Assembly: GCA_036377595.1 (NCBI GenBank)
Contig: DASUYB010000187.1
Coordinates: 1-56,630, forward strand
Reading direction: 5' to 3'
Length of the DNA stretch: 56,630 nt
From: Longimicrobium sp.
GTDB lineage: Bacteria; Gemmatimonadota; Gemmatimonadetes; Longimicrobiales; Longimicrobiaceae
Below, in pieces: positions 1 to 56,630 of the stretch. A program made the position numbers and the translations under genes. Within the stretch, counting starts at the first letter, position 1. The number at the start of each line of letters is the position of its first letter. The notes beneath the pieces are model-generated. The model worked only from the letters and a program-made list of their open reading frames with translations. It was not told where the DNA came from and did no database searches.

Positions 1-1
1 G

Positions 2-301
2 CTCCACGGCAGCACGCAACGATGGCGAGAGTACCTCGCCGCTGGCCTCGAGTTGCTCGACTATGCTCATGAGCCACAATATGTAGTGGCCAACATGAAC
101 GAAGTCCACAACTTTCGCGCATGGCCCCTGAACGGTTACGCTGCGGCTTCAGCCGCCGGTTACGGACTCCGGCAACCTCACCGATCGTCCGATCGCCGCG
201 TCTCGTGCTCTCCCGCGGTGCGGTGCCACTCCAGTTCGTCGACCGTTAGCGGGCGGATCAGCAGGTCCACCGCGAGCCAGAGCGTCTGGGAGAAGGGGTA
301 G
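2..301 (+). CDS. possible C-terminal fragment of an upstream gene (edge)
   Basis: A reading frame is open from the left edge of the window to the TAG at 299. The first 50 or so codons have a balanced, protein-like composition (for example EYLAAGLELLDYAHEP and VVANMNEVHNF), and the DNA is visibly less GC-rich than the rest of the window. After about base 170 the frame runs antisense into the end of the DUF983 gene and becomes Arg/Ser-rich, so the true protein probably ends or was broken before there. I do not recognise the product. It could be a truncated or transferred gene remnant, or chance. Confidence 0.2.
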   Translation, partial: LHGSTQRWREYLAAGLELLDYAHEPQYVVANMNEVHNFRAWPLNGYAAASAAGYGLRQPHRSSDRRVSCSPAVRCHSSSSTVSGRISRSTASQSVWEKG

Positions 302-636
302 AAGAGGAACGGGGCGATCACCATCATCACCGGGCCGCCGATCTCCAGCAGCGTCCACGGCACGCGCGGCCAGGTGGCGATCATCACCGCGACCACCGCC
401 AGCGCCAGCAGCCCCTCGGCGATGGCGATGTTGAACATCATCGAGCCGAGGAAGAAATCGTGCTCGCCGCGGTCCAGGCGTAGGCCGCAGGTGGGGCAGC
501 GCGGCTTCAGCTTCAGCCAGTGCCGCAGCAGCCCGCCCCCGCCGCACACCGGGCACCGCAGCCGCGCCGCGCGCCACAGCCGCGTCCCCAGCGGCGGCAC
601 CTCCGCCCGCGCCGAGCCCTTCGTCTCCTGTCTCAT
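178..636 (-). CDS. DUF983 family membrane protein
   Basis: The protein has 152 residues. Residues 25-60 carry two CPxC-type zinc-ribbon pairs (RCPVCGGGG and RCPTCGLRL), followed by the EHDFFLGSMMFNIAIAEG segment typical of DUF983 and two hydrophobic helices (about 65-90 and 100-125). DUF983 proteins are small inner-membrane proteins without an agreed function, often near cytochrome oxidase genes in proteobacteria; nothing respiratory is visible here. The ATG at 636 is preceded by GGGAG at four bases, which supports this start. The gene is last on its strand before the window edge and has no visible operon partner. Confidence 0.85.
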   Translation of the reverse strand: MRQETKGSARAEVPPLGTRLWRAARLRCPVCGGGGLLRHWLKLKPRCPTCGLRLDRGEHDFFLGSMMFNIAIAEGLLALAVVAVMIATWPRVPWTLLEIGGPVMMVIAPFLFYPFSQTLWLAVDLLIRPLTVDELEWHRTAGEHETRRSDDR

Positions 637-673
637 CTATCTCCCGTCTCCGTCAGATTCGATCCAGGCGCGT

Positions 674-716
674 ATCAACGCACTCTCGCACTCTCGCACT
701 CTCGCACTCTCGCACC
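674..716. repeat. 8-bp tandem repeat CGCACTCT
   Basis: CGCACTCT is repeated four times head to tail plus a partial unit, just upstream of the DUF983 gene. Similar GCACT-rich arrays recur at 12590, 15578, 23364, 47893 and 51388. Confidence 0.75.
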
Positions 717-811
717 AAATCTCGCGACCACCGTCCGGCGCGTGGATCGGCAAGCGGAGGACGCGGGAGTGGGAGATCTCCCCACGCACGGGCGCGGGGG
801 CGGCCCCTTAC

Positions 812-840
812 TTGCCGGAAAGCCGCTCCGGGACTAGGTT
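812..840 (+). promoter_or_regulatory. candidate sigma-70-type promoter of the small membrane protein gene
   Basis: TTGCCG at 812-817 and TAGGTT at 835-840 are separated by 17 bases. The -10 box would give an mRNA leader of about 60 bases. The match is moderate. Confidence 0.35.
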
Positions 841-907
841 GCGGACCCTCCGGAGAGCACCGGACGCACACACGAAACCGCACGAATCGGGAACGGAGCC
901 GAGGACG

Positions 908-1105
908 ATGAAGTTCGCGCTCGTTGGGGCTTTTCTGATCACCCTGCCCGCGGTGGCTGCGCTGATCTACGGGCTGATCTGGGGACCCCACTGGCTGGTT
1001 TACGCCGCGCTCTTCAGCATCGGCCTCAACACCCTTCCGTTCGTTGCCGCCGGCCTGCTGATGGGCAAGGGAAGCGACGGCCACGGCCCCGACCTGGGTC
1101 ACTGA
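908..1105 (+). CDS. small two-helix membrane protein
   Basis: This is a 65-residue protein. It begins with a hydrophobic helix (about 4-25), has a short turn with GPHW, then a second helix (about 31-52), and ends in a Gly/Asp/His-rich tail. The ATG at 908 follows GAGG at a short distance; the open frame extends far upstream but that part is not protein-like. The gene is convergent with the lipoprotein gene that ends 15 bases later. No family is recognised. It may be an envelope or respiratory accessory peptide, but this is a guess. Confidence 0.6.
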   Translation: MKFALVGAFLITLPAVAALIYGLIWGPHWLVYAALFSIGLNTLPFVAAGLLMGKGSDGHGPDLGH

Positions 1106-1120
1106 GCGCGCCGCGGATCG

Positions 1121-2167
1121 TCACCGCACGATCCTGATCTCGCGCCCGCCCAGCACCCACAAGCGCCCCGCGGCGTCCCATGCGGCGTCGCGGGGCGCTC
1201 GTTTGCTCTCCTCCAGCACCCTGCCGTCGGCCGCGGCCAGCAGGTGCAGCTCCCGCCCGAACGCCACGACGGCCAATCTCCCCCCCACCAGCGCCACCCG
1301 CACCGCGTCGGGGTCGTGCCCGCCGATGCCGCCGAAGTCCTTCGACCACACCTGCTTGAGCCCCTCGGGCCCGTGCCGCAGGGCGACGACGGAGCCGCCG
1401 ATCAGCCCGTACAGCGTGCCGTCCGGCCCCGCCACGAGCGAGCGCACCGCCGCGCCGCTGCCGTAGGTCGACAGTAGCGCGCCGGAGAGCGCGTCGCGCA
1501 CCTCGATGCCGGCGGGGACGTCGTGGCGCTCGCTTCCCGCCAGCGCCACGTACACGCGGTCGCCCAGCGGGGATACGGCGAGGGAGGAGACGGCGGAGCC
1601 CGCGTCCGGCCACCCCCACTTGGGCGCCAGCGTCTCCGGCGCGAGGCCGAGGACGCTCCCGTTGCGCGTCGCCGAATAGACCCAGCGCCCGCGCGGATCG
1701 CGCGCGAGCGGCGCGTCCGAGCGGCGCACGGCCAGCTTCCCCGCCGAGTCCACCACTCCCGTCGCCTCCTCGCCCCGCACGTACGTCCGCCGGCCCGCGC
1801 GCCAGAGCAGCCGCGGCGCGCCGTCCAGCGACACGGCCAAGCGCGCCACCTCGCGCCCCGCAGTATCGACGGCCACCAGCGCGCCCGCCGTCCCGATCCA
1901 CGCGCGCCCCGCCGAATCGATCGCCAGCGTCGCGTCCTCGGGCACGGAGTCGCGCAGGGGGACGCGGTCGAGGGTGCGCAGCGTATCCTTCTTCCCGCAG
2001 GCTACCATCGTCAGAAAGAACAGGAGGAGGGGGATGAAGAGACGAAGCCGCGCGGCGCGGCATCGCCCCTCGTCCCCTCCTGCCCCCCTTCTCCCGAGCT
2101 GCAGGAGATGGAGGGAGATGGACGTCTCCCCCGGTGCGCGCGGGTCCGTGGTGGCGGGGGATTCCAT
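1121..2167 (-). CDS. lipoprotein with beta-propeller-like repeats
   Basis: A hydrophobic stretch LFIPLLLFFLTMVAC followed by GKKD is a clear lipoprotein signal (lipobox TMVAC), so the mature protein should be anchored by Cys in the envelope. The roughly 290 residues after it contain repeated blade-like units with Asp/Gly turns (AIDSAGRAWIGT, AVDTAGREVARL, GPDGTLYGLIGG, DAAGRLWVLGG) like PQQ/SMP-30 propellers. The start is uncertain: the only in-frame ATG (2167) gives an unusually long n-region, and a TTG at 2182 is also possible. Ligand or partner is unknown. It is divergent from gmhA. Confidence 0.65.
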   Translation of the reverse strand: MESPATTDPRAPGETSISLHLLQLGRRGAGGDEGRCRAARLRLFIPLLLFFLTMVACGKKDTLRTLDRVPLRDSVPEDATLAIDSAGRAWIGTAGALVAVDTAGREVARLAVSLDGAPRLLWRAGRRTYVRGEEATGVVDSAGKLAVRRSDAPLARDPRGRWVYSATRNGSVLGLAPETLAPKWGWPDAGSAVSSLAVSPLGDRVYVALAGSERHDVPAGIEVRDALSGALLSTYGSGAAVRSLVAGPDGTLYGLIGGSVVALRHGPEGLKQVWSKDFGGIGGHDPDAVRVALVGGRLAVVAFGRELHLLAAADGRVLEESKRAPRDAAWDAAGRLWVLGGREIRIVR

Positions 2168-2284
2168 CGACCGAAAAGCCAAACGCTCCGAGCCGGTTGC
2201 AAGGGTGAGCCGCGGGAGGATGCCCGTCCCGCGCAGCCGGAAGCAAGTGCCACGCCCCCGCCCGTTCGATGATGCGAGTTACCT

Positions 2285-2303
2285 GACAAGTTGTTAGCTT
2301 GTC
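2285..2303. promoter_or_regulatory. inverted repeat GACAAG-N7-CTTGTC between divergent genes
   Basis: A perfect 6-bp inverted repeat with a 7-base spacer lies about 40 bases before the gmhA ATG and 118 bases before the divergent lipoprotein gene. It could be an operator. It overlaps a possible TTG start at 2299, which argues for the later ATG of gmhA. Confidence 0.35.
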
Positions 2304-2343
2304 CGCCGCCCGCGCATCCCTTCCACCCGCCACGCAGGAGCCG

Positions 2344-2940
2344 ATGCCCGCCGCGGACCCCGTCGCCGTCGTGACCGCAGCGCTGGAGGAGTCCGCGCGC
2401 GTGAAGCTGGCGCTGCGCGAGCTGGCGCCGCAGGTGGCGCGGACGGCGGCGCGGGTGGCCGAGACGTTCCGCGGCGGCGGGCGGCTGTACGCGTGCGGCA
2501 ACGGCGGCTCGGCGTGCGACGCCATGCATCTCGTCGAGGAGCTGGTGGCGCGCTACAAGCGCGACCGCCCCGGCCTTCCCGCGCACCACCTCCTCGACGC
2601 GCCCACACTGACCTGCTGGGCCAACGACTACGACTTCGCCACCGCCTTCCGCCGCCAGGTGGAGGCGATGGTGCGCCCTGGCGACGTGCTGGTGGCCATC
2701 AGCACCAGCGGCAACTCGCCGAACGTGGTCGCCGCGGCCGAGGCGGCGCGGGAGCGCGGCGCGGACGTCGTCGGGCTGCTGGGGCGCGGCGGCGGGCGGC
2801 TGGCGGCGCTCTGCACCGAAGCGCTGGTCGTGCCCGCGCGCGACACCGAGCGCATCCAGGAGGCGCACATCACCCTGATCCACCTGCTGTGCGAGCTGGT
2901 GGAGCGCGAGCTCTTCCCGGAGTCCGTCACGGACGGCTGA
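2344..2940 (+). CDS. gmhA: phosphoheptose isomerase (sedoheptulose-7-phosphate isomerase)
   Basis: GmhA converts sedoheptulose 7-phosphate to D-glycero-D-manno-heptose 7-phosphate, the first step to ADP-heptose for LPS core. The 198-residue product is a single SIS domain. Diagnostic motifs are CGNGGSACDAMHLVEEL (zinc/substrate site, about 51-67), the phosphate-binding ISTSGNSPNV (about 118-127), and the C-terminal ERIQEAHITLIHLLCELVE with the conserved Gln and His. Length matches the family (about 190-200). The ATG at 2344 has CAGGAG three bases upstream; a TTG at 2299 would add 15 residues. Its presence suggests a heptose-containing outer membrane. No other heptose gene is adjacent. Confidence 0.93.
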   Translation: MPAADPVAVVTAALEESARVKLALRELAPQVARTAARVAETFRGGGRLYACGNGGSACDAMHLVEELVARYKRDRPGLPAHHLLDAPTLTCWANDYDFATAFRRQVEAMVRPGDVLVAISTSGNSPNVVAAAEAARERGADVVGLLGRGGGRLAALCTEALVVPARDTERIQEAHITLIHLLCELVERELFPESVTDG

Positions 2941-2994
2941 GCCCGCGCGTTCGCATGCGATCCCCCGATCTCCATCCCCCAGGAACGGACGCGG

Positions 2995-3474
2995 ATGAGG
3001 AACTTCAAGCTGATGACCGTGGCGGCGGCCGTGCTGGCGTGCGCGGCGCTGGCCGCGTGCGGCGAGAGCGAGGCACGCAAGGAGGCACGGGCGCAGGCGC
3101 GCCGCAGCTCGTGCGTGGCGTCGGAGCTGGCGCTCGAGGCCAAGGAGCGCTTGGCCTCGCTCGACACGCAGGTGGTGCGGATGCAGGGCTCGCCGCTGGA
3201 GCAGGTGACGAACGCCAGCCACCTCTTCGCCGCCGCCTACAAGAGCTACGCCGACGCCAAGAGCCGCGCCGCCGACCTGGCCGACAGCGCCGCCGTCGCC
3301 CGCTCGAAGAACGACTCGGTGCGCCTGGCCGGCGAGTCGCAGCGCGCGCGCCCGCCCGCGCCGCAGCCGGGCGTGCAGCAGAACGCCGCGGAGCGCTTCG
3401 AGGCCGACATGCGCGAGGCGCTGGCCAACCCCGACCACCCCTGTAACAAGCAGGGCGAGGACGGCGAAAGCTGA
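2995..3474 (+). CDS. small lipoprotein, function unknown
   Basis: This is a 159-residue protein with a signal sequence (MRNFKLMTVAAAVLACAALAAC) and lipobox LAAC at about residue 22. The mature part is charged and probably largely helical (EARKEARAQARR, then LEAKERLASLDTQVVRM), with a Pro-rich stretch (RARPPAPQPGVQQ) near the end. No family is recognised. It follows gmhA by 54 bases on the same strand and may be co-transcribed. Two long hairpins follow its stop codon. Confidence 0.7.
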   Translation: MRNFKLMTVAAAVLACAALAACGESEARKEARAQARRSSCVASELALEAKERLASLDTQVVRMQGSPLEQVTNASHLFAAAYKSYADAKSRAADLADSAAVARSKNDSVRLAGESQRARPPAPQPGVQQNAAERFEADMREALANPDHPCNKQGEDGES

Positions 3475-3495
3475 TTCCAAGCCTGGAAAGAGAAA

Positions 3496-3571
3496 GTCTC
3501 ACGCAGAGTCAGCAGAGTCAGCAGTGAAACAGCTGCAGTTTACTGCTGACCCTGCTGACTCTGCGTGAGAC
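3496..3571. repeat. H1-family long hairpin
   Basis: The left arm GTCTCACGCAGAGTCAGCAG... pairs with ...CTGCTGACTCTGCGTGAGAC over about 30 bases with a 16-base loop containing CTGCAG. There is no T-tract. The same design recurs at 32831. It lies between convergent genes. Confidence 0.85.
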
Positions 3572-3597
3572 CTGCAGTTTTCAGAGCCTGGACACGA

Positions 3598-3634
3598 CGA
3601 AGGGCGGGGCCGCGCGAAACGGCCCCGCCCTTCG
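3598..3634. terminator. bidirectional stem-loop terminator
   Basis: The 15-bp perfect stem CGAAGGGCGGGGCCG / CGGCCCCGCCCTTCG has a 7-base loop and stands between two convergent genes. No long T-tract follows, so the mechanism is inferred. Confidence 0.7.
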
Positions 3635-3654
3635 TTCCATCCCCCGATCACTCG

Positions 3655-3930
3655 TCAGTCGTCGCTGCCGGGGTAGACGAGCTTGAAGAAGCGGCTCTCG
3701 CCCTCGGGCTGGTGCAGGAACTCCAGCCCGCGGTCGTCGAACACCTGGAACCACTCGTCCCACGTGGTCGCCTCGAGGTTCTCCTCGCGCCCGCCGCTCC
3801 CCCGCCCCTCGACGAAGTCGATCCGCAGCAGCCCCTCCCCCGTCCCCTTCACGAACGTCGGGATGCCGCCGCGGGACTCGGCCCACTCGCGGATCTCGTC
3901 GTGATCCCTGGTCCGCTTGGCACTCGACAT
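3655..3930 (-). CDS. conserved small acidic protein
   Basis: This is a 91-residue soluble protein with a basic N-terminus (MSSAKRTRDHDEIREWAESRGG) and an acidic body: GLLRIDF, then an ENLEATTWDEWFQVFDDRGLEFLHQ helix and a final ESRFFKLVYPG. This pattern (RTxDHDEIRxWxExRGG ... RIDF ... WDEWFxxFdxxxLxFLxQ) is a widespread small family whose automatic names are unreliable. It has no signal peptide or known catalytic motif. The ATG at 3930 lies behind a weak GGAAAGG. It is divergent from the MBL hydrolase gene. Confidence 0.8.
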   Translation of the reverse strand: MSSAKRTRDHDEIREWAESRGGIPTFVKGTGEGLLRIDFVEGRGSGGREENLEATTWDEWFQVFDDRGLEFLHQPEGESRFFKLVYPGSDD

Positions 3931-4062
3931 GACCCTTTCCTCCGTCCCGTTGATCCCCGTAGACTGACTGCACGCGGCGCCAGCTCAGGGCAATTCCCGT
4001 TCCCTGCGTGGACACTGGTGCCGCGCGCGTCCCGCATTTCACCCGACGGAGGGGTCTCCGAG

Positions 4063-4812
4063 ATGGCCGTGCTGCACCTGCTGGGCACCGGCGCCGCCAT
4101 GAGCGACGCCTCGCGCACCACCACCATGCTGGCTTTCGAGCACCGGGGCCACACGCTGGTGGTGGACTGCGGCGGCGACGTGGTGCAGCGGCTGCTGGCG
4201 AGCGGGGTGGACCTCGACTCGATCGAGGCGATGATCGTCACCCACGAGCACGCCGACCACGTGGGCGGCTTTCCGCTGTTCATGGAGAAGATCTGGCTGG
4301 CCGGCCGCCGCCGCCCCATCCCTGTGTACGGCATCGACGAGGCGCTCGCCCAGGCGCGGCGCGCGTGGGAGAGCTTCGACACCAGGGAGTGGAAGGGCGT
4401 GCCGGAGATCGAGTGGCACCGGGTGAAGCACGAGCCGGGCGCGACGGTGATCCGCAACGAGCGCTGGCACGTGACCGCCTCGCCGGGGATCCACCCCGTT
4501 CCCGTGGTGGGGATCCGCGTGGAAGCGGCCGGCGGCGGCGTGGCCGCCTACTCGTGCGACACCGCGCCGTCACGGGAGATCACGGAGATGGCGAAGGGCG
4601 CCGACATCCTGGTCCACGAGGCGCAGAAGCAGCCCGTCCCCGGCGTGCACTGCACCTACGAGCAGGCCGCGCAGGTGGCGTTCGAGGCGGGTGCGCGCCG
4701 CCTCATCCTCGTCCATCTCCCCCCCGGCGTGAACGAGGGAGACCTCGCCGCCGCGCGCGGCGTGTTCGCGCACACGGAGCTCGGGTTGGACGGAGGGCGG
4801 CATGAGTTCTGA
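4063..4812 (+). CDS. MBL-fold hydrolase, RNase Z-like
   Basis: This is a 249-residue metallo-beta-lactamase-fold protein. It starts with the glycine-rich LHLLGTGAAMSDASRTT strand-turn typical of the RNase Z/phosphodiesterase branch, then VDCGGD, the zinc motif THEHADHVGG (about 65-74), SCDTAP and a C-terminal LVHLPPG. It has no signal peptide, so it is probably cytoplasmic. The substrate cannot be read from sequence: tRNA 3-prime processing, cyclic nucleotide or small-molecule hydrolysis are all possible, and it lacks an obvious RNase Z exosite arm. The ATG at 4063 follows GGAGGGG. It overlaps the next gene by 11 bases, implying translational coupling with the VanX-type dipeptidase. Confidence 0.85.
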   Translation: MAVLHLLGTGAAMSDASRTTTMLAFEHRGHTLVVDCGGDVVQRLLASGVDLDSIEAMIVTHEHADHVGGFPLFMEKIWLAGRRRPIPVYGIDEALAQARRAWESFDTREWKGVPEIEWHRVKHEPGATVIRNERWHVTASPGIHPVPVVGIRVEAAGGGVAAYSCDTAPSREITEMAKGADILVHEAQKQPVPGVHCTYEQAAQVAFEAGARRLILVHLPPGVNEGDLAAARGVFAHTELGLDGGRHEF

Positions 4813-5470
4813 GCTCGCCCGCATCCCCGCCGCCGCGGCGATGGCGCTGGCGATCGCGGGGTGCGCCGCCGCGCAGACCGCCCGCGCCGGCGAGTGCACC
4901 CTGCCTCCCGGCGACGAGCTGGTGAACGTGCGCCGCGTGGACCGCACCATCCGCACCGAGGTGCGCTACGCGACGGAAGACAACTTCACCGGCCGCGTCC
5001 TCCCCGGCTACGAGCACCCCCGCGCGATGCTGCGCCCCTCCGCCGCCGCGGCGCTGGGACGCGTGCAGGCGCGGCTGCGCGCGCAGGGGCTGGGATTGAA
5101 GGTGTTCGACGCCTACCGCCCCATCCGCGCCACGCAGGCGATGGTGGAGTGGGCGCAGCGCAGCGGCAACCAGTGGGTGCTGGACCAGGGCTACGTGGCC
5201 CGCTACAGCGGCCACAACCGCGGCAACACGGTGGACCTGACGCTGGTGGACCTCGGCACCGGCCGCGAGCTGGCGATGGGGACGCCGTTCGACACCTTCT
5301 CCGAGGCCGCGCACACGGCCAACGCCACGGGCGAGGTGATGGAGAACCGGATGCGGCTGAAGCGCGCGATGGAGGCGGAGGGCTTCCAGAACTACGACAA
5401 GGAGTGGTGGCACTACCGGATGTCCGGCGATCCGCCGGCGCTGGACGTGCCGCTGCGCTGCTTCCCCTGA
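4802..5470 (+). CDS. D-alanyl-D-alanine dipeptidase (VanX/DdpX family)
   Basis: VanX/DdpX enzymes cleave D-Ala-D-Ala in the periplasm or cytoplasm, either for glycopeptide resistance or for recycling of peptidoglycan. The 222-residue product shows the family signatures in order: YATEDNFTG, VFDAYRPIRATQAM (catalytic Arg), the zinc motif SGHNRGNTVDLTL (S-x-H-x2-G-x3-D, with Thr where Ala is usual) and EWWHY (catalytic Glu plus zinc His). The N-terminus is a probable lipoprotein signal ending in IAGC, so it is likely an envelope enzyme. No vanH/vanA partners are present, so recycling rather than resistance is the likelier role. Confidence 0.9.
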   Translation: MSSELARIPAAAAMALAIAGCAAAQTARAGECTLPPGDELVNVRRVDRTIRTEVRYATEDNFTGRVLPGYEHPRAMLRPSAAAALGRVQARLRAQGLGLKVFDAYRPIRATQAMVEWAQRSGNQWVLDQGYVARYSGHNRGNTVDLTLVDLGTGRELAMGTPFDTFSEAAHTANATGEVMENRMRLKRAMEAEGFQNYDKEWWHYRMSGDPPALDVPLRCFP

Positions 5471-5575
5471 GCCCGCGCGGGAACCGTCGCGGCGGAAGCG
5501 GGTAAGCGGTGTCCGCCGTTGAAGATGCGGCATCCAATCCCACACCTCTCGTCCACCTCCCCGGATGTGCAGGAC

Positions 5576-6019
5576 ATGAACGCTCGCACCGCCTCCGCGC
5601 TGGCCGTCGCCTTCTGCGCCGCCGCGCTCCTTTCCGCCCGCCCCGCCGCGGCGCAGGCCGACACCACCGCGCACGACACGTCGCACGCCGCGCACCCGGC
5701 CACGCCGCCGCGCCGCGCGCACCGCGACCGCAACGTGCTGACGCAGGAAGACTTCGCCAGCCGCAACGAGGACAACGCCTACGCCATCGTGCGCGCGCTG
5801 CGGCCGGCATGGCTGCGCGGCTCGCGCGGCGCCAGCAGCAACGCCGAGGCCACGCCCGTGGTCGTCTACCGCGACGACGTGAAGATGGGCGGCGAGAGCG
5901 AGCTGCGGGGGATCGGCAAGGTGCAGATCCGCGAGATCCGCTACCTGGACGCGATGGCGGCCACGCAGCGCTACGGGATGGACCACGCGGGCGGCGCCAT
6001 CCTGGTCTCCACCCAGTGA
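5576..6019 (+). CDS. secreted protein with TonB-plug-like domain (paralogue 1)
   Basis: After a cleavable signal (to about ARPAAAQA) the protein has a low-complexity His/Thr/Ala linker, then RNVLTQEDFASRNEDNAYAIVRALRPAWLR and a C-terminal VVVYRD...IREIRYLDAMAATQRYGMDHAGGAILVST. The last part resembles the end of TonB-receptor plug domains, but there is no barrel, so the protein is likely a stand-alone periplasmic plug-like module. The neighbour at 6302 is a paralogue with the same order of motifs. The ATG at 5576 was chosen because the signal peptide starts there; an in-frame ATG at 5519 adds a non-signal-like segment. Confidence 0.75.
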   Translation: MNARTASALAVAFCAAALLSARPAAAQADTTAHDTSHAAHPATPPRRAHRDRNVLTQEDFASRNEDNAYAIVRALRPAWLRGSRGASSNAEATPVVVYRDDVKMGGESELRGIGKVQIREIRYLDAMAATQRYGMDHAGGAILVSTQ

Positions 6020-6050
6020 CCGGCTGACGCCACCGCACCACTTCCCGCGA

Positions 6051-6103
6051 CGAAGCGCGCGCCCACGCCCCGGTGGGCAACTCCGCCGGGGCGCCGCGCT
6101 TCG
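6051..6103. terminator. branched GC-rich hairpin after paralogue 1
   Basis: CGAAGCGCG (6051) pairs with CGCGCTTCG (6095), with an inner CGCCCCGG / CCGGGGCG pair. It lies 32 bases after the stop codon and is a likely terminator without a T-tract. Confidence 0.55.
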
Positions 6104-6183
6104 CCCGGCGTTGGACAGACGTTGCGCGCGGGAGAGGCTCGTCCATCCCGCGGCGGACGCTCCGGATCGCGCCAATCCGCGAG

Positions 6184-6212
6184 TTGACCCGGTGTCGATT
6201 CGACGGTACATT
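6184..6212 (+). promoter_or_regulatory. sigma-70-type promoter of paralogue 2
   Basis: TTGACC at 6184-6189 and TACATT at 6207-6212 are separated by exactly 17 bases, a close match to -35/-10 boxes. The leader would be about 80 bases. This suggests that the second plug-like gene is transcribed separately from the first. Confidence 0.6.
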
Positions 6213-6301
6213 ACGGACGTTCCGAACCCATCATCCCGAGCTCCCGAACGCGGCGCCCGCCCTGCCGGGGCCCCGCATCGCACCCCACCCGCGAGGTACC
6301 C

Positions 6302-6736
6302 ATGAGCTCCCGCATCGCCATCGCCCTTGCCGCGAGCACCGTTGCCGCGCTGGCGTGCGCGCGCCCCGCCGCCGCGCAGACCGACAGCACCACGTCGTCC
6401 ACGGCCGTCACGGTGCAGCAGCCGAACGCGCAGCGGCCGCGGATCGACCGCAACCTGCTGACGCCCGAGGAGATCGAGCAGCGGCACGACGCCAACGCGT
6501 ACGAGATGGTGCGCGCGCTGCGGCCGGGGTGGCTGCGCGGCGTCCGCGGCGCGTCGGGGCTGCGCAGCGCCACGGTGGTGGTGTACCGCGACGGGATGCG
6601 CATCGGCGGCGTGAGCGCGCTGACGGACATCAGCATCGAGTCGGTCAAGGAGATCCGCTTCTACAACGCCACCGACGCCACGCAGCGCTGGGGCACCGAC
6701 CACGGCGCCGGCGCCATCTTCGTCGTCACCCGCTGA
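6302..6736 (+). CDS. secreted protein with TonB-plug-like domain (paralogue 2)
   Basis: The 144-residue product has a signal peptide (to about ARPAAAQT) followed by a body that parallels its neighbour at 5576: RNLLTPEEIEQRHDANAYEMVRALRPGWLR, VVVYRDGMRIGG and KEIRFYNATDATQRWGTDHGAGAIFVVTR. The two genes therefore arose by tandem duplication. The plug-like end suggests binding to an outer-membrane component or ligand, but that is inference; no barrel is present. It has its own promoter candidate at 6184 and a hairpin after the stop codon. Confidence 0.75.
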   Translation: MSSRIAIALAASTVAALACARPAAAQTDSTTSSTAVTVQQPNAQRPRIDRNLLTPEEIEQRHDANAYEMVRALRPGWLRGVRGASGLRSATVVVYRDGMRIGGVSALTDISIESVKEIRFYNATDATQRWGTDHGAGAIFVVTR

Positions 6737-6761
6737 CGCCAGTCTTCACGAACGATATGAC

Positions 6762-6796
6762 GCGGCCCCGGTCGAGATCTCCTCGGCCGGGGCCGT
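6762..6796. terminator. stem-loop after paralogue 2
   Basis: CGGCCCCGG / CCGGGGCCG forms a stem around a 15-base loop, 25 bases past the stop codon. Confidence 0.6.
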
Positions 6797-6832
6797 CGCT
6801 TCGCGGTGACTCAAAAAGACAACAGATTGGCC

Positions 6833-6903
6833 TCACACGGAGGAAACGGAGGGAACGGAGGACTTCTCGTCGTTCCTCCGTTTCCTCCGTTCCCTCCGTG
6901 TGA
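6833..6903. repeat. H2-family long hairpin
   Basis: The ends TCACACGGAGG / CCTCCGTGTGA enclose arms of about 30 bases built from GGAAACGGAGGGAACGGAGG and its near-complement, with two mismatches. It lies between convergent genes. Relatives are at 13657 and 19796. Confidence 0.85.
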
Positions 6904-6923
6904 ATTTCTTCCTTTCCTTGATC

Positions 6924-9911
6924 TCACCACCTCGGATCTTCCGCGAGCAGCGCGTCCGCCTCGTCGGCGGGGACGGGGACGGAGAAGAGGAAGCCCTGCG
7001 CGTAGTCGCAGTCCAGCGCGCGCAGCAGCTGCAACTGCTCGTTCGTCTCCACCCCCTCCGCCACGACCACCACGCCCAGGTTCCGCGCCAGCGCCACGAT
7101 CGCCTGCACCAGCTGCGCGTTGCGCCGGTCGAACTCCATCCCGCTCACGAAGCTGCGGTCGATCTTCAGCTCGTCGATGGGAAAGCGGTGCAGGTAGCCG
7201 AGCGACGAGTAGCCGGTGCCGAAGTCGTCCATGCACAGCAGCACGCCCAGGTCGCGCAGGCGGGCCAGGATCGACTGCCCCGGCTCGGCGTGCTGCAGGA
7301 TCACGCTCTCGGTGATCTCGAAGTGCAGCACCCCGGGCGCGATCCCGCACTCGCGGATGGAGCGCTCCACGTGGTCGGCCAGCTCCAGCTGCGTGAACTG
7401 CGCGGCCGACAGGTTCACCGACACCCGCAGCGGCCGCCCGGGGAACGCCTCGCCCCAGCGCTGCGCCTGGCTGCACGCCTCCTCGATCACCCAGCGGCCC
7501 AGCGAGTGGATCAGCCCCATCTCCTCGGCCACGGGCACGAACACGCTGGGCGACACCCATCCCCGCTCGGGGTGCCGCCAGCGCAGCAGCGCCTCGAACC
7601 CCGCGATCCGCCCGTCCTCCAGCCGCACCACGGGCTGGAAGTGGAGCGAGAACTCGCCCCGCTCCATCGCCCGGCGCAGGTCCGTCTCCATCTGCAGCCG
7701 CTCGATGGCCTCGGCGTGCATGGCGCGGTCGAACACCTCGTAGCGGTTCTTCCCCAGCGCCTTGGCGCGGCTGAGCGCGGCGTCGGCGTTGCGCAGCACC
7801 TCGTCGGCCTGGTCGGCGCCGCCGGTGCTCACCGCGATCCCCACGCTGGCCGAGGTGAACACCTCGTGGCGCGCCAGGGCGAAGGGCGCCGCCAGCACGT
7901 CGAGCACCCGCTCGGCCATGTGCGTGGCCTCGATCGGGCTGGCCACCTCGCCCAGCAGCACGGTGAACTCGTCGCCGCCGAAGCGCGCCACCGTGTCGCC
8001 GGGGCGCATCACCCCCTCCAGCCGCTCGGCGATGGCCACCAGCATCTGGTCGCCCACGCCGTGGCCCAGCGAATCGTTCACCACCTTGAAGCGGTCGAGG
8101 TCCAGGAAGAGCACGGCGAAGGGGTGCTCGCCGCCGCGGCGCACGCGCTCCAGCGCCTGCCCCAGGCGGTCGACGAAGAGCGCGCGGTTGGGCAGGCCGG
8201 TCAGCGCGTCGTGCAGCGCGCCGTAGGCCAGCTGGTCTTCCACCCGCTTGCGCTCGGTGATGTCGTGGATGATCCCCTGGAAGCCCACCGGCCGGCCGTC
8301 GGCGCCGCGGCGCACGGTGGACGAGACCAGGCAGTGGATGGGCTCGCCGTCGCTCCTGCGCAGCCGCAGCTCGTAGTCGCGCACGTAGCCGGTGCGGTAG
8401 ATCTCGTCGCGGAAGCGCAGCCGGTCGCTGGCGTCGAAGTACAGGTCCTCCATGTGGAACGACTCCACCGCGTCGCGGGGGATGCCGAACATCTCCAGCA
8501 TGGCCTGGTTGGCGGAGAGGAGGCGGCCCTCCACCGTGCTCATGTACACGGCGTCGCGGCTCTCCTCGAAGAGCGAGCGGTAGCGCTCCTCGCTCTCGCG
8601 CAGCGCCTCCTCGGCGCGGATGCGCTCCGTGACGTTGCGCGCGAACCCCTGCACCCCGCGCAGGCGCCCGCCGCGCCGCACCGCGGTCTCCACCAGCTCC
8701 AGCGCGATCCGCCGCCCGTCGCGGTGGAGCGAGAACACCAGGTAGGTGTTGGGGGTTCCGCTTTCCAGCGTGTGCCGCGTCTGCGCGTCGACGATGGCGT
8801 CGAGCTCGTGGCCGGTGTGCAGGACGGCGTAGGGCCGCCCCATCAGCTCCTCGGGGGCGTAGCCCAGCACGTCGCGCACCGAGGGGCTCAGGTACTCGTA
8901 CACGCCCTCGGTGTCGTGCACGTAGAAGAAGAGCTGCTGCGAGCCGGTCAGCATCAGCCGGAAGCGCTCCTCGCTGGTGCGCAGCGCCTCCTCGGCCCGC
9001 CGGCGCGCGGTGATGTCGCGGTTCACCCCCAGCGCGCCGATCCGCTGCCCCTGCGCGTCGCGCAACGGCACCACCAGCGTTTCCGACCATCCGCGCGAGC
9101 CGTCGTTGCGGACGAAGCGCACCTCGCCCTGCCACCGCCCCTCGGCCTCCAGCGCCTGCAGGATGCGCCGGTTCAGCCCCGGCCCCTCGTCGGGGCTCAT
9201 CCACAGCTCCAGCGCGGTGCGTCCCAGCGCCTCGTCGCGCGTCCAGCCGTAGATACGCTCGGCGGCCGGGTTCCAGTCGGTGATCCGCCCCTCCAGGTCG
9301 CTGATGATCACCGCGTCGTACATGCTGTCGAAGGTCAGCGCCTGCCGCTGCAGCGCCTCCTCGGCCCGCTTGCGCCCCGTGATGTCGAAGCAGGTGCCCA
9401 GCCCCGCCGGCTCTCCCGCGTAGGTCACGGTGCCGGTGGTGTAGTCCACCCAGCGCACCTCGCCCGACTTGTGCACGATCTTGAACTCGTAGCGCCCGGG
9501 CACGTCCTCGCCGCGCTGCCGGGCCAGGCCGCGGTCGCGCACCAGGTCGCGGTGGTCGGGGTGCACCACCATCCAGAAGTCGGCTGCCAGCAGCTCCTCG
9601 CGCGAGTAGCCGGTGAGCTCGGTGGCGGCGGCGTTCACGTACAGGAAGCGGGAGCCGCGGAAGATGAAGGTGGCCGCGGCCACGGCCTCGGCCAGCTCGC
9701 GGAACTGGCGGTCGCTCTCGCGCAGCGCGGCCTGCGCGCTCTCGTGCGCCGCCAGCAGCGCACGGTCCGAGGCGGCGTCGTGGAAGGATTCGTTCAGGTC
9801 CGCGAGGAATGCCCGCAGCGGCTCGGGAAGCGCGTCGGCCGCGCCGAAGTGCCGCTCGACCAGTGCGGCGAGCTGCGGATCGAGCGCGGAGTCGGCGAGA
9901 GGTGCGGACAT
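6924..9911 (-). CDS. PAS(x4)-GGDEF-EAL cyclic-di-GMP enzyme
   Basis: The 995-residue cytoplasmic protein has four PAS/PAC units (about 65-190, 190-310, 312-438, 438-560), a GGDEF domain (about 565-725) and an EAL domain (about 740-985). The GGDEF site is intact (ARFGGDEFTVLL) and has an RxxD inhibitory site (RPGD) five residues before it. The EAL domain keeps FEALLRW, VNLSAAQF, FEITES, DDFGTGYSS, LKIDRSFV and AEGVETNEQL, so both cyclase and phosphodiesterase could be active. No transmembrane segment is seen, so the PAS units probably sense an intracellular cue. The start could be ATG 9911 or ATG 9929. It lies downstream of, and on the same strand as, a similar protein. Confidence 0.93.
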   Translation of the reverse strand: MSAPLADSALDPQLAALVERHFGAADALPEPLRAFLADLNESFHDAASDRALLAAHESAQAALRESDRQFRELAEAVAAATFIFRGSRFLYVNAAATELTGYSREELLAADFWMVVHPDHRDLVRDRGLARQRGEDVPGRYEFKIVHKSGEVRWVDYTTGTVTYAGEPAGLGTCFDITGRKRAEEALQRQALTFDSMYDAVIISDLEGRITDWNPAAERIYGWTRDEALGRTALELWMSPDEGPGLNRRILQALEAEGRWQGEVRFVRNDGSRGWSETLVVPLRDAQGQRIGALGVNRDITARRRAEEALRTSEERFRLMLTGSQQLFFYVHDTEGVYEYLSPSVRDVLGYAPEELMGRPYAVLHTGHELDAIVDAQTRHTLESGTPNTYLVFSLHRDGRRIALELVETAVRRGGRLRGVQGFARNVTERIRAEEALRESEERYRSLFEESRDAVYMSTVEGRLLSANQAMLEMFGIPRDAVESFHMEDLYFDASDRLRFRDEIYRTGYVRDYELRLRRSDGEPIHCLVSSTVRRGADGRPVGFQGIIHDITERKRVEDQLAYGALHDALTGLPNRALFVDRLGQALERVRRGGEHPFAVLFLDLDRFKVVNDSLGHGVGDQMLVAIAERLEGVMRPGDTVARFGGDEFTVLLGEVASPIEATHMAERVLDVLAAPFALARHEVFTSASVGIAVSTGGADQADEVLRNADAALSRAKALGKNRYEVFDRAMHAEAIERLQMETDLRRAMERGEFSLHFQPVVRLEDGRIAGFEALLRWRHPERGWVSPSVFVPVAEEMGLIHSLGRWVIEEACSQAQRWGEAFPGRPLRVSVNLSAAQFTQLELADHVERSIRECGIAPGVLHFEITESVILQHAEPGQSILARLRDLGVLLCMDDFGTGYSSLGYLHRFPIDELKIDRSFVSGMEFDRRNAQLVQAIVALARNLGVVVVAEGVETNEQLQLLRALDCDYAQGFLFSVPVPADEADALLAEDPRW

Positions 9912-10172
9912 GCGGTCCCGCGGGAGCATGAAGACGGTCGGCCGAGCCTCAAGGGGGGCGACGCTCGTCCGCCACGGCGCGTCACATCGCGGCGCCGCGG
10001 CCCGGGCCGCCCGTCCCCGCGAAGGATGGGCGCGGGGGTGGGAAACCGGCGTTTGGGTGAAGAGGGAAGATAGGGCGCCCTGTCCGGTGGAGCAAAAGAT
10101 TCCTTCGGCGGGAGCGCGGATTTGGCGCCATGGAGCCCGCCGCCCTTCGCCCACCCGTTCTCGCGGGGAGGT

Positions 10173-12188
10173 CTACCAGCGCGGCTCGGCGGCCACGAGC
10201 TGGAGGAGCGCGTCCGGCTCCAGCGCGGGGGAGAAGAGGAAGCCCTGCCCGTACTCGCACCCCAGCGCGCGGACCAGGGCCAGCTGCGCGGGCGTCTCGA
10301 TCCCCTCCGCGATCACCGCCAGGTCGAGGGTGCGGGCGATGGTGGCCACAGTGCGCACCATCGGCTCGCCCCCCTCGCCGCCGATGCGGGCCACGAACGA
10401 GCGGTCCACCTTCAGCGCGTCGATCGGCAGGCGGTGGAGCGAGGAGAGGCTGGAGTAGCCGGTGCCGAAGTCGTCGAGGTACACGCGCGCGCCCAGCGCC
10501 TTCAGCCGCGCCAGCGTGGCCGCCGCGGCGTCGACGTTGTCGACCACCACGCTCTCGGTCACCTCCAGCCGCAGCAGGTGCGGCTCGATCCCGCTCTCCG
10601 CGATGGCCTCGCGCACCTGGTCGACCAGGTCGGACTGCGAGAACTGGCGCACGGACAGGTTCACGCTCACGCTGAGCCCCGCGGCCGCCGGCGAGCGCGC
10701 CTGCCACTCGTGCAGCTGCCGGCAGGCGTCGCCGATCACCCGCCGGCCGATCTGCAGGATCAGCCCCGTCTCCTCGGCGGGGGGGATGAAGTCCATCGGG
10801 GCGATCCAGCCGCGCTCGGGGTGCCGCCAGCGCAGCAGCGCCTCCACCCCCACGATCCGCCCGGTGCGCAGCGAGACGATCGGCTGGTAGTGGAGGGAGA
10901 ACTCGCCGCGCTCGATCCCCTTGCGCAGGTCCGTCTCCATCTGCAGCCGGGTGAGCGCCAGCGCGTGCATCGCCCGATCGAACAGCTCGTGCCGCCCCGT
11001 TCCCGCCGCCTTGGCGCGGTACATGGCCATGTCGGCGTTGCGCATCAGGTGGTCCGGCCGCCCGTACGCGGTGGAGCTCAGCGCCACGCCGATGCTGGCG
11101 GAGGTGAACACCTCGTAGCCGCTGAGCGAGACCGGCGCGGCCAGCGCCGCCTGGATGCGGTCGGCCGCCCGCAGCGCGTCCTCCACCGCGCCCAGGTCGT
11201 CCAGCAGCACCGCGAACTCGTCGCCGCCGAAGCGCGAGACGGTGTCCGTCTCCCGCAGCACGTTCTTCAGGCGTCCCGCCACGGCCACCAGCAGCTCGTC
11301 GCCCACGGCGTGGCCCAGCGAGTCGTTCACCACCTTGAAGCGGTCCAGGTCCAGGAAGAGCACGGCAAAGAGGTAGCCCTCGCGCCGCTTCTCCTGCAGG
11401 ACGGCGCGCGCCAGCCGCTCCATGAAGAGGTGGCGGTTGGGAAGGCCGGTCAGCGCGTCGTGCAGCGCGTCGTGGCGCAGCTGCTCCTCCACCGCCCGCC
11501 GCGCGGTGATGTCGTCGGCGAAGAGGTGGACCACGCCCATCTCCACGTGGGGATGGTAGGTCCACGAGAACACACGGTCGTCGACGTCCACCTCCACCGT
11601 GCGGATGGGCTGCCCGCCGGCCAGCGCGGCGGCGCACAGGCCGCGGTGGTTGCGCGGGAGGAAGCCGTCCTCGAGCGGCGTGCCCACCTCGGCCAGCACG
11701 TGGCGGGTGGCGGGGTTGGCGTAGATGACGTTGCCCTCGCGGTCGCACTCCAGCACCGGGCTGGGCGCCTCGCGGGGGATGGCGGCCAGGCGCAGCGTCT
11801 GGTCCTCCGCGCGCCGCAGCTCGGTGACGTCGTGCGCCACGGCGACGGCGCCCGCGATCTCGCCGTCAGGCCCCGGCTGCGGCGACCAGCGCACGGCCAC
11901 GCGGCGTCCCGCCGCCCGCCCCGCCGCGGCCACGTCGGCCACCTCGGCGGTCCCACCCTGCAGCACCGCGTCGAGCAGCGAGGCCGGCGCGTCGCCCGCC
12001 AGCGCGGCGCCCACCTCCGCGGCCGGCTCGCCCAGCACGTCCGCGGCGGACAGGCCGGTCAGCGCCTCCATCGCCGCGTTCCACACCACCCAGCGCAGCT
12101 CGCGGTCGCACGCAGCGATGCCGATGGCCGCGCTCTCCAGCACGCCCTCGGTCACCACCTCCGCCAGGTGCGGGCCGTGCGCGCTCAC
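10173..12188 (-). CDS. PAS(x2)-GGDEF-EAL cyclic-di-GMP enzyme
   Basis: The 671-residue protein has two PAS-like units (about 10-130 and 135-240), a GGDEF domain (about 245-410) and an EAL domain (about 420-670). Motifs are intact: SRFGGDEFAVLL with an RETD inhibitory site, VEALLRW, VNLSVRQF, LEVTES, DDFGTGYSS, ALKVDRSFV and AEGIETPAQL. The start is a GTG at 12188. It precedes the four-PAS paralogue by 261 bases on the same strand. The catalytic halves are closely alike while the PAS parts differ, which suggests duplication with sensory divergence. The two may share a promoter in the long leader region upstream. Confidence 0.92.
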   Translation of the reverse strand: MSAHGPHLAEVVTEGVLESAAIGIAACDRELRWVVWNAAMEALTGLSAADVLGEPAAEVGAALAGDAPASLLDAVLQGGTAEVADVAAAGRAAGRRVAVRWSPQPGPDGEIAGAVAVAHDVTELRRAEDQTLRLAAIPREAPSPVLECDREGNVIYANPATRHVLAEVGTPLEDGFLPRNHRGLCAAALAGGQPIRTVEVDVDDRVFSWTYHPHVEMGVVHLFADDITARRAVEEQLRHDALHDALTGLPNRHLFMERLARAVLQEKRREGYLFAVLFLDLDRFKVVNDSLGHAVGDELLVAVAGRLKNVLRETDTVSRFGGDEFAVLLDDLGAVEDALRAADRIQAALAAPVSLSGYEVFTSASIGVALSSTAYGRPDHLMRNADMAMYRAKAAGTGRHELFDRAMHALALTRLQMETDLRKGIERGEFSLHYQPIVSLRTGRIVGVEALLRWRHPERGWIAPMDFIPPAEETGLILQIGRRVIGDACRQLHEWQARSPAAAGLSVSVNLSVRQFSQSDLVDQVREAIAESGIEPHLLRLEVTESVVVDNVDAAAATLARLKALGARVYLDDFGTGYSSLSSLHRLPIDALKVDRSFVARIGGEGGEPMVRTVATIARTLDLAVIAEGIETPAQLALVRALGCEYGQGFLFSPALEPDALLQLVAAEPRW

Positions 12189-12824
12189 CGGAACGCCTTC
12201 TCGCGGCGGGCCGCAACGGCCCCAAAGGCGGGGCGACGCGCGGTCACGGGGCGGTCGTCGACAGGGTGGACGCGGTGCACGAAGGCTCCCTGCAAGCGAG
12301 GCGGAGTCGGCAAGGTGTACGGATTGGCCGCGGCGGGATTCTACACGCGCCGGAGACGGCGATCAAGCCTCCTTTGCTGGCGCGTAACGGGAGCTTGCCG
12401 CCGATGACTCAACTTGTCCCCGAGGCGGCCGCAAAAGCTCTGCCATCCCTCCGCTGCCCGAAGGCGGGAGAAACCACGCCGTTGCAGGGAAACGGAAGGT
12501 ACGATGGCGGGGGATTCTTTTCCGATCTTGGAAGAAATTTTCCGTCCGTGGCCGCTTTGGACGCACCCGGACGGGTAGTCCACCGCCGCACTCCCGCACT
12601 TTCGCGCTCCCGCACTGTATCACTCCGGCACATCCCGGCCGCAGATTGTCCAAGATCCGCCATGGATGCGCGTTCTTCCTCCGCCCGGCGGCGGGGGCGC
12701 GGCGCGCTACGCGACTGGCGACCCTCTTGCATGCGCGATTATCTTTGTTGAACCCCCACCGGACCGGCGCCGCCCGAGCCCGGGCCGGTGGACGGGAACC
12801 CTCTCACGGCGGGTCGAGGGATCC
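12189..12824. other. 636-base intergenic region, no gene seen
   Basis: The region lies between the divergent GGDEF-EAL and histidine kinase genes. Open frames in it lack protein-like composition. Around 12480-12560 is a less GC-rich part. GCACT-type simple sequence occurs at 12590-12625. A weak promoter for the kinase gene may be TGGCGA (12716) and TATCTT (12740) with an 18-base spacer. I looked for a GEMM-type cyclic-di-GMP riboswitch and did not find its conserved motifs. Confidence 0.4.
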
Positions 12825-13592
12825 ATGGATTTCGGCGGCCGTTCCAACCAGTACGACGACGAGGCGGGCTACCGCGGCCTGCAGCTGCGCGAGCGCATGG
12901 AGGCGCTCGGGCAGGTGTCGGCCGAGCTGATGCACGACCTGGCGATGGGGCTCAGCGCCATCGAGGCGCGCGCGCGCCTGGCCGCGGCCGAGGCGCGCGC
13001 CGGGCACGCCGTCACCGGCGACCTGGAGCAGGTGGTCGACGCCAGCGCCGACCTGAACCTGATGGTGCGCGACACGCTGGACGTGGTGCAGGGGCGCGCC
13101 ATCTCGCCCGAGGTGCGCTTCGACGTGGCCAGCGTGGTGGAGGGTGCGGTGGGACGCTTCTTCCGCGGCTCGCGCGGGGTGGAGGTGCGGCTGCGCACCG
13201 AGCTTCCCGGCACGGTGGAGGTGGAGGGGCGCGCGTCGTTCCTCTTCCGCTCGGTCATGAACCTGCTGTCCAACGCCATGCGCCACTGCCGCAGCGAGGT
13301 GCAGGTGGGCGTGAGCGTCGAGGATCCGCGCCGGATGGACGAGGACGCCGAGGCGGTGGTCTGCATCGACATCGAGGACGACGGCGCGGGGCTGGACCTG
13401 GCGCGCGCCGCCACCGTCTTCGAGCCCGCCCCCTTCGGCGACCCCGAGGGCGTGGGGATGGGGCTCTCGGCGGTGGCGTGGATGGTGGCGCAGCTGGGCG
13501 GCTGGGTGCGGCACCGCCCCGGCGACGAGCTGGGCGGCGCCTGCTTCGAGATCCGCCTGCCCGTGGCCGACCACGCCACGAGCACGGGCTGA
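12825..13592 (+). CDS. small soluble sensor histidine kinase-like protein
   Basis: The 255-residue product has a short dimerisation helix pair with a probable phospho-accepting His (AELMHDLAMGLSAIEARARL, His at about 37) and a complete HATPase_c domain: NLLSNAMRHC (N box), DIEDDGAGLDLA (G1) and GVGMGLSAVAWMVAQLGG (G2). There is no input domain or membrane segment, so it may receive signals through a partner. The H-box lacks the usual Pro, so autophosphorylation is not certain. No response regulator is adjacent. ATG 12825 was chosen because the open frame upstream is not protein-like. A strong terminator follows the gene. Confidence 0.8.
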   Translation: MDFGGRSNQYDDEAGYRGLQLRERMEALGQVSAELMHDLAMGLSAIEARARLAAAEARAGHAVTGDLEQVVDASADLNLMVRDTLDVVQGRAISPEVRFDVASVVEGAVGRFFRGSRGVEVRLRTELPGTVEVEGRASFLFRSVMNLLSNAMRHCRSEVQVGVSVEDPRRMDEDAEAVVCIDIEDDGAGLDLARAATVFEPAPFGDPEGVGMGLSAVAWMVAQLGGWVRHRPGDELGGACFEIRLPVADHATSTG

Positions 13593-13620
13593 TCTCCAGC
13601 ATCGGCAGACGAAACTCGGA

Positions 13621-13657
13621 GGAGCCGGCGGTCGAGCGACCGCCGGCTCTCCTTTTT
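13621..13657 (+). terminator. rho-independent terminator of the kinase gene
   Basis: The stem GGAGCCGGCGGTC / GACCGCCGGCTCTCC has a GAGC loop and is followed by TTTTT. This is the clearest classical terminator in the window. Confidence 0.85.
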
Positions 13658-13741
13658 CACACAGAGGGCACGGAGATCACGGAGGCACAGAGAACCAAAC
13701 GCGGTCCTCTACGCCTCCGTGATCTCCATGTCTCTGTGTGA
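13657..13741. repeat. H2-family long hairpin
   Basis: The ends TCACACAGAGGGCACGGAG / CTCCATGTCTCTGTGTGA enclose arms of about 35 bases; the centre is AACCAAACGCGGTCCTCT. It lies between convergent genes, as do the copies at 6833 and 19796. Confidence 0.8.
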
Positions 13742-13757
13742 CTTTCTGGATCGAGGA

Positions 13758-14483
13758 TTACGGGATCAGCCCGCCGACGGCGCCGGTGACGGACCCGCCG
13801 AGCGACCCGCCCGCGTTCAGCACGCCGCCCACCCCCGCCGTCGCGCCCGCGGCGACGTTGCCGGCCGCGTCCAGGCCGCCCGTGGAGCCGCGCAGCATCG
13901 CGTCCACGCTGCCGGTGGCGGCCAGCTGGGTGATGGCGCGGTCGCTGGCGTTGTGCTGTAGCCGCGAGGCGATTGCCGCCGCCGCGCCGTGGAAGTCGCC
14001 GCTTTCGGCGCCAAGGCTGGCGAGCGCGTTCAGCGACGCCGTCAGCGAGCGGCGGGCGGGCGCGCGCTCCGCGAGCACGGCGAGGTCCGCCTGCGACGCG
14101 CCGCGCGCTATCGCGTTCGCGCCGGCGACGATCTCCGCGCGCGAGGCGGTGCGCTCGCCGCGGCGGCCGAGGGCGTCGCGCGAGGCGTCGAGGCGCGCGT
14201 ACGCATCGGCTGCGGCGCGGGCGGCCTGCGCCTCGGACGCGCCGCGGGCTCGCGCCTCCGCCGCCGCGCGAGCGACGACCTCCGACGGCAGCCCGGCGTC
14301 CGCCGCGGCTCGCACGCTGACGTCCGCGCCCGCATTGGTACGCGAGCCGGCGGCGTTGGCCTGCGCGCGGGCGGACACATTCGTCCGCGCCTGTACCGTC
14401 GTCTGCGCCGCGAGCGCGGCGGGGGCGGCCAGCAGCGCAGCCGCCGCGATGTACGTGATCTTCCGCATCTTCTTCATCTCCAT
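13758..14483 (-). CDS. secreted alanine-rich protein
   Basis: The 241-residue product starts with a signal peptide (MEMKKMRKITYIAAAALLAAPAALAAQT) and is then almost wholly Ala/Arg/Gly/Ser. It looks like a long helical region ([20 protein letters not shown]) followed by a Gly-rich tail (GGVLNAGGSLGGSVTGAVGGLIP). No family is recognised. ATG 14483 has AGGAG 13 bases upstream; ATG 14477 is the alternative. It lies downstream of the lipoprotein gene at 14565 on the same strand and may be read through from its sigma-54-type promoter. Confidence 0.65.
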   Translation of the reverse strand: MEMKKMRKITYIAAAALLAAPAALAAQTTVQARTNVSARAQANAAGSRTNAGADVSVRAAADAGLPSEVVARAAAEARARGASEAQAARAAADAYARLDASRDALGRRGERTASRAEIVAGANAIARGASQADLAVLAERAPARRSLTASLNALASLGAESGDFHGAAAAIASRLQHNASDRAITQLAATGSVDAMLRGSTGGLDAAGNVAAGATAGVGGVLNAGGSLGGSVTGAVGGLIP

Positions 14484-14564
14484 CTGCAGTTTTGTTCTCC
14501 TCATCCCGTCGCGGCGGACGGCGGCCACACGCACCGCCATCCGCCGCACTCAGCACTCAACACT

Positions 14565-15191
14565 TCAGCTCGCCGTCACCTGCACCGCGCTGGCGAAGGC
14601 GGTCTCGCTGACGGTGTGCGTGGTCGCGCTCGCCTGATTGAGCCAGACGTTGCTGTTCAGGTTGATCAGCAGGTTGGTGGTGGCGCCCGCGTTGGCCGTC
14701 GCGCTCACCTGGCGCTCCACGGTGATGCTGCCGTCGCCCTGCGTGTCCACGCTCACGTTGCCGGTGAGCAGGCCGGTGCTGATCTGCAGGCTGCTGCTGA
14801 GGCTGGCGTTCACCTGCTCGAACACCACGCGGACGCGGGCGTAGGTGCCGGCCTCGACGCGCGAGGTGGCGAGGACGGCGGCACCCCCCTGCCCCGACGC
14901 GTCGACCACCGCGTGCGAGGCGGCGTTGTTGGTCAGCTCCACCCAGCCGCCCGTCTGCGTCTGCACGTACACGCGGGCGCGGAAGTCCACCGTGCCGCTG
15001 GCCGTCGTCGTGGCGAAGCGCGGCGCGCCGCCGTCCGCCGGCGCCATCGCGGCCGACGCGCCGTTGTCGTCGCCGATGGCGGAGGCGCGCATGGTCGAGT
15101 TCCCCGAGCCGGACACGCCGGTCGCGTCCGAGCAGGCGCCCAGCATGGCCGCCGTGGCGAGGGCGAACAGCGTCGCATACGTCTTCTTCAT
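14565..15191 (-). CDS. lipoprotein with DUF4382-like domain (copy A)
   Basis: The 208-residue product has a lipoprotein signal (MKKTYATLFALATAAMLGAC, lipobox LGAC). The mature part is a beta-rich domain with GTVDFRARVYVQTQTGGWVEL, EAGTYARVRVVFEQVNASL and a C-terminal LLINLNSNVWLNQA...[10 protein letters not shown]. The EAGTYxxVRVxF pattern resembles DUF4382 envelope proteins, whose role is unknown. The ATG at 15191 has a strong GGAGG six bases upstream. The protein at 19114 shares the same plan. A GG-N10-GC promoter candidate lies about 75 bases upstream of the start, with inverted repeats beyond it, and a broken duplicate of this gene lies at 15605. Confidence 0.75.
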   Translation of the reverse strand: MKKTYATLFALATAAMLGACSDATGVSGSGNSTMRASAIGDDNGASAAMAPADGGAPRFATTTASGTVDFRARVYVQTQTGGWVELTNNAASHAVVDASGQGGAAVLATSRVEAGTYARVRVVFEQVNASLSSSLQISTGLLTGNVSVDTQGDGSITVERQVSATANAGATTNLLINLNSNVWLNQASATTHTVSETAFASAVQVTAS

Positions 15192-15264
15192 CGTCTTCCT
15201 CCAGGAGCCCGTCAGGGTCGAGCGGCGGCGGGCACCACGCCCGCCGCATCTGGCCCGACTGCAA

Positions 15265-15280
15265 GGCAGCGGCGGTGCCA
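15265..15280 (-). promoter_or_regulatory. sigma-54-type promoter of lipoprotein copy A
   Basis: On the minus strand the sequence is TGGCACCGCCGCTGCC, i.e. GG-N10-GC, one base from the TGGCAC-N5-TTGC consensus. The predicted transcript start lies about 63 bases before the ATG. The same element is kept in the degenerate duplicate at 15767. Confidence 0.6.
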
Positions 15281-15306
15281 CCTCCAAAATCGTTGATATC
15301 ACTAGG

Positions 15307-15390
15307 TTTCCGGAAAATGTCGATCGCGCACGGACAGAGTCTTGTCACATTTTCCGGCAAGCCCGCGGACGCGGCTTTCACATTTTGCAA
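15307..15390. promoter_or_regulatory. candidate activator-binding sites upstream of copy A
   Basis: A perfect 11-bp inverted repeat, CCGGAAAATGT (15310) and ACATTTTCCGG (15347), has a 26-base spacer. A third related half-site, TTTCACATTTTGCAA, lies at 15376. They sit about 55-135 bases upstream of the predicted start of transcription, the usual range for sites of sigma-54 activators. The 15347 and 15376 half-sites are best preserved in the duplicate (CCACATTTTTCGGCAAG and AACATTTTGCA). Confidence 0.5.
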
Positions 15391-15428
15391 TCATGGCATG
15401 CGTCCGAGCGACAGGCGGCCCGTGGTTC

Positions 15429-15508
15429 GGGAGCCGGCCACAGATTCCTCAGGCGCCATGGCCATGGCATGGACGATAGGGCGGCACAGCGCCTTCGGAA
15501 TGACATTC
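15429..15508. repeat. R3-family partial repeat
   Basis: GGAGCCGGCCACAGATTCCT ... CTTCGGAATGACATTCC matches the right half of the 190-bp element at 39179 (GGCCACAGATTCCTCGGCC ... GCTCGGAATGACA). Confidence 0.6.
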
Positions 15509-15604
15509 CGGCCTCGCAGCGGCTGGTTCAGGTCTTCATCCTGCGCGGGTGGACGGCGGCCGATCAGCCGCCATCCCCGCACTCCGCACTGAGCACTCAG
15601 CACT

Positions 15605-15757
15605 TCAGTTCGCCGTTACCTGCACTGCGCTGGCGAACGCCGTCTCGCCGACGCTGCGTGTGCTGGCGCTCGCCTGGTTCAGCCAGACGTCGCTGTTCAG
15701 GTTGATCCGCAGGTCGGTGGTGGCGCCTGCATGGGTCGTCACGCTTACCTGTCGGAC
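15605..15757 (-). pseudogene. truncated duplicate of lipoprotein copy A
   Basis: Translation of this stretch gives [19 protein letters not shown] followed by [20 protein letters not shown] and [10 protein letters not shown], matching the last 50 residues of copy A almost residue for residue, with the stop codon in the same place. The DNA beyond the stop (GCACTCAGCACTTCAG) also matches. On the other side the match to the gene body stops at about 15758 and jumps straight to the copy-A promoter region (15765-15903). So the start codon, signal peptide and most of the domain are deleted. It cannot make the lipoprotein. Confidence 0.8.
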
Positions 15758-15766
15758 GCAGGGCGA

Positions 15767-15782
15767 GGCAGCCGTGGTGCCA
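15767..15782 (-). promoter_or_regulatory. duplicated sigma-54-type promoter (remnant)
   Basis: The minus strand reads TGGCACCACGGCTGCC, again GG-N10-GC, at the matching place in the duplicate. It points into the pseudogene. Its neighbours have drifted but this element has kept its key bases. Confidence 0.5.
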
Positions 15783-15896
15783 TCCCCTAAACTGTTGACG
15801 TTACTGGGTTTTAGGGAGATGTGGATTGGGCGTGGCCAAAGTCTTGCCACATTTTTCGGCAAGCGCTCGGAAGCAGCTTCTAACATTTTGCACTCG

Positions 15897-17261
<1,365 letters not shown>

Positions 17262-17298
17262 AAGCATCGTGTGATCCTCAACCGGGTTGACCCTCACC

Positions 17299-17353
17299 CG
17301 AAAATCTGGAAGGGCCGACACATAACCCCCGTGTCGGCCCTTCCAGATTTTCG
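17299..17353. terminator. H3-family perfect hairpin after the activator gene
   Basis: The 23-bp perfect stem CGAAAATCTGGAAGGGCCGAC... has a 9-base loop ATAACCCCC. Flanks CCCTCACC and ACCTCTCC are shared with the hairpin at 42866, whose arms are different in sequence but equally complementary. Confidence 0.8.
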
Positions 17354-17473
17354 ACCTCTCCCGACAGCAGGAGAGGTGAACTGCAACTGCAACTAAGTTC
17401 ATGCGGCATTTGCAGTTATATCCTTGTAGATACCGGCCGGCAGAATCATCCCGACCCGCGCTGCACCCTCTCT

Positions 17474-17557
17474 CCCCGCGCTGAGGTCTCCCCCCTTCTC
17501 CCGTTATCGGGAGAAGGGGGGTCGGGGGGGATGAGGGCCCTCGCGCGCAGCGCGACC
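17474..17557 (-). repeat. R4 dispersed repeat, copy 1
   Basis: About 83 bp containing CTTCTCCCGTTATCGGGAGA, then GGGG, a Gly/Pro-codon-like GC run and GCGCGCAGCGCG. It is inverted relative to the copies at 42719, 45119 and 47709. Confidence 0.8.
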
Positions 17558-17606
17558 CCGCTGTTGAGGATGCCAGTCCTGCCGGATTTCTCGCCCGTTC
17601 TCACAA

Positions 17607-17623
17607 ATTGTGGCAACCACAAT
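17607..17623. promoter_or_regulatory. 17-bp perfect palindrome, candidate activator site
   Basis: ATTGTGGCAACCACAAT reads ATTGTGG-CAA-CCACAAT. It lies about 110 bases upstream of the predicted sigma-54 start of the TPR operon. Adjacent bases TTCTCACAAATT resemble the CTTGTCACATTTT half-sites upstream of copy A. Confidence 0.5.
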
Positions 17624-17689
17624 CCATCTCCATCTCCCTCGAATCCCCAAAAACCCCAGCAACCACGCCGAATTCCCATCCCCCACCCA

Positions 17690-17705
17690 TGGAACGACGC
17701 CTGCC
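17690..17705 (+). promoter_or_regulatory. sigma-54-type promoter of the TPR-lipoprotein operon
   Basis: TGGAACGACGCCTGCC has the GG-N10-GC spacing and the same CTGCC right end as the elements at 15265 and 15767. The predicted leader is about 61 bases, nearly the same as for copy A. Confidence 0.5.
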
Positions 17706-17776
17706 TTGAGACTCTGGCGCGGTCCGGAACGCCGGCCCGCGCGGAATCCTGGCAACCGTAGCCGCATCTCCCGACC

Positions 17777-19117
17777 GTGACCACGCGCCCGCTGAAAGTC
17801 GACCACGCGCTCAAGGCCCTCCCCGAGGTCGACGACCTGGGCGGGCTGCGCGAGGCGCTGATCGGCGCGTCGCGCGAGGACCGCGGGCGGGCGTGGGCGG
17901 CGTCGGAGGCATACGCCACCGTCGACGCGCGCATCGCCGACACGGCGGCGCTCGACGCGCGCATCGCCGCCATCGCGGACGAGGCGCGATCGCGGGTGGA
18001 GACGGTGATGCGGCACTCGCTGGCCGCCCTGCGCGCGCTCGAGGCGGGCGACGAGGCCGCGGCGTCGCGCGCGCTGGTGGCCGCGGGCGAGGTGGAGGAA
18101 GACGCGGGACGGCTGGACGCCGCCGAGGCGTGCTACCGACAGGCTGCCGCGCTCGGCCGGCGCCCGCGCGACCGCAGCGCCGAGGGGCTGGCGGTGCGGC
18201 GTCTCGGCCGCATCGCCCGCGAGCGCGGCGACCTGGATGCGGCGCTGCGGCACTATCTCGCCAGCTACGAGATCGCCGTGGCGCAGCGCGACACGGAGGG
18301 CGCGGTCGTTGCCTGCCAGGGCACGGGCAACGTGTACGGCGACCAGGGGCTGTGGGAGAAGGCGCGCGAATGGTACGAGCGCGGCGTCTCACTGCTCAGC
18401 GAGGAGATCCCGACGCGGCCGCTCTGGCAGCTGTACAGCAACCTGGCCGTGGTCGCGCGGCGCACGGGCGACCTGGGCGCGAGCGAGGCGTGGCTGGACC
18501 GCGCGGAAGCCATCGTCGGCCAGTTGGACGACGCGGCGGGGCGGCTGCCGATCGAGAACGGGCGCGCGCGCCTGCTGGTGGAGCGCGGCGACTACGCGGC
18601 GGCAGCGGCGGCGTATCGCCGATCCCTCGAGGCGCAGGGATCGCCGTCGCTGCGCGGCGCGGTGCTTTCGAACCTGGCCGACTGCCTGCTGCTGGCGGGC
18701 GACCTTCGCGGCGCCGTGGCCGCGGCGCGCGAGCTGGAGCGGCTTGCGATGGTGCATCGACTCACGCCGCTGCTGCCGCACGCGTACCGCACCCTCGGCG
18801 CCGCCGCACGCGCGCGCCGCGACGAGGAGGGATTCGTGTTCTACGAGCAGGCGCTCGACCTCTGCCGGGCGCCCGGATCGCCCCCTTTCGAGCTGGCGCA
18901 GACCCAGCATGAGTACGCGCTGTTCGAGGCGGCGATGGGCCATCCGGAGAGCGCCGTCGCGCGGCTCGACGAGGCGCTCGCCATCTACCGCCGCCTGGGA
19001 ACGCGGCCGGAGATGGAGAAGGCGGAGCGGGAGAAGGTGGAGATACAGGCGCAACTCTCTGGCGTGCAAAGGGTTGAAGATACGGTCGAGATCACTTCTG
19101 AAGACGGTGGACGATGA
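17777..19117 (+). CDS. TPR-repeat protein
   Basis: This is a 446-residue soluble protein starting with GTG. From about residue 75 to the end it is made of helical pairs typical of tetratricopeptide repeats: RLDAAEACYRQAAALG, GDLDAALRHYLASYEIA, GLWEKAREWYERGVSLL, GDYAAAAAAYRRSLEA, and ESAVARLDEALAIYRRLG near the end. TPR proteins scaffold other proteins. The N-terminal 70 residues (ALIGASREDRGRAWAASEAY) may be a separate helical cap. There is no signal peptide. Its stop overlaps the ATG of the lipoprotein gene (ATGA), and a sigma-54-type promoter lies upstream, so it probably works with the activator at 15897. Confidence 0.8.
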   Translation: MTTRPLKVDHALKALPEVDDLGGLREALIGASREDRGRAWAASEAYATVDARIADTAALDARIAAIADEARSRVETVMRHSLAALRALEAGDEAAASRALVAAGEVEEDAGRLDAAEACYRQAAALGRRPRDRSAEGLAVRRLGRIARERGDLDAALRHYLASYEIAVAQRDTEGAVVACQGTGNVYGDQGLWEKAREWYERGVSLLSEEIPTRPLWQLYSNLAVVARRTGDLGASEAWLDRAEAIVGQLDDAAGRLPIENGRARLLVERGDYAAAAAAYRRSLEAQGSPSLRGAVLSNLADCLLLAGDLRGAVAAARELERLAMVHRLTPLLPHAYRTLGAAARARRDEEGFVFYEQALDLCRAPGSPPFELAQTQHEYALFEAAMGHPESAVARLDEALAIYRRLGTRPEMEKAEREKVEIQAQLSGVQRVEDTVEITSEDGGR

Positions 19118-19749
19118 AGATGCATGCGAGGGGCGCGGCCGCCGCGCTGCTGCTGGTGATCGGGCTGGGGGGATGCGGCAAGGAGGTGCTGGTCGGCGGC
19201 CAGAAGCACGTCGAGACCAGCGCGACCGGCGACGGCACGCCGGAGGGGAACGCGTCGCGCGCACCGGCGTTCGCGCTGGCGCCTGCGGACGGGCCGAATG
19301 CCGCCACCGCGATCGCCGGTCGCGCGCAGGGAACGATCGGCTTCGACGCGCGGGTGTTTCTGGTGACATCCGGCGGCGACGTCATCCCACTGGCCGACGC
19401 GACCGGGACGACGGTGCGCATCGACGGCGGCGACACCGTGCACATCGCGTCGAGCGGCGTGCCGGTGGACCGTTACACCGCGGTGCGCGTCACCTTCACC
19501 CGCGTGCAGGCCAACGTCACCAGCGGGCTGGTGATCGGCGGCACGAGCGTGACCGGCCTGCTCAGCGTCTCCATCCTCCCCGGCGACAGCATCGTGGTGG
19601 AGCGCGCGGTGGACCTGGGCGCGCCCGAGGCCGACGCCCGGCTGCTCGTCGATCTCGACGCATCCGCCTGGCTCGGCGCGGCGAACCCGATGACGCGCCT
19701 GGTCGCCGCCGCCACCTTCCGCGACGCCGTGAAGGTCAGGACGTACTGA
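19114..19749 (+). CDS. lipoprotein related to copy A
   Basis: The 211-residue product has a lipoprotein signal (MKMHARGAAAALLLVIGLGGC, lipobox LGGC). The mature domain follows the plan of the protein at 14565: GTIGFDARVFLVTSGGDVIPL, VPVDRYTAVRVTFTRVQANV, TGLLSVSILPGDSIVVERAV and LLVDLDASAWLGAAN...AATFRDAVKV. Identity is modest but motif order is the same, so the two are divergent paralogues of a DUF4382-like fold. It is translationally coupled to the TPR gene. Function is unknown; co-regulation with copy A by the sigma-54 activator is inferred. Confidence 0.75.
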   Translation: MKMHARGAAAALLLVIGLGGCGKEVLVGGQKHVETSATGDGTPEGNASRAPAFALAPADGPNAATAIAGRAQGTIGFDARVFLVTSGGDVIPLADATGTTVRIDGGDTVHIASSGVPVDRYTAVRVTFTRVQANVTSGLVIGGTSVTGLLSVSILPGDSIVVERAVDLGAPEADARLLVDLDASAWLGAANPMTRLVAAATFRDAVKVRTY

Positions 19750-19795
19750 TCGCGCGGGAGTGAAGATATCGCCCCGCGCATCGGCAATCTTGATT

Positions 19796-19881
19796 TCACA
19801 CGGAGGGCACGGAGATCACACCGGCACAGAGAACCCATCGCGGTCCTCTGTGCTTCTGTGATCTCCGTGCCTTCTGTGTGA
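19796..19881. repeat. H2-family long hairpin
   Basis: TCACACGGAGGGCACGGAGA at the left and its near-complement TCTCCGTGCCTTCTGTGTGA at the right enclose a further paired region (CACAGAG / CTCTGTG). It sits between the convergent lipoprotein and sensor kinase genes. Confidence 0.85.
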
Positions 19882-19932
19882 TGCCAGGTATGGGGAAAGT
19901 ATTGGCGCATCCGACCGAATCTCGTGCTGCCG

Positions 19933-20006
19933 CGATGATAGATCCTTCGGCCTGCAAACGCTTGTAAAGACGCTGGTTATGGTCTGGCCGGCCTCAGGAT
20001 GACGTC
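19933..20006. repeat. R2-family half copy
   Basis: TAGATCCTTCGGCCTGC ... CCGGCCTCAGGATGACGTC matches the right half of the 194-bp element at 29323 and the half copy at 51163. The remaining bases of the 19750-20071 gap show nothing else. Confidence 0.7.
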
Positions 20007-20071
20007 AGCGTGGGATCGCTCTGGGTGCATCAACCCGATTCCTGGATTTCGTAGATTCCTTCTTCTTCCGT

Positions 20072-23035
20072 CTACTCTTCGACTTCCTGCCGCGGGCCGT
20101 CGACTGGAAGGGTGACGGTGAAGGTGCTGCCGCGGCCGGGCTCGCTGCGCACGGAGATCTCGCCGCCCAGCAGGCGCACGAAGTCGCGCGAGAGCGCCAG
20201 GCCGAGCCCCGTGCCGCCCTCCTTGCGCGTCGTCGAGGGATCGACCTGGAAGAAGGGCTCGAAGACGCGCGCCTGGTTGTCGGCGCTGATGCCGGGGCCG
20301 GTGTCCTCCACTTCGACCACCGCCCGGTCGCCCTCGCGCCGCGCGCGGACCGCCACGCCGCCGCGCTCGGTGAACTTGAGCGCGTTCCCCAGCAGGTTGG
20401 TCAGCACCTGGCGCAGCAGCCCGCGGTCGGTGGCGACGCGCCCCGCGCCCTCGGTGTCGATCTCCAGCGACAGCTTCCTCGCCTCCGCCGCGCCGCGCAT
20501 GGCCTCGCCGACGGATTCCACCAGCTCGCCCAGGTCCAGCACCTCGGGCTCGGCGCGGCGCGTTCCGGCCTCCACGCGGGCCAGGTCGAGCACGCTGTCG
20601 ATCAGCTCCACCAGGTGGCGCCGCGAGACGCGCATGCGGCGGAGCGCGTCGCGCTGCATCTCGGTGAGCGGGCCGTAGATCCCCTCCTCCAGCAGGCCGG
20701 CGTACCCCTCCAGCGCGTTGAGCGGGGTGCGCAGCTCGTGGCTCATCATCGCCAGGAACTCGCTCTTGGCGCGGCTGGCGGACTGCGCGCCGGCGTAGAG
20801 CCGGGCGTTGCGCACCGCCAGCGCCGCCTGGTCGGTCAGCAGGGAGACGACGCGCAGCGCCTCGTCGCCCAGCGCGCCGCGCCCGGGGCCGTTCACCACC
20901 GCCAGGATCCCCACCACCTCGTCGCCCGCGCGCAGGGGAACGAGCGCGGCGTGCTCGGCGCCCACCGACAACAGCATCGCGCGGCTGGGAATCTCCGCGG
21001 GCAGGTCGGCGACGGCCATGCTGCGGGGCACGCCCGCGTCGGCAACCATCCGCGTCACCGACGCGCCCGAGGGGACGGTCACGCCCGCCAGGGATTCCAT
21101 GATCCCCACCGCCGCCATCACCTGCGTGCGCTCGCGCTCCTCGCCCACGTACATGGTCAGCGCCGCGCCCTCCGCGCCGGTCAGCTCGCGCGCCGCCGCG
21201 GCGATGCGCTGCATCACCTCCGGCGGATCGAGGGTGGAGGTGAGCGCCTCGGCGGCGGCGAGGAGCGCGCGGTTCTCCTCGCCGCGGCGGCGCTCCTCCA
21301 GGTGCAGCCGCGCGTTGTGGATGGCCAGCGCGGCGGTGTCGGCCAGCCCCTCCAGCAGCCGCACGTCCTCGTCGGTGAACGGCGTCCCCCGGTCGACCAC
21401 GGCCAGCACGCCGGCCGGCGCGCCGAAGGCCAGCATCGGCGCGAGCGCCAGGTTGCGGATCCCCCGCTCGCGCGCCATCGCCTTGAACAGGCTGGTCTCG
21501 GGAAGGTCGGCGGTGTCGTTGAACACGCGCGTTCCCCCGTGGGCCAGCACGTCGGCCACCACCGTGCCGGCGAGACCCATCACCCGCCCGTCCAGGTCCG
21601 CCAGCGCACCCAGCGCGGGGGAGAGCCGCACGCTCTCGCCGTCACGGGGGATGACGATCACCGCCGCGCGCGAGCCCAGCAGCTCCATCGCCGAGTGCGC
21701 GGCCAAGTCCAGCACCCGCGCGGGATCCAGCTCGCTCACCAGCACGCGCCCGATCTCGCGCAGCGCGCGGCTCTCCTCCGCGCGCAGCGCCGCCTCGCTG
21801 GCGGCCGACTCGGCCTCGCGGGTGCGTTCCAGCAGCTGCCGCTCCAGCGCCAGCCGCTCGGTTAGGTCGTAGAAGACCACGAGCGCGCGGTCCACCCGCC
21901 CCGCCGAATCGCGCAGGGGAACGCCGCTGACGCTGACGGTGCGCTCCTCGCCGTCGCCGGGGCGGAGCACGATCTCCACGTCGCGCGTGGGCTCGCCGCG
22001 CAGCGCCCGCGCGACGGGGAGCTCGCCGGCCGGGAAGGGCTCGCCGGTGGGGCGGAAGGCCTGCCAGCGGCCGGGATATTCGGCCAGCTCGGCGGCGGTC
22101 AGCTCCTCCAGCGGGCGCCCGCCCATCGCCACACCGGCGGGGTTGATGTAGGTGGCGTTCCCCGACGGCGCGTCGGCCACGATCACGCCCACGGGAAGGG
22201 TGTCGAGCACGTCGTACAGCGCCTTGCGCTCGGCCTCGGCTGCGCGGCGCCCGAGCACCTGCTCGGTGACGTCGACCACCAGCAGGAGGAGGTAGCGCGG
22301 CCGGTCGCCCTCGCCCGCCGAGAGCGGCTGCAGCGTCCAGCGGAAGTAGATGACGCCGCGCTCGAAGCCGGCGAACTCGAACTCGGGGATCTCGACCGGC
22401 TGGCCGCTGTCGCGCACCCGCCGGAAGATCTCGCCGATCCCCGACCCCTCGAAGTCGGGGATGAACTCGGCGGGGGTGTGGCCGACGATGGCGCCCGGCT
22501 CGCGCCAGGGGCCCTCGAGGAACTGGTGGTAGAAGGCGTTGGCCTCGCGCACCACCAAGCCGTCGGCCTCCAGCAGCACGATCCCCACCGGCGCGCCCGC
22601 GACGATGGCGGCCAGGCGCGCCTCGCGCTCGGCCACCGACCCGCCGGCGTCGCGGAAGCGGCGCTCGGCGTCTTCGGCCTGGGCCTGCGCGGTCACGTTG
22701 CGCACGCGCACCCGCAGCTCGCCGGAGGAGAGCGGCTCGGCCTGCACCTCCCACACGCGCCCGCGGCCGCGCTCGCCGTCCACGCGGAAGACGACGGGCG
22801 CGCCGCTCTGCATGGCCTGCCGCAGCGTGTCGGCCGCAGGCGTGTGCTCCCACTTCGGCAGCGCGTCCCACAGCGTGGCCACCTCGCCCCCGCGGCCGAT
22901 CAGCCGCAGGATCTCGAGCATCGACGCGTTCATGTAGCGGATGCGCCAGTTGGGCGCGAGCACGGCCACGCCGTCGCGCGCGGTGCCGAAGCTGGCGTCG
23001 TGCTCGGTGCGCCGGGCCTGCGGGGACGGCGTCAC
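20072..23035 (-). CDS. PAS(x3)-GAF(x2) sensor histidine kinase
   Basis: The 987-residue cytoplasmic kinase has PAS units at about 10-120, 135-265 and 270-400, GAF domains at about 420-570 and 590-740, a HisKA domain with SEFLAMMSHELRTPLNAL (phospho-accepting His) at about 760-825, and HATPase_c (NLLGNALKFTE, DTGPGIS, GGTGLGLALSRDFV) to about 980. No transmembrane segment or receiver is seen, so signals are probably internal (ligand, redox or light through PAS/GAF) and the partner regulator is elsewhere. The start is a GTG at 23035. It stands alone, convergent with the lipoprotein gene. Confidence 0.92.
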   Translation of the reverse strand: MTPSPQARRTEHDASFGTARDGVAVLAPNWRIRYMNASMLEILRLIGRGGEVATLWDALPKWEHTPAADTLRQAMQSGAPVVFRVDGERGRGRVWEVQAEPLSSGELRVRVRNVTAQAQAEDAERRFRDAGGSVAEREARLAAIVAGAPVGIVLLEADGLVVREANAFYHQFLEGPWREPGAIVGHTPAEFIPDFEGSGIGEIFRRVRDSGQPVEIPEFEFAGFERGVIYFRWTLQPLSAGEGDRPRYLLLLVVDVTEQVLGRRAAEAERKALYDVLDTLPVGVIVADAPSGNATYINPAGVAMGGRPLEELTAAELAEYPGRWQAFRPTGEPFPAGELPVARALRGEPTRDVEIVLRPGDGEERTVSVSGVPLRDSAGRVDRALVVFYDLTERLALERQLLERTREAESAASEAALRAEESRALREIGRVLVSELDPARVLDLAAHSAMELLGSRAAVIVIPRDGESVRLSPALGALADLDGRVMGLAGTVVADVLAHGGTRVFNDTADLPETSLFKAMARERGIRNLALAPMLAFGAPAGVLAVVDRGTPFTDEDVRLLEGLADTAALAIHNARLHLEERRRGEENRALLAAAEALTSTLDPPEVMQRIAAAARELTGAEGAALTMYVGEERERTQVMAAVGIMESLAGVTVPSGASVTRMVADAGVPRSMAVADLPAEIPSRAMLLSVGAEHAALVPLRAGDEVVGILAVVNGPGRGALGDEALRVVSLLTDQAALAVRNARLYAGAQSASRAKSEFLAMMSHELRTPLNALEGYAGLLEEGIYGPLTEMQRDALRRMRVSRRHLVELIDSVLDLARVEAGTRRAEPEVLDLGELVESVGEAMRGAAEARKLSLEIDTEGAGRVATDRGLLRQVLTNLLGNALKFTERGGVAVRARREGDRAVVEVEDTGPGISADNQARVFEPFFQVDPSTTRKEGGTGLGLALSRDFVRLLGGEISVRSEPGRGSTFTVTLPVDGPRQEVEE

Positions 23036-23185
23036 GCGTGGGCCGGTGTGCGAGCGGTCATGGGCGGATGATGGTGCGTGTCCGGCGTTTGCGGCAAGAA
23101 GGCGGCCATGCGGAGGATCAGGGGACAGGGGACAAAATGGGGATCGGGAAACCGGATCGAAGCAAGGAGGAGGTCGAGGAACGAT

Positions 23186-23233
23186 GCGACTGAAGTCGCG
23201 GCTACAAAAACACGCAGTCCGCCTTCGCGGACT
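23186..23233. repeat. R1 (REP-like) single unit
   Basis: GCGACTGAAGTCGC hairpin, GGCTACAA linker, then the 18-bp hairpin AGTCCGCCTTCGCGGACT. It is the same unit that forms the two arms of the element at 35631. Confidence 0.85.
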
Positions 23234-23277
23234 TCAACTGCATGCGGCCGCACCGCCGCTCGCGATTCGCGCCGATA

Positions 23278-23345
23278 GGGCGCCCGGCTACCTCTCCCGG
23301 TACGGGAGAGGTGGCGAGCCCCAGCGAGCCGGAGAGGGCGCGATG
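23278..23345. repeat. R5 dispersed repeat, copy 1
   Basis: CGGCTACCTCTCCCGGTACG, GGAGAGGTGGCGAGCC and AGCGAGCCGGAGAGGGCGC occur in order. The reverse complement recurs at 46418. Confidence 0.75.
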
Positions 23346-23363
23346 CCGCGGTGCGCACCGACC

Positions 23364-23428
23364 CAACGCACTCATGCACTTCCGCACTGACGCACTTCCC
23401 CACTCAGCACTCAGCACTCAGCACTCCC
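23364..23428. repeat. GCACT-rich short tandem array
   Basis: ACGCACTCATGCACTTCC and CTCAGCACTCAGCACTCAGC show a 7-8-base period. With the two elements above it fills most of the 485-base gap before the next gene, which otherwise shows nothing. Confidence 0.6.
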
Positions 23429-23520
23429 CGACCTCACCCTTGCGCATCGCGCCGTTTCGTAGTTCCGTACGCTCATCATCCCGACCCCTTCCGGAACACA
23501 CCCGCGCACACCCCCGCCGC

Positions 23521-24147
23521 ATGAACGGCCTGCGCATCTCCCGCCCGCCGGACACCGCCGCCGTGCAGCAGACCGGCCACCCCGCCGAGCGCGGCTCCGG
23601 CGCCACCTTCGTGTCCGCCGGCGTGTCGGACTTCGCGCGCTGGTTCGCGCCGCTCAAGCCGATGCTCGCGCGCTGGCGCTGGGTGCTGCACGCCGAGCCG
23701 CACCTCTTCCGCTTCCCCGACGGCTGGTACCGCGACTGGGACGAGACCGCCGGCGCCTTCGCCGGCCGCGAGCTGCGCGCCGCCGAGCGGCTGGTGCTGG
23801 ACGAGCGCGACGACTGGCGCCTGGTCGACGGGCGCTGGCTCCAAGCCGTGGCCGACACGCTGCTCGACGACTGGGCCGACTTCTTCGCCCTCGCCGCGCC
23901 CGCGGACCGGCTCGACGGCTTCCTCGAGCGCTGGTGGGCGGCGGACACGCCCGAGTCGGCGCACGCGCTGATCGAGGAGACCTGCGCGCTCCACTTCTCC
24001 TGCGTCGACGGCGCGGTGTGGGAGGTGCACGCCGCCGACCCCGCGCTGGTGGAGCTCGTCCGCGCGCACCTCGACGGCGTCCCCGGCGTCACCGCCGCCG
24101 ACAGCACGCTGATGCAGAGCCTGCGGCGCTACGAGCCGCATCCCTGA
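23521..24147 (+). CDS. hypothetical protein, Trp/Asp-rich
   Basis: This is a 208-residue soluble protein without signal peptide. It has many Trp (FARWFAPLKPMLARWRWVLH, GWYRDWDE, DDWRLVDGRWLQ, FLERWWAADTPE) and a C-terminal part with WEVHAADPALVELVRAHLDGVPG that could be an alpha/beta unit. I do not recognise the family. The ATG at 23521 starts the protein-like part; the open frame upstream is intergenic repeat DNA. It is followed after 28 bases by a secreted protein gene on the same strand. Confidence 0.65.
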   Translation: MNGLRISRPPDTAAVQQTGHPAERGSGATFVSAGVSDFARWFAPLKPMLARWRWVLHAEPHLFRFPDGWYRDWDETAGAFAGRELRAAERLVLDERDDWRLVDGRWLQAVADTLLDDWADFFALAAPADRLDGFLERWWAADTPESAHALIEETCALHFSCVDGAVWEVHAADPALVELVRAHLDGVPGVTAADSTLMQSLRRYEPHP

Positions 24148-24175
24148 TCCCCAACTCGATCGGAGCCCACCGCCG

Positions 24176-24970
24176 ATGAGACTCGCCCTCCTCCGCGCCG
24201 CGGCGCTCGCCCTGGGCGCCATTGCCGCCGCCATGCCCGCCGCCGCGCAGAAGAATGAGGGCGGGATGGGCCCGTTCGCCCTCAGCGGGACGACGGACCG
24301 GCCGCTGCGCGCCGTCTACCGCGCCGCCATCGACGCGCTGCGCGAGAACGGCTACCCGCTCCGGGTGATGTCGCTCGACCAGATGCTCATCACCGACCTC
24401 AACTCCCCCCAGGCCGGCAAGCCGTCCACCGTGGCGCGCGTGCTGATGGAGCAGAAGGGCGATTCCGTCGCCTTCACGGTAGAGCCCGTCGCGGTGAACG
24501 CGGCGCGAAACGGCCGCTGCACCACGCAGGAGTGCCTGACGATGGAGTTGGCCGCCGGGGCGATGATCGTGAAGGGGATCGAGGACCGGATGAAGGCGTA
24601 CCAGCCGCCGCCGCGCAGCCTGGCCGACAGCCTGGCCGGCGCGAAGGCCCTCGGCTACGCGCCCGAGAACCCGGTGAAGGTCGGCGGCGGCGGCGACCGC
24701 GGCGTGCAGAACGAGCACGCTTGGCTCGACGGGCTGCGCGGCCCGGACGGGCAGACTGTCACCTGGTTCCGGCTGGGGAGCTGCTGCGAGTTCGAGACGC
24801 CCAACGCCCCGCGCGACATGCAGGGCCGCGGGCTGCTGGACGCGTACGAGGTCACCTATCCCGGTCTCCCCCACCCCGTGCTCCTGTACCTCGACATGTA
24901 CGATCCCCCCGCCAACCAGGCCGTCCCAGCCGGCTTCACCCGCCCCGCCGCCCCGCTCCCGGCGACGTGA
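24176..24970 (+). CDS. secreted hypothetical protein
   Basis: The 264-residue product has a signal peptide (MRLALLRAAALALGAIAAAMPAAAQ). The mature part has two regions: TTDRPLRAVYRAAIDALRENGYPLRVMSLDQMLITDL, which resembles small periplasmic domains that follow outer-membrane lipoproteins, and a C-terminal part with three Cys (RLGSCCEFETPN; CTTQEC earlier). No enzyme motif is recognised. The ATG at 24176 is 28 bases after the previous gene, so the two are probably one operon. Confidence 0.7.
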   Translation: MRLALLRAAALALGAIAAAMPAAAQKNEGGMGPFALSGTTDRPLRAVYRAAIDALRENGYPLRVMSLDQMLITDLNSPQAGKPSTVARVLMEQKGDSVAFTVEPVAVNAARNGRCTTQECLTMELAAGAMIVKGIEDRMKAYQPPPRSLADSLAGAKALGYAPENPVKVGGGGDRGVQNEHAWLDGLRGPDGQTVTWFRLGSCCEFETPNAPRDMQGRGLLDAYEVTYPGLPHPVLLYLDMYDPPANQAVPAGFTRPAAPLPAT

Positions 24971-25110
24971 ACGCGGGGCCCGACGAGGCCGTCATCTGGA
25001 GACTGGTGCCCGGGACCAGGATCGCGCAGCTTTCGGTGCTGGAAACTCGCGGCGGGCTGGCGACGTAATCGGGTGGCGACGTGGGACCTACCGACTCGAG
25101 GGACTTCGAA

Positions 25111-25527
25111 ATGATCGACCGCAGCGCCCAATTCCCGATCGACCGCCGCGCCCAATCTCCGGGCGTTCTCATCCGCGACTTCGCGCTCTTCGGCCTGAAG
25201 CTGTTCATCGACGGGCTGAAGGACGTGGTGATGGTGCAGGCCGGCATCCTGGCCTTCTGCGTGGACCTCATCGCCATGCTGCTGCTGAGGCGCAGGGCCC
25301 GGCTCTTCTACTGGGTGCTGGAGCTGGGCGAGCGGTTCGACCTGTGGCTGAACCTGTACGCCGGCGCGCGCGGTGCCGGGCACAACCCCGATGGGCTGTT
25401 CGGCGAGAGCCGCGCGGGCGACAACACCTTCCTGGGCGAGATGGAGGAGCTGGTGCGCCGCGGCCCCGAGCCGCCCGTCCGGTCCGCCGGGCCCGTGCAC
25501 GCCCCGCGCCCCGGCCTGCCGCGCTGA
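25111..25527 (+). CDS. membrane-associated hypothetical protein
   Basis: The 138-residue product has one or two hydrophobic helices (FALFGLKLFIDGLKDVVMVQ and ILAFCVDLIAMLLLRR, about 25-65), followed by FYWVLELGERFDLWLNLY and a polar, Pro-rich tail. No family is recognised. ATG 25111 has GAGGG eight bases upstream and is preferred over the GTG at 25081. A perfect hairpin follows the stop codon. Confidence 0.7.
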   Translation: MIDRSAQFPIDRRAQSPGVLIRDFALFGLKLFIDGLKDVVMVQAGILAFCVDLIAMLLLRRRARLFYWVLELGERFDLWLNLYAGARGAGHNPDGLFGESRAGDNTFLGEMEELVRRGPEPPVRSAGPVHAPRPGLPR

Positions 25528-25559
25528 CGCGGGCGATCGAGATCTCGCCGAACGGCAAA

Positions 25560-25598
25560 GCGAAGGGAGGCGCCCCGGACCGGTGCGCCTCCCTTCGC
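25560..25598. terminator. bidirectional stem-loop between convergent genes
   Basis: The 14-bp stem GCGAAGGGAGGCGC / GCGCCTCCCTTCGC has an 11-base loop, placed between two convergent stop codons. Confidence 0.75.
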
Positions 25599-25624
25599 TC
25601 GTTCATCTCCCTCCCCGTCCAGCG

Positions 25625-26413
25625 TCACCGCTCGCCGGCGGAGGCGGTGTCGGGCTCCGGGTCCGCCTCGCCGTCGCGGCTCCAGATCACGATCAGCCCG
25701 CAGGGCGACGCCAGGCTCATGTAGCGCCCGGGGATCTCGCTCGGCCCGCGGTACACCTCGATGCCGTCGATGTCCTGCGCGCGGATCTGCAGGTCGATGT
25801 CCTCGGCGCCCATCACCGCGTTGTCCACCAGCAGCAGGGGGATGCACCCGCCGCGCTCGCGCCGCGTGATCACCACCACGCCCTGGGTGCTGCCGGTGAT
25901 CTGCTGCACCCGCACGCCCGGGATCCCGCGCAGCGCCTGGCTGGGGTGCAGCGGCCGCCGCTCGCGGATCTGGTCGCGCGTGACGAAGGCGCCCACGTGC
26001 AGCTGCTGCCGCTGGTAGAAGCCCTCGCGCTCCAGGCGCGCGCTGCGCGGCGGCTGGGTGCGCCCGGTCACCGTCAGCGGGGTGAGCGCCACCTCGCTGG
26101 TGCTGATGCGCAGCTCCACCCGCACCGTCTGCGTCTCCGCGATGGGGACGGGCTCGGAGGTGGCCGTGCGGTAGCCCAGCCGCTGCACGCGCAGCCGGAA
26201 CTCGCCGGGATCGCGCAGGCGCAGGGTGAACGAGCCGTCGTCGCCCGAGCGCGCGCGGGCGACGACCCGGTCGTTGGGCGCCAGGGCCTCGACGGTGGCG
26301 GTCTGCACCGGCGCCTCGCCGGTGCGGTCCATCACCTTGCCGGTGAACTGCTGCGCGTGGAGCGCCGTCGCCGCCAGCAGGGCCGGAAGGAGGGCGAGCG
26401 AGGAACGCTTCAT
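25625..26413 (-). CDS. secreted carboxypeptidase-regulatory-like and plug-like protein
   Basis: The 262-residue product has a signal peptide (to about ATALHAQ), then a carboxypeptidase-regulatory-like beta-sandwich (TGKVMDRTGEAPVQTATV ... FRLRVQRLGYRT, about 22-105) and a plug-like part with PSQALRGIPGVRVQQITG, PLLLVDNAVM and IDGIEVYRGPSEIPGRYM. These are the first two domains of TonB-dependent receptors, but no barrel follows and the stop is clean, so it is a free periplasmic module rather than a break. ATG 26413 has GGAGG seven bases upstream. Its partner is unknown. Confidence 0.82.
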   Translation of the reverse strand: MKRSSLALLPALLAATALHAQQFTGKVMDRTGEAPVQTATVEALAPNDRVVARARSGDDGSFTLRLRDPGEFRLRVQRLGYRTATSEPVPIAETQTVRVELRISTSEVALTPLTVTGRTQPPRSARLEREGFYQRQQLHVGAFVTRDQIRERRPLHPSQALRGIPGVRVQQITGSTQGVVVITRRERGGCIPLLLVDNAVMGAEDIDLQIRAQDIDGIEVYRGPSEIPGRYMSLASPCGLIVIWSRDGEADPEPDTASAGER

Positions 26414-26560
26414 CGAAAAACCTCCGGGGAGATGCCACCGGCCCGGGGCGCCCGTGGTCGCGGGTCCCCGAAGGCCGGGCCGACTGCGGTGGTACGTCTA
26501 TCCCTGCGCCCCGCCCTCGTCCGGCGAGGGTCGTCCGCACCCTCTCCCCACCCCTCTTCA

Positions 26561-27760
26561 TCACACCCTGATGAAGATCTTCCTGCGGTAGAACACCTCC
26601 ATGATCCCCCACCACACCAGCACGAACGTCACGGCGAAGGCCAGCGACGCGTTCAACGGGGGAAGCCACGCTTCGAAGGCGTTCGCGTAGATCCATCCCT
26701 TCACCGGCTGCGTTCCCGCCGGTCCACCCGGGACCGTCACCAGGTTCAGCAGGCGCGCGAATACCCCGGAAAGAAAGAACGCCGCAATGGCATTCATCCC
26801 GTACACCGTGAAGGGGCGGATCCACCTCCGCACGCCCTTCACGTCCACCAGCCACCAGCACATCGCCAGCCCCACCATCGCCATCCCACCCATGAACAGC
26901 ACGTAGGAGCTGGTCCACAGGTTCTTGTTGATGTGGAAGACGGGGTTCCAGACGAGCCCCGCCGCCATCAGCGCGTTCCCCGCGAAGAAGAGTCCCGTGG
27001 CGCGCTCGGCCGGGGGACGCGCGCTCCGCAGCCACTCTCCCGCGAAGATGCCGAGCAGCACGGTGACGATGGCCGGGACCGTGCTCAGCAGCCCCTCGGG
27101 GTCCCACGTCTTCGCGGCGGCCCAGAGATGGTTCGTCCCGAGCACCATGCGGTCGACGTACGCGGCCAGGCTGCCGTCCTTCGTCACCAGGTCGCCCGCG
27201 CCGTGCCCGGGGACGGGGACCAGCGTCATCGCCGCCCAGTAGCCGAGCAGCAGGGCGGCGGCCACCCACGGGCGCCCCCGCCGGGGGACGAAGAGGTAGA
27301 CGGCGGACGCGGCCAGGAAGCAGAGCGCGATGCGCTGCAGCACCCCCATGATGCGGAGGTGGCCGACGTCCAGGTTGTAGTACGGGAACGCCGCCAGAAG
27401 CAGGCCCAGCCCGAACAGGATGGCCGAGCGCCTCACTGCCTTGACGAAGATGGCGCCCCGTTTCTGACCGCGCGCCATCTGCGCGCCGAACGAGAAGGTC
27501 ATCGCCACGCCGACGATGAACAGGAAAAACGGGAAGATGGTGTCCGTCGGCGTCCACCCGTTCCACTCCGCGTGCTCCAACGGCGCGTAGACGTGGTCCC
27601 ACGAGCCGGGATTGTTCACCAGCAGCATCCCCGCGATGGTGATGCCGCGGAACACGTCCAGCGCGCGCAGCCGTCCGGGCTGGGCGACGCCGTCGGGCAA
27701 GGCGGGCGCGATCTCGATCGCGGGGACGGCGGAGGGTGCCGGGGCGAGCGTGTCCGTCAT
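26561..27760 (-). CDS. membrane acyltransferase, NagX / heparan-alpha-glucosaminide N-acetyltransferase-like (DUF5009)
   Basis: The 399-residue protein has about ten transmembrane helices. The N-terminal signature RLRALDVFRGITIAGMLLVN followed by NPGSWDHVYAPLEHAEWNGW and FPFFLFIVGVAM is characteristic of the HGSNAT/NagX group. Human HGSNAT acetylates glucosamine across the lysosomal membrane; bacterial members are probably sugar or cell-wall acyltransferases in the inner membrane. ATG 27760 begins a soluble Pro/Ala-rich leader before the first helix. It is on the same strand as, and downstream of, a flavoenzyme and a small signal-bearing ORF. Confidence 0.85.
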   Translation of the reverse strand: MTDTLAPAPSAVPAIEIAPALPDGVAQPGRLRALDVFRGITIAGMLLVNNPGSWDHVYAPLEHAEWNGWTPTDTIFPFFLFIVGVAMTFSFGAQMARGQKRGAIFVKAVRRSAILFGLGLLLAAFPYYNLDVGHLRIMGVLQRIALCFLAASAVYLFVPRRGRPWVAAALLLGYWAAMTLVPVPGHGAGDLVTKDGSLAAYVDRMVLGTNHLWAAAKTWDPEGLLSTVPAIVTVLLGIFAGEWLRSARPPAERATGLFFAGNALMAAGLVWNPVFHINKNLWTSSYVLFMGGMAMVGLAMCWWLVDVKGVRRWIRPFTVYGMNAIAAFFLSGVFARLLNLVTVPGGPAGTQPVKGWIYANAFEAWLPPLNASLAFAVTFVLVWWGIMEVFYRRKIFIRV

Positions 27761-27795
27761 GCGAGCGTCCTGCGAGGGGTCGTCGGGCGGGGATG

Positions 27796-27984
27796 CTACA
27801 AGTCTGTGCGAGAACTGCGCTTGGGGCAAGTCCGCGGATGGCCCGGAAGTCGGCGGATCTTGGCCCGCCCGATCACGGCGGGCGCGGGCTGCGGCTGCGG
27901 CGTCATCGTCTCCTGCGCGCGGGCGCACGCGGCGATCGCCAGGAGCGGGAGCGCGAGAAGATCGCGGCGGCTCGGCCTCATCAT
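27796..27984 (-). CDS. short ORF with lipoprotein/Tat-like signal
   Basis: The 62-residue product begins MMRPSRRDLLALPLLAIAAC, a twin-arginine-like n-region, short hydrophobic core and lipobox. Only about 40 residues follow (QETMTPQPQPAPAVIGRAKI, then a basic end). It starts 19 bases after the stop of the flavoenzyme gene and has GGGAG eight bases upstream, so it is probably translated. It may be a genuine mini-lipoprotein or the remaining N-terminus of a longer secreted protein whose rest was lost; I found no continuation in the other frames. Confidence 0.45.
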   Translation of the reverse strand: MMRPSRRDLLALPLLAIAACARAQETMTPQPQPAPAVIGRAKIRRLPGHPRTCPKRSSRTDL

Positions 27985-28003
27985 CCCATCTCCCTTCGAA
28001 AGA

Positions 28004-29278
28004 TCATCCTCCGGCCAAGCACTCCGGGCCGATCTCGGAGATGGAGTGGCAGCCGGCCAGCCCCATCGTCAGCTCGAAGTCGGCGACGAGGTTGCGAAGG
28101 AGCTCCAGCACCCCCGCGCGCCCCTCCAGCGCCAGCGCGTAGACGTAGGGGCGGCCGACGCAGACCGCGCGCGCGCCGAGCGCCAGCGCCTTGAACACGT
28201 CCGCGCCCCCGCGGATGCCGCTGTCCATCAGCACGGGGACGCGGCCGGCCACGGCGTCGACGATGGCGGGGAGCGCGTCGAGGGTGGCGATCGCCCCGTC
28301 CACCTGCCGCCCGCCGTGGTTGGAGACGATGACGCCGTCCATCCCCTGGTCCAGCGCGCGGCGGGCGTCGTCGGGGTGCAGGATCCCCTTCAGCAGCACG
28401 GGGAGCTTGGTCCGCTCGCGCAGGAAGGGGAGGTCGGACCAGGTGAGCGACGGCCGCGAGTAGGTGCCGATGAACTGCTGCACCGCCGCCAGGGGGACGC
28501 CCGAGCGCAGGTTCTTCAGGAACGCGCCCGGGTGCGCCCGCGTCAGCTCGGCGAAGGCGCGCAGCGTGTGCAGGTTGATCTTGCGCTTCTGCCCCGCGGC
28601 GGCGGAGGGCGCGGGCGTGGCGAGCGAGGCGAGGAAGACGGGGTCGCTGACGTACTGGGCGATTCCCTTGCCGCGCAGGAAGGGGAGGTAGGCGAGGTCC
28701 AGGTCGCGCGCGCGCCAGCCGAGGAGCGTGGTGTCGAGGGTGACGACGATGGCCTCGCACCCGCACGCCTCGGCGCGGCGGACGAAGCTCTCCACCAGCT
28801 CGTCGTTCTTGCTCCAGTAGAGCTGGAACCAGCGCGGCCCGGCGCCCATCGCCGCGGCGCAGGTCTCCATCGCCACGGAGGCCTGGCTGGAGAAGATCAT
28901 CGGCACCCCCGCCTCGGCCGCCGCGCGCGCCACGGCGAGGTCGGCCTCCGGGTGCGCCAGCTCCAGCACGCCGATGGGCGCGGTGAGCAGCGGCGCGGGA
29001 AGGGTGCGGCCGAAGAGCTCGACGGAGATCTCGCGCTCGGCCACGTCGCGCAGCATGCGCGGGACGATGCGGCGGCGCTCGAACGCCTCGCGGTTGGCGC
29101 GCACGGTGCCTTCCGACCCCGCGCCGCCGGCCACGTACGCGTACGCCTGCGGCGACATCTTCCGCCGCGCGGCCTCTTCCAGCCGCCGCGCGTCCACCGG
29201 CACGAGCGGCTTCTCCCCCGCCATCCCCCCGACGTAGACCTCGCTTTGCCTGCGGATCGCGACTTCGGACGCTGCCAC
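28004..29278 (-). CDS. FMN-dependent alpha-hydroxy acid oxidase, lactate 2-monooxygenase-like
   Basis: The 424-residue protein belongs to the family that oxidises L-2-hydroxy acids with FMN (lactate oxidase, glycolate oxidase, lactate 2-monooxygenase). Visible signatures are [61 protein letters not shown] (FMN Lys) and the active-site [10 protein letters not shown] with catalytic His and Arg, then [18 protein letters not shown]. The long insert after TLLGWR is as in lactate monooxygenases. The start is GTG 29278, which has GGAG seven bases upstream; ATG 29329 would add an atypical Ser/Pro leader. True substrate and electron acceptor are not known. Confidence 0.9.
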
Positions 29279-29322
29279 CGTTCGTCTCCGTGAGGGTGGG
29301 GATGGAGATGAGATGTCCCAGG

Positions 29323-29516
29323 ATGTCATCCTGAGGGCGCGGGTGCCGCAACTCTCGACCGCGCCGGCGCTTGCCGCGCCCGAAGGATCTTGCCGGCGCC
29401 GCCGGGATGCCGGTCCCGACGGGCGGGCATCTCCGCGGGATCGAGTAGATCCTTCGGCCGCCGCCGGGCATCCGTGCGTACGACGGTTCAGTGCGGCGGC
29501 GACCTCAGGATGACAT
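29323..29516. repeat. R2-family 194-bp element with perfect 14-bp ends
   Basis: The ends ATGTCATCCTGAGG and CCTCAGGATGACAT are perfect inverted repeats. Inside are further paired blocks: GCGCCCGAAGGATCTTGCCG on the left and GTAGATCCTTCGGC on the right. A second full copy is at 37134, with half copies at 19933 and 51163. Confidence 0.8.
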
Positions 29517-29603
29517 CGTCGGTGTCGCCCACTCTTCTTCGTTCCTCCGCCGTTCTTCGTCTTTTCTCCGCGCCTCCGCGGCTCCGCGTGAGGCCAGTCC
29601 CGA

Positions 29604-30512
29604 TCAGCGGCGCGCGGAGAGGTCGAGGTACACGAGCCGAAGGAACCGGTCGGCCTTCATGAATCCCCCGCCCCAGCGCGGGTCCAGGTCGGCCAGCGGG
29701 CGCGCGGCCTGGAGCTGCTCCAGCGTCTGCCCGCGCGCGATGGCGGCGCGTACGCGGTCGCGCGCCGTGGCCAGCATGTCGCGATACGCGCGCAGCTCGG
29801 CCACGCCCGAGACAGGCCCGTGGCCGGGGATGATGCGCGTCCGCGCGTTGGCCAGCGACAGGATGCGGTCCACCGCGGCGATGGTTCCCTCCACCGAGCC
29901 GCCGCTGTCCAGGTCGATGAACGGGTACATGCCGTTAAAGTACACGTCGCCCGCGTGGATCACGTTCGAGGTGCGGAATTGCACGATCACGTCGCCGTCG
30001 GTGTGCGCGGGCGGCACGTGGACGGCGTGCGTCTCCTCGCCGTCCAGGTGCACGGTGACGTCCTCGCCGAAGGTGACCACCGGCAGCGCCCCGGGCGGCG
30101 ACGCGGGCACCCGGTCCTCGATCGTCTTCATCACCTGCTCCGTACTCATCCGCACCCGCACGTTGTCGTGCGCCACGATCACCACCCCGGCCTTGCCGAA
30201 GTTCTCGTTGCCGCCGGTGTGGTCGCCGTGCCAGTGCGTGTTCAGCAGGAAGCGGATCGGCCCGCGGTCGATGGCCGCGATGGCCGCGCGGATGCGGTCG
30301 GTGAGCGGCGCATACTCGTCGTCCACCATCACCATCCCGTCCGGCCCTACCAGCACGCCGATGTTGCCGCCGCGCCCCATCAGCACCCAGACGTTCCCCG
30401 CGACCGGCTCCGAGCGCACCCGCACGCTGTCGGGGATGTTCTGCGCGGCGGCGGAGGTCGCGACGGTGAGGAGGATGACAGTGGCGGCGAGGACGGCGCG
30501 GCGGCGCGGCAT
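29604..30512 (-). CDS. secreted metallo-beta-lactamase-fold hydrolase
   Basis: The 302-residue product has a signal peptide ([24 protein letters not shown]) and an MBL domain with the metal motif [15 protein letters not shown] (H-x-H-x-D-H), a later [10 protein letters not shown] (His), [17 protein letters not shown] (bridging Asp) and IIPGHGP (His). The arrangement is close to quinoprotein-relay or SoxH-like periplasmic hydrolases; true carbapenemase activity is possible but not indicated. ATG 30512 has GGAG six bases upstream. The gene is divergent from the OLD nuclease gene. Confidence 0.87.
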
Positions 30513-30778
30513 GGGCGGCTCCGGGCGAACGGACGGGAGGTGCGGGGTCGGCTCGACAAGGTGCGCCGCGCCGCCGCGGGGATCAAGGGCGTCCTGTCTC
30601 GCCTGTCGCGGCTTCGTTACGTCCTTGGCCCGCTTCTGGCACACCTTTGAACAAAACGGCCCGTGGCGCCCCGCGGGCCGGCGGAGGGACGAGACCCGCG
30701 GTACATCGCCCACCGATCTCCGCTCCGCCGCTCGACGTTCCGCCCCCGGCCGCGCGCCGGGGCGATTCCACCCGACGC

Positions 30779-32794
30779 ATGCTGAAGACCGTAAACCTTC
30801 GCTTCGGCGCGGACGAGGACGAGCCGGGACTGAGCTTCGAGCCCGGCCCCATGACCGTGTTCGTGGGCCCCAACAACTCGGGGAAGAGCCTGGCGCTGCG
30901 CGAGCTCGAGAGCTTCGTGGAGAGCGGGGGCGAGGACCAGGGCCACATCGTGGAGGGGGTGGAGCCCGACCTTCCCCCGCCCGAGGTGGTGCGGGAGATG
31001 GTGCTCAGCCGGCAGGTGCGCGACGGGCGCGATCCCCCCGCGGGGTGCACGCGCGTGGTGCGGCTGAAGAGCCCCGGCGAGTTCAGCCGCCGCCGCGCCG
31101 AGGACCCGGCCGAGCCGCTCGAGGAGCAGGTGATCGACCTCGGGGCGGTCACCCGCGCGCTCCAGGACGTCGACCACCTGACCGACGAGGAGTTCGCGCT
31201 CCTCTGCCGCGACGTGCTGACGCTCTTCCTGATCCGCCTCGACGGGCAGACGCGGCTCGCGCTCACCCAGCCGCGGCCGGCGGGCGACCCCGAAGACCAC
31301 CCGGCGCACCACCTGGCCGCGCTCTGGCGCGACGACGCGGCGCGCGAGCTCATCCGCGAGATCACCGGCGAGGCGTTCGGGCTGTTCTTCGCGATCGACC
31401 GGACCACGGACCCGGAGCTCTTCCGCATCCGCATGTCCAGCCGAGCGCCCATGGACGACGCCGAGGAGCAGGGCGACGACGACCGTGCGCTGGCCTTCCA
31501 CGGGCGCGCGCACGACATCGCCTCGCTGAGCGACGGGGTGCGCGCCTTCACCGGGCTGACGGCCGCGGTGATGAGTGCCGACTACCGCATCATGCTGGTG
31601 GACGAGCCCGAGGCCTTCCTCCATCCCCCGCTCACGCGGAAGCTGGGGAAGCGGCTGACGCAGCTGGCGTCCGAGCGGGGGGCCAACGTGCTGGCGTCGA
31701 CGCACTCGCCCGAGTTCCTGATGGGGTGCGTGCAGAGCGGGCAGCGGGTGAACGTGGTGCGGCTGACCTGGCGCGCCGGCGTGGCCACCGCGCGGCTGCT
31801 GGGCGCGGGGAAGCTCGACGCCATGATGAAGGACCCGCTGCTGCGCTCCACCGGCGTGCTCGGCGCGCTCTTCCACGACGGCGCGGTGGTGTGCGAGGCC
31901 GACGCCGACCGCGTGTTCTACTCGGAGATCAACGAGCGGCTGCTGGCGGCGCGCGCGGGCGGGGCCGACGGGTGCCTGTTCATGAACGCGCAGAACAAGC
32001 AGACCATCCGCCGCATCGTGCGCCCGCTGCGCGAGATGGGGATTCCGTCGGTGGCCATCGTGGACCTCGACATCCTCAAGGGGCGCGAGGACTTCCGCGA
32101 CCTGCTGAAGGCCACCTTCGTCCCCCAGGTGTTCTGGGAGCCGTGGGAGGAGCAGCGCGCGCGCATCGCCCAGAAGCTGCGCGGCGAGGACTGGAAGGGC
32201 GGCGGCATCTACCGCGCGCCGCGCGACGTGCGGGCCATGGCCGAGCAGCTGCTGAACGCCTGCGCCGAGTACGGGCTGTTCATCGTGCCCACCGGCGAGC
32301 TGGAGTGCTGGCTGCCCGAGCTGGAGGTGGGCGGGCACGGGCCCGAGTGGCTGACCGCGGTGTTCCAGAAGATGGGGACGGACCCGGTGTCGAAGGACTA
32401 CCAGCGGCCCACCAGCGGCGGCGTGTGGCGCTTCATGCAGGGCGTGGCGAAGTGGATCGCCGACCCGCACCGCAAGGGGATGAGCGACGAGGTGATCCCC
32501 CTCGACCACCTCCTCGCCCCGCCGAAGGACGCCCCGCCCGCCGCGCCCCCGCCGGCCGACGAGACGTCGTCCGCGCCGGCGAAGCCCGACCGCGCCCAGC
32601 CGCCGGCGGAGGAAGACGCGCGGCGCAACGGCAGGCCCCCGCGCGCCGGCCGCGACGCGCATCGCGGCGAGCACCAACACCGCAACGGCGGCCGCCCGCC
32701 GCACGACGAGCCCACGCGCAGCATCCCCGAGCCCGAAGCGGAGCCGGAGCCGCAGGAGGCCGCGCCCGCCGCGGAGACCCCGCAGGTGGTGTGA
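30779..32794 (+). CDS. OLD-family ATPase-TOPRIM nuclease
   Basis: The 671-residue protein has an SMC/ABC-type ATPase: Walker A GPNNSGKS (about 31-38), signature SLSDGVRAF, Walker B IMLVDEPEAFLHP and H-loop ASTHSPEFL. A C-terminal TOPRIM domain follows, with VVCEADADRVFY (catalytic Glu/Asp) and VAIVDLDIL (DxD). OLD enzymes cut DNA and several serve in phage defence (P2 Old, GajA). The last 110 residues are Pro/Ala/Glu-rich and probably disordered, an unusual addition. No GajB helicase, reverse transcriptase or other partner is adjacent, so it looks like a class 1 (solitary) OLD protein. ATG 30779 begins right before the first strand; no strong ribosome site is seen. Confidence 0.88.
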   Translation: MLKTVNLRFGADEDEPGLSFEPGPMTVFVGPNNSGKSLALRELESFVESGGEDQGHIVEGVEPDLPPPEVVREMVLSRQVRDGRDPPAGCTRVVRLKSPGEFSRRRAEDPAEPLEEQVIDLGAVTRALQDVDHLTDEEFALLCRDVLTLFLIRLDGQTRLALTQPRPAGDPEDHPAHHLAALWRDDAARELIREITGEAFGLFFAIDRTTDPELFRIRMSSRAPMDDAEEQGDDDRALAFHGRAHDIASLSDGVRAFTGLTAAVMSADYRIMLVDEPEAFLHPPLTRKLGKRLTQLASERGANVLASTHSPEFLMGCVQSGQRVNVVRLTWRAGVATARLLGAGKLDAMMKDPLLRSTGVLGALFHDGAVVCEADADRVFYSEINERLLAARAGGADGCLFMNAQNKQTIRRIVRPLREMGIPSVAIVDLDILKGREDFRDLLKATFVPQVFWEPWEEQRARIAQKLRGEDWKGGGIYRAPRDVRAMAEQLLNACAEYGLFIVPTGELECWLPELEVGGHGPEWLTAVFQKMGTDPVSKDYQRPTSGGVWRFMQGVAKWIADPHRKGMSDEVIPLDHLLAPPKDAPPAAPPPADETSSAPAKPDRAQPPAEEDARRNGRPPRAGRDAHRGEHQHRNGGRPPHDEPTRSIPEPEAEPEPQEAAPAAETPQVV

Positions 32795-32830
32795 GTTTCG
32801 CCCGCGAAACCACATCAAGAAACAGCAAGT

Positions 32831-32903
32831 CTCACGCAGAGTTAGCAGGGTTAGCAGAGAGAATAGCTGCAGTTCTCTGCTAACCCTGCTAATCCTGCGT
32901 GAG
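32831..32903. repeat. H1-family long hairpin
   Basis: The arms CTCACGCAGAGTTAGCAGGG... and ...CCCTGCTAATCCTGCGTGAG pair over 30 bases around a 13-base loop with CTGCAG. The copy at 3496 has the same ends and loop motif, with TCAGCAG where this has TTAGCAG, changed in both arms. Confidence 0.85.
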
Positions 32904-33007
32904 CTCAAATCTTTTTCCGGATCTGGCGGTCCGATGCGTCGGCCTTCCCGCGCGCGTTAGATTCCTCCGCCGACAATCTCCATCTGCCACGAACGAACCG
33001 AGCGACG

Positions 33008-34189
33008 ATGGCCACCGCCGAGACCGAGCTGCTGATCCGCACCCGCCGCGACCTCCATCGCCACCCGGAGCTGGGGTTCGAGGAGCACCGCACCGCCGGG
33101 ATCGTGGCGGACCGGCTGCGCGCGGCGGGCTACGAGGTGCGCACCGGCATCGCGGAGACGGGCGTGGTCGGCACGCTGCGCGGCGGCGCGGGCGGCGGGC
33201 CCACGCTGCTGCTGCGCGCCGACATGGACGCGCTCCCCATCCAGGAGGAGACGGCGCACGACTTCGCCAGCACCGTCGCGGGGAAGATGCACGCGTGCGG
33301 GCACGACGCCCACACCGCCATCGGCCTGGCCGTCGCCGAGCGGCTGGCGGCCAGTCGCGAGCGGTGGGGCGGTACGGTGAAGTACGTCTTCCAGCCCGCC
33401 GAGGAGGGCGGCCAGGGCGCGCTGCGGATGATCGAGCAGGGCGTACTGGACGGGGTGGACTGCGCGCTGGGGCTGCACGTGTGGATGGGACTGCCGTCCG
33501 GCATGGTTGGCATCACCCCGGGGCCGTTCATGGCGTCGGCCGGCGAGTTCGAGATCACCATCCGCGGCAAGGGCGGCCACGGCGCGATGCCGGAGCAGAC
33601 GGTGGACGCCACGCTGATCGGCAGCCAGGTCGTGGTCGCGCTGCAGAGCATCGTCAGCCGCGGGGTGTCGCCGCTGGAGTCGGCGGTGGTCACGGTGGGC
33701 GCGTTCCACGCGGGCGGCGCGTACAACGTCATCGCCGACAGCGCGCGGCTGCTGGGCACCGTCCGCGCCTTCGACGTGGACGCGTGCGACGAGCTGCCGC
33801 GCCGCATCGAGCGCATCACCGCCGGCATCTGCGAGGCGTTCGGGGCGACGTACGACTTCCGCTACCACCAGGACACGCCGCCGACCATCAACCACGCGGG
33901 CGTGGCGGAGATCGTCCGCGCCGCCGCGGAGGAGACGGTAGGGCGCGAGCGCGTGCGCTTCGGGCCGGAGGTGCGCACCATGGCGGCGGAGGACTTCGGC
34001 GAGTTCCTCCTGCGCGTGCCCGGCTGCTACTTCTTCGTGGGCGCGATGAGCGAGCCGAAGGGGGCGGTGCATCCCCACCACTCTCCCCACTTCGACATCT
34101 GCGAAGATTGCCTGCCGGTGGCCGTCGAGGTGCTGGAACAGTCCGCCATCCGTGCGCTATCCTGCTACGGCGAAATCGCAAATCGTTGA
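33008..34189 (+). CDS. M20 family amidohydrolase (N-acyl amino acid / hippurate hydrolase type)
   Basis: The 393-residue enzyme belongs to the M20D group that removes acyl groups from amino acids (hippurate, IAA-amino acids, N-acetyl amino acids). Motifs: RRDLHRHPELGFEEHRTAG at the start, RADMDALPIQEETAHDF, the metal motif MHACGHDAHTAIGLA, FQPAEEGGQGALRMI (catalytic and metal Glu), the lid domain with GKGGHGAMPEQTVDA, and a C-terminal HPHHSPHFD with a metal His. It has no signal peptide and is probably cytoplasmic. Precise substrate cannot be told. It follows the H1 hairpin and appears to be transcribed alone. Confidence 0.92.
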   Translation: MATAETELLIRTRRDLHRHPELGFEEHRTAGIVADRLRAAGYEVRTGIAETGVVGTLRGGAGGGPTLLLRADMDALPIQEETAHDFASTVAGKMHACGHDAHTAIGLAVAERLAASRERWGGTVKYVFQPAEEGGQGALRMIEQGVLDGVDCALGLHVWMGLPSGMVGITPGPFMASAGEFEITIRGKGGHGAMPEQTVDATLIGSQVVVALQSIVSRGVSPLESAVVTVGAFHAGGAYNVIADSARLLGTVRAFDVDACDELPRRIERITAGICEAFGATYDFRYHQDTPPTINHAGVAEIVRAAAEETVGRERVRFGPEVRTMAAEDFGEFLLRVPGCYFFVGAMSEPKGAVHPHHSPHFDICEDCLPVAVEVLEQSAIRALSCYGEIANR

Positions 34190-34312
34190 CCTATTGGATC
34201 TTATGAATTCATCTCCGCGGATTTCTGGCATCGGATTTGAGTAGGTGACCGGACCCAGCCGGGGCGCGGAGGTCGGCGGCCCGGGGCAGCACATGGATCC
34301 GGAGAGGTCGCC

Positions 34313-35539
34313 ATGAGTAGGGGAACCCGTCGTTCGGCCCGCACCGCCGCCCTTCTCGCCACTCTCGCAATCGCTGCCGCGGCGCCCGCCGCGGGCCAGC
34401 CGCCCCGCACGCAGCTCGCCTCGCGCCAGGCGCAGGCGCAGCCCGCCGCTCCGACGCCGCGCGAGATCGCGGCCGGCGCGCACGCCAGCCTGCTGATGAT
34501 CCGCGCGCTGGCGGCCGACGGCGACACGGTGGGGCTCGGCACCGGGTTCGTGATCAGCCCCGACGGGCTGTTCATCACCAACTACCACGTGATCGAGGAA
34601 GCCGCGAAGCTGCAGGTGAGCCTGCTGGACGGCGGCAGCTGGGAGCAGGTCTCCCTCGTGTCGGCCGACCCCGCCAGCGACCTGGCGCTGATGCAGCTTC
34701 CCGCGCACGGGCTGCGGGCCATGAAGCTGGGCAGCGACACGCAGATGGAGGTGGGCGACAAGATCTACGTGATGGGGAACCCGCTGGGGATGGGCGGCAC
34801 CTTCACCGACGGGATGATCAGCGGCAAGCGCCCGCTGGAGGGGATCGCGATGCTGCAGATCAGCGCGCCGATCTCTCCCGGCTCGTCGGGCGGCCCGGTG
34901 ATGAACGAGCGCGGCGAGGTGATCGGGGTCGCGACGATGATGGTGATGGGCGGGCAGAACCTGAACATGGCCGTGCCCGTGCGCTACGCCCGGCCGATGC
35001 TGGCCAGCCGCGGCACGCCGCGCCCCTTCTCGCGGGCGGTGCTGGTGTCCAACCCGCACGCCGGCCTGGCGCGGGTGGGCGACCATCCCGAGCCCGCGCT
35101 GGGCGGCGAGAGCGGGAGCATCGTCCGCCGCCGCGAGCCCGGGCGCGAGGTGGAGGACCAGTTCGTCGTGATCGCCCCGATGCTGCAGATGCGCGGGTTC
35201 GTGCGCGCCTTCCCCGTGGCCACGGGGAGCGCGGCGCGCGACGCGGCGGAGGCGCACGACTTCACGCTGGAGAAGGGCGTCTCGTACCTGATCACCGCGC
35301 GCTGCGACGCCGAGTGCACCAACGTGGACCTCGGCCTGTACGACCGCGGCGACCACCTGCTGCAGAGCGACACCGACAGCGACGACTTCCCGACGCTGGC
35401 GTTCACGCCGCAGGAAACGGGGACGTACCACGTGTCGGTGCGGATGGCGCAGTGCGGCACGCCGGAATGCTCGTACGGCGTGGCCGTCTTCCGCCGCGAC
35501 GCCGCCAGCACGCCGGCCTCCGCCAAGGTCGGGCGGTAG
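34313..35539 (+). CDS. secreted trypsin-like serine protease (HtrA/S1C type) with PPC-like domain
   Basis: The 408-residue product has a signal peptide (to about AAPAAGQ), a low-complexity Gln/Ala linker and a chymotrypsin-fold protease with the triad in TNYHVIEE (His, about 88), DPASDLALM (Asp) and SPGSSGGPVMN (Ser, about 187). There is no PDZ domain; instead the last 110 residues (DFTLEKGVSYLITARCDAEC ... TPQETGTYHVSV) resemble a bacterial pre-peptidase C-terminal domain, used in secretion or substrate binding. It is likely a periplasmic or secreted quality-control protease. A near-perfect palindrome follows the stop. Confidence 0.88.
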   Translation: MSRGTRRSARTAALLATLAIAAAAPAAGQPPRTQLASRQAQAQPAAPTPREIAAGAHASLLMIRALAADGDTVGLGTGFVISPDGLFITNYHVIEEAAKLQVSLLDGGSWEQVSLVSADPASDLALMQLPAHGLRAMKLGSDTQMEVGDKIYVMGNPLGMGGTFTDGMISGKRPLEGIAMLQISAPISPGSSGGPVMNERGEVIGVATMMVMGGQNLNMAVPVRYARPMLASRGTPRPFSRAVLVSNPHAGLARVGDHPEPALGGESGSIVRRREPGREVEDQFVVIAPMLQMRGFVRAFPVATGSAARDAAEAHDFTLEKGVSYLITARCDAECTNVDLGLYDRGDHLLQSDTDSDDFPTLAFTPQETGTYHVSVRMAQCGTPECSYGVAVFRRDAASTPASAKVGR

Positions 35540-35557
35540 ACGAAGGGTTGGAGAAGA

Positions 35558-35596
35558 ACGATTGGGGCGCACCGATCATCGGTGCGCCCCAATCGT
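35558..35596. terminator. 39-bp near-perfect palindrome after the protease gene
   Basis: ACGATTGGGGCGCACCGAT is followed by one base and then its exact complement. As RNA it would be a long hairpin with a tiny loop; it is the probable terminator. Confidence 0.7.
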
Positions 35597-35630
35597 CTGG
35601 GCGGAAGATGGAATTTTCGGTCGCGACGAT

Positions 35631-35830
35631 GCGACTGAAGTCGCGGCTACAACGGCACACAGTCCGCCTTCGCGGACTTCGCGCGGAACGCGGCCGGCGT
35701 GTGGGCGGAGATGCATCCTGCCCGCCGCCGGCCCGCGATGCTCGTCACGTGCGCGGGTGCCCTCGTCCGCGCCGATGCCGGTAGTCCGCGAAGGCGGACT
35801 TCGTGTAGTTGTAGCCGCGACTTCAGTCGC
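35631..35830. mobile_element. 200-bp inverted pair of R1 units (REPIN/MITE-like)
   Basis: Two 48-base arms (35631-35678 and 35783-35830) are inverted copies of each other: GCGACTGAAGTCGCGGCTAC ... AGTCCGCCTTCGCGGACT. The 104-base interior has no gene. Each arm is the R1 unit found singly at 23186, 41873, 45270 and 50649, so this resembles a REPIN. No target duplication or transposase is seen. Confidence 0.8.
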
Positions 35831-35914
35831 CCCGTACCAGCGGACGTGCACCCGCGGACCCGCTCGACGGACCCGTCCCTCCGCGGACGAGCGGGGACGA
35901 GCGGAGATCGCGCG

Positions 35915-36841
35915 CTACTGGTTCGGGTTGAGCTGCAGGAGCGGGGTGGCGCCGCCGGTGACCTGCGGCATCTGGCCGTTCCACTTCTTGGTCATCTCGT
36001 ACTGCACCAGCGTGGGCGTGATGCTCTGCGAGAGGAGGCGGTTGGCCTCGGCCTGCGCCTGCGCCTCGGTCAGGATCGCCTTCGCCCGGCCGCTGGCGCG
36101 GATGCTGTCGCCCTGCGCGTTGTACATGTTCTTCTGCAGCTCGTTCTGCGCGGTCAGCGCCTGCTGCTGCATCACGTTCTTGGTGTTGATGGCCTGCATC
36201 ACCTCGGCCGGCGCGCGGATCTCGTTGATGGTGAACTGCTTGACGACGAACCCGTACGGCGCCAGGCGCGTGGCGATGAGCTGCTGCGTGCGGCCCACCA
36301 CCTCGGCCTTCTTGGGCCCCAGGATGTCGGCGATCGGCTCGCTCCCCACCACCTCCTGCAGCGCCTGCCGGATGGCCTGCTTCACGTAGCCGTGCTGGAT
36401 CTGCTCGATGTGCGTGCGGAAGGTGGTGTACAGCGCCGGCGTCTTGCTGGCGTCCAGCTCGAAGCTCAGCGACACGTCCAGCGACACCGGCTGCCCTTCC
36501 ACGCTGTTGACGTTGATCTCGTCGTTGCTCTGCGAGCCCTCGCTGCCGCCGCGCGTCAGGATCAGCGTCTGCATGTACACGGGGTACTCCTCGATCCCCG
36601 TGGTGATGGGGTTGCGGAAGTGCAGCCCCTGCCCCAGCGGGTGCCGGTCCACGCCGCCGCCCAGCTTGTGGATCACGATCCCCACGTTCCCCGGGTTGAT
36701 GTAGACGAACATCGTCGGCAGCGTCAGCAGCGCCAGCACGGCGATGATCACCCACGGCGCCTTGCCCGCGAACGCGCGCAGCGGGTTGCCGATGCTGGGA
36801 ATGGGCCTGTTGCGGCCGGTGGGCAACTGGATGGTAGGCAT
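35915..36841 (-). CDS. SPFH/Band-7 (prohibitin-like) membrane protein
   Basis: The 308-residue protein has one N-terminal transmembrane helix (VIIAVLALLTLPTMFVYI, about 31-50), an SPFH domain (INPGNVGIVIHKLGGGVDRH ... DVSLSFELDASKTPALYTTF), then a long coiled-coil (NVMQQQALTAQNELQKNMYN ... AKAILTEAQAQAEANRLL). Such proteins form large membrane rings that regulate proteases or organise membrane domains (HflK/C, prohibitin). No NfeD or FtsH partner is adjacent. ATG 36841 has GAGGAGA 14 bases upstream. Confidence 0.9.
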   Translation of the reverse strand: MPTIQLPTGRNRPIPSIGNPLRAFAGKAPWVIIAVLALLTLPTMFVYINPGNVGIVIHKLGGGVDRHPLGQGLHFRNPITTGIEEYPVYMQTLILTRGGSEGSQSNDEINVNSVEGQPVSLDVSLSFELDASKTPALYTTFRTHIEQIQHGYVKQAIRQALQEVVGSEPIADILGPKKAEVVGRTQQLIATRLAPYGFVVKQFTINEIRAPAEVMQAINTKNVMQQQALTAQNELQKNMYNAQGDSIRASGRAKAILTEAQAQAEANRLLSQSITPTLVQYEMTKKWNGQMPQVTGGATPLLQLNPNQ

Positions 36842-37440
36842 GGTGGGATTGCGCTCTCCTCGAGCGGATTCCGGGTGATGCGGGGGGCGGCGGCATCCTT
36901 CGCTCCGCCGCCCACCCGCGAGCCCAGGCCGATCGGCCGGGCCGGGGGTGAACTACGACCATCTGCCGTAGATCGTTTCAAGATAATGACTTCACATGAA
37001 GATGTCGCCTCCCCCGCGCGCGCGGCGTTGACAAACCCCGGCGGCCCGTCCCAAATCGGGAGATACCGCCGCCGGCGCGGCCGGGTCTCGTCGTCGCCTG
37101 AGAGAATGTCGCGCAAACCTGCGGACACCCCCTCGGTGTCATCCTGAGGGCGCGGAGCACCGAGATCGCGTTCACACGAAACCCTGCGCGCCCGAAGGAT
37201 CTTGCACGGTGGGCGGGATGTCTGCCGAAGGAGCGGGAATCTCCGCGAGATCGAGGAGATCCCTCTGTCGGCGCCCGGCGCTTGTGCGGTACGAAAGTGA
37301 GGTGCAGCGCCTCCCTCGGGATGACACCGGAGGTGTTCTGGATCCCGCGGATTGGCAATTCCCCCTGACGAACGGAGTGCCTTGCAGACGATCCATCGTC
37401 GCCACCTCCGTCTCTCTCGCGCAACGCGGGAGCGGCGCTG
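36842..37440. other. 599-base intergenic region with an R2 element
   Basis: The region lies between divergent genes. It contains the R2 element at 37134-37329. The part next to the SPFH gene (36970-37010) is the least GC-rich and probably carries its promoter. I see no gene. Confidence 0.5.
37134..37329. repeat. R2-family element, second full copy
   Basis: The ends CGGTGTCATCCTGAGG and CCTCGGGATGACACCG are inverted repeats with one mismatch; the internal GCGCGCCCGAAGGATCTTGC block also matches the copy at 29323, while other parts differ. Confidence 0.75.
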
Positions 37441-39162
37441 ATGTTCCCCATCGACCGGCTGATCCTGATGGGCGCCCTGCTGGTGCTGATCGGGATCGCG
37501 TCGAGCAAGCTGTCGTCGCGCTTCGGCGTGCCCGTCCTCGTCCTCTTCGTCCTCGTGGGGATGCTGGCCGGCTCCGAGGGCTTCGGCGGGATCGCGTTCG
37601 AGAACTACCGCTTCGCCCACGGCGCGGGGACCGTGGCGCTCGCGGTGATCCTGTTCGACGGCGGGCTGCGCACGCCCTTCCGCTCCATCCGCCCCGCGCT
37701 GGCCCCCGCCGCCTCGCTGGCCACGGTCGGCGTGCTGCTGACCGCCGCGATCGTCGGCTCGGCCGTGGCGTGGATCCTGGACGTGCCGCTGCTGAACGGG
37801 ATGCTGCTGGGAAGCATCGTCGCCTCGACGGACGCGGCGGCGGTCTTCTCCGTGCTGCGGTCGACGGGGCTGCACCTCCCCGAGCGGCTGGGAGCCACGC
37901 TGGAGGTGGAGAGCGGCTCGAACGACCCGATGGCCGTGTTCCTCACCGTCGGGCTGCTGGAGATCCTGCTGGGAGAGATGGCGCCCGGGCCCGGGCTGGC
38001 GTGGCTCTTCGCCCAGCACATGCTCATCGGCGCGGCGGTGGGGATCGCGGTGGGCGCGGGCGCGGTCTGGGCGACGAATCGCATCCGCCTCGGCGCGGAG
38101 GGGCTGTACCCGGTGTTCGTGGCCGCGGCCGGGCTGCTGTCGTACGGGCTGGCGGCGTCGCTGCACGGGAGCGGCTTCCTGGCCGTGTACCTGTCGGGAA
38201 TCGCCATCGCCGGCAGCCGCATCGTCTTCCAGCGCGGCATCCTCCTCTTCCACGACGGCGCGGCGTGGCTAGCGCAGGTCGCGATGTTCGTGCTGCTGGG
38301 CCTTCTCGCTTTCCCCAGCCGGCTGCTGGGCGTGGCCGGGCCGGGGCTGCTGATTGCCGCGGTGCTGGTGTTCTTCGCCCGGCCGCTGGCGGTGGCGGCC
38401 GCGCTGGCGCCGCTCGGCTTCCGCCCGCGCGAGCTGGCGTTCGTCTCGTGGGCGGGGCTCAAGGGCGCGGTGCCCATCGTGCTGGGAACGTATCCGCTCC
38501 TGCTGGGGCTCCCCGGCGGCGAGCGGCTGTTCGACGTGGTGTTCTTCGTCGTGCTCGTCTCCGCGCTGCTGCAGGGGTGGACGCTGGCCCCGCTCGCGCG
38601 GCTGCTGCGCCTGCAGGAGCCGCATCCCCCCGCGCCCGCGGTGACGCTGGAGATCACGTCGCTGCGCGAGGTGCAGGGCGACATCGTGCAGTACACGCTT
38701 CAGGAGGGCGACCGCTTCGCCGGGCGCACGGTGCGCGAGCTGGCGCTGCCGGACGGCGCGGTGGTGGCCATGATCGCCCGCGGCCGCCGCGTGATCCCGC
38801 CGCGCGGCAGCACGCGCCTGGAGCCGGGCGACCACGCGTTCCTTGTACTGACCCCCGAGGCGCGCCCGCTGGTCGACCGGCTGTTCGCGGGCGGCGCCGT
38901 CGCGGCGCCGCTTCCCGCGCAGATCGAGTTCCCCCTGCGCGGCGACACCACCGTGGGCGACATCGAGGAGTTCTACGGGGTCGATCTCGCCGAGGACGCG
39001 GCGTGCACGCTGGAGGACCTGCTGCGCGCGCGCCTGGGGAAGCGCCTGGAAGCCGGGCGCGGCATCACCCTCCCCGGCGTGAAGCTGCACGTGAGATCGA
39101 TGGTCGACGGCCGCGTCGAGCAGGTCGGGCTGGTGATCACGCCGAGCGGTGATGAGGGTTAG
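37441..39162 (+). CDS. potassium/proton antiporter, NhaP2 (CvrA) type
   Basis: The 573-residue protein matches the length of NhaP2 (about 578). The first 390 residues form about 12 transmembrane helices of the CPA1 fold, with the conserved ILFDGGLRTPF, SIVASTDAAAVFSVLRS and VESGSNDPMAVFLT (Asn-Asp ion site). Then come a TrkA-C/RCK_C domain (REVQGDIVQYTLQEGDRFAG ... RLEPGDHAFLV, about 400-480) and a CorC/HlyC-like domain (VGDIEEFYGVDL ... ITLPGVKLHVRSM) that sense nucleotides or ions. It exports K+ in exchange for protons and helps K+/pH balance. ATG 37441 has GGGAG eight bases upstream. Confidence 0.92.
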   Translation: MFPIDRLILMGALLVLIGIASSKLSSRFGVPVLVLFVLVGMLAGSEGFGGIAFENYRFAHGAGTVALAVILFDGGLRTPFRSIRPALAPAASLATVGVLLTAAIVGSAVAWILDVPLLNGMLLGSIVASTDAAAVFSVLRSTGLHLPERLGATLEVESGSNDPMAVFLTVGLLEILLGEMAPGPGLAWLFAQHMLIGAAVGIAVGAGAVWATNRIRLGAEGLYPVFVAAAGLLSYGLAASLHGSGFLAVYLSGIAIAGSRIVFQRGILLFHDGAAWLAQVAMFVLLGLLAFPSRLLGVAGPGLLIAAVLVFFARPLAVAAALAPLGFRPRELAFVSWAGLKGAVPIVLGTYPLLLGLPGGERLFDVVFFVVLVSALLQGWTLAPLARLLRLQEPHPPAPAVTLEITSLREVQGDIVQYTLQEGDRFAGRTVRELALPDGAVVAMIARGRRVIPPRGSTRLEPGDHAFLVLTPEARPLVDRLFAGGAVAAPLPAQIEFPLRGDTTVGDIEEFYGVDLAEDAACTLEDLLRARLGKRLEAGRGITLPGVKLHVRSMVDGRVEQVGLVITPSGDEG

Positions 39163-39178
39163 AGCATTAACCAGACGC

Positions 39179-39368
39179 TGTCATTCCGAGCGGAGCCGCC
39201 TCTCCGAACTCGCGGCTGCACCACAGGTTGGCGGCTCCCGAGGAATCTTTGGCCGGCGTCCGCGCAACAGCCCGGCTGTAGCTCGGAAGCAGGCCACAGA
39301 TTCCTCGGCCGCCGCACTGACGCCGGTGCGGACGCGGCATCCGGCGAGCGGCGGCGCTCGGAATGACA
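39179..39368. repeat. R3-family 190-bp element with 13-bp inverted ends
   Basis: The ends TGTCATTCCGAGC and GCTCGGAATGACA are perfect inverted repeats; inside, GAGGAATCTTTGGCC on the left faces GGCCACAGATTCCTCGGCC on the right. Design and spacing parallel the R2 elements. A right-half copy is at 15429. Confidence 0.8.
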
Positions 39369-39407
39369 TCGCTTGCTTCTTCGAGAAACAGCCATCCGGA
39401 TACTGAA

Positions 39408-39440
39408 GGAGCCGCCCGGCGCATCGGCCGGGGCGGCTCC
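39408..39440 (-). terminator. stem-loop terminator
   Basis: GGAGCCGCCC pairs with GGGCGGCTCC around a 13-base loop, just after the stop of the small membrane gene on the minus strand. GTTT lies on the plus side, so it may also serve the antiporter gene. Confidence 0.7.
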
Positions 39441-39451
39441 GTTTCGTGCGA

Positions 39452-39622
39452 TCAGGCGTTGAGATCGCGGTCGCCCTCGGGCGGGCGCGGGGGATTGTTC
39501 TTCCCGCTCCGCGCGCCGACCCACAGCATCCACACCATCAGCGCGGCGATCACCAGCACGATCGCAACCTCCAGCGGCGGCGCGTCCTCGAAGGGGCGCA
39601 CCGCGAGCATCGCCAGCAACAT
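39452..39622 (-). CDS. small single-pass membrane protein
   Basis: This is a 56-residue product beginning MLLAMLAVRPFEDAPPLEVA, with one strong transmembrane helix (IVLVIAALMVWMLWVGA, about 22-38) and a basic/Pro-rich tail ending GDRDLNA. The ATG at 39622 has GGAG six bases upstream; another ATG at 39628 overlaps that site. It lies downstream of the dinB and small secreted protein genes on the same strand and ends just before a stem-loop, so it looks like a real last gene of that unit. Function is unknown. Confidence 0.65.
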   Translation of the reverse strand: MLLAMLAVRPFEDAPPLEVAIVLVIAALMVWMLWVGARSGKNNPPRPPEGDRDLNA

Positions 39623-39682
39623 CGGCATCTCCTCGCGAACGTTCGTCGTCCGCCCGCCGAACCGTTTCGGCGGGCTGGGGGA

Positions 39683-40030
39683 TCAACGGCGTTCGCGGGG
39701 AGGCGCGGTGGCGTAGTACGCGGGACGGTTGATCCGCCGCGGCGAGAGGACGCGCGGCGCGCGGATGGTGCTCGCGGCCGCACCTTCGCGTGCGGGCGCG
39801 AGACCCGTGGTGGGGACGAAGAGCTGCGGGACCGGCCCGTTCGGCGCCGGCGGACGCGCGCGCTTCGGCGCCGGCGCCTCGGCGGCGGGGACGCGGTGCG
39901 ACGGGACGGCGGCGAGACGCTCGTCCCGCGCCCGCGCGCCGGGGTGGGACGCGGCGCCCGCCGGGCCGGGGTGATGCAGCGCGGGCGCGGCCAGGAGCAG
40001 CGCCAGCGCCGCGCGCAGGAGCGCCTTCAC
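39683..40030 (-). CDS. small secreted Pro/Arg-rich protein coupled to dinB
   Basis: The 115-residue product starts with a GTG at 40030 that overlaps the dinB stop codon (GTGA), with AGGAGG four or five bases upstream, so translation is coupled. The N-terminus is a signal peptide (MKALLRAALALLLAAPALHH); the rest is rich in Pro, Ala and Arg (AEAPAPKRARPPAPNGPVPQ), ends in RRINRPAYYATAPPRERR, and is probably disordered. No family is recognised. Why a secreted peptide should be coupled to a DNA polymerase is unclear; the link may be positional only. Confidence 0.65.
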   Translation of the reverse strand: MKALLRAALALLLAAPALHHPGPAGAASHPGARARDERLAAVPSHRVPAAEAPAPKRARPPAPNGPVPQLFVPTTGLAPAREGAAASTIRAPRVLSPRRINRPAYYATAPPRERR

Positions 40031-41250
40031 CCCGCCTCCTTCCGCGCCGGCGCCACCCGCGCGGGGAGCACCGCGTCGCGCCCGAAGCGGCCGCGCAGGC
40101 GGTCGGTGGCGGCGGAAAGGCGCCGGTCGCGGTCCGTCTCCAGCCCCTGCGGCGGCTCGAAGAGCATCGGCTCCGGCTCCGCGTCCTCGCCCAGCTTGCT
40201 GACGCCCACGCCCAGGAGGCGGATCCCGCCGCGCCGCCGCGAGCGCAGCTGCCGCAGCAGCTGCCGGGCGACGGCGTAGATCGCGCGGTCGCTCTCCAGC
40301 GGCTCGGCCACGGTGCGGCTGGCGCTGCGGTCGGTGAAGTCGGCGTAGCGCATCTTCACGGTCACCGTGCGCGCCTTCAGCCCGTCCGCGCGCAGCGACG
40401 CGCCCGTCTCGCCCACCAGGTACAGCAGCTTCGCCTCGATCTCCTCCTCCGCCAGGATGTCCTGCGGGAAGGTGCGCTCGTGCGAGATGGACTTCTGCGG
40501 CGCACGCGGGGTGACGCCGCCCTCGCTCCCCATCCCCCGCGAGAGCCGATGGAGCCACCGCCCGCGCGAATCGCCCAGCCAGGCGACCAGCGTGTCCTCG
40601 TCGAGGGGGAGGAGGTCGCGCACGCGGGTGGCGCCGCGCCGCCGCAGCGCCTCGGCGAACGCCGGCCCCACGCCGGGGATGTCGGCCAGGTCGAAGCGCG
40701 CGATGAACTCCGCCTCGCCGCCGGGGGGGACCACGTGGATGCCGAACGGCTTGTTCACCGACGCCGCCATCTTGGCCAGCGTGCGCTGCGTGGCCCCGCC
40801 GATGGAGAGCGAGATCCCCGTGCGCTCCAGCACCGCCTGCTGGATGCGGCGCGCGGTCTCTTCCAGCGGCTCGTGGCGGTACAGCGCCTCGGTCCCCGTG
40901 AGGTCGAGGTAGAACTCGTCCACGCTGGCGGCCTCGACCACGGGGCTGAACTCGTCGAGCACCGCGCGCACTTCCCGGTGCTTCTTCTGCACCATCTCGC
41001 CGGGGACGGGAACGACCATCGCCTGCGGGCAGAGGCGGATCGCCTGCGACATCGGCATCCCCGCGTGCGCGCCGAACCTGCGCGCGGCGTAGCTGGCCGA
41101 CGTCACCACCCCGCGCCCGTCCGGGCGCCCGCCCACCAGCAGCAGCTCGGCCTTCCCCGCGCCCTCGGGGTCGGCCAGCATGGCGCAGCGCACGAAGTAC
41201 GAGTCGCAGTCGGCCAGCAGCAGGCGGCGGGGGCGCTCGGACGAGGTCAT
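40027..41250 (-). CDS. dinB: DNA polymerase IV (Y-family translesion polymerase)
   Basis: This 407-residue Y-family polymerase copies past damaged bases. The palm shows LLLADCDSYFVRCAM (first catalytic Asp), YAARRFGAHAGMPMSQA and the second metal motif ASVDEFYLDLTGTEAL. These are followed by the thumb helix-hairpin-helix (DIPGVGPAFAEALRRRGATR) and the little-finger domain (KSISHERTF ... VTVKMRYADF). The family usually has HIDMDAFFA at the start; here ADCDSYF keeps the Asp. ATG 41250 is at the expected N-terminus. I looked upstream for a LexA box and saw none. It heads a unit with two small downstream genes. Confidence 0.92.
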   Translation of the reverse strand: MTSSERPRRLLLADCDSYFVRCAMLADPEGAGKAELLLVGGRPDGRGVVTSASYAARRFGAHAGMPMSQAIRLCPQAMVVPVPGEMVQKKHREVRAVLDEFSPVVEAASVDEFYLDLTGTEALYRHEPLEETARRIQQAVLERTGISLSIGGATQRTLAKMAASVNKPFGIHVVPPGGEAEFIARFDLADIPGVGPAFAEALRRRGATRVRDLLPLDEDTLVAWLGDSRGRWLHRLSRGMGSEGGVTPRAPQKSISHERTFPQDILAEEEIEAKLLYLVGETGASLRADGLKARTVTVKMRYADFTDRSASRTVAEPLESDRAIYAVARQLLRQLRSRRRGGIRLLGVGVSKLGEDAEPEPMLFEPPQGLETDRDRRLSAATDRLRGRFGRDAVLPARVAPARKEAG

Positions 41251-41459
41251 CTACGGCGGTTCAGGTTCGCAACTGATTTTCTGATCTAAAGATACGTATA
41301 CCCCGGAGGCGGCGGAACGGGCGCGGTGACAAGGTGTGCAGAGTTTACGCGGGGAGATGGATCGAGAGTGGCGCCATGCAGGCGTTGCCGTTCGGCCGCC
41401 GCGAGAACATCTTCCGGTTCACTCGGCAGCATTTTGTCCATGGAGACGGTCCGGTTTCG

Positions 41460-41837
41460 ATGCCCATTCCCTACACGCTCGACCGCGAGCGGCAGCGGAT
41501 GTACACGCGCGCGGAGGGGCTGCTGACGCTGGTGGAGCTGGAGCAGCATCTCGACTTCGAGGAGGCCGACCGCGCGGCCGGGTACGCGGAGCTGTTCGAC
41601 GCGCGCGGCGCCACCACGGACCTCACCCCCGACGACGTGCGGCGCTTGGTCGGTCGCGCGCGCCGGATGCAGCAGGCGGGCACCGTCGTCGGCCCCACCG
41701 CCGTCGTCGCCGACAACGACGTGGTGTACGGGATGGCGCGGATGTACGCGATGCTCTGCGAGTTCGTGGACGCGCCGGTGGAGGTGTTCCGCGAGGTGGA
41801 GCCCGCGCTGGCGTGGCTGGAGCGCGTGGCGGAGTGA
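41460..41837 (+). CDS. STAS/SpoIIAA-like small protein (tentative)
   Basis: The 125-residue soluble protein begins MPIPYTLDRERQRMYTRAEG. It has alternating strand and helix segments (LLTLVELEQHLDFEEADRAA, AELFDARGATTDLTPDDVRR, GPTAVVADNDVVYGMARMYA, VEVFREVEPALAWLERV). This order resembles small STAS-like proteins that are common in this type of genome. No catalytic motif is seen. An in-frame ATG at 41376 would add 28 residues; neither start has a strong ribosome site. It is divergent from dinB. Confidence 0.7.
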   Translation: MPIPYTLDRERQRMYTRAEGLLTLVELEQHLDFEEADRAAGYAELFDARGATTDLTPDDVRRLVGRARRMQQAGTVVGPTAVVADNDVVYGMARMYAMLCEFVDAPVEVFREVEPALAWLERVAE

Positions 41838-41872
41838 GACGGCGTCGGCCCGGGTGGGGGTGGGGCGAATGA

Positions 41873-41912
41873 TTTCGCTGCAACAACCACACGAAGTCCG
41901 CCTTCGCGGACT
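41873..41912. repeat. R1 single unit (eroded)
   Basis: The hairpin AGTCCGCCTTCGCGGACT at 41895 is intact; the GCGACTGAAG half is reduced to TTTCGCTGCAACAACCACAC. Confidence 0.7.
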
Positions 41913-41984
41913 ACCGGCATTCGTGCCGGCGATGCGATCGTTCACGCGACGGGAATCGTCGCGTGCTTCGTTTCATGGGGGGAG

Positions 41985-42692
41985 ATGATGTTCTCGGAAT
42001 CGGCGGAGCTGTACGATCGCATCTACGCGTGGAAGGACTACCCGGCCGAGGCGGCGCGCGTCCGCGGGCTGGTGACGGCCGCCGGCGGCCGCGGCGGGGG
42101 CACGCTGCTCGACGTGGCCTGCGGCACCGGGATGCATCTCCAGGCGCTGCGCGAGCACTACACCGTCGAGGGCGTCGACCTCGAGCCGGGGCTGCTCGAA
42201 GCCGCGCGGCGCCGGCTGCCGGACGTGCCGCTGCACCTCGGCGACATGCGCGACTTCGAGCTGGGGCGGCGCTTCGACGTGGTCACCTGCCTGTTCAGCG
42301 CCATCGGCTACACGCGCACCGCCGCCGGGCTGAACGCGGCGCTCCGCAGCATGGCCGGCCACCTCGCGCCGGGCGGGGTGCTGCTGGTGGAGCCGTGGTT
42401 CACCGCGGAGATGATCCAACCCGGCCGCGTCAGCGCGGAGACGGTCGAGGAGCCGGGGCTAACGATCGTACGCATGGCACACATGGCCGTCGAGGGCACG
42501 ATCTCACTGCTCACGTTCGAGTACCTGGTCGGCCACCCGGACGGCATCACCCGCGCCTCCGAGCTCCACGAGATGGGCCTCTTCTCGCGCGAGCAGATGA
42601 CCGCCGCGTTCGAGACCGCCGGCCTGCGCGTCAGCCACGACGAAGAGGGGGTGTCGGGGCGCGGGGCGTACATCGGGGTGCGGGAGGGCTGA
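41985..42692 (+). CDS. class I SAM-dependent methyltransferase
   Basis: The 235-residue enzyme has the Rossmann-type motifs I LLDVACGTGMHL, II VEGVDLEPGLLEAA, III VPLHLGDMRDFELG and FDVVTCLFSAIGY. The FSESAELYDRIYAWKDYPAEA start and the later LLVEPWF and SEVTVEE-like segments resemble small N- or O-methyltransferases such as the TDP-aminosugar N,N-dimethyltransferases (DesVI/TylM1), but no sugar gene is adjacent, so the substrate is open. ATG 41985 directly follows GGGGGGAG. Confidence 0.87.
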   Translation: MMFSESAELYDRIYAWKDYPAEAARVRGLVTAAGGRGGGTLLDVACGTGMHLQALREHYTVEGVDLEPGLLEAARRRLPDVPLHLGDMRDFELGRRFDVVTCLFSAIGYTRTAAGLNAALRSMAGHLAPGGVLLVEPWFTAEMIQPGRVSAETVEEPGLTIVRMAHMAVEGTISLLTFEYLVGHPDGITRASELHEMGLFSREQMTAAFETAGLRVSHDEEGVSGRGAYIGVREG

Positions 42693-42718
42693 GCCGGAGC
42701 ACGACGATGCATCTGCGG

Positions 42719-42801
42719 GCGGCGCTGCGCGCCGGGGCCCCTCATCCCCCCCGGCCCCCCTTCTCCCGATAACGGGAGAAGGGGGGAGACCTCAGCACGG
42801 G
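42719..42801 (+). repeat. R4 dispersed repeat, copy 2
   Basis: GGCGGCGCTGCGCGCCGGGG, then CCCCTCATCCCCCCCGG, then the hairpin CTTCTCCCGATAACGGGAGA and AGACCTCAGC. Almost identical to the copy at 45119. Confidence 0.85.
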
Positions 42802-42865
42802 AAGAAGGTTCGGCGCGCTAAGTCGTTGTCGCAGTTACCTCTCCCAGGCTGTTTGGGGAGAGGGT

Positions 42866-42915
42866 CGAAAACTGAAGGGGAGACGGCAGTTTTGTCTCCC
42901 CTCCTTCAGTTTTCG
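42866..42915. terminator. H3-family hairpin after the DUF2378-like gene
   Basis: CGAAAACTGAAGGGGAGAC pairs with GTCTCCCCTCCTTCAGTTTTCG. The flanks (GGTGAGGG and GAGAGGGT) are the complement of those of the hairpin at 17299, but the inner arms differ. Confidence 0.75.
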
Positions 42916-42948
42916 GGTGAGGGCCCTTCTCGGGTGCGGACTGCGACG

Positions 42949-43530
42949 TCACTCCTTCGCCGCGCCCCAGTGCAGCTCCCACTCGCAGAAGGCGTCGCCC
43001 TCGACGGAGCAGCGGACGTGGCGGACGGCGGGGTTCGCGCCGCCGGCCAGCTCGACCGCGCGCAGCAGCCCGCCCGTCTGCCGCCGGCAGAACACCGGGT
43101 CGCCGGGGAAGCCGACCAGCCGCAGCACCGCCCGCCCCGGCTCGGCCTCCACCACCTCCATGTTGCCGGGCTGGTAGTACAGCCGGAAGAGCGACACCGG
43201 CTGCACCAGGAACTCCAGCGGATCCTTCTTCTTCAGGATCCCGCCGTAGAGTTGCATCCCCAGCGACTGGATCGAGTACGCGCCCGACTTTTCCGGCCAG
43301 CCGGGATCGCGCCGGCCGATCTCCGCCTCCACCGCGTCCCACAGCGCGCGGAGAAGCTCGATCGGCACCTCCTCCGTCGCGGTGGCGGCCTCGACGCGGC
43401 GGCGCTCGCCGTCCCCCAGCCGCGCGAGGACGGCGGCGGCCGCGGCGGGACCGTGCTCGGCCTCGACGTAGCGCAGCGTGGAGCGGAGGGTCGACCCCTT
43501 CGCCAGCGGCTGGGTGGCGACGGCGCTCAT
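42949..43530 (-). CDS. DUF2378 (TIGR02265)-like protein
   Basis: The 193-residue soluble protein shows LAKGSTLRSTLRYVEAEHG at the start, VPIELLRALWDAVEAEIGRR in the middle and a C-terminal GDPVFCRRQTGGLLRAVELA ... VRHVRCSVEGDAFCEWELHW, like TIGR02265/DUF2378 proteins described from myxobacteria and the V4R/heme-NO-binding-like fold. Three Cys near the end could bind a ligand or metal. Its ATG overlaps the stop of the acyl-CoA ligase gene (ATGA), so the two are translationally coupled. A role in sensing a product of the ligase is speculation. Confidence 0.75.
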   Translation of the reverse strand: MSAVATQPLAKGSTLRSTLRYVEAEHGPAAAAAVLARLGDGERRRVEAATATEEVPIELLRALWDAVEAEIGRRDPGWPEKSGAYSIQSLGMQLYGGILKKKDPLEFLVQPVSLFRLYYQPGNMEVVEAEPGRAVLRLVGFPGDPVFCRRQTGGLLRAVELAGGANPAVRHVRCSVEGDAFCEWELHWGAAKE

Positions 43531-45044
43531 GGCCGGGCCTCCGCCAGCGCGCGGCGGTCCGGCTTCCCCGAGCCCAGCCGCGGGATCTCGCGGAGGAAGA
43601 CCACCGACTTCGGCACCTTGTATCCCGCCAGCCGCGCCCGTGCATGCGTCACCACGTCGACCTCCGTCACGTTCGTTTCACCGCGCGGGACGATGAAGGC
43701 GCGCCCCACTTCGCCCCAGCGCTCGTCGCGCACGCCCACGACGACGACCTCGGCCACGCCGGGGCAGTCGGCCAGCACCGCCTCGACCTCGCCGGGAAAG
43801 ACGTTCTCGCCGCCGGAGATGAACATCTCCTTGCGCCGCCCGCAGATGCGGAACGTGCCGTCGCCGTCGCGCGCGGCCAGGTCGCCGGTGCGCAGCCAGC
43901 CGTCGGACGTGAACGCTTCTGCAGTCTTTTCAGGATTTCTGAGATAGCCGGCGAACACCTGCGGTCCGCGCAGCAGCAGCTCTCCCGGCTCGCCGGGCGC
44001 GGGCTCGGTGCCGTCGTCGCGCGCGAGCCGCATCTCCAGCATCGGCACGGGCCAGCCGACGCACCCCGGCCGCCGTACCGCCTCGTCGGCGGGGATGGCG
44101 AAGCAGTTGGGGCCGCACTCGGTCAGCCCGTAGCCCTCGCGCAGCGCGTACCCCGCGGCGCGGACGCGCTCCGCCAGCGCGGCGGGGAGCGGCGCGCCGC
44201 CGGACATGAAGGTGCGCAAGCTGGGGAGCGGGCGGCCCCACTGCCGCCCCTCCATAAGCATCAGCAGCATGGTGGGCACGGTGAGGGCGACGGTGATCCC
44301 CTCCTCCGCGATCGCCTCGAGGTACCCGTCCGCGTCGAACTGGTCGAACAGCACCACCTTGCCGCCGCGGAACCAGAGCGGCGTGGCGAAGACGTTCCAT
44401 CCCCCCGTGTGGAAGAACGGCGTGGAGACGGGGGCGACGTCGCCGGCGCCGAGCTCCCACGCGGTGGTCGTCGCCACGGCGTTGTAGAAGATCTGCCGAT
44501 GCGGGAGGATGGCCCCCTTGGGCTGGCCCGTGCTGCCGGAGGTGTAGAGGACGAGCCAGGGATCGTCCGGCTCCACCTCCACGTCGTCCGCCGACGGGCC
44601 GCCGCGCGCCAGGAGCGTGGGTGCGTCGGCGTCGAGGTCGATCCACCGCGCGTCGGAGATGCCGCGGAGCGCGCCCTCGGCCCGGTCGCGAAAGCGGTCC
44701 TCGCCGAGCAGCAGCTTCGGGCGCGCGTCGGCGAGGATCGGCGCGAGCTCGGGCGCGGCCAGCCGCCAGTTGAGCGGGATCAGCGCCGCGCCGATGCGGC
44801 CGCAGGCGAAGAACGCGGCCGCCAGCTCGCTGCGGTTCCCCGCCAGCGTGGCCACGAGGTCGCCGCGGCCGACGCCCTGCGCGCGCAGCAGCGCGGCCCA
44901 GCGGTCGGCGGCGGCGTCGAGCTCGGGATACGTCAGCCGCTCACCGCGCGCGCGGTCCACCAGCGCGTGGCGCGCGCCCGCCAGCCGCCGCCAGAAGCGC
45001 AGCGGGTCGGGGCGGCGGGGGAAGGGGGGGACGGCTGTGGTCAT
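43527..45044 (-). CDS. acyl-CoA synthetase (AMP-forming)
   Basis: The 505-residue enzyme of the ANL superfamily activates a carboxylic acid with ATP to an acyl-AMP and then acyl-CoA. Motifs: P-loop LYTSGSTGQPKGA, HTGGWN, GYGLTECGPN (A5), the GWLRTGDLAARDGDG region, hinge FRICGRRKEMFISGGENVFP (A8) and catalytic Lys near the end in LGSGKPDRRAL. It looks like medium/long-chain fatty acid ligases. ATG 45044 was chosen; upstream codons are not protein-like. It is translationally coupled to the DUF2378-like gene. Confidence 0.9.
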   Translation of the reverse strand: MTTAVPPFPRRPDPLRFWRRLAGARHALVDRARGERLTYPELDAAADRWAALLRAQGVGRGDLVATLAGNRSELAAAFFACGRIGAALIPLNWRLAAPELAPILADARPKLLLGEDRFRDRAEGALRGISDARWIDLDADAPTLLARGGPSADDVEVEPDDPWLVLYTSGSTGQPKGAILPHRQIFYNAVATTTAWELGAGDVAPVSTPFFHTGGWNVFATPLWFRGGKVVLFDQFDADGYLEAIAEEGITVALTVPTMLLMLMEGRQWGRPLPSLRTFMSGGAPLPAALAERVRAAGYALREGYGLTECGPNCFAIPADEAVRRPGCVGWPVPMLEMRLARDDGTEPAPGEPGELLLRGPQVFAGYLRNPEKTAEAFTSDGWLRTGDLAARDGDGTFRICGRRKEMFISGGENVFPGEVEAVLADCPGVAEVVVVGVRDERWGEVGRAFIVPRGETNVTEVDVVTHARARLAGYKVPKSVVFLREIPRLGSGKPDRRALAEARP

Positions 45045-45118
45045 CGTTCGGTGTTGCTCTTCTGTTGCTCCGTCGTTGCCCTGAACGCCAACATCATCGC
45101 ACCTCAAAGGACGGTGGG

Positions 45119-45200
45119 CGGCGCTGCGCGCCGGGGCCCCTCATCCCCCCCGGCCCCCCTTCTCCCGATAACGGGAGAAGGGGGGAGACCTCAGCGCGGG
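45119..45200 (+). repeat. R4 dispersed repeat, copy 3
   Basis: Nearly the same sequence as the copy at 42719, including GCGGCGCTGCGCGCCGGGG and CTTCTCCCGATAACGGGAGA. Confidence 0.85.
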
Positions 45201-45269
45201 GAGAGGATTCGGCGCATCACCACACCCATCGCCTGCCCTCGGCGCCGAAATCGCTCGGCACCAAAGTGA

Positions 45270-45317
45270 AGTCCGCGAAGGCGGACTGTGTGTCGTTGTA
45301 GCCGCGAGTTCACTCGC
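45270..45317. repeat. R1 single unit
   Basis: AGTCCGCGAAGGCGGACT, then TGTGTCGTTGTAGCCGCGA and GTTCACTCGC: both hairpins of the unit in the orientation of the right arm at 35783. Together with the R4 copy it fills most of the 336-base gap. Confidence 0.8.
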
Positions 45318-45380
45318 ATACTGCGACCTCTACAAACATCCACGACATCCACGACATCCACGACCTCGCCCGCCCTGCAC

Positions 45381-46343
45381 TCACTTCGAATGCGCGAGGA
45401 GGAAGTCGAGGATGAGGCGCGATGCGTCGGGGCCGCGGGCGTCGGCAAAGGTGCCCTCGGGCGAGCCGCCGGACCACGCGTGGCCCAGCCCGTCCACGAT
45501 CACCAGCTCGATCGCGGGCTTGCCGTCCGCGGCGTTCCAGCGGGTGCGCTCGACGGCCAATCCCCCCTCCGTCGACCGTTGCGCGGGAATGGAGGAGAGG
45601 CCGAGCACGCCGGCCCACTGCGCCGCCAGCTGCCGCGAGTTCAGCGGGCTGACCACCGCGTCCGCGCCGCCGTGGATGGCGATCAGCGGCATGGCGCGCC
45701 TGCCCGCCGCGTCCTGCAGCGCATAGGCGAGGATGGCGGGATCGGTGCTCCCCCCGCGCATCACGCTCAGCGCGTGCGGCACGTCGGAGGCGGCGCGGTA
45801 CGGGATGCCGCTGTGCGAGCCCACGGCGGCGAACAGCTCGGGGTACGACGCCGCCACGATCACCGCCATCGCCGCGCCCGCGGACACGCCGGCGACGTAG
45901 ACGCGCCTGGGATCGACCGCGCGCGCGGCCATCACCTCGCGCGTGATGCCGGCGATCACCGCGGGCTCGCCGCGCTGCACGGCCTGGTGTGCGGGATCGT
46001 ACCAGCTCCAGCACTTCTGCACCTGGTGCTCGGCCTTCTGCTCGGGCCAGGCGACGACCACCCCCGCGCGTGCCGCCAGCTCGTTGAAGCGCGTGCCCCG
46101 AGCGAAATCGTCGGGGTCCTGCGTGCAGCCGTGCAGCATCACCACCAGCGGCGCCGGGCGGCTGGTGTCGAGGCCGTCGGGGACGAACAGCCGGTAGCGC
46201 CGCGTGCCCGCCTCGCCCGCATACGTGTGCCACTCGAAGGTGCCCGGCGCCCGCGCGGGCGCTTGCGGGGCGGCGGGCTCCGGCGCGGTGCTGGTCATCG
46301 TCACGGCTGCCAGGATGGTGATGAGCGCGCGGTGGATCGTCAT
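45381..46343 (-). CDS. PHB depolymerase family esterase (paralogue 1)
   Basis: The 320-residue alpha/beta hydrolase has an N-terminal hydrophobic signal (MTIHRALITILAAVTMTSTA). It has the LVVMLHGCTQDPDDFARGTR oxyanion region, the nucleophile elbow VYVAGVSAGAAMAV (Ser), PLIAIHGGADAVVSP (Asp) and GLGHAWSGG (His), as in LpqC/PhaZ-type secreted esterases that cut polyhydroxyalkanoates, cutin-like or feruloyl esters. The HGCTQ and catalytic Trp-rich patch (CWSWYDP) are typical. Start at ATG 46343. The next gene upstream on the strand is a paralogue. The exact polymer is unknown. Confidence 0.87.
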   Translation of the reverse strand: MTIHRALITILAAVTMTSTAPEPAAPQAPARAPGTFEWHTYAGEAGTRRYRLFVPDGLDTSRPAPLVVMLHGCTQDPDDFARGTRFNELAARAGVVVAWPEQKAEHQVQKCWSWYDPAHQAVQRGEPAVIAGITREVMAARAVDPRRVYVAGVSAGAAMAVIVAASYPELFAAVGSHSGIPYRAASDVPHALSVMRGGSTDPAILAYALQDAAGRRAMPLIAIHGGADAVVSPLNSRQLAAQWAGVLGLSSIPAQRSTEGGLAVERTRWNAADGKPAIELVIVDGLGHAWSGGSPEGTFADARGPDASRLILDFLLAHSK

Positions 46344-46417
46344 CGCGATCGCGTGGTTGTGGGGATCTTGCGACCTATCCGTAGATGCTGGCATCGGCGC
46401 GCAGCTCCGGCATTGCG

Positions 46418-46490
46418 CCCTCTCCGGCTCGCTCAGGCTCGCCACCTCTCGCGTACCGGGGGCCCCGTACCGGGAGAGGTAGCCGGGAAA
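46418..46490. repeat. R5 dispersed repeat, copy 2
   Basis: GCGCCCTCTCCGGCTCGCTC ... CCACCTCTCGCGTACCGGGG ... CGGGAGAGGTAGCCGGG is the reverse complement of the unit at 23278, with a longer loop. Confidence 0.7.
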
Positions 46491-46530
46491 GATCTGCGCG
46501 GGAGGGTGAGATCCTGCCCGCCCGGCTGTG

Positions 46531-46588
46531 GCCCCCTCCCCCGGCCCCTCCCCCGCTTCGCAGGGGAAGGGAGAACTCAGCTGGGGGC
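46531..46588. repeat. R6 dispersed repeat, copy 1
   Basis: CCCCCTCCCCCGGCCCCTCC, CCCGCTTCGCAGGGGAAGGG and AGAACTCAGC in order; related copies are at 50551 and 51283 (inverted). Confidence 0.8.
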
Positions 46589-46601
46589 GGAACATCCGTC
46601 T

Positions 46602-46635
46602 CTCTCCCTGTCCCCTGTTCCCTGTCTCCTGTTCC
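46602..46635. repeat. CCTGT/TCCCTGT simple array
   Basis: CTGTCCCCTGTTCCCTGTCT followed by CCTGTTCCC is a 7-base near-tandem array directly after the stop of the second esterase gene. Confidence 0.55.
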
Positions 46636-47652
46636 CTAAAAGCCGAAGAAGTCGACGATGATCTGGCTGGCGTCGAGGGCGCAGGCGTCGGTGTAGCTGC
46701 CGGCGCTGCTGCCGCCCGGCCAGCGATGGTCCATCCCGCTGATCACGTACCGGCGCACCACCGTCTGCCCGTTCGAGCTGTTGTTGAAGTCGGTGCGCGT
46801 GTAGCTGCGGCACGCCGTCCCGTTCACCGTGGCGTCGGCGGCGAAGTCTACGTTGCCGTTGTCGGCGCCGTCGCTCGCCAGGTCGTCGGTCTGCGTCCAC
46901 TGCTGCGCGGTCTGCGTCGCGTTCACCGGGTTCACCGTGCCGTCCGATGAGCCGTGGAAGACGAGCGTGGGGATCACCCGGCGTCCCCCCGTGGCCTGCG
47001 CGTTCCAGCAGTCGGTGCCGCGCGTGTTGGGGTCGTAGCTGCTGCCGAAGAACATGGCATTCGTCCCCCCGCCCGCCGTCGTCGCCGCCTTGTACATCAC
47101 GCCGGCGACCTCGGCCAGCTTGCGCACCCTGTCGGGATAGGTGCACGCCATGATCGTCGCCATCGCCGCGCCGGCGGAGAAGCCGGCCACGCCCACGCGC
47201 GTGCCGTCGACGGCGTAGTTGGCCTTCACCCAGTCGATCATCCCCGCGATCACGTACGGCTCACCGCTACCGCGCGACTGGTTGGAGGTGTAGAACCAGT
47301 TCCAGCAGTCCGATGGGTTGTACGCCGTCCCCTGCTCCGGATACAGGACGATGAAGTTGCGGCTCTCGGCGAACGAGTTCATCCGCGTGCCGGCCGCGAA
47401 GTCGTAGCCGTCCTGCAGGCAGCCGTGCAGCATCACCATCATCGGCCGCGCGGTGCCGGTGTAGGTGGAGGGGACGTAGACACGGAAGTAGCGCGCGCCG
47501 TACACGCTGTTGTAGACCCCGTCGACCCACGTCGCAGCGAGCCGCGGCTTCTGCGGCGATGCGACGTCCTCGCGCGCGGCGGTGGGCGCGTCGGCGCAGG
47601 CACCCAGCGCGAGCGCGGCGGCCAGGAGCACAGCGGTGCGGGTGCGGCGCAT
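46636..47652 (-). CDS. PHB depolymerase family esterase lipoprotein (paralogue 2)
   Basis: The 338-residue product has a lipoprotein signal (MRRTRTAVLLAAALALGAC, lipobox LGAC). The catalytic domain parallels the esterase at 45381: MMVMLHGCLQDGYDFAAGTR, the elbow VGVAGFSAGAAMATIMA (Ser), TLVFHGSSDGTVNPVN (Asp) and GMDHRWPGGSSAG (His). It carries extra Cys (CWNWFY, TDCWNAQ, NGTACRS, TDACALD) that may form disulfides outside the cell. ATG 47652 has GGAGGAG six bases upstream. With its paralogue it forms a two-gene esterase cluster, close to a MaoC hydratase and acyl ligases. Confidence 0.87.
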   Translation of the reverse strand: MRRTRTAVLLAAALALGACADAPTAAREDVASPQKPRLAATWVDGVYNSVYGARYFRVYVPSTYTGTARPMMVMLHGCLQDGYDFAAGTRMNSFAESRNFIVLYPEQGTAYNPSDCWNWFYTSNQSRGSGEPYVIAGMIDWVKANYAVDGTRVGVAGFSAGAAMATIMACTYPDRVRKLAEVAGVMYKAATTAGGGTNAMFFGSSYDPNTRGTDCWNAQATGGRRVIPTLVFHGSSDGTVNPVNATQTAQQWTQTDDLASDGADNGNVDFAADATVNGTACRSYTRTDFNNSSNGQTVVRRYVISGMDHRWPGGSSAGSYTDACALDASQIIVDFFGF

Positions 47653-47708
47653 GGACGGCTCCTCCGGATCAGGGTGGACCTGCCAGGAACTGCCCCGTCG
47701 ACAACAGC

Positions 47709-47790
47709 GGGGGCTCGCTGCGCTCGCGGCCCCTCATCCCCCCCGGCCCCCCTTCTCCCGATAACGGGAGAAGGGGGGAGACCTCAGCTC
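47709..47790 (+). repeat. R4 dispersed repeat, copy 4
   Basis: GGGGGCTCGCTGCGCTCGCG replaces the GCGCTGCGCGCC end, while CCCCTCATCCCCCCCGG and CTTCTCCCGATAACGGGAGA are unchanged. Confidence 0.85.
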
Positions 47791-47892
47791 GGAGATAGGC
47801 TTCGGCGCAGACTGGACGCATCCTGCCCGTCTGATTGATCCTCTCCCCGACCGTCAGTGTGTCAGCACGTGAGTGCACCGGATTCGCGAGAA

Positions 47893-47935
47893 CCCAACGC
47901 ACTCACGCACTCCTGCACTCACGCACTCGTCACTT
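47893..47935. repeat. GCACT-rich short tandem array
   Basis: CACTCACGCACTCCTGCACT CACGCACTCGTCACTTC has a 7-8-base period and runs into the end of the TonB receptor gene. Confidence 0.6.
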
Positions 47936-50392
47936 CGTGTCCACCCGCACGCCGAGGAACACCATCGTGCCGATGGCCGGCATGTTGACCATCTCGGTGT
48001 GCTTCACGCCGAACCCGCACGACGCACCCTCGTCGGGGAGCGTGGGGTCGTTCGCGCGGCAGTTGAACAGGTTGGCCACCGCCAGGTTGATCTGCGAGTG
48101 GAACTGCGGCACCCGGTAGCCCACGTTCAGGTCCAGCGTGTTGAACGTGGGGATGCGGCCCTTGTTGATGCCGGAGTTGAAGTAGTAGCCGTTCACGTAG
48201 CGGAAGGTGGCCCCGCCCGACCAGCGGCCCAGGTCGCGCGCGTGCATCCCCAGCGTCCACTTGGTCACCGGCGAGTTCAGCGCGGTGGCCTCGGTCTCGG
48301 AGGCGATGTTGGTGTCGATCCCCTCGATGTTGTCGAGCTTGAGCAGCGACACCGTGCCGGTGAAGTCGACCCGGGGGTTCAGCACGTAGCTGAACGCCGC
48401 GTCGGTGCCGTAGATGGTGGCGTTGCCCAGGTTGAAGTAGGTCAGCACCACCTGCGGCTGCGCGGCCTCGCTCACGTACGGCTGGTTGGTGGCGCCGTTG
48501 TAGGCCACCGTGGCCGCGCCACCCGTGGCGTACGGGTTGGCCACGGTCACCAGCGGGCTCAGGAAGTTCTGGTAGCGCGAGTAGTACGCGGCCACGTCCA
48601 CGAACAGCCGGCCGTTGATGAGCCCCTTGTAGCCCGCCTCCCAGGTGGTGTTGCGCTCGGGGACCAGCGGCTTGTACTCGCGCACCAGCGAGTTGTCGGA
48701 CGCGCGGCGCACGGTGATGCCGTCGCGGTTGCCGAACACGCCGATCACCGACACGAAGTTGGGGATCCAGAAGTTCGTCTGCAGCGTGCTGGGGCTCTTG
48801 AACGCGCGGTTCCAGAAGAGCCGGAAGGTGTGCCCCTGCGCCGGGGTGAAGAGCACGCCGGCCTTGGGCGAGAACTGCGGATCGTAGTTCTCGTGGTCGT
48901 CGTAGCGCGCGGCCAGCAGCAGGCGCAGCTGCGGCAGCAGCGGCGTCTCGGTCTGCGCGTACACGCCCCACTGGTCGATCTTCAGCGCCTCGCCGGTCAG
49001 GCGGTCGGTCAGCCACTGGCGGTCGCTGCTCACCACGTCGTGGCGATACTGCCCGCCCCACGTCACCTGCGTGTTCAGCAGCGGAAGGACGCGGAAGTTG
49101 TTCTGCAGCTCGGCCGCGTACAGCTGCCCGTCGCTGGGCCAGTCGCTCATCCGCCGCACCGAGTCGTCGCTCACCGTCGCCGGCGCGGTCGCGCGGTTGG
49201 TGGTGTAGCGGTTGGCGGCGTAGCTCTCGCCCGCGTTGCTCTCGGTGCGGTAGGCGCTGACGTACCAGCGCGGGTTGGTCGCCCGCAGCTGCAGGACGTT
49301 GTAGGTCCAGTCCACCAGCTGGTTGCGGCCGACGTTCGTCTGCCCCACGCCGTTGGTGCGGCTGTAGCCGCCGGTCAGGGACACCTGCCCGTCGCCGAAG
49401 TAGCGCAGCACCTGGCCGTAGCCGCGCAAAACGCTGCTGTCCCAGTTCAGACCGGTGGTGTCGCCGACGCTCGTCTCCCAGGGGCTGGTGGCGGCCGCGG
49501 TGGCGTGGATGCGGTTGGACCAGTCGTTGAACGAGTTCCACTCGCCGCTGAGCTTGTATCCCCAGTTGCCGCGCGTGCCGGCGATGCGGCCCTGCAGGTC
49601 CATGTACTCGCGGTTGCCGCCCGTCACCTCCAGCGACAGCCCGGGGTAGTCGCGCGGATCCTTGCTCTGCAGCGTCAGCACGCCGTTCGAGGCGTCGGCG
49701 CCGTACAGCGCGCTGCCGGGGCCCACCACCACCTCGATCCCCGCCAGGTCGATCTTGGGGACGGGGGTGAAGGCGCCCGCCGGCAGCCCGTTCTCGGGAA
49801 GCACGGCGATGCGGCCGTCCTCCAGCATCAGCATCCGGTTGTTGAACGAGGAGTTGAAGCCGCGCGCGTTGACCGCCACGGCCGTCATCCCCACCTGCAC
49901 GAAATCGAGACCCGTCGCCTGCTTGAGCGCGCCCACGAAGGCGTTCCCCGGCGTCTCCTCGAGCTGCTGCGCGCCCACGCGCGTGACGGTGGCGGGCGAC
50001 TCGGAGCGGCGCTCGGCCCGGCGCGAGGCCGAGACGACCATGGCGTCCAGCTCCACGTTGTTCTCCTGGAGCTGGATGGAGACGAGCGTCTCCTCGCCCG
50101 GGCGCACGGTGACGTCGCTGGTATTGGCGACGAAGCCGGGCATGGAGACCCGGAGCCGGTGCACGCCCTGCGGCACACCGCCCAGGGTGAACTGCCCCAG
50201 CGTGTTGGATACGGTGGAGAAGCGGGTGCCGACGATGGCCACCTGCGCCGCGGAGACGGCGCGGCCCTCGGGCCCGGAGACGGTGCCGCGCACGGTGCCG
50301 GTCTGCGCCGCCGCGAGCGACGGGACCAGCGCCAGTGCCGCGGCCAGCAGGAGTGCGCGCCAGGTGTGGCGCAGGGTGCCGCTGCTGCTCAT
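47930..50392 (-). CDS. TonB-dependent outer-membrane receptor
   Basis: The 820-residue receptor has a signal peptide (to about SLAAAQT), a carboxypeptidase-regulatory-like N-terminal extension (TGTVRGTVSGPEGRAVSAAQ ... VSMPGFVANTSDVTVRPGEE, about 32-115), a plug domain (ERRSESPATVTRVGAQQLEE ... IEVVVGPGSALYGADASNGV, about 130-240) and a long barrel. The VYAQTETPLLPQLRLLLAARYD and FSPKAGVLFTPAQGHTFRLFWN segments are typical barrel strands. It imports an unknown large ligand using TonB energy; no TonB/ExbBD gene is near. ATG 50392 has GGAG eight bases upstream. Confidence 0.92.
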   Translation of the reverse strand: MSSSGTLRHTWRALLLAAALALVPSLAAAQTGTVRGTVSGPEGRAVSAAQVAIVGTRFSTVSNTLGQFTLGGVPQGVHRLRVSMPGFVANTSDVTVRPGEETLVSIQLQENNVELDAMVVSASRRAERRSESPATVTRVGAQQLEETPGNAFVGALKQATGLDFVQVGMTAVAVNARGFNSSFNNRMLMLEDGRIAVLPENGLPAGAFTPVPKIDLAGIEVVVGPGSALYGADASNGVLTLQSKDPRDYPGLSLEVTGGNREYMDLQGRIAGTRGNWGYKLSGEWNSFNDWSNRIHATAAATSPWETSVGDTTGLNWDSSVLRGYGQVLRYFGDGQVSLTGGYSRTNGVGQTNVGRNQLVDWTYNVLQLRATNPRWYVSAYRTESNAGESYAANRYTTNRATAPATVSDDSVRRMSDWPSDGQLYAAELQNNFRVLPLLNTQVTWGGQYRHDVVSSDRQWLTDRLTGEALKIDQWGVYAQTETPLLPQLRLLLAARYDDHENYDPQFSPKAGVLFTPAQGHTFRLFWNRAFKSPSTLQTNFWIPNFVSVIGVFGNRDGITVRRASDNSLVREYKPLVPERNTTWEAGYKGLINGRLFVDVAAYYSRYQNFLSPLVTVANPYATGGAATVAYNGATNQPYVSEAAQPQVVLTYFNLGNATIYGTDAAFSYVLNPRVDFTGTVSLLKLDNIEGIDTNIASETEATALNSPVTKWTLGMHARDLGRWSGGATFRYVNGYYFNSGINKGRIPTFNTLDLNVGYRVPQFHSQINLAVANLFNCRANDPTLPDEGASCGFGVKHTEMVNMPAIGTMVFLGVRVDTK

Positions 50393-50550
50393 GGAAGGGT
50401 CTCCATGTTGTGGGACACGTGTGCGCACGCGGTCGCGCTCGCACGGTTGGACTTCACGCTCGCGGTCCTTTCGGTAAGGCGACCGCGGTTCCTGTCGAAT
50501 CGTCGCGAGAGCTTCCTGCCGTCCTGCCGGCCGTTCGCGCCGCGGCGGGC

Positions 50551-50608
50551 GGCCCCCTCTCCCCCGGCCCCTCTCTCCCGCTTCGCAGGGGAGAGGGGAG
50601 AACTCAGC
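50551..50608. repeat. R6 dispersed repeat, copy 2
   Basis: CCCCCTCTCCCCCGGCCCCT, CCCGCTTCGCAGGGGAGAGG and AGAACTCAGC, as in the copy at 46531. Confidence 0.8.
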
Positions 50609-50648
50609 ACCGCTCGAACGTCCGCTCCACGGAACCAGGCCGGCGTTC

Positions 50649-50689
50649 AGTCCGCGAAGGCGGACTTCTCGAGGTTCCAGCGGCGGGTT
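50649..50689. repeat. R1 single unit (variant tail)
   Basis: AGTCCGCGAAGGCGGACT is intact; the second hairpin is replaced by TCGAGGTTCCAGCGGCGGG. It abuts the end of the MaoC gene. Confidence 0.7.
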
Positions 50690-51121
50690 TCAACCCGTCG
50701 TGGAGGGGGTCGGCGACTCCGGGACCATCACCACCGCCTCGCCGTCGATCACGCGCTCGCCGTGGTGGTTGGTGACGGTGGTGGCCAGGCGCACCCGCCG
50801 CTTCGCCGCGATCACCTCCGCCACCTCGACCCGCGCGGTCACCGTGTCGCCGATCTTCACCGGGCGCAGGAAGCGCAGGTTCTGCGAGAGGTAGATGGTG
50901 CCCGGCCCGGGGAGCCTCATCGCCAGCACGGTGCTGATGAAGCCGGCCGACAGCATCCCGTGCGCGATCCGCCCGCCGAACATCCCCTGCTCCGCCTCCA
51001 CCGCGTTGACGTGCGCGGGGTTGAAGTCGCCCGTGATGCCGGCGAACAGCACCACGTCCGTCTCCGTCACCGTCTTGCTGAACTCGGCCGTCTGCCCGAC
51101 GGCGATGTCTTCCAGGTGCAT
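50690..51121 (-). CDS. MaoC-like (R)-specific enoyl-CoA hydratase domain protein
   Basis: The 143-residue hot-dog-fold protein resembles PhaJ, which hydrates enoyl-CoA to (R)-3-hydroxyacyl-CoA, a link between beta-oxidation and polyhydroxyalkanoate synthesis. The catalytic hydratase-2 motif is present: FAGITGDFNPAHVN (Asp and His), with GRIAHGMLSAGFISTVLAM after it, and the strand-rich RFLRPVKIGDTVTARVEVAEVIAAKRRV. The ATG at 51121 starts MHLEDIAVGQTAEF, as in the family. Length (about 135-160) fits a complete single-domain enzyme. It lies between the receptor and the symporter genes on the same strand. Confidence 0.88.
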   Translation of the reverse strand: MHLEDIAVGQTAEFSKTVTETDVVLFAGITGDFNPAHVNAVEAEQGMFGGRIAHGMLSAGFISTVLAMRLPGPGTIYLSQNLRFLRPVKIGDTVTARVEVAEVIAAKRRVRLATTVTNHHGERVIDGEAVVMVPESPTPSTTG

Positions 51122-51162
51122 TCGCTGCTTTCGTCCGTCTCCCCGGCTCTCGTGCGAACGCC

Positions 51163-51233
51163 GGCTATAGATCCTTCGGCCTGCCGGCACCAGGGCAGCC
51201 GCGGTTCCGGTCTGTCCGGCCTCAGGATGACGT
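51163..51233. repeat. R2-family half copy
   Basis: TATAGATCCTTCGGCCTGCC ... GGCCTCAGGATGACGTC matches the half copy at 19933 very closely. With the next two repeats it fills most of the 303-base gap. Confidence 0.7.
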
Positions 51234-51282
51234 CGGGCGGGGGTAGTGCGTGGGATCGGAGCCGCACCTGCCACCGGGCTAT

Positions 51283-51340
51283 GTTCTCCCCTCGCCCCTG
51301 CGAAGCGGGGGAGAGGGGCCGGGGGAGAGGGGGCCCATCC
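51283..51340. repeat. R6 dispersed repeat, copy 3 (inverted)
   Basis: CTCCCCTCGCCCCTGCGAAG, CGGGGGAGAGGGGCCGGGGG: the reverse complement of the copies at 46531 and 50551. Confidence 0.8.
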
Positions 51341-51387
51341 GCGGCCGCGCCCCGGTCCGCCCGTCACACCGATGCCGACCCCGCTTC

Positions 51388-51421
51388 CACTGGGCACTTG
51401 GCACTGGGCACTGGGCACTTC
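51388..51421. repeat. GCACTGG tandem array
   Basis: CACTGGGCACTTGGCACTGG GCACTGGGCACTT is a 7-8-base array immediately after the symporter stop codon. Confidence 0.65.
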
Positions 51422-51424
51422 CCC

Positions 51425-52915
51425 TCACACGCTCATCACCAGCGCCACGTCCGGATCGATCTGCGACGCGGCGCGGGCGCGGGTCAGCCAGCTCACGGCG
51501 AAGAACACGAGGATCGAGAGCACCAGCGACAGCCCGCTCACCGTCACCCCCGTCGGGAAGCTGTAGACCTTGAAGTACGCCAGCGTCTCGAAGGTCAGCG
51601 TCACCACGATCCCCGTGGCGATGCTGGCGATCGCCCCCTCCTTCGTCGCCCCCTCCCAGTTCAGGCCGATGGCCAGCGCGGGAACGAGCGTGCAGGCGAA
51701 CAATCCCCATCCGAAGATCCCCAGGAACGCCACCATCGACCCCGACACCTGCGCCAGCAGCGCGGCGGCGATCGCCAGCACCGCGGTGGAGATGCGTCCC
51801 CACAGCAGCTCGTTCCTGGCCGTGCGCCCGAACGCCAGCGGCAGGTCGTGCGTCACCACCGCCGCGGCGATGTTGATGAACGAGTTCACCGCGCTCATCG
51901 TGGCCGCGGCCACGCCGCTGAACACCAGCGCCGCCAGGATCACCGGGGTGAAGCGCAGCAGGAACGTCGGCGTGGCCGCGTCGGGCGCGGAGAGCGGGGC
52001 CAGCGCGCCGCGGGCCACCAGCGACTTCACGCCCACGCCCACGCCGAAGTAGAGGAGGAGGACCAGGATCAGCCCCAGCGTCTTCAGCAGCGGATACCAG
52101 CGCAGCTGCAGCGGGTCCTTCAGCATGTAGTACTTGTGCACGCCCTGCGGCTGGCCCAGCGACCCCATCCCGAAGACGAAGAAGAAGGAGAGCGCCACCA
52201 GCGGCGTGGCCTTCCCCCACGGCGACAGGAAGCCGGGGTCGTGCGCCAGGATGTGCGTGGAGATGCCGCCCAGCCCGCCGCCGACCTTGAGGACGGCGAG
52301 GAAGACGAGGACGGAGGCCGCCGCCATCAGCGTCCCCTGGAACACGTCCACGTAGATCCCCGCCAGGATGCCGCCCGCCACCGAGTAGGCCAGCGTCACC
52401 CCCATCCCGATCCAGATCCCCCACCCCATCCCCACGCCGAAGATGGCGTCGATCACCACGCCCATCGCCAGCGCGTTGGTGGCCATGTAGCCCAGGATGC
52501 CAATGAGGATGCCGATGCCCGACAGCCCCTGCGCCAGCGGGCTGCGGTAGCGCGCGCCGATGGCGTCGGGCACGGTCATCAGCCCGCGCGCCTCGCCCAG
52601 CAGGCGCATCCGCTTGGCCAGCACCCACGCGCCCATCACGTTCGTCACCGACGCCGGGAGGACGATGTACATCGCCGCCAGGCCGATGGTGTAGATGAGC
52701 CCCGGCCCGCCGATGAACGCGAACCCCGAGACCGAGGTGGAGACGGAGGCCACGGTGAGCGCGACCAGGCCGATCCCGTGGCCCGCGACGAAGAAGTCGC
52801 TCGCCGTCTTCGTCCTGCGCGTCGCCCAGACGCTGATCAGCACCACCACCGCGAAGTACGCGGCGGCCACGGCGATGATGGCGGGATGGCTGACGTGCTG
52901 CATGGCCGGGTTCAC
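51425..52915 (-). CDS. sodium:solute symporter (SSF family)
   Basis: The 496-residue protein has about 13 transmembrane helices. It opens with a periplasmic N-terminus and helix IIAVAAAYFAVVVLISVWAT, followed by KTASDFFVAGHGIGLVALTV, a family pattern, then GYMATNALAMGVVID, GGILAGIYVDVFQGTLM and FSGVAAATMSAVNSFINIAAA (Na+ site Ser/Thr helix). It co-transports a solute with Na+; acetate, proline or other acids are options. The GTG start at 52915 overlaps the stop of the small membrane protein gene (GTGA), with GGAG seven bases upstream. Acyl-CoA ligase and KASIII-like genes precede it, so an organic or fatty acid substrate is a reasonable guess. Confidence 0.9.
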   Translation of the reverse strand: MNPAMQHVSHPAIIAVAAAYFAVVVLISVWATRRTKTASDFFVAGHGIGLVALTVASVSTSVSGFAFIGGPGLIYTIGLAAMYIVLPASVTNVMGAWVLAKRMRLLGEARGLMTVPDAIGARYRSPLAQGLSGIGILIGILGYMATNALAMGVVIDAIFGVGMGWGIWIGMGVTLAYSVAGGILAGIYVDVFQGTLMAAASVLVFLAVLKVGGGLGGISTHILAHDPGFLSPWGKATPLVALSFFFVFGMGSLGQPQGVHKYYMLKDPLQLRWYPLLKTLGLILVLLLYFGVGVGVKSLVARGALAPLSAPDAATPTFLLRFTPVILAALVFSGVAAATMSAVNSFINIAAAVVTHDLPLAFGRTARNELLWGRISTAVLAIAAALLAQVSGSMVAFLGIFGWGLFACTLVPALAIGLNWEGATKEGAIASIATGIVVTLTFETLAYFKVYSFPTGVTVSGLSLVLSILVFFAVSWLTRARAASQIDPDVALVMSV

Positions 52916-53439
52916 GCGCGGGCTCCAGGAAGGGCGGGGACCCGCTCGGCGGGGGGCGAGGCTTCGGACTGCGCGGGAGATGACGATCCGTCGCGCGCGC
53001 GCCTCCACGCCTCGCCGGCCAGGCGCACGCGCTCCAGGTCGGCCGCGTTCAGCGTCTGCTCGTGGAAGGTCAGCGCGTAGGCGATCGGCAGGACGACGAT
53101 CGGGAAGATGCCGATGCCGTAGATCACGATGGCCGCGCGCAGCGGGAGGCCCAGGTAGAGCGGCGCGCCCGCCGATTCCACCGCGGGAAGCACGAGGGCC
53201 AGCGCGAAGCCCGCGGCCAGCACGACGAACGAGAAGGCGAAGGGGATGGCCAGCCGCCCGATGCGCCCGCCGCGCGCGGCGCCCAGCACCATCACCGCCA
53301 CCAGCGCGGTGGGGATGCCGATGGCCATGGGCCAGGGTGCCCACCCCGGCGCGCCGCCGGGGAGGAACGCCGACGCGTACGAGGCCGCGATGGCCAGCGC
53401 CGCGAGCGCGAGGGCGGTGAGTGCGAGGCGCTTGGTCAT
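52912..53439 (-). CDS. four-helix membrane protein coupled to the symporter
   Basis: The 175-residue protein has four hydrophobic helices (about 4-26, 36-57, 68-91 and 106-128; the last reads IVIYGIGIFPIVVLPIAYAL) and a polar C-terminal tail with TFHEQTLNAADLERVRLAGE and a Pro/Ser-rich end. It is joined by ATGA to the acyl ligase before it and by GTGA to the symporter after it. Small membrane partners (for example DUF485/DUF4212 proteins) often precede SSF genes; this one is larger and I do not match it to those families. A symporter subunit is the best inference. Confidence 0.7.
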   Translation of the reverse strand: MTKRLALTALALAALAIAASYASAFLPGGAPGWAPWPMAIGIPTALVAVMVLGAARGGRIGRLAIPFAFSFVVLAAGFALALVLPAVESAGAPLYLGLPLRAAIVIYGIGIFPIVVLPIAYALTFHEQTLNAADLERVRLAGEAWRRARDGSSSPAQSEASPPAERVPALPGARA

Positions 53440-55232
53440 CCTGCGGCGGGGTAGAGGGCGTCCAGCTCGCCGCGGAACTTCTCGGCGACCACGGTGCGGC
53501 GGAGCTTCAGCGTGGGCGTGAGGTCGCCGTCCTCGGCGGTCAGCTCGCGGCCGATCACCACGAAGCGGCGGATCTGCTCGGTGCGGCTGAGGTTGGCATT
53601 GACGCGATCGACGGCCGCCTGCACCTGCGACAGCAGCTCGGGGTGATGGACGACGACGCCATTCCCATCGACCTCGTCCCCCTGCCCGTCGGCCCACAGG
53701 CGGAGCATCGACGGGCGCAGGGAGATGAGGGCGGAGATGTACTTGCGGCCCTCGCCGTAGAGCATGGCCTGGCCGATCCACGGGTCCTGCGCCAGCGCGG
53801 CCTCGATGGGCAGCGGCGCCACCTTCTTCCCCGTGCTGAGCGCGATCAGCTCCTTCTTGCGCCCGCTCACGCGCAGCGAGCCGTCGTCCAGCAGCCGCCC
53901 GAGATCTCCCGTCAGCAGCCACCCGTCCGGCGTGAACGCGTCCGCCGTCGCCTGGGCGCGGCCGTGGTAGCCGCCGAAGCTCAGGTCGCCGCGCCGCACC
54001 AGGATCTCGCCGTCCTCGGCAATGCGGATCTCCGTCCCCGGCATCGCCGGCCCCGCGGCGTCGAAGCGGTACGCGTCCGGCCGGTTCATGGCGACGCACA
54101 GGTGCTCCGTCAGCCCGTACGCGCCGAGGACGGTGATCCCCAGCGCGTCGAGGTACTCGGCGACGTCCACGGGAAGCGCGGCGCCGCCGCTGGTCGCGCG
54201 GCGCACGCGGCCGCCGAAGAGGGCGCGGGTGCGCTCGAACAGCGGGGCGCCGACCTCGCGCCACTCCTGCTCCAGCGTCGGCGGGACGAAGCGGCGGCCC
54301 TGGACCAGCTTCGAGCGCGCGGTGCCGAGCTCGATGGTCCGGTCCCACCGCTTCCGCCCCTCGCCCGCGGAGGCCATGTGCTCGGCGTGCAGCGTCTCGT
54401 ACGCCTTCTCGTAGAAGCGCGGCAGCCCGCCGAAGAGCGTGGGGCCGTAGACGCGCGCCGCCTCCCACACGCGCGTGTGGTCGGGCACCAGCGCCGCCTC
54501 CATCCCGCTGACGATCCGCGTGTAGAGGCCGAACACGCGCTCGGCGGCGTGGCAGAAAGGGAGGAAGGAGAGCGTGGTGTCGCGCTCGGTCAGCCCCAGC
54601 GCCTCGATGATCGACTCGGCCGACGCGAGGAGGTTGCGGTGCGGGAGCGCGGCGCCCTTCGGCTCGCCCGTGGATCCCGACGTGTAGATCAGGATCGCCG
54701 TATCGTTGGGGGATGCGGCCGCGACGCGGCGGTCGACCTCCGCGCCGGCGCCGGCCGTCAGCGCGTCGTCGCCCATCCCCAGCCACGCGTCCCAGCTCAC
54801 CACGTCGTCGCCGAAGACATCGATGGCGACGATGGTGCGCAGGCGCGGGAGCTCGTCGCGGACGGCGAGGACCTTCGCCAGCTGCTCCGCGTCGTCCACC
54901 ACCAGGACCCGGGCGCCGCAGTCGGCCGCGATCTGCCGCACCTGCGCGGGCGCGCTGGTGGGATAGACGCCCGCGCACACGCCGCCGGCCATCAGCACGC
55001 CCAGGTCGGCGATGGGCCAGACGGTGCTCGTTCCCGCCAGCACGGCGACGGACTCGCCCGGCCGCACCCCGTCCGCCACCAGCGCGGCGGCGAAGCGGCG
55101 CGACTCGGCGGCCCACTCGCCCCAGGTCAGCGCCTCGTCGCGCGGCGCGCCGCCGGCGGCCAGCGTGCGCCAGGCGATGCGGCCGGGGTGGCGCGCGGCG
55201 CGGGCCAGGAAGGCACGGGCGGCGGTCGTCAT
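53436..55232 (-). CDS. long-chain fatty-acyl-CoA/acyl-ACP synthetase
   Basis: The 598-residue ANL-superfamily ligase is the long type seen in FadD15/AasC-like enzymes. Motifs: ILIYTSGSTGEPKGAALPHR (P-loop), the DTTLSFLPFCHAAERVFG gate, VLGAYGLTEHLCVAMNRPDA (A5), WLLTGDLGRLLDDGSLRVSG (A7), RKKELIALSTGKKVAPLPIE (A8) and a C-terminal LTPTLKLRRTVVAEKF, where the Lys matches the acylation Lys of long-chain enzymes. It activates a fatty acid for the KASIII-like protein or for lipid use. It is coupled by ATGA at both ends, to the KASIII-like gene and to the membrane protein gene. Confidence 0.9.
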   Translation of the reverse strand: MTTAARAFLARAARHPGRIAWRTLAAGGAPRDEALTWGEWAAESRRFAAALVADGVRPGESVAVLAGTSTVWPIADLGVLMAGGVCAGVYPTSAPAQVRQIAADCGARVLVVDDAEQLAKVLAVRDELPRLRTIVAIDVFGDDVVSWDAWLGMGDDALTAGAGAEVDRRVAAASPNDTAILIYTSGSTGEPKGAALPHRNLLASAESIIEALGLTERDTTLSFLPFCHAAERVFGLYTRIVSGMEAALVPDHTRVWEAARVYGPTLFGGLPRFYEKAYETLHAEHMASAGEGRKRWDRTIELGTARSKLVQGRRFVPPTLEQEWREVGAPLFERTRALFGGRVRRATSGGAALPVDVAEYLDALGITVLGAYGLTEHLCVAMNRPDAYRFDAAGPAMPGTEIRIAEDGEILVRRGDLSFGGYHGRAQATADAFTPDGWLLTGDLGRLLDDGSLRVSGRKKELIALSTGKKVAPLPIEAALAQDPWIGQAMLYGEGRKYISALISLRPSMLRLWADGQGDEVDGNGVVVHHPELLSQVQAAVDRVNANLSRTEQIRRFVVIGRELTAEDGDLTPTLKLRRTVVAEKFRGELDALYPAAG

Positions 55233-56236
55233 CGCGCGCTCCGCGGGTTCCAGCGCAGGGCGACGCATCCCATCGACAGCCCCGCGCCCGAGCCGGTAAG
55301 CAGCACCAGGTCGCCCGCGTGGAGACGGCCCGCCTTCACGGCGTCGTCCAGCGCCATCGGCAGGCAGGCGGAGCCGGTGTATCCCCACTTCTCCATCACC
55401 GTGTGCGCCTTCGACATAGGCACGCCGAGGCGATCCATCACCATCTCGATGGTCGATCGATTCACCTGCGTCCACAGCCACAGATCGACGTCGTCGACCG
55501 TCGTGCCGATGCGGGAGAGGACGGAGCGGGCGATGCGCGGCCACCCCTCCTCGTTGACCTCCTTGGGATACTTCTGGACGAAGCGGAGGCGGTTGCGCAC
55601 GCCCGCGTTCAGCACGTCCACGGTGATGGGCTCCGCCGTCCCCCCCGCGAACACGCCCATCCCCAGCGCCAGCGACCCGTCCGCGTACAGCTCGCTGGCG
55701 AGGATGCCGGGCTCGTCGGCGAGCTCCACCACCACCGCGCCCGCGCCGTCGGCGAAGATCGTCACCGTCTTCTTGTCCGCGGGGTCGAGGAACTTCGACA
55801 TCGCGTAGACGGCGACGACGAGGACGCGCTCGTAGCGCTCGTCCGCGCGCACGTACTTCCACGCCGCGTCGAGCGCGGTGGCGAAGCCGGCGCAGGCGCT
55901 GTTCACGTCGAACGTCCCCGCCGTGTTCCGCATCCCCAGCCGCCCGTGCAGGACCGACGAGGTGGCGGGGGAGACGTACTCGGGCGTGTCGGTGGAAACG
56001 ATGAGCAGGTCGACGTCTTCCGCGGACAGCCCGGCGTCCGCGAGGGCGGCGCGGGCGGCCTGCTCGGCCAGGTCGGCGGTGGACTCGCCGGGCGCGCACC
56101 AGTGCCGCTCGCGGATGCCCAGCGTGTTCGACACGAACGCGTCGATGTCCTCGCCCAGCGCGGCGGACAGCTCCGCGTTGGCGACGACCCGCGCGGGGAC
56201 GAACGAACCGGTTCCGCTGATGGTGGCGTGGCGCAA
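55229..56236 (-). CDS. 3-oxoacyl-ACP synthase III-like protein with altered catalytic triad
   Basis: The 335-residue thiolase-fold protein aligns along its length with FabH/KASIII. The nucleophile is present (NSACAGFATALDAAW, Cys115). In FabH the other two residues are His in PHQANLRI and Asn in GNTSAAS; here the positions read WTQVNRST (Thr256) and WGYTGSACL (Tyr286). The GSGAGLSMGCVALRW end is normal. Classic Claisen condensation with decarboxylation of malonyl-ACP is therefore doubtful; an acyltransferase, acyl-condensing or ester-forming role is more likely. No ATG is available near the family start; TTG 56236 gives the right length. It is coupled by ATGA to the ligase gene, which suggests they act in sequence. 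Confidence 0.85.
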   Translation of the reverse strand: MRHATISGTGSFVPARVVANAELSAALGEDIDAFVSNTLGIRERHWCAPGESTADLAEQAARAALADAGLSAEDVDLLIVSTDTPEYVSPATSSVLHGRLGMRNTAGTFDVNSACAGFATALDAAWKYVRADERYERVLVVAVYAMSKFLDPADKKTVTIFADGAGAVVVELADEPGILASELYADGSLALGMGVFAGGTAEPITVDVLNAGVRNRLRFVQKYPKEVNEEGWPRIARSVLSRIGTTVDDVDLWLWTQVNRSTIEMVMDRLGVPMSKAHTVMEKWGYTGSACLPMALDDAVKAGRLHAGDLVLLTGSGAGLSMGCVALRWNPRSAR

Positions 56237-56240
56237 CGGA

Positions 56241-56270
56241 AAGTCCTGAGTCCCAAGTCCTAAGTCCTGG
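56241..56270. repeat. AAGTCCT short tandem array
   Basis: AAGTCCTGAGTCCCAAGTCC and TAAGTCCTGG: three imperfect units between the KASIII-like start and the LacI-type stop. Confidence 0.55.
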
Positions 56271-56630
56271 ATGACGGCTCGGCCGTGGTGCCGCGGCGGA
56301 CGAGCTTCACCGGGAGAAGCTTCGCGCCCTTCACCGTCACCTCCTGGCCGTCGAGCTGGCGGAGGAGGAGGCGTGCGGCACGGGCGCCCAGCTCGCGCGC
56401 GGGAATGGCGACGGTGGTCAGCTCGGGGGTGACGAAGCTCGCCATCTCCACGTCGTCGCACCCCACGATCGACAGCTCGCCGGGAACGGAGACGCGGGCC
56501 GTCAGCGCCGCCTTCAGCGCCCCCATGGCGATCAGGTCGTTGGCGCAGAAGACGCCGGTCGGACGCTCGCTCGAAGCGAGGAGACTCTTCATCGCCTTCT
56601 GCCCGCCGCTGACCGTGGGCGGTGTCCGGC
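56260..56630 (-). CDS. LacI-family regulator, C-terminal part (cut by the window edge)
   Basis: The frame is open to the right edge. The visible 123 residues are the second half of the periplasmic-binding-protein-like core: VSGGQKAMKSLLA, RPTGVFCANDLIAMGALKAA (conserved ND), GELSIVGCDDVEMASFVTPE (conserved DD) and LTTVAIPARELGARAARLLL, then a short tail. These are signatures of LacI/GalR repressors that bind sugars or nucleosides; the helix-turn-helix lies beyond the window. An in-frame ATG at 56592 is not the true start. It lies directly upstream of the KASIII-ligase-symporter operon on the same strand and could control it. Confidence 0.88.
   Translation of the reverse strand, partial: RTPPTVSGGQKAMKSLLASSERPTGVFCANDLIAMGALKAALTARVSVPGELSIVGCDDVEMASFVTPELTTVAIPARELGARAARLLLRQLDGQEVTVKGAKLLPVKLVRRGTTAEPSSRT

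Follow-up and report, generated by a model that had tools for sequence, protein, structure and literature searches.

The locus and its operon

The window, by which we mean the whole stretch of 56,630 nucleotides that was analysed, contains near its end an operon on the minus strand that runs from the end of a LacI-type regulator, through a KASIII-like gene (KAS), an acyl-CoA ligase, a small protein, an SSF symporter, a MaoC-type protein, a TonB receptor, two PHB-type esterases and a second ligase, to a 193-aa protein. The features, in operon order, are as follows (L161, named in two of the lines, is the locus of genome G227, discussed below).

56260..56628, minus strand: LacI-type regulator, C-terminal part, truncated where the window stops; in Gemmatimonadota loci it lies immediately upstream of KAS
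55229..56236, minus strand: KASIII-fold protein (KAS), 335 aa, TTG start, Cys115/Thr256/Tyr286
53436..55232, minus strand: AMP-forming acyl-CoA ligase; its start overlaps the KAS stop codon, ATGA
52912..53439, minus strand: small conserved protein, apparently membrane-bound; its start overlaps the ligase stop codon; a relative, L161:11350-11835, has no Pfam match
51425..52903, minus strand: SSF sodium:solute symporter
50690..51121, minus strand: MaoC-type hydratase, predicted (R)-specific enoyl-CoA hydratase
47930..50428, minus strand: TonB-dependent outer-membrane receptor
46636..47652, minus strand: type 1 scl-PHA (PHB) depolymerase, copy 2, putatively secreted; NF050058 282 bits, cut-off 150
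45381..46343, minus strand: type 1 scl-PHA (PHB) depolymerase, copy 1, putatively secreted; NF050058 309 bits, cut-off 150
43527..45044, minus strand: second AMP-forming acyl-CoA ligase
42949..43530, minus strand: 193-aa conserved protein; its start overlaps the second ligase; a similar protein, L161:10718-11323, lies in the G227 locus

Overlaps of 4 nt join KAS to the ligase and the ligase to the small protein. NF050058 models extracellular type 1 short-chain-length PHA depolymerases, and the start sequences of both copies resemble signal peptides. The closest solved relative of copy 1, over its length, was LtPHBase (8DAJ, E=3e-70), which hydrolyses PHB (PMC11544428). Neither the 193-aa protein (42949-43530) nor the small protein (52912-53439), nor their tested relatives, had a significant match to a Pfam family. 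Judged by its genes, the locus is probably a set for the use of extracellular short-chain PHA (PHB) and (R)-3-hydroxybutyrate, an assignment that is well supported for the Gemmatimonadota.

The original prediction for this DNA had rightly coupled KAS to the ligase, and it missed the surrounding PHB-utilisation operon, the main clue. The coupling was borne out by the ATGA overlap in the window, by the presence of the ligase at 35 of 41 loci, and by the absence of both genes from the otherwise retained G227 locus. The description of the ligase as long-chain did not hold, as it scored 335 bits against the 950-bit cut-off of its best model, FadD11, and the rest of the operon indicates short (R)-3-hydroxy acids released from PHB. 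In most other phyla the ligase at the same place in the locus differs in type from that of the Gemmatimonadota and Acidobacteriota, so that “long-chain” is not a conserved property.

Association with PHB depolymerases in the Gemmatimonadota

In a test sample of 200 genomes drawn from across the Gemmatimonadota, KAS (E<=1e-75) was present in 16, and a strong match to PF10503, the PHB-type esterase (E<=1e-15), in 18. All 16 KAS genomes had the esterase, as against 2 of the 184 others (Fisher p ~9e-22), and the corresponding figures by genus were 12/12 and 1/80 (p ~4e-14); both p values ignore shared ancestry and, since the genomes are related, overstate their independence. KAS and the esterase lay within ~10 kb of each other on one contig in 13 of the 16 genomes. 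They were on different contigs in G027, G152 and G209, and in G152 both contig ends hold parts of the ligase region, and the two contigs may adjoin.

Two genomes, G175 (on a 5.3-kb contig) and G227, had the esterase and no KAS, from which it follows that KAS is not essential. The G227 locus (L161, G227:C95:120000-139900) keeps the LacI regulator, TonB receptor, esterase, small proteins, symporter and MaoC, with KAS and its ligase missing from that position, a joint absence that fits the two acting as a unit. KAS-free copies of the locus were also sought in the Longimicrobiaceae, where only fragments on short contigs were found.

The active site and its conservation

The AlphaFold model of the KASIII-like protein (pLDDT 95.4, pTM 0.94) had solved FabHs as its best structural matches, with TM-scores of ~0.9 and sequence identities of ~30%, and two FabH-family features, the KASIII fold and a Cys nucleophile at the KASIII position, are present. 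A match to Thiolase_N was weak and local (27.3 bits, residues 52-148), and a check of the sequence found none of the thiolase catalytic motifs (GHP, CxG). FabH and OleA rely on a His/Asn pair, and FabH-type decarboxylation requires it. The original prediction held that this pair was replaced, and its three residues, Cys115 (NSACAGF), Thr256 (WTQVN) and Tyr286 (WGYTGSA), stand at exactly the positions it gave, the gene being on the minus strand; in residue alignments to solved FabHs, the His of HQAN is matched by Thr256 and the Asn of GNTS by Tyr286. A replacement His or Asn was sought across the alignment of the clade to which the protein belongs, and none was found: the most conserved His, H278, occurs in 79 of 94 members, and no His is invariant among them. 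Ser89 aligns with FabH Phe87 (the pocket Phe supplied by the partner chain) and, by the alignment offset, with OleA Glu117, and it is predicted to project from the partner subunit into the active site.

The clade was sampled as 80 named loci from a scan of 84,980 species genomes, together with others from related genomes. C115, T256, Q257, N259 and Y286 were kept in 94/94 members, and the one sequence in the set with His and Asn, L003, is the FabH-like paralogue from the genome of the window itself. A further ~15 residues are invariant in the 94 and specific to the clade, including D83, S89, N112, Y144, M146, F219, N228, W232, G288, C291 and S316, the last of which stands where most FabHs have Phe. 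His and Asn were both kept in all 21 FabH-like paralogues, most of which came from the same genomes as clade members, and a FastTree tree recovered the clade (36/36) with moderate support of 0.88 and the paralogues (21/21) with support of 0.99. Alignment column 261, the position of the Arg used by FabH for ACP docking, held Arg in 19/21 of the paralogues versus 7/36 of the clade members, and this loss suggests that the substrates of the clade may be CoA rather than ACP esters. The invariance of Cys, Thr and Tyr in 94/94 relatives argues against both chance and decay; the gene is no decayed copy, and belongs to an old KASIII-fold clade with a rebuilt FabH active site. Since His and Asn are invariantly replaced throughout the clade, and with them the means of decarboxylation and of holding an enolate, and since the docking Arg is mostly lost, malonyl-ACP condensation is unlikely, in agreement with the original prediction.

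FabH, as modelled by TIGR00747 and NF006829, shares with the clade its fold, its Cys nucleophile and ~30% identity; it differs in that the clade has Thr256 for His, Tyr286 for Asn, Ser89 for Phe87 and Ser316 for Phe304, and mostly lacks the docking Arg. The KASIII-like protein scored 242.6 with NF006829 (cut-off 249) and 218.5 with TIGR00747 (cut-off 292.1), and other clade members, while below the TIGR00747 cut-off, passed that of NF006829 with 259.1 and 252.5. Scores so near to or above those of the general FabH models mean that automatic annotation tends to name clade members as fatty-acid-synthesis enzymes, and no clade-specific model was found in NCBIfam.

Neighbourhoods in other phyla

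Members of the clade were found in the Gemmatimonadota, Acidobacteriota, Bacteroidota, Ignavibacteria, Chloroflexota, Myxococcota, Bdellovibrionota, other Deltaproteobacteria and one bin labelled Hodarchaeota (Asgard). In that bin (L116, G075:C73), KAS is accompanied by two ligases, two hydrolases, a second KASIII and MaoC, and lies beside ABC-transporter genes; transfer or contamination of the bin is possible.

Among 41 neighbourhoods (40 regions of <=20 kb and the window), a ligase was present in 35, an alpha/beta hydrolase in 27, a FabG-like SDR in 24, an SSF symporter in 20, a TonB receptor in 13, and MaoC and the PHB esterase in ~10 each, counts in which ORF calling in GC-rich DNA misses some neighbours and with which a tblastn map agrees in outline. 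The SDR occurred alone in 22 loci, MaoC alone in eight and both in two, a near exclusion that would be expected if SDR and MaoC were alternative means of processing (R)-3-hydroxyacyl-CoA. The nearest solved relatives of the SDR include a (3R)-hydroxyacyl-CoA dehydrogenase. A canonical thiolase motif was present in only 3 of the 41 neighbourhoods, and in two operons of Bacteroidota type a canonical acetyl-CoA acetyltransferase adjoins KAS (L124:7958-9136 and L132:17797-18999). The intracellular alpha/beta hydrolase of other phyla is mostly missing from the mapped Gemmatimonadota operons, and in many Bacteroidota loci the encoded hydrolase begins with a signal or lipoprotein-like sequence.

Outside the Gemmatimonadota, PF10503 genes were found <=15 kb from KAS in the Acidobacteriota (G044), Bacteroidota (G048) and Bdellovibrionota (G066, a Bdellovibrionales bin), and in Marinoscillum furvescens SDR-KAS-SSF-ligase is adjoined by a PHB esterase that carries an fn3 domain and, at its C-terminus, a secretion signal. 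Most loci outside the Gemmatimonadota have no PF10503 gene nearby, so their substrate could be another short acid, and PHB is there only suggested.

Several of these loci hold further families of their own. At L061:10633-12237, and in relatives at several loci, there is a ~530-aa family with no Pfam match that resembles an outer-membrane barrel; a lipoprotein-like hydrolase often comes after it. A ~475-aa family with no significant Pfam match (L136:13594-15021) occurs at 10 loci, next to either the TonB receptor or the SDR. A second KASIII-like gene adjoins the first at L096:10948-11973, L070:10038-11072, L087:1092-2111 and L171 (~13231-14244), and in the first three it has Cys, a His where FabH has its Asn, and an Asp at +5, which is the CerJ/ChlB3 triad; the L096 copy exceeds the cut-off of PRK06840, an NCBI model named 3-oxoacyl-ACP synthase.

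In its gene types the locus also recalls OleABCD, where a KASIII-like protein likewise has genes for an AMP-ligase, an alpha/beta hydrolase and an SDR-type protein as neighbours. That identity was rejected on the residues and on the score with PRK09258, the OleA comparison (110 bits, cut-off 285): OleA keeps His/Asn and Glu117, whereas the clade has Thr, Tyr and, by phmmer alignment offset, Ser89. The SDR of the clade is, moreover, of the FabG kind, and its locus has uptake and depolymerase genes.

Proposed function

The KASIII-like protein fits neither FabH, OleA nor CerJ/ChlB3. Our preferred reading, to which we give a probability of roughly 0.55, is that it is a non-decarboxylating KASIII-fold acyltransferase of 3-hydroxybutyrate (3HB)/PHB catabolism that works with its ligase. 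In this Longimicrobium genome, the secreted depolymerases would release 3HB and its oligomers, the TonB receptor and SSF symporter would import both, and the neighbouring ligase would form a CoA thioester. Cys115 would then accept and hand on the (3-hydroxy)acyl group, CoA being its most likely acceptor or donor, with no decarboxylative condensation, the hydroxyls of Tyr and Thr standing in for His and Asn, and MaoC (the SDR in other phyla) would take (R)-3-hydroxyacyl-CoA onward. The other steps are assignable to the ligase, to MaoC or the SDR and, in L124 and L132, to a thiolase, and the protein has neither His/Asn nor Cys-His-Asp, which leaves to KAS an acyl transfer via Cys115 near the ligase step. 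The suggestion in the original prediction that the protein passes an acyl group on is plausible. The described PHB route comprises PhaZ, PhaY, Bdh, AacS or ScoAB, and thiolase (PMC7830162). The clade loci contain counterparts of its steps of secreted depolymerase, dehydrogenase and CoA activation, and differ in tying a KASIII variant to a ligase; the route has no KASIII-like step, and the one proposed here is therefore without precedent.

General acyl transfer in the 3HB/PHB pathway is ranked highest, and within it there are two concrete candidate reactions, each of which, taken as the actual one, we hold to be rather unlikely. The first is a CoA-dependent cleavage of 3HB oligomers, in which the ligase would activate the oligomer, Cys115 attack an internal ester, Tyr286 protonate the alkoxide and CoA release 3HB-CoA, with the energy of the ester kept as a thioester. 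It accounts for the pairing with a ligase, for the loss of the enolate-stabilising residues and retention of the Cys (a Tyr that donates a proton to an alkoxide could replace the residues that bind an enolate), and for the occurrence of KAS in both the SDR and MaoC versions of the locus, and the general lack of an intracellular hydrolase in the mapped Gemmatimonadota operons is in its favour. The KASIII fold, however, offers no precedent for it, and the signal- or lipoprotein-bearing hydrolases of many Bacteroidota loci could cut oligomers before import. A Cys/Thr/Tyr enzyme of this fold that cleaves ligase-activated 3HB oligomers with CoA is thus, as a specific claim, doubtful; if true, it would give the fold a new reaction and PHB assimilation a new step.

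The second candidate is an acetoacetyl-CoA thiolase of KASIII fold, in which Cys115 would attack acetoacetyl-CoA, the hydroxyls of Thr256 and Tyr286 would hold the enolate, and CoA would take the acetyl group. Thiolysis requires a Cys and no decarboxylation, and with the ligase and SDR such an enzyme would complete the path from 3HB to acetyl-CoA in loci where the canonical motif is so rarely found. Against it, donors of the His/Asn type for the enolate are missing, and the canonical thiolases inside the L124 and L132 operons supply the step separately there, which weakened the idea that KAS has displaced a thiolase.

It is improbable that the protein is a KASIII-like acyltransferase similar to CerJ or ChlB3, carrying acyl groups from a CoA or ACP donor to a hydroxyl or to ACP within a pathway for lipids or secondary metabolites. 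The fold, the conserved Cys and the ligase partner would agree with this, and in CerJ and ChlB3 the KASIII fold does serve acyl transfer rather than condensation, with a CoA or ACP thioester as donor there and in DpsC. CerJ/ChlB3-type transfer relies on Cys-His-Asp (PMC9573744), however, while the KASIII-like protein has Tyr286 at the His position and Cys291 at the +5 Asp position; across CerJ, ChlB3 and DpsC the sets are Cys-His-Asp or Ser-His-His, and the clade has no conserved His. The operon, with its transporters, secreted depolymerases and MaoC, also looks catabolic. That the protein is a FabH-like condensing enzyme of the ordinary sort in which some residues have been exchanged, or a scaffold that has lost catalysis, is the least probable of all despite the overall FabH fold and identity, for both catalytic residues are replaced in every clade member, the ~15 other clade residues are invariant, the Cys is never lost, and separate FabH-like paralogues exist.

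Significance

The open-access literature searched contained no description of the clade or of its locus. Databases probably misname its members in many phyla, though their neighbours suggest catabolism. The clade provides a marker gene for the use of PHB and 3-hydroxyacids among scavengers and predators, and a way of testing which reactions the KASIII fold can support without the His and Asn of its best-known chemistries. The KASIII-like gene may also mark an undescribed step in the breakdown of a bioplastic, PHB.
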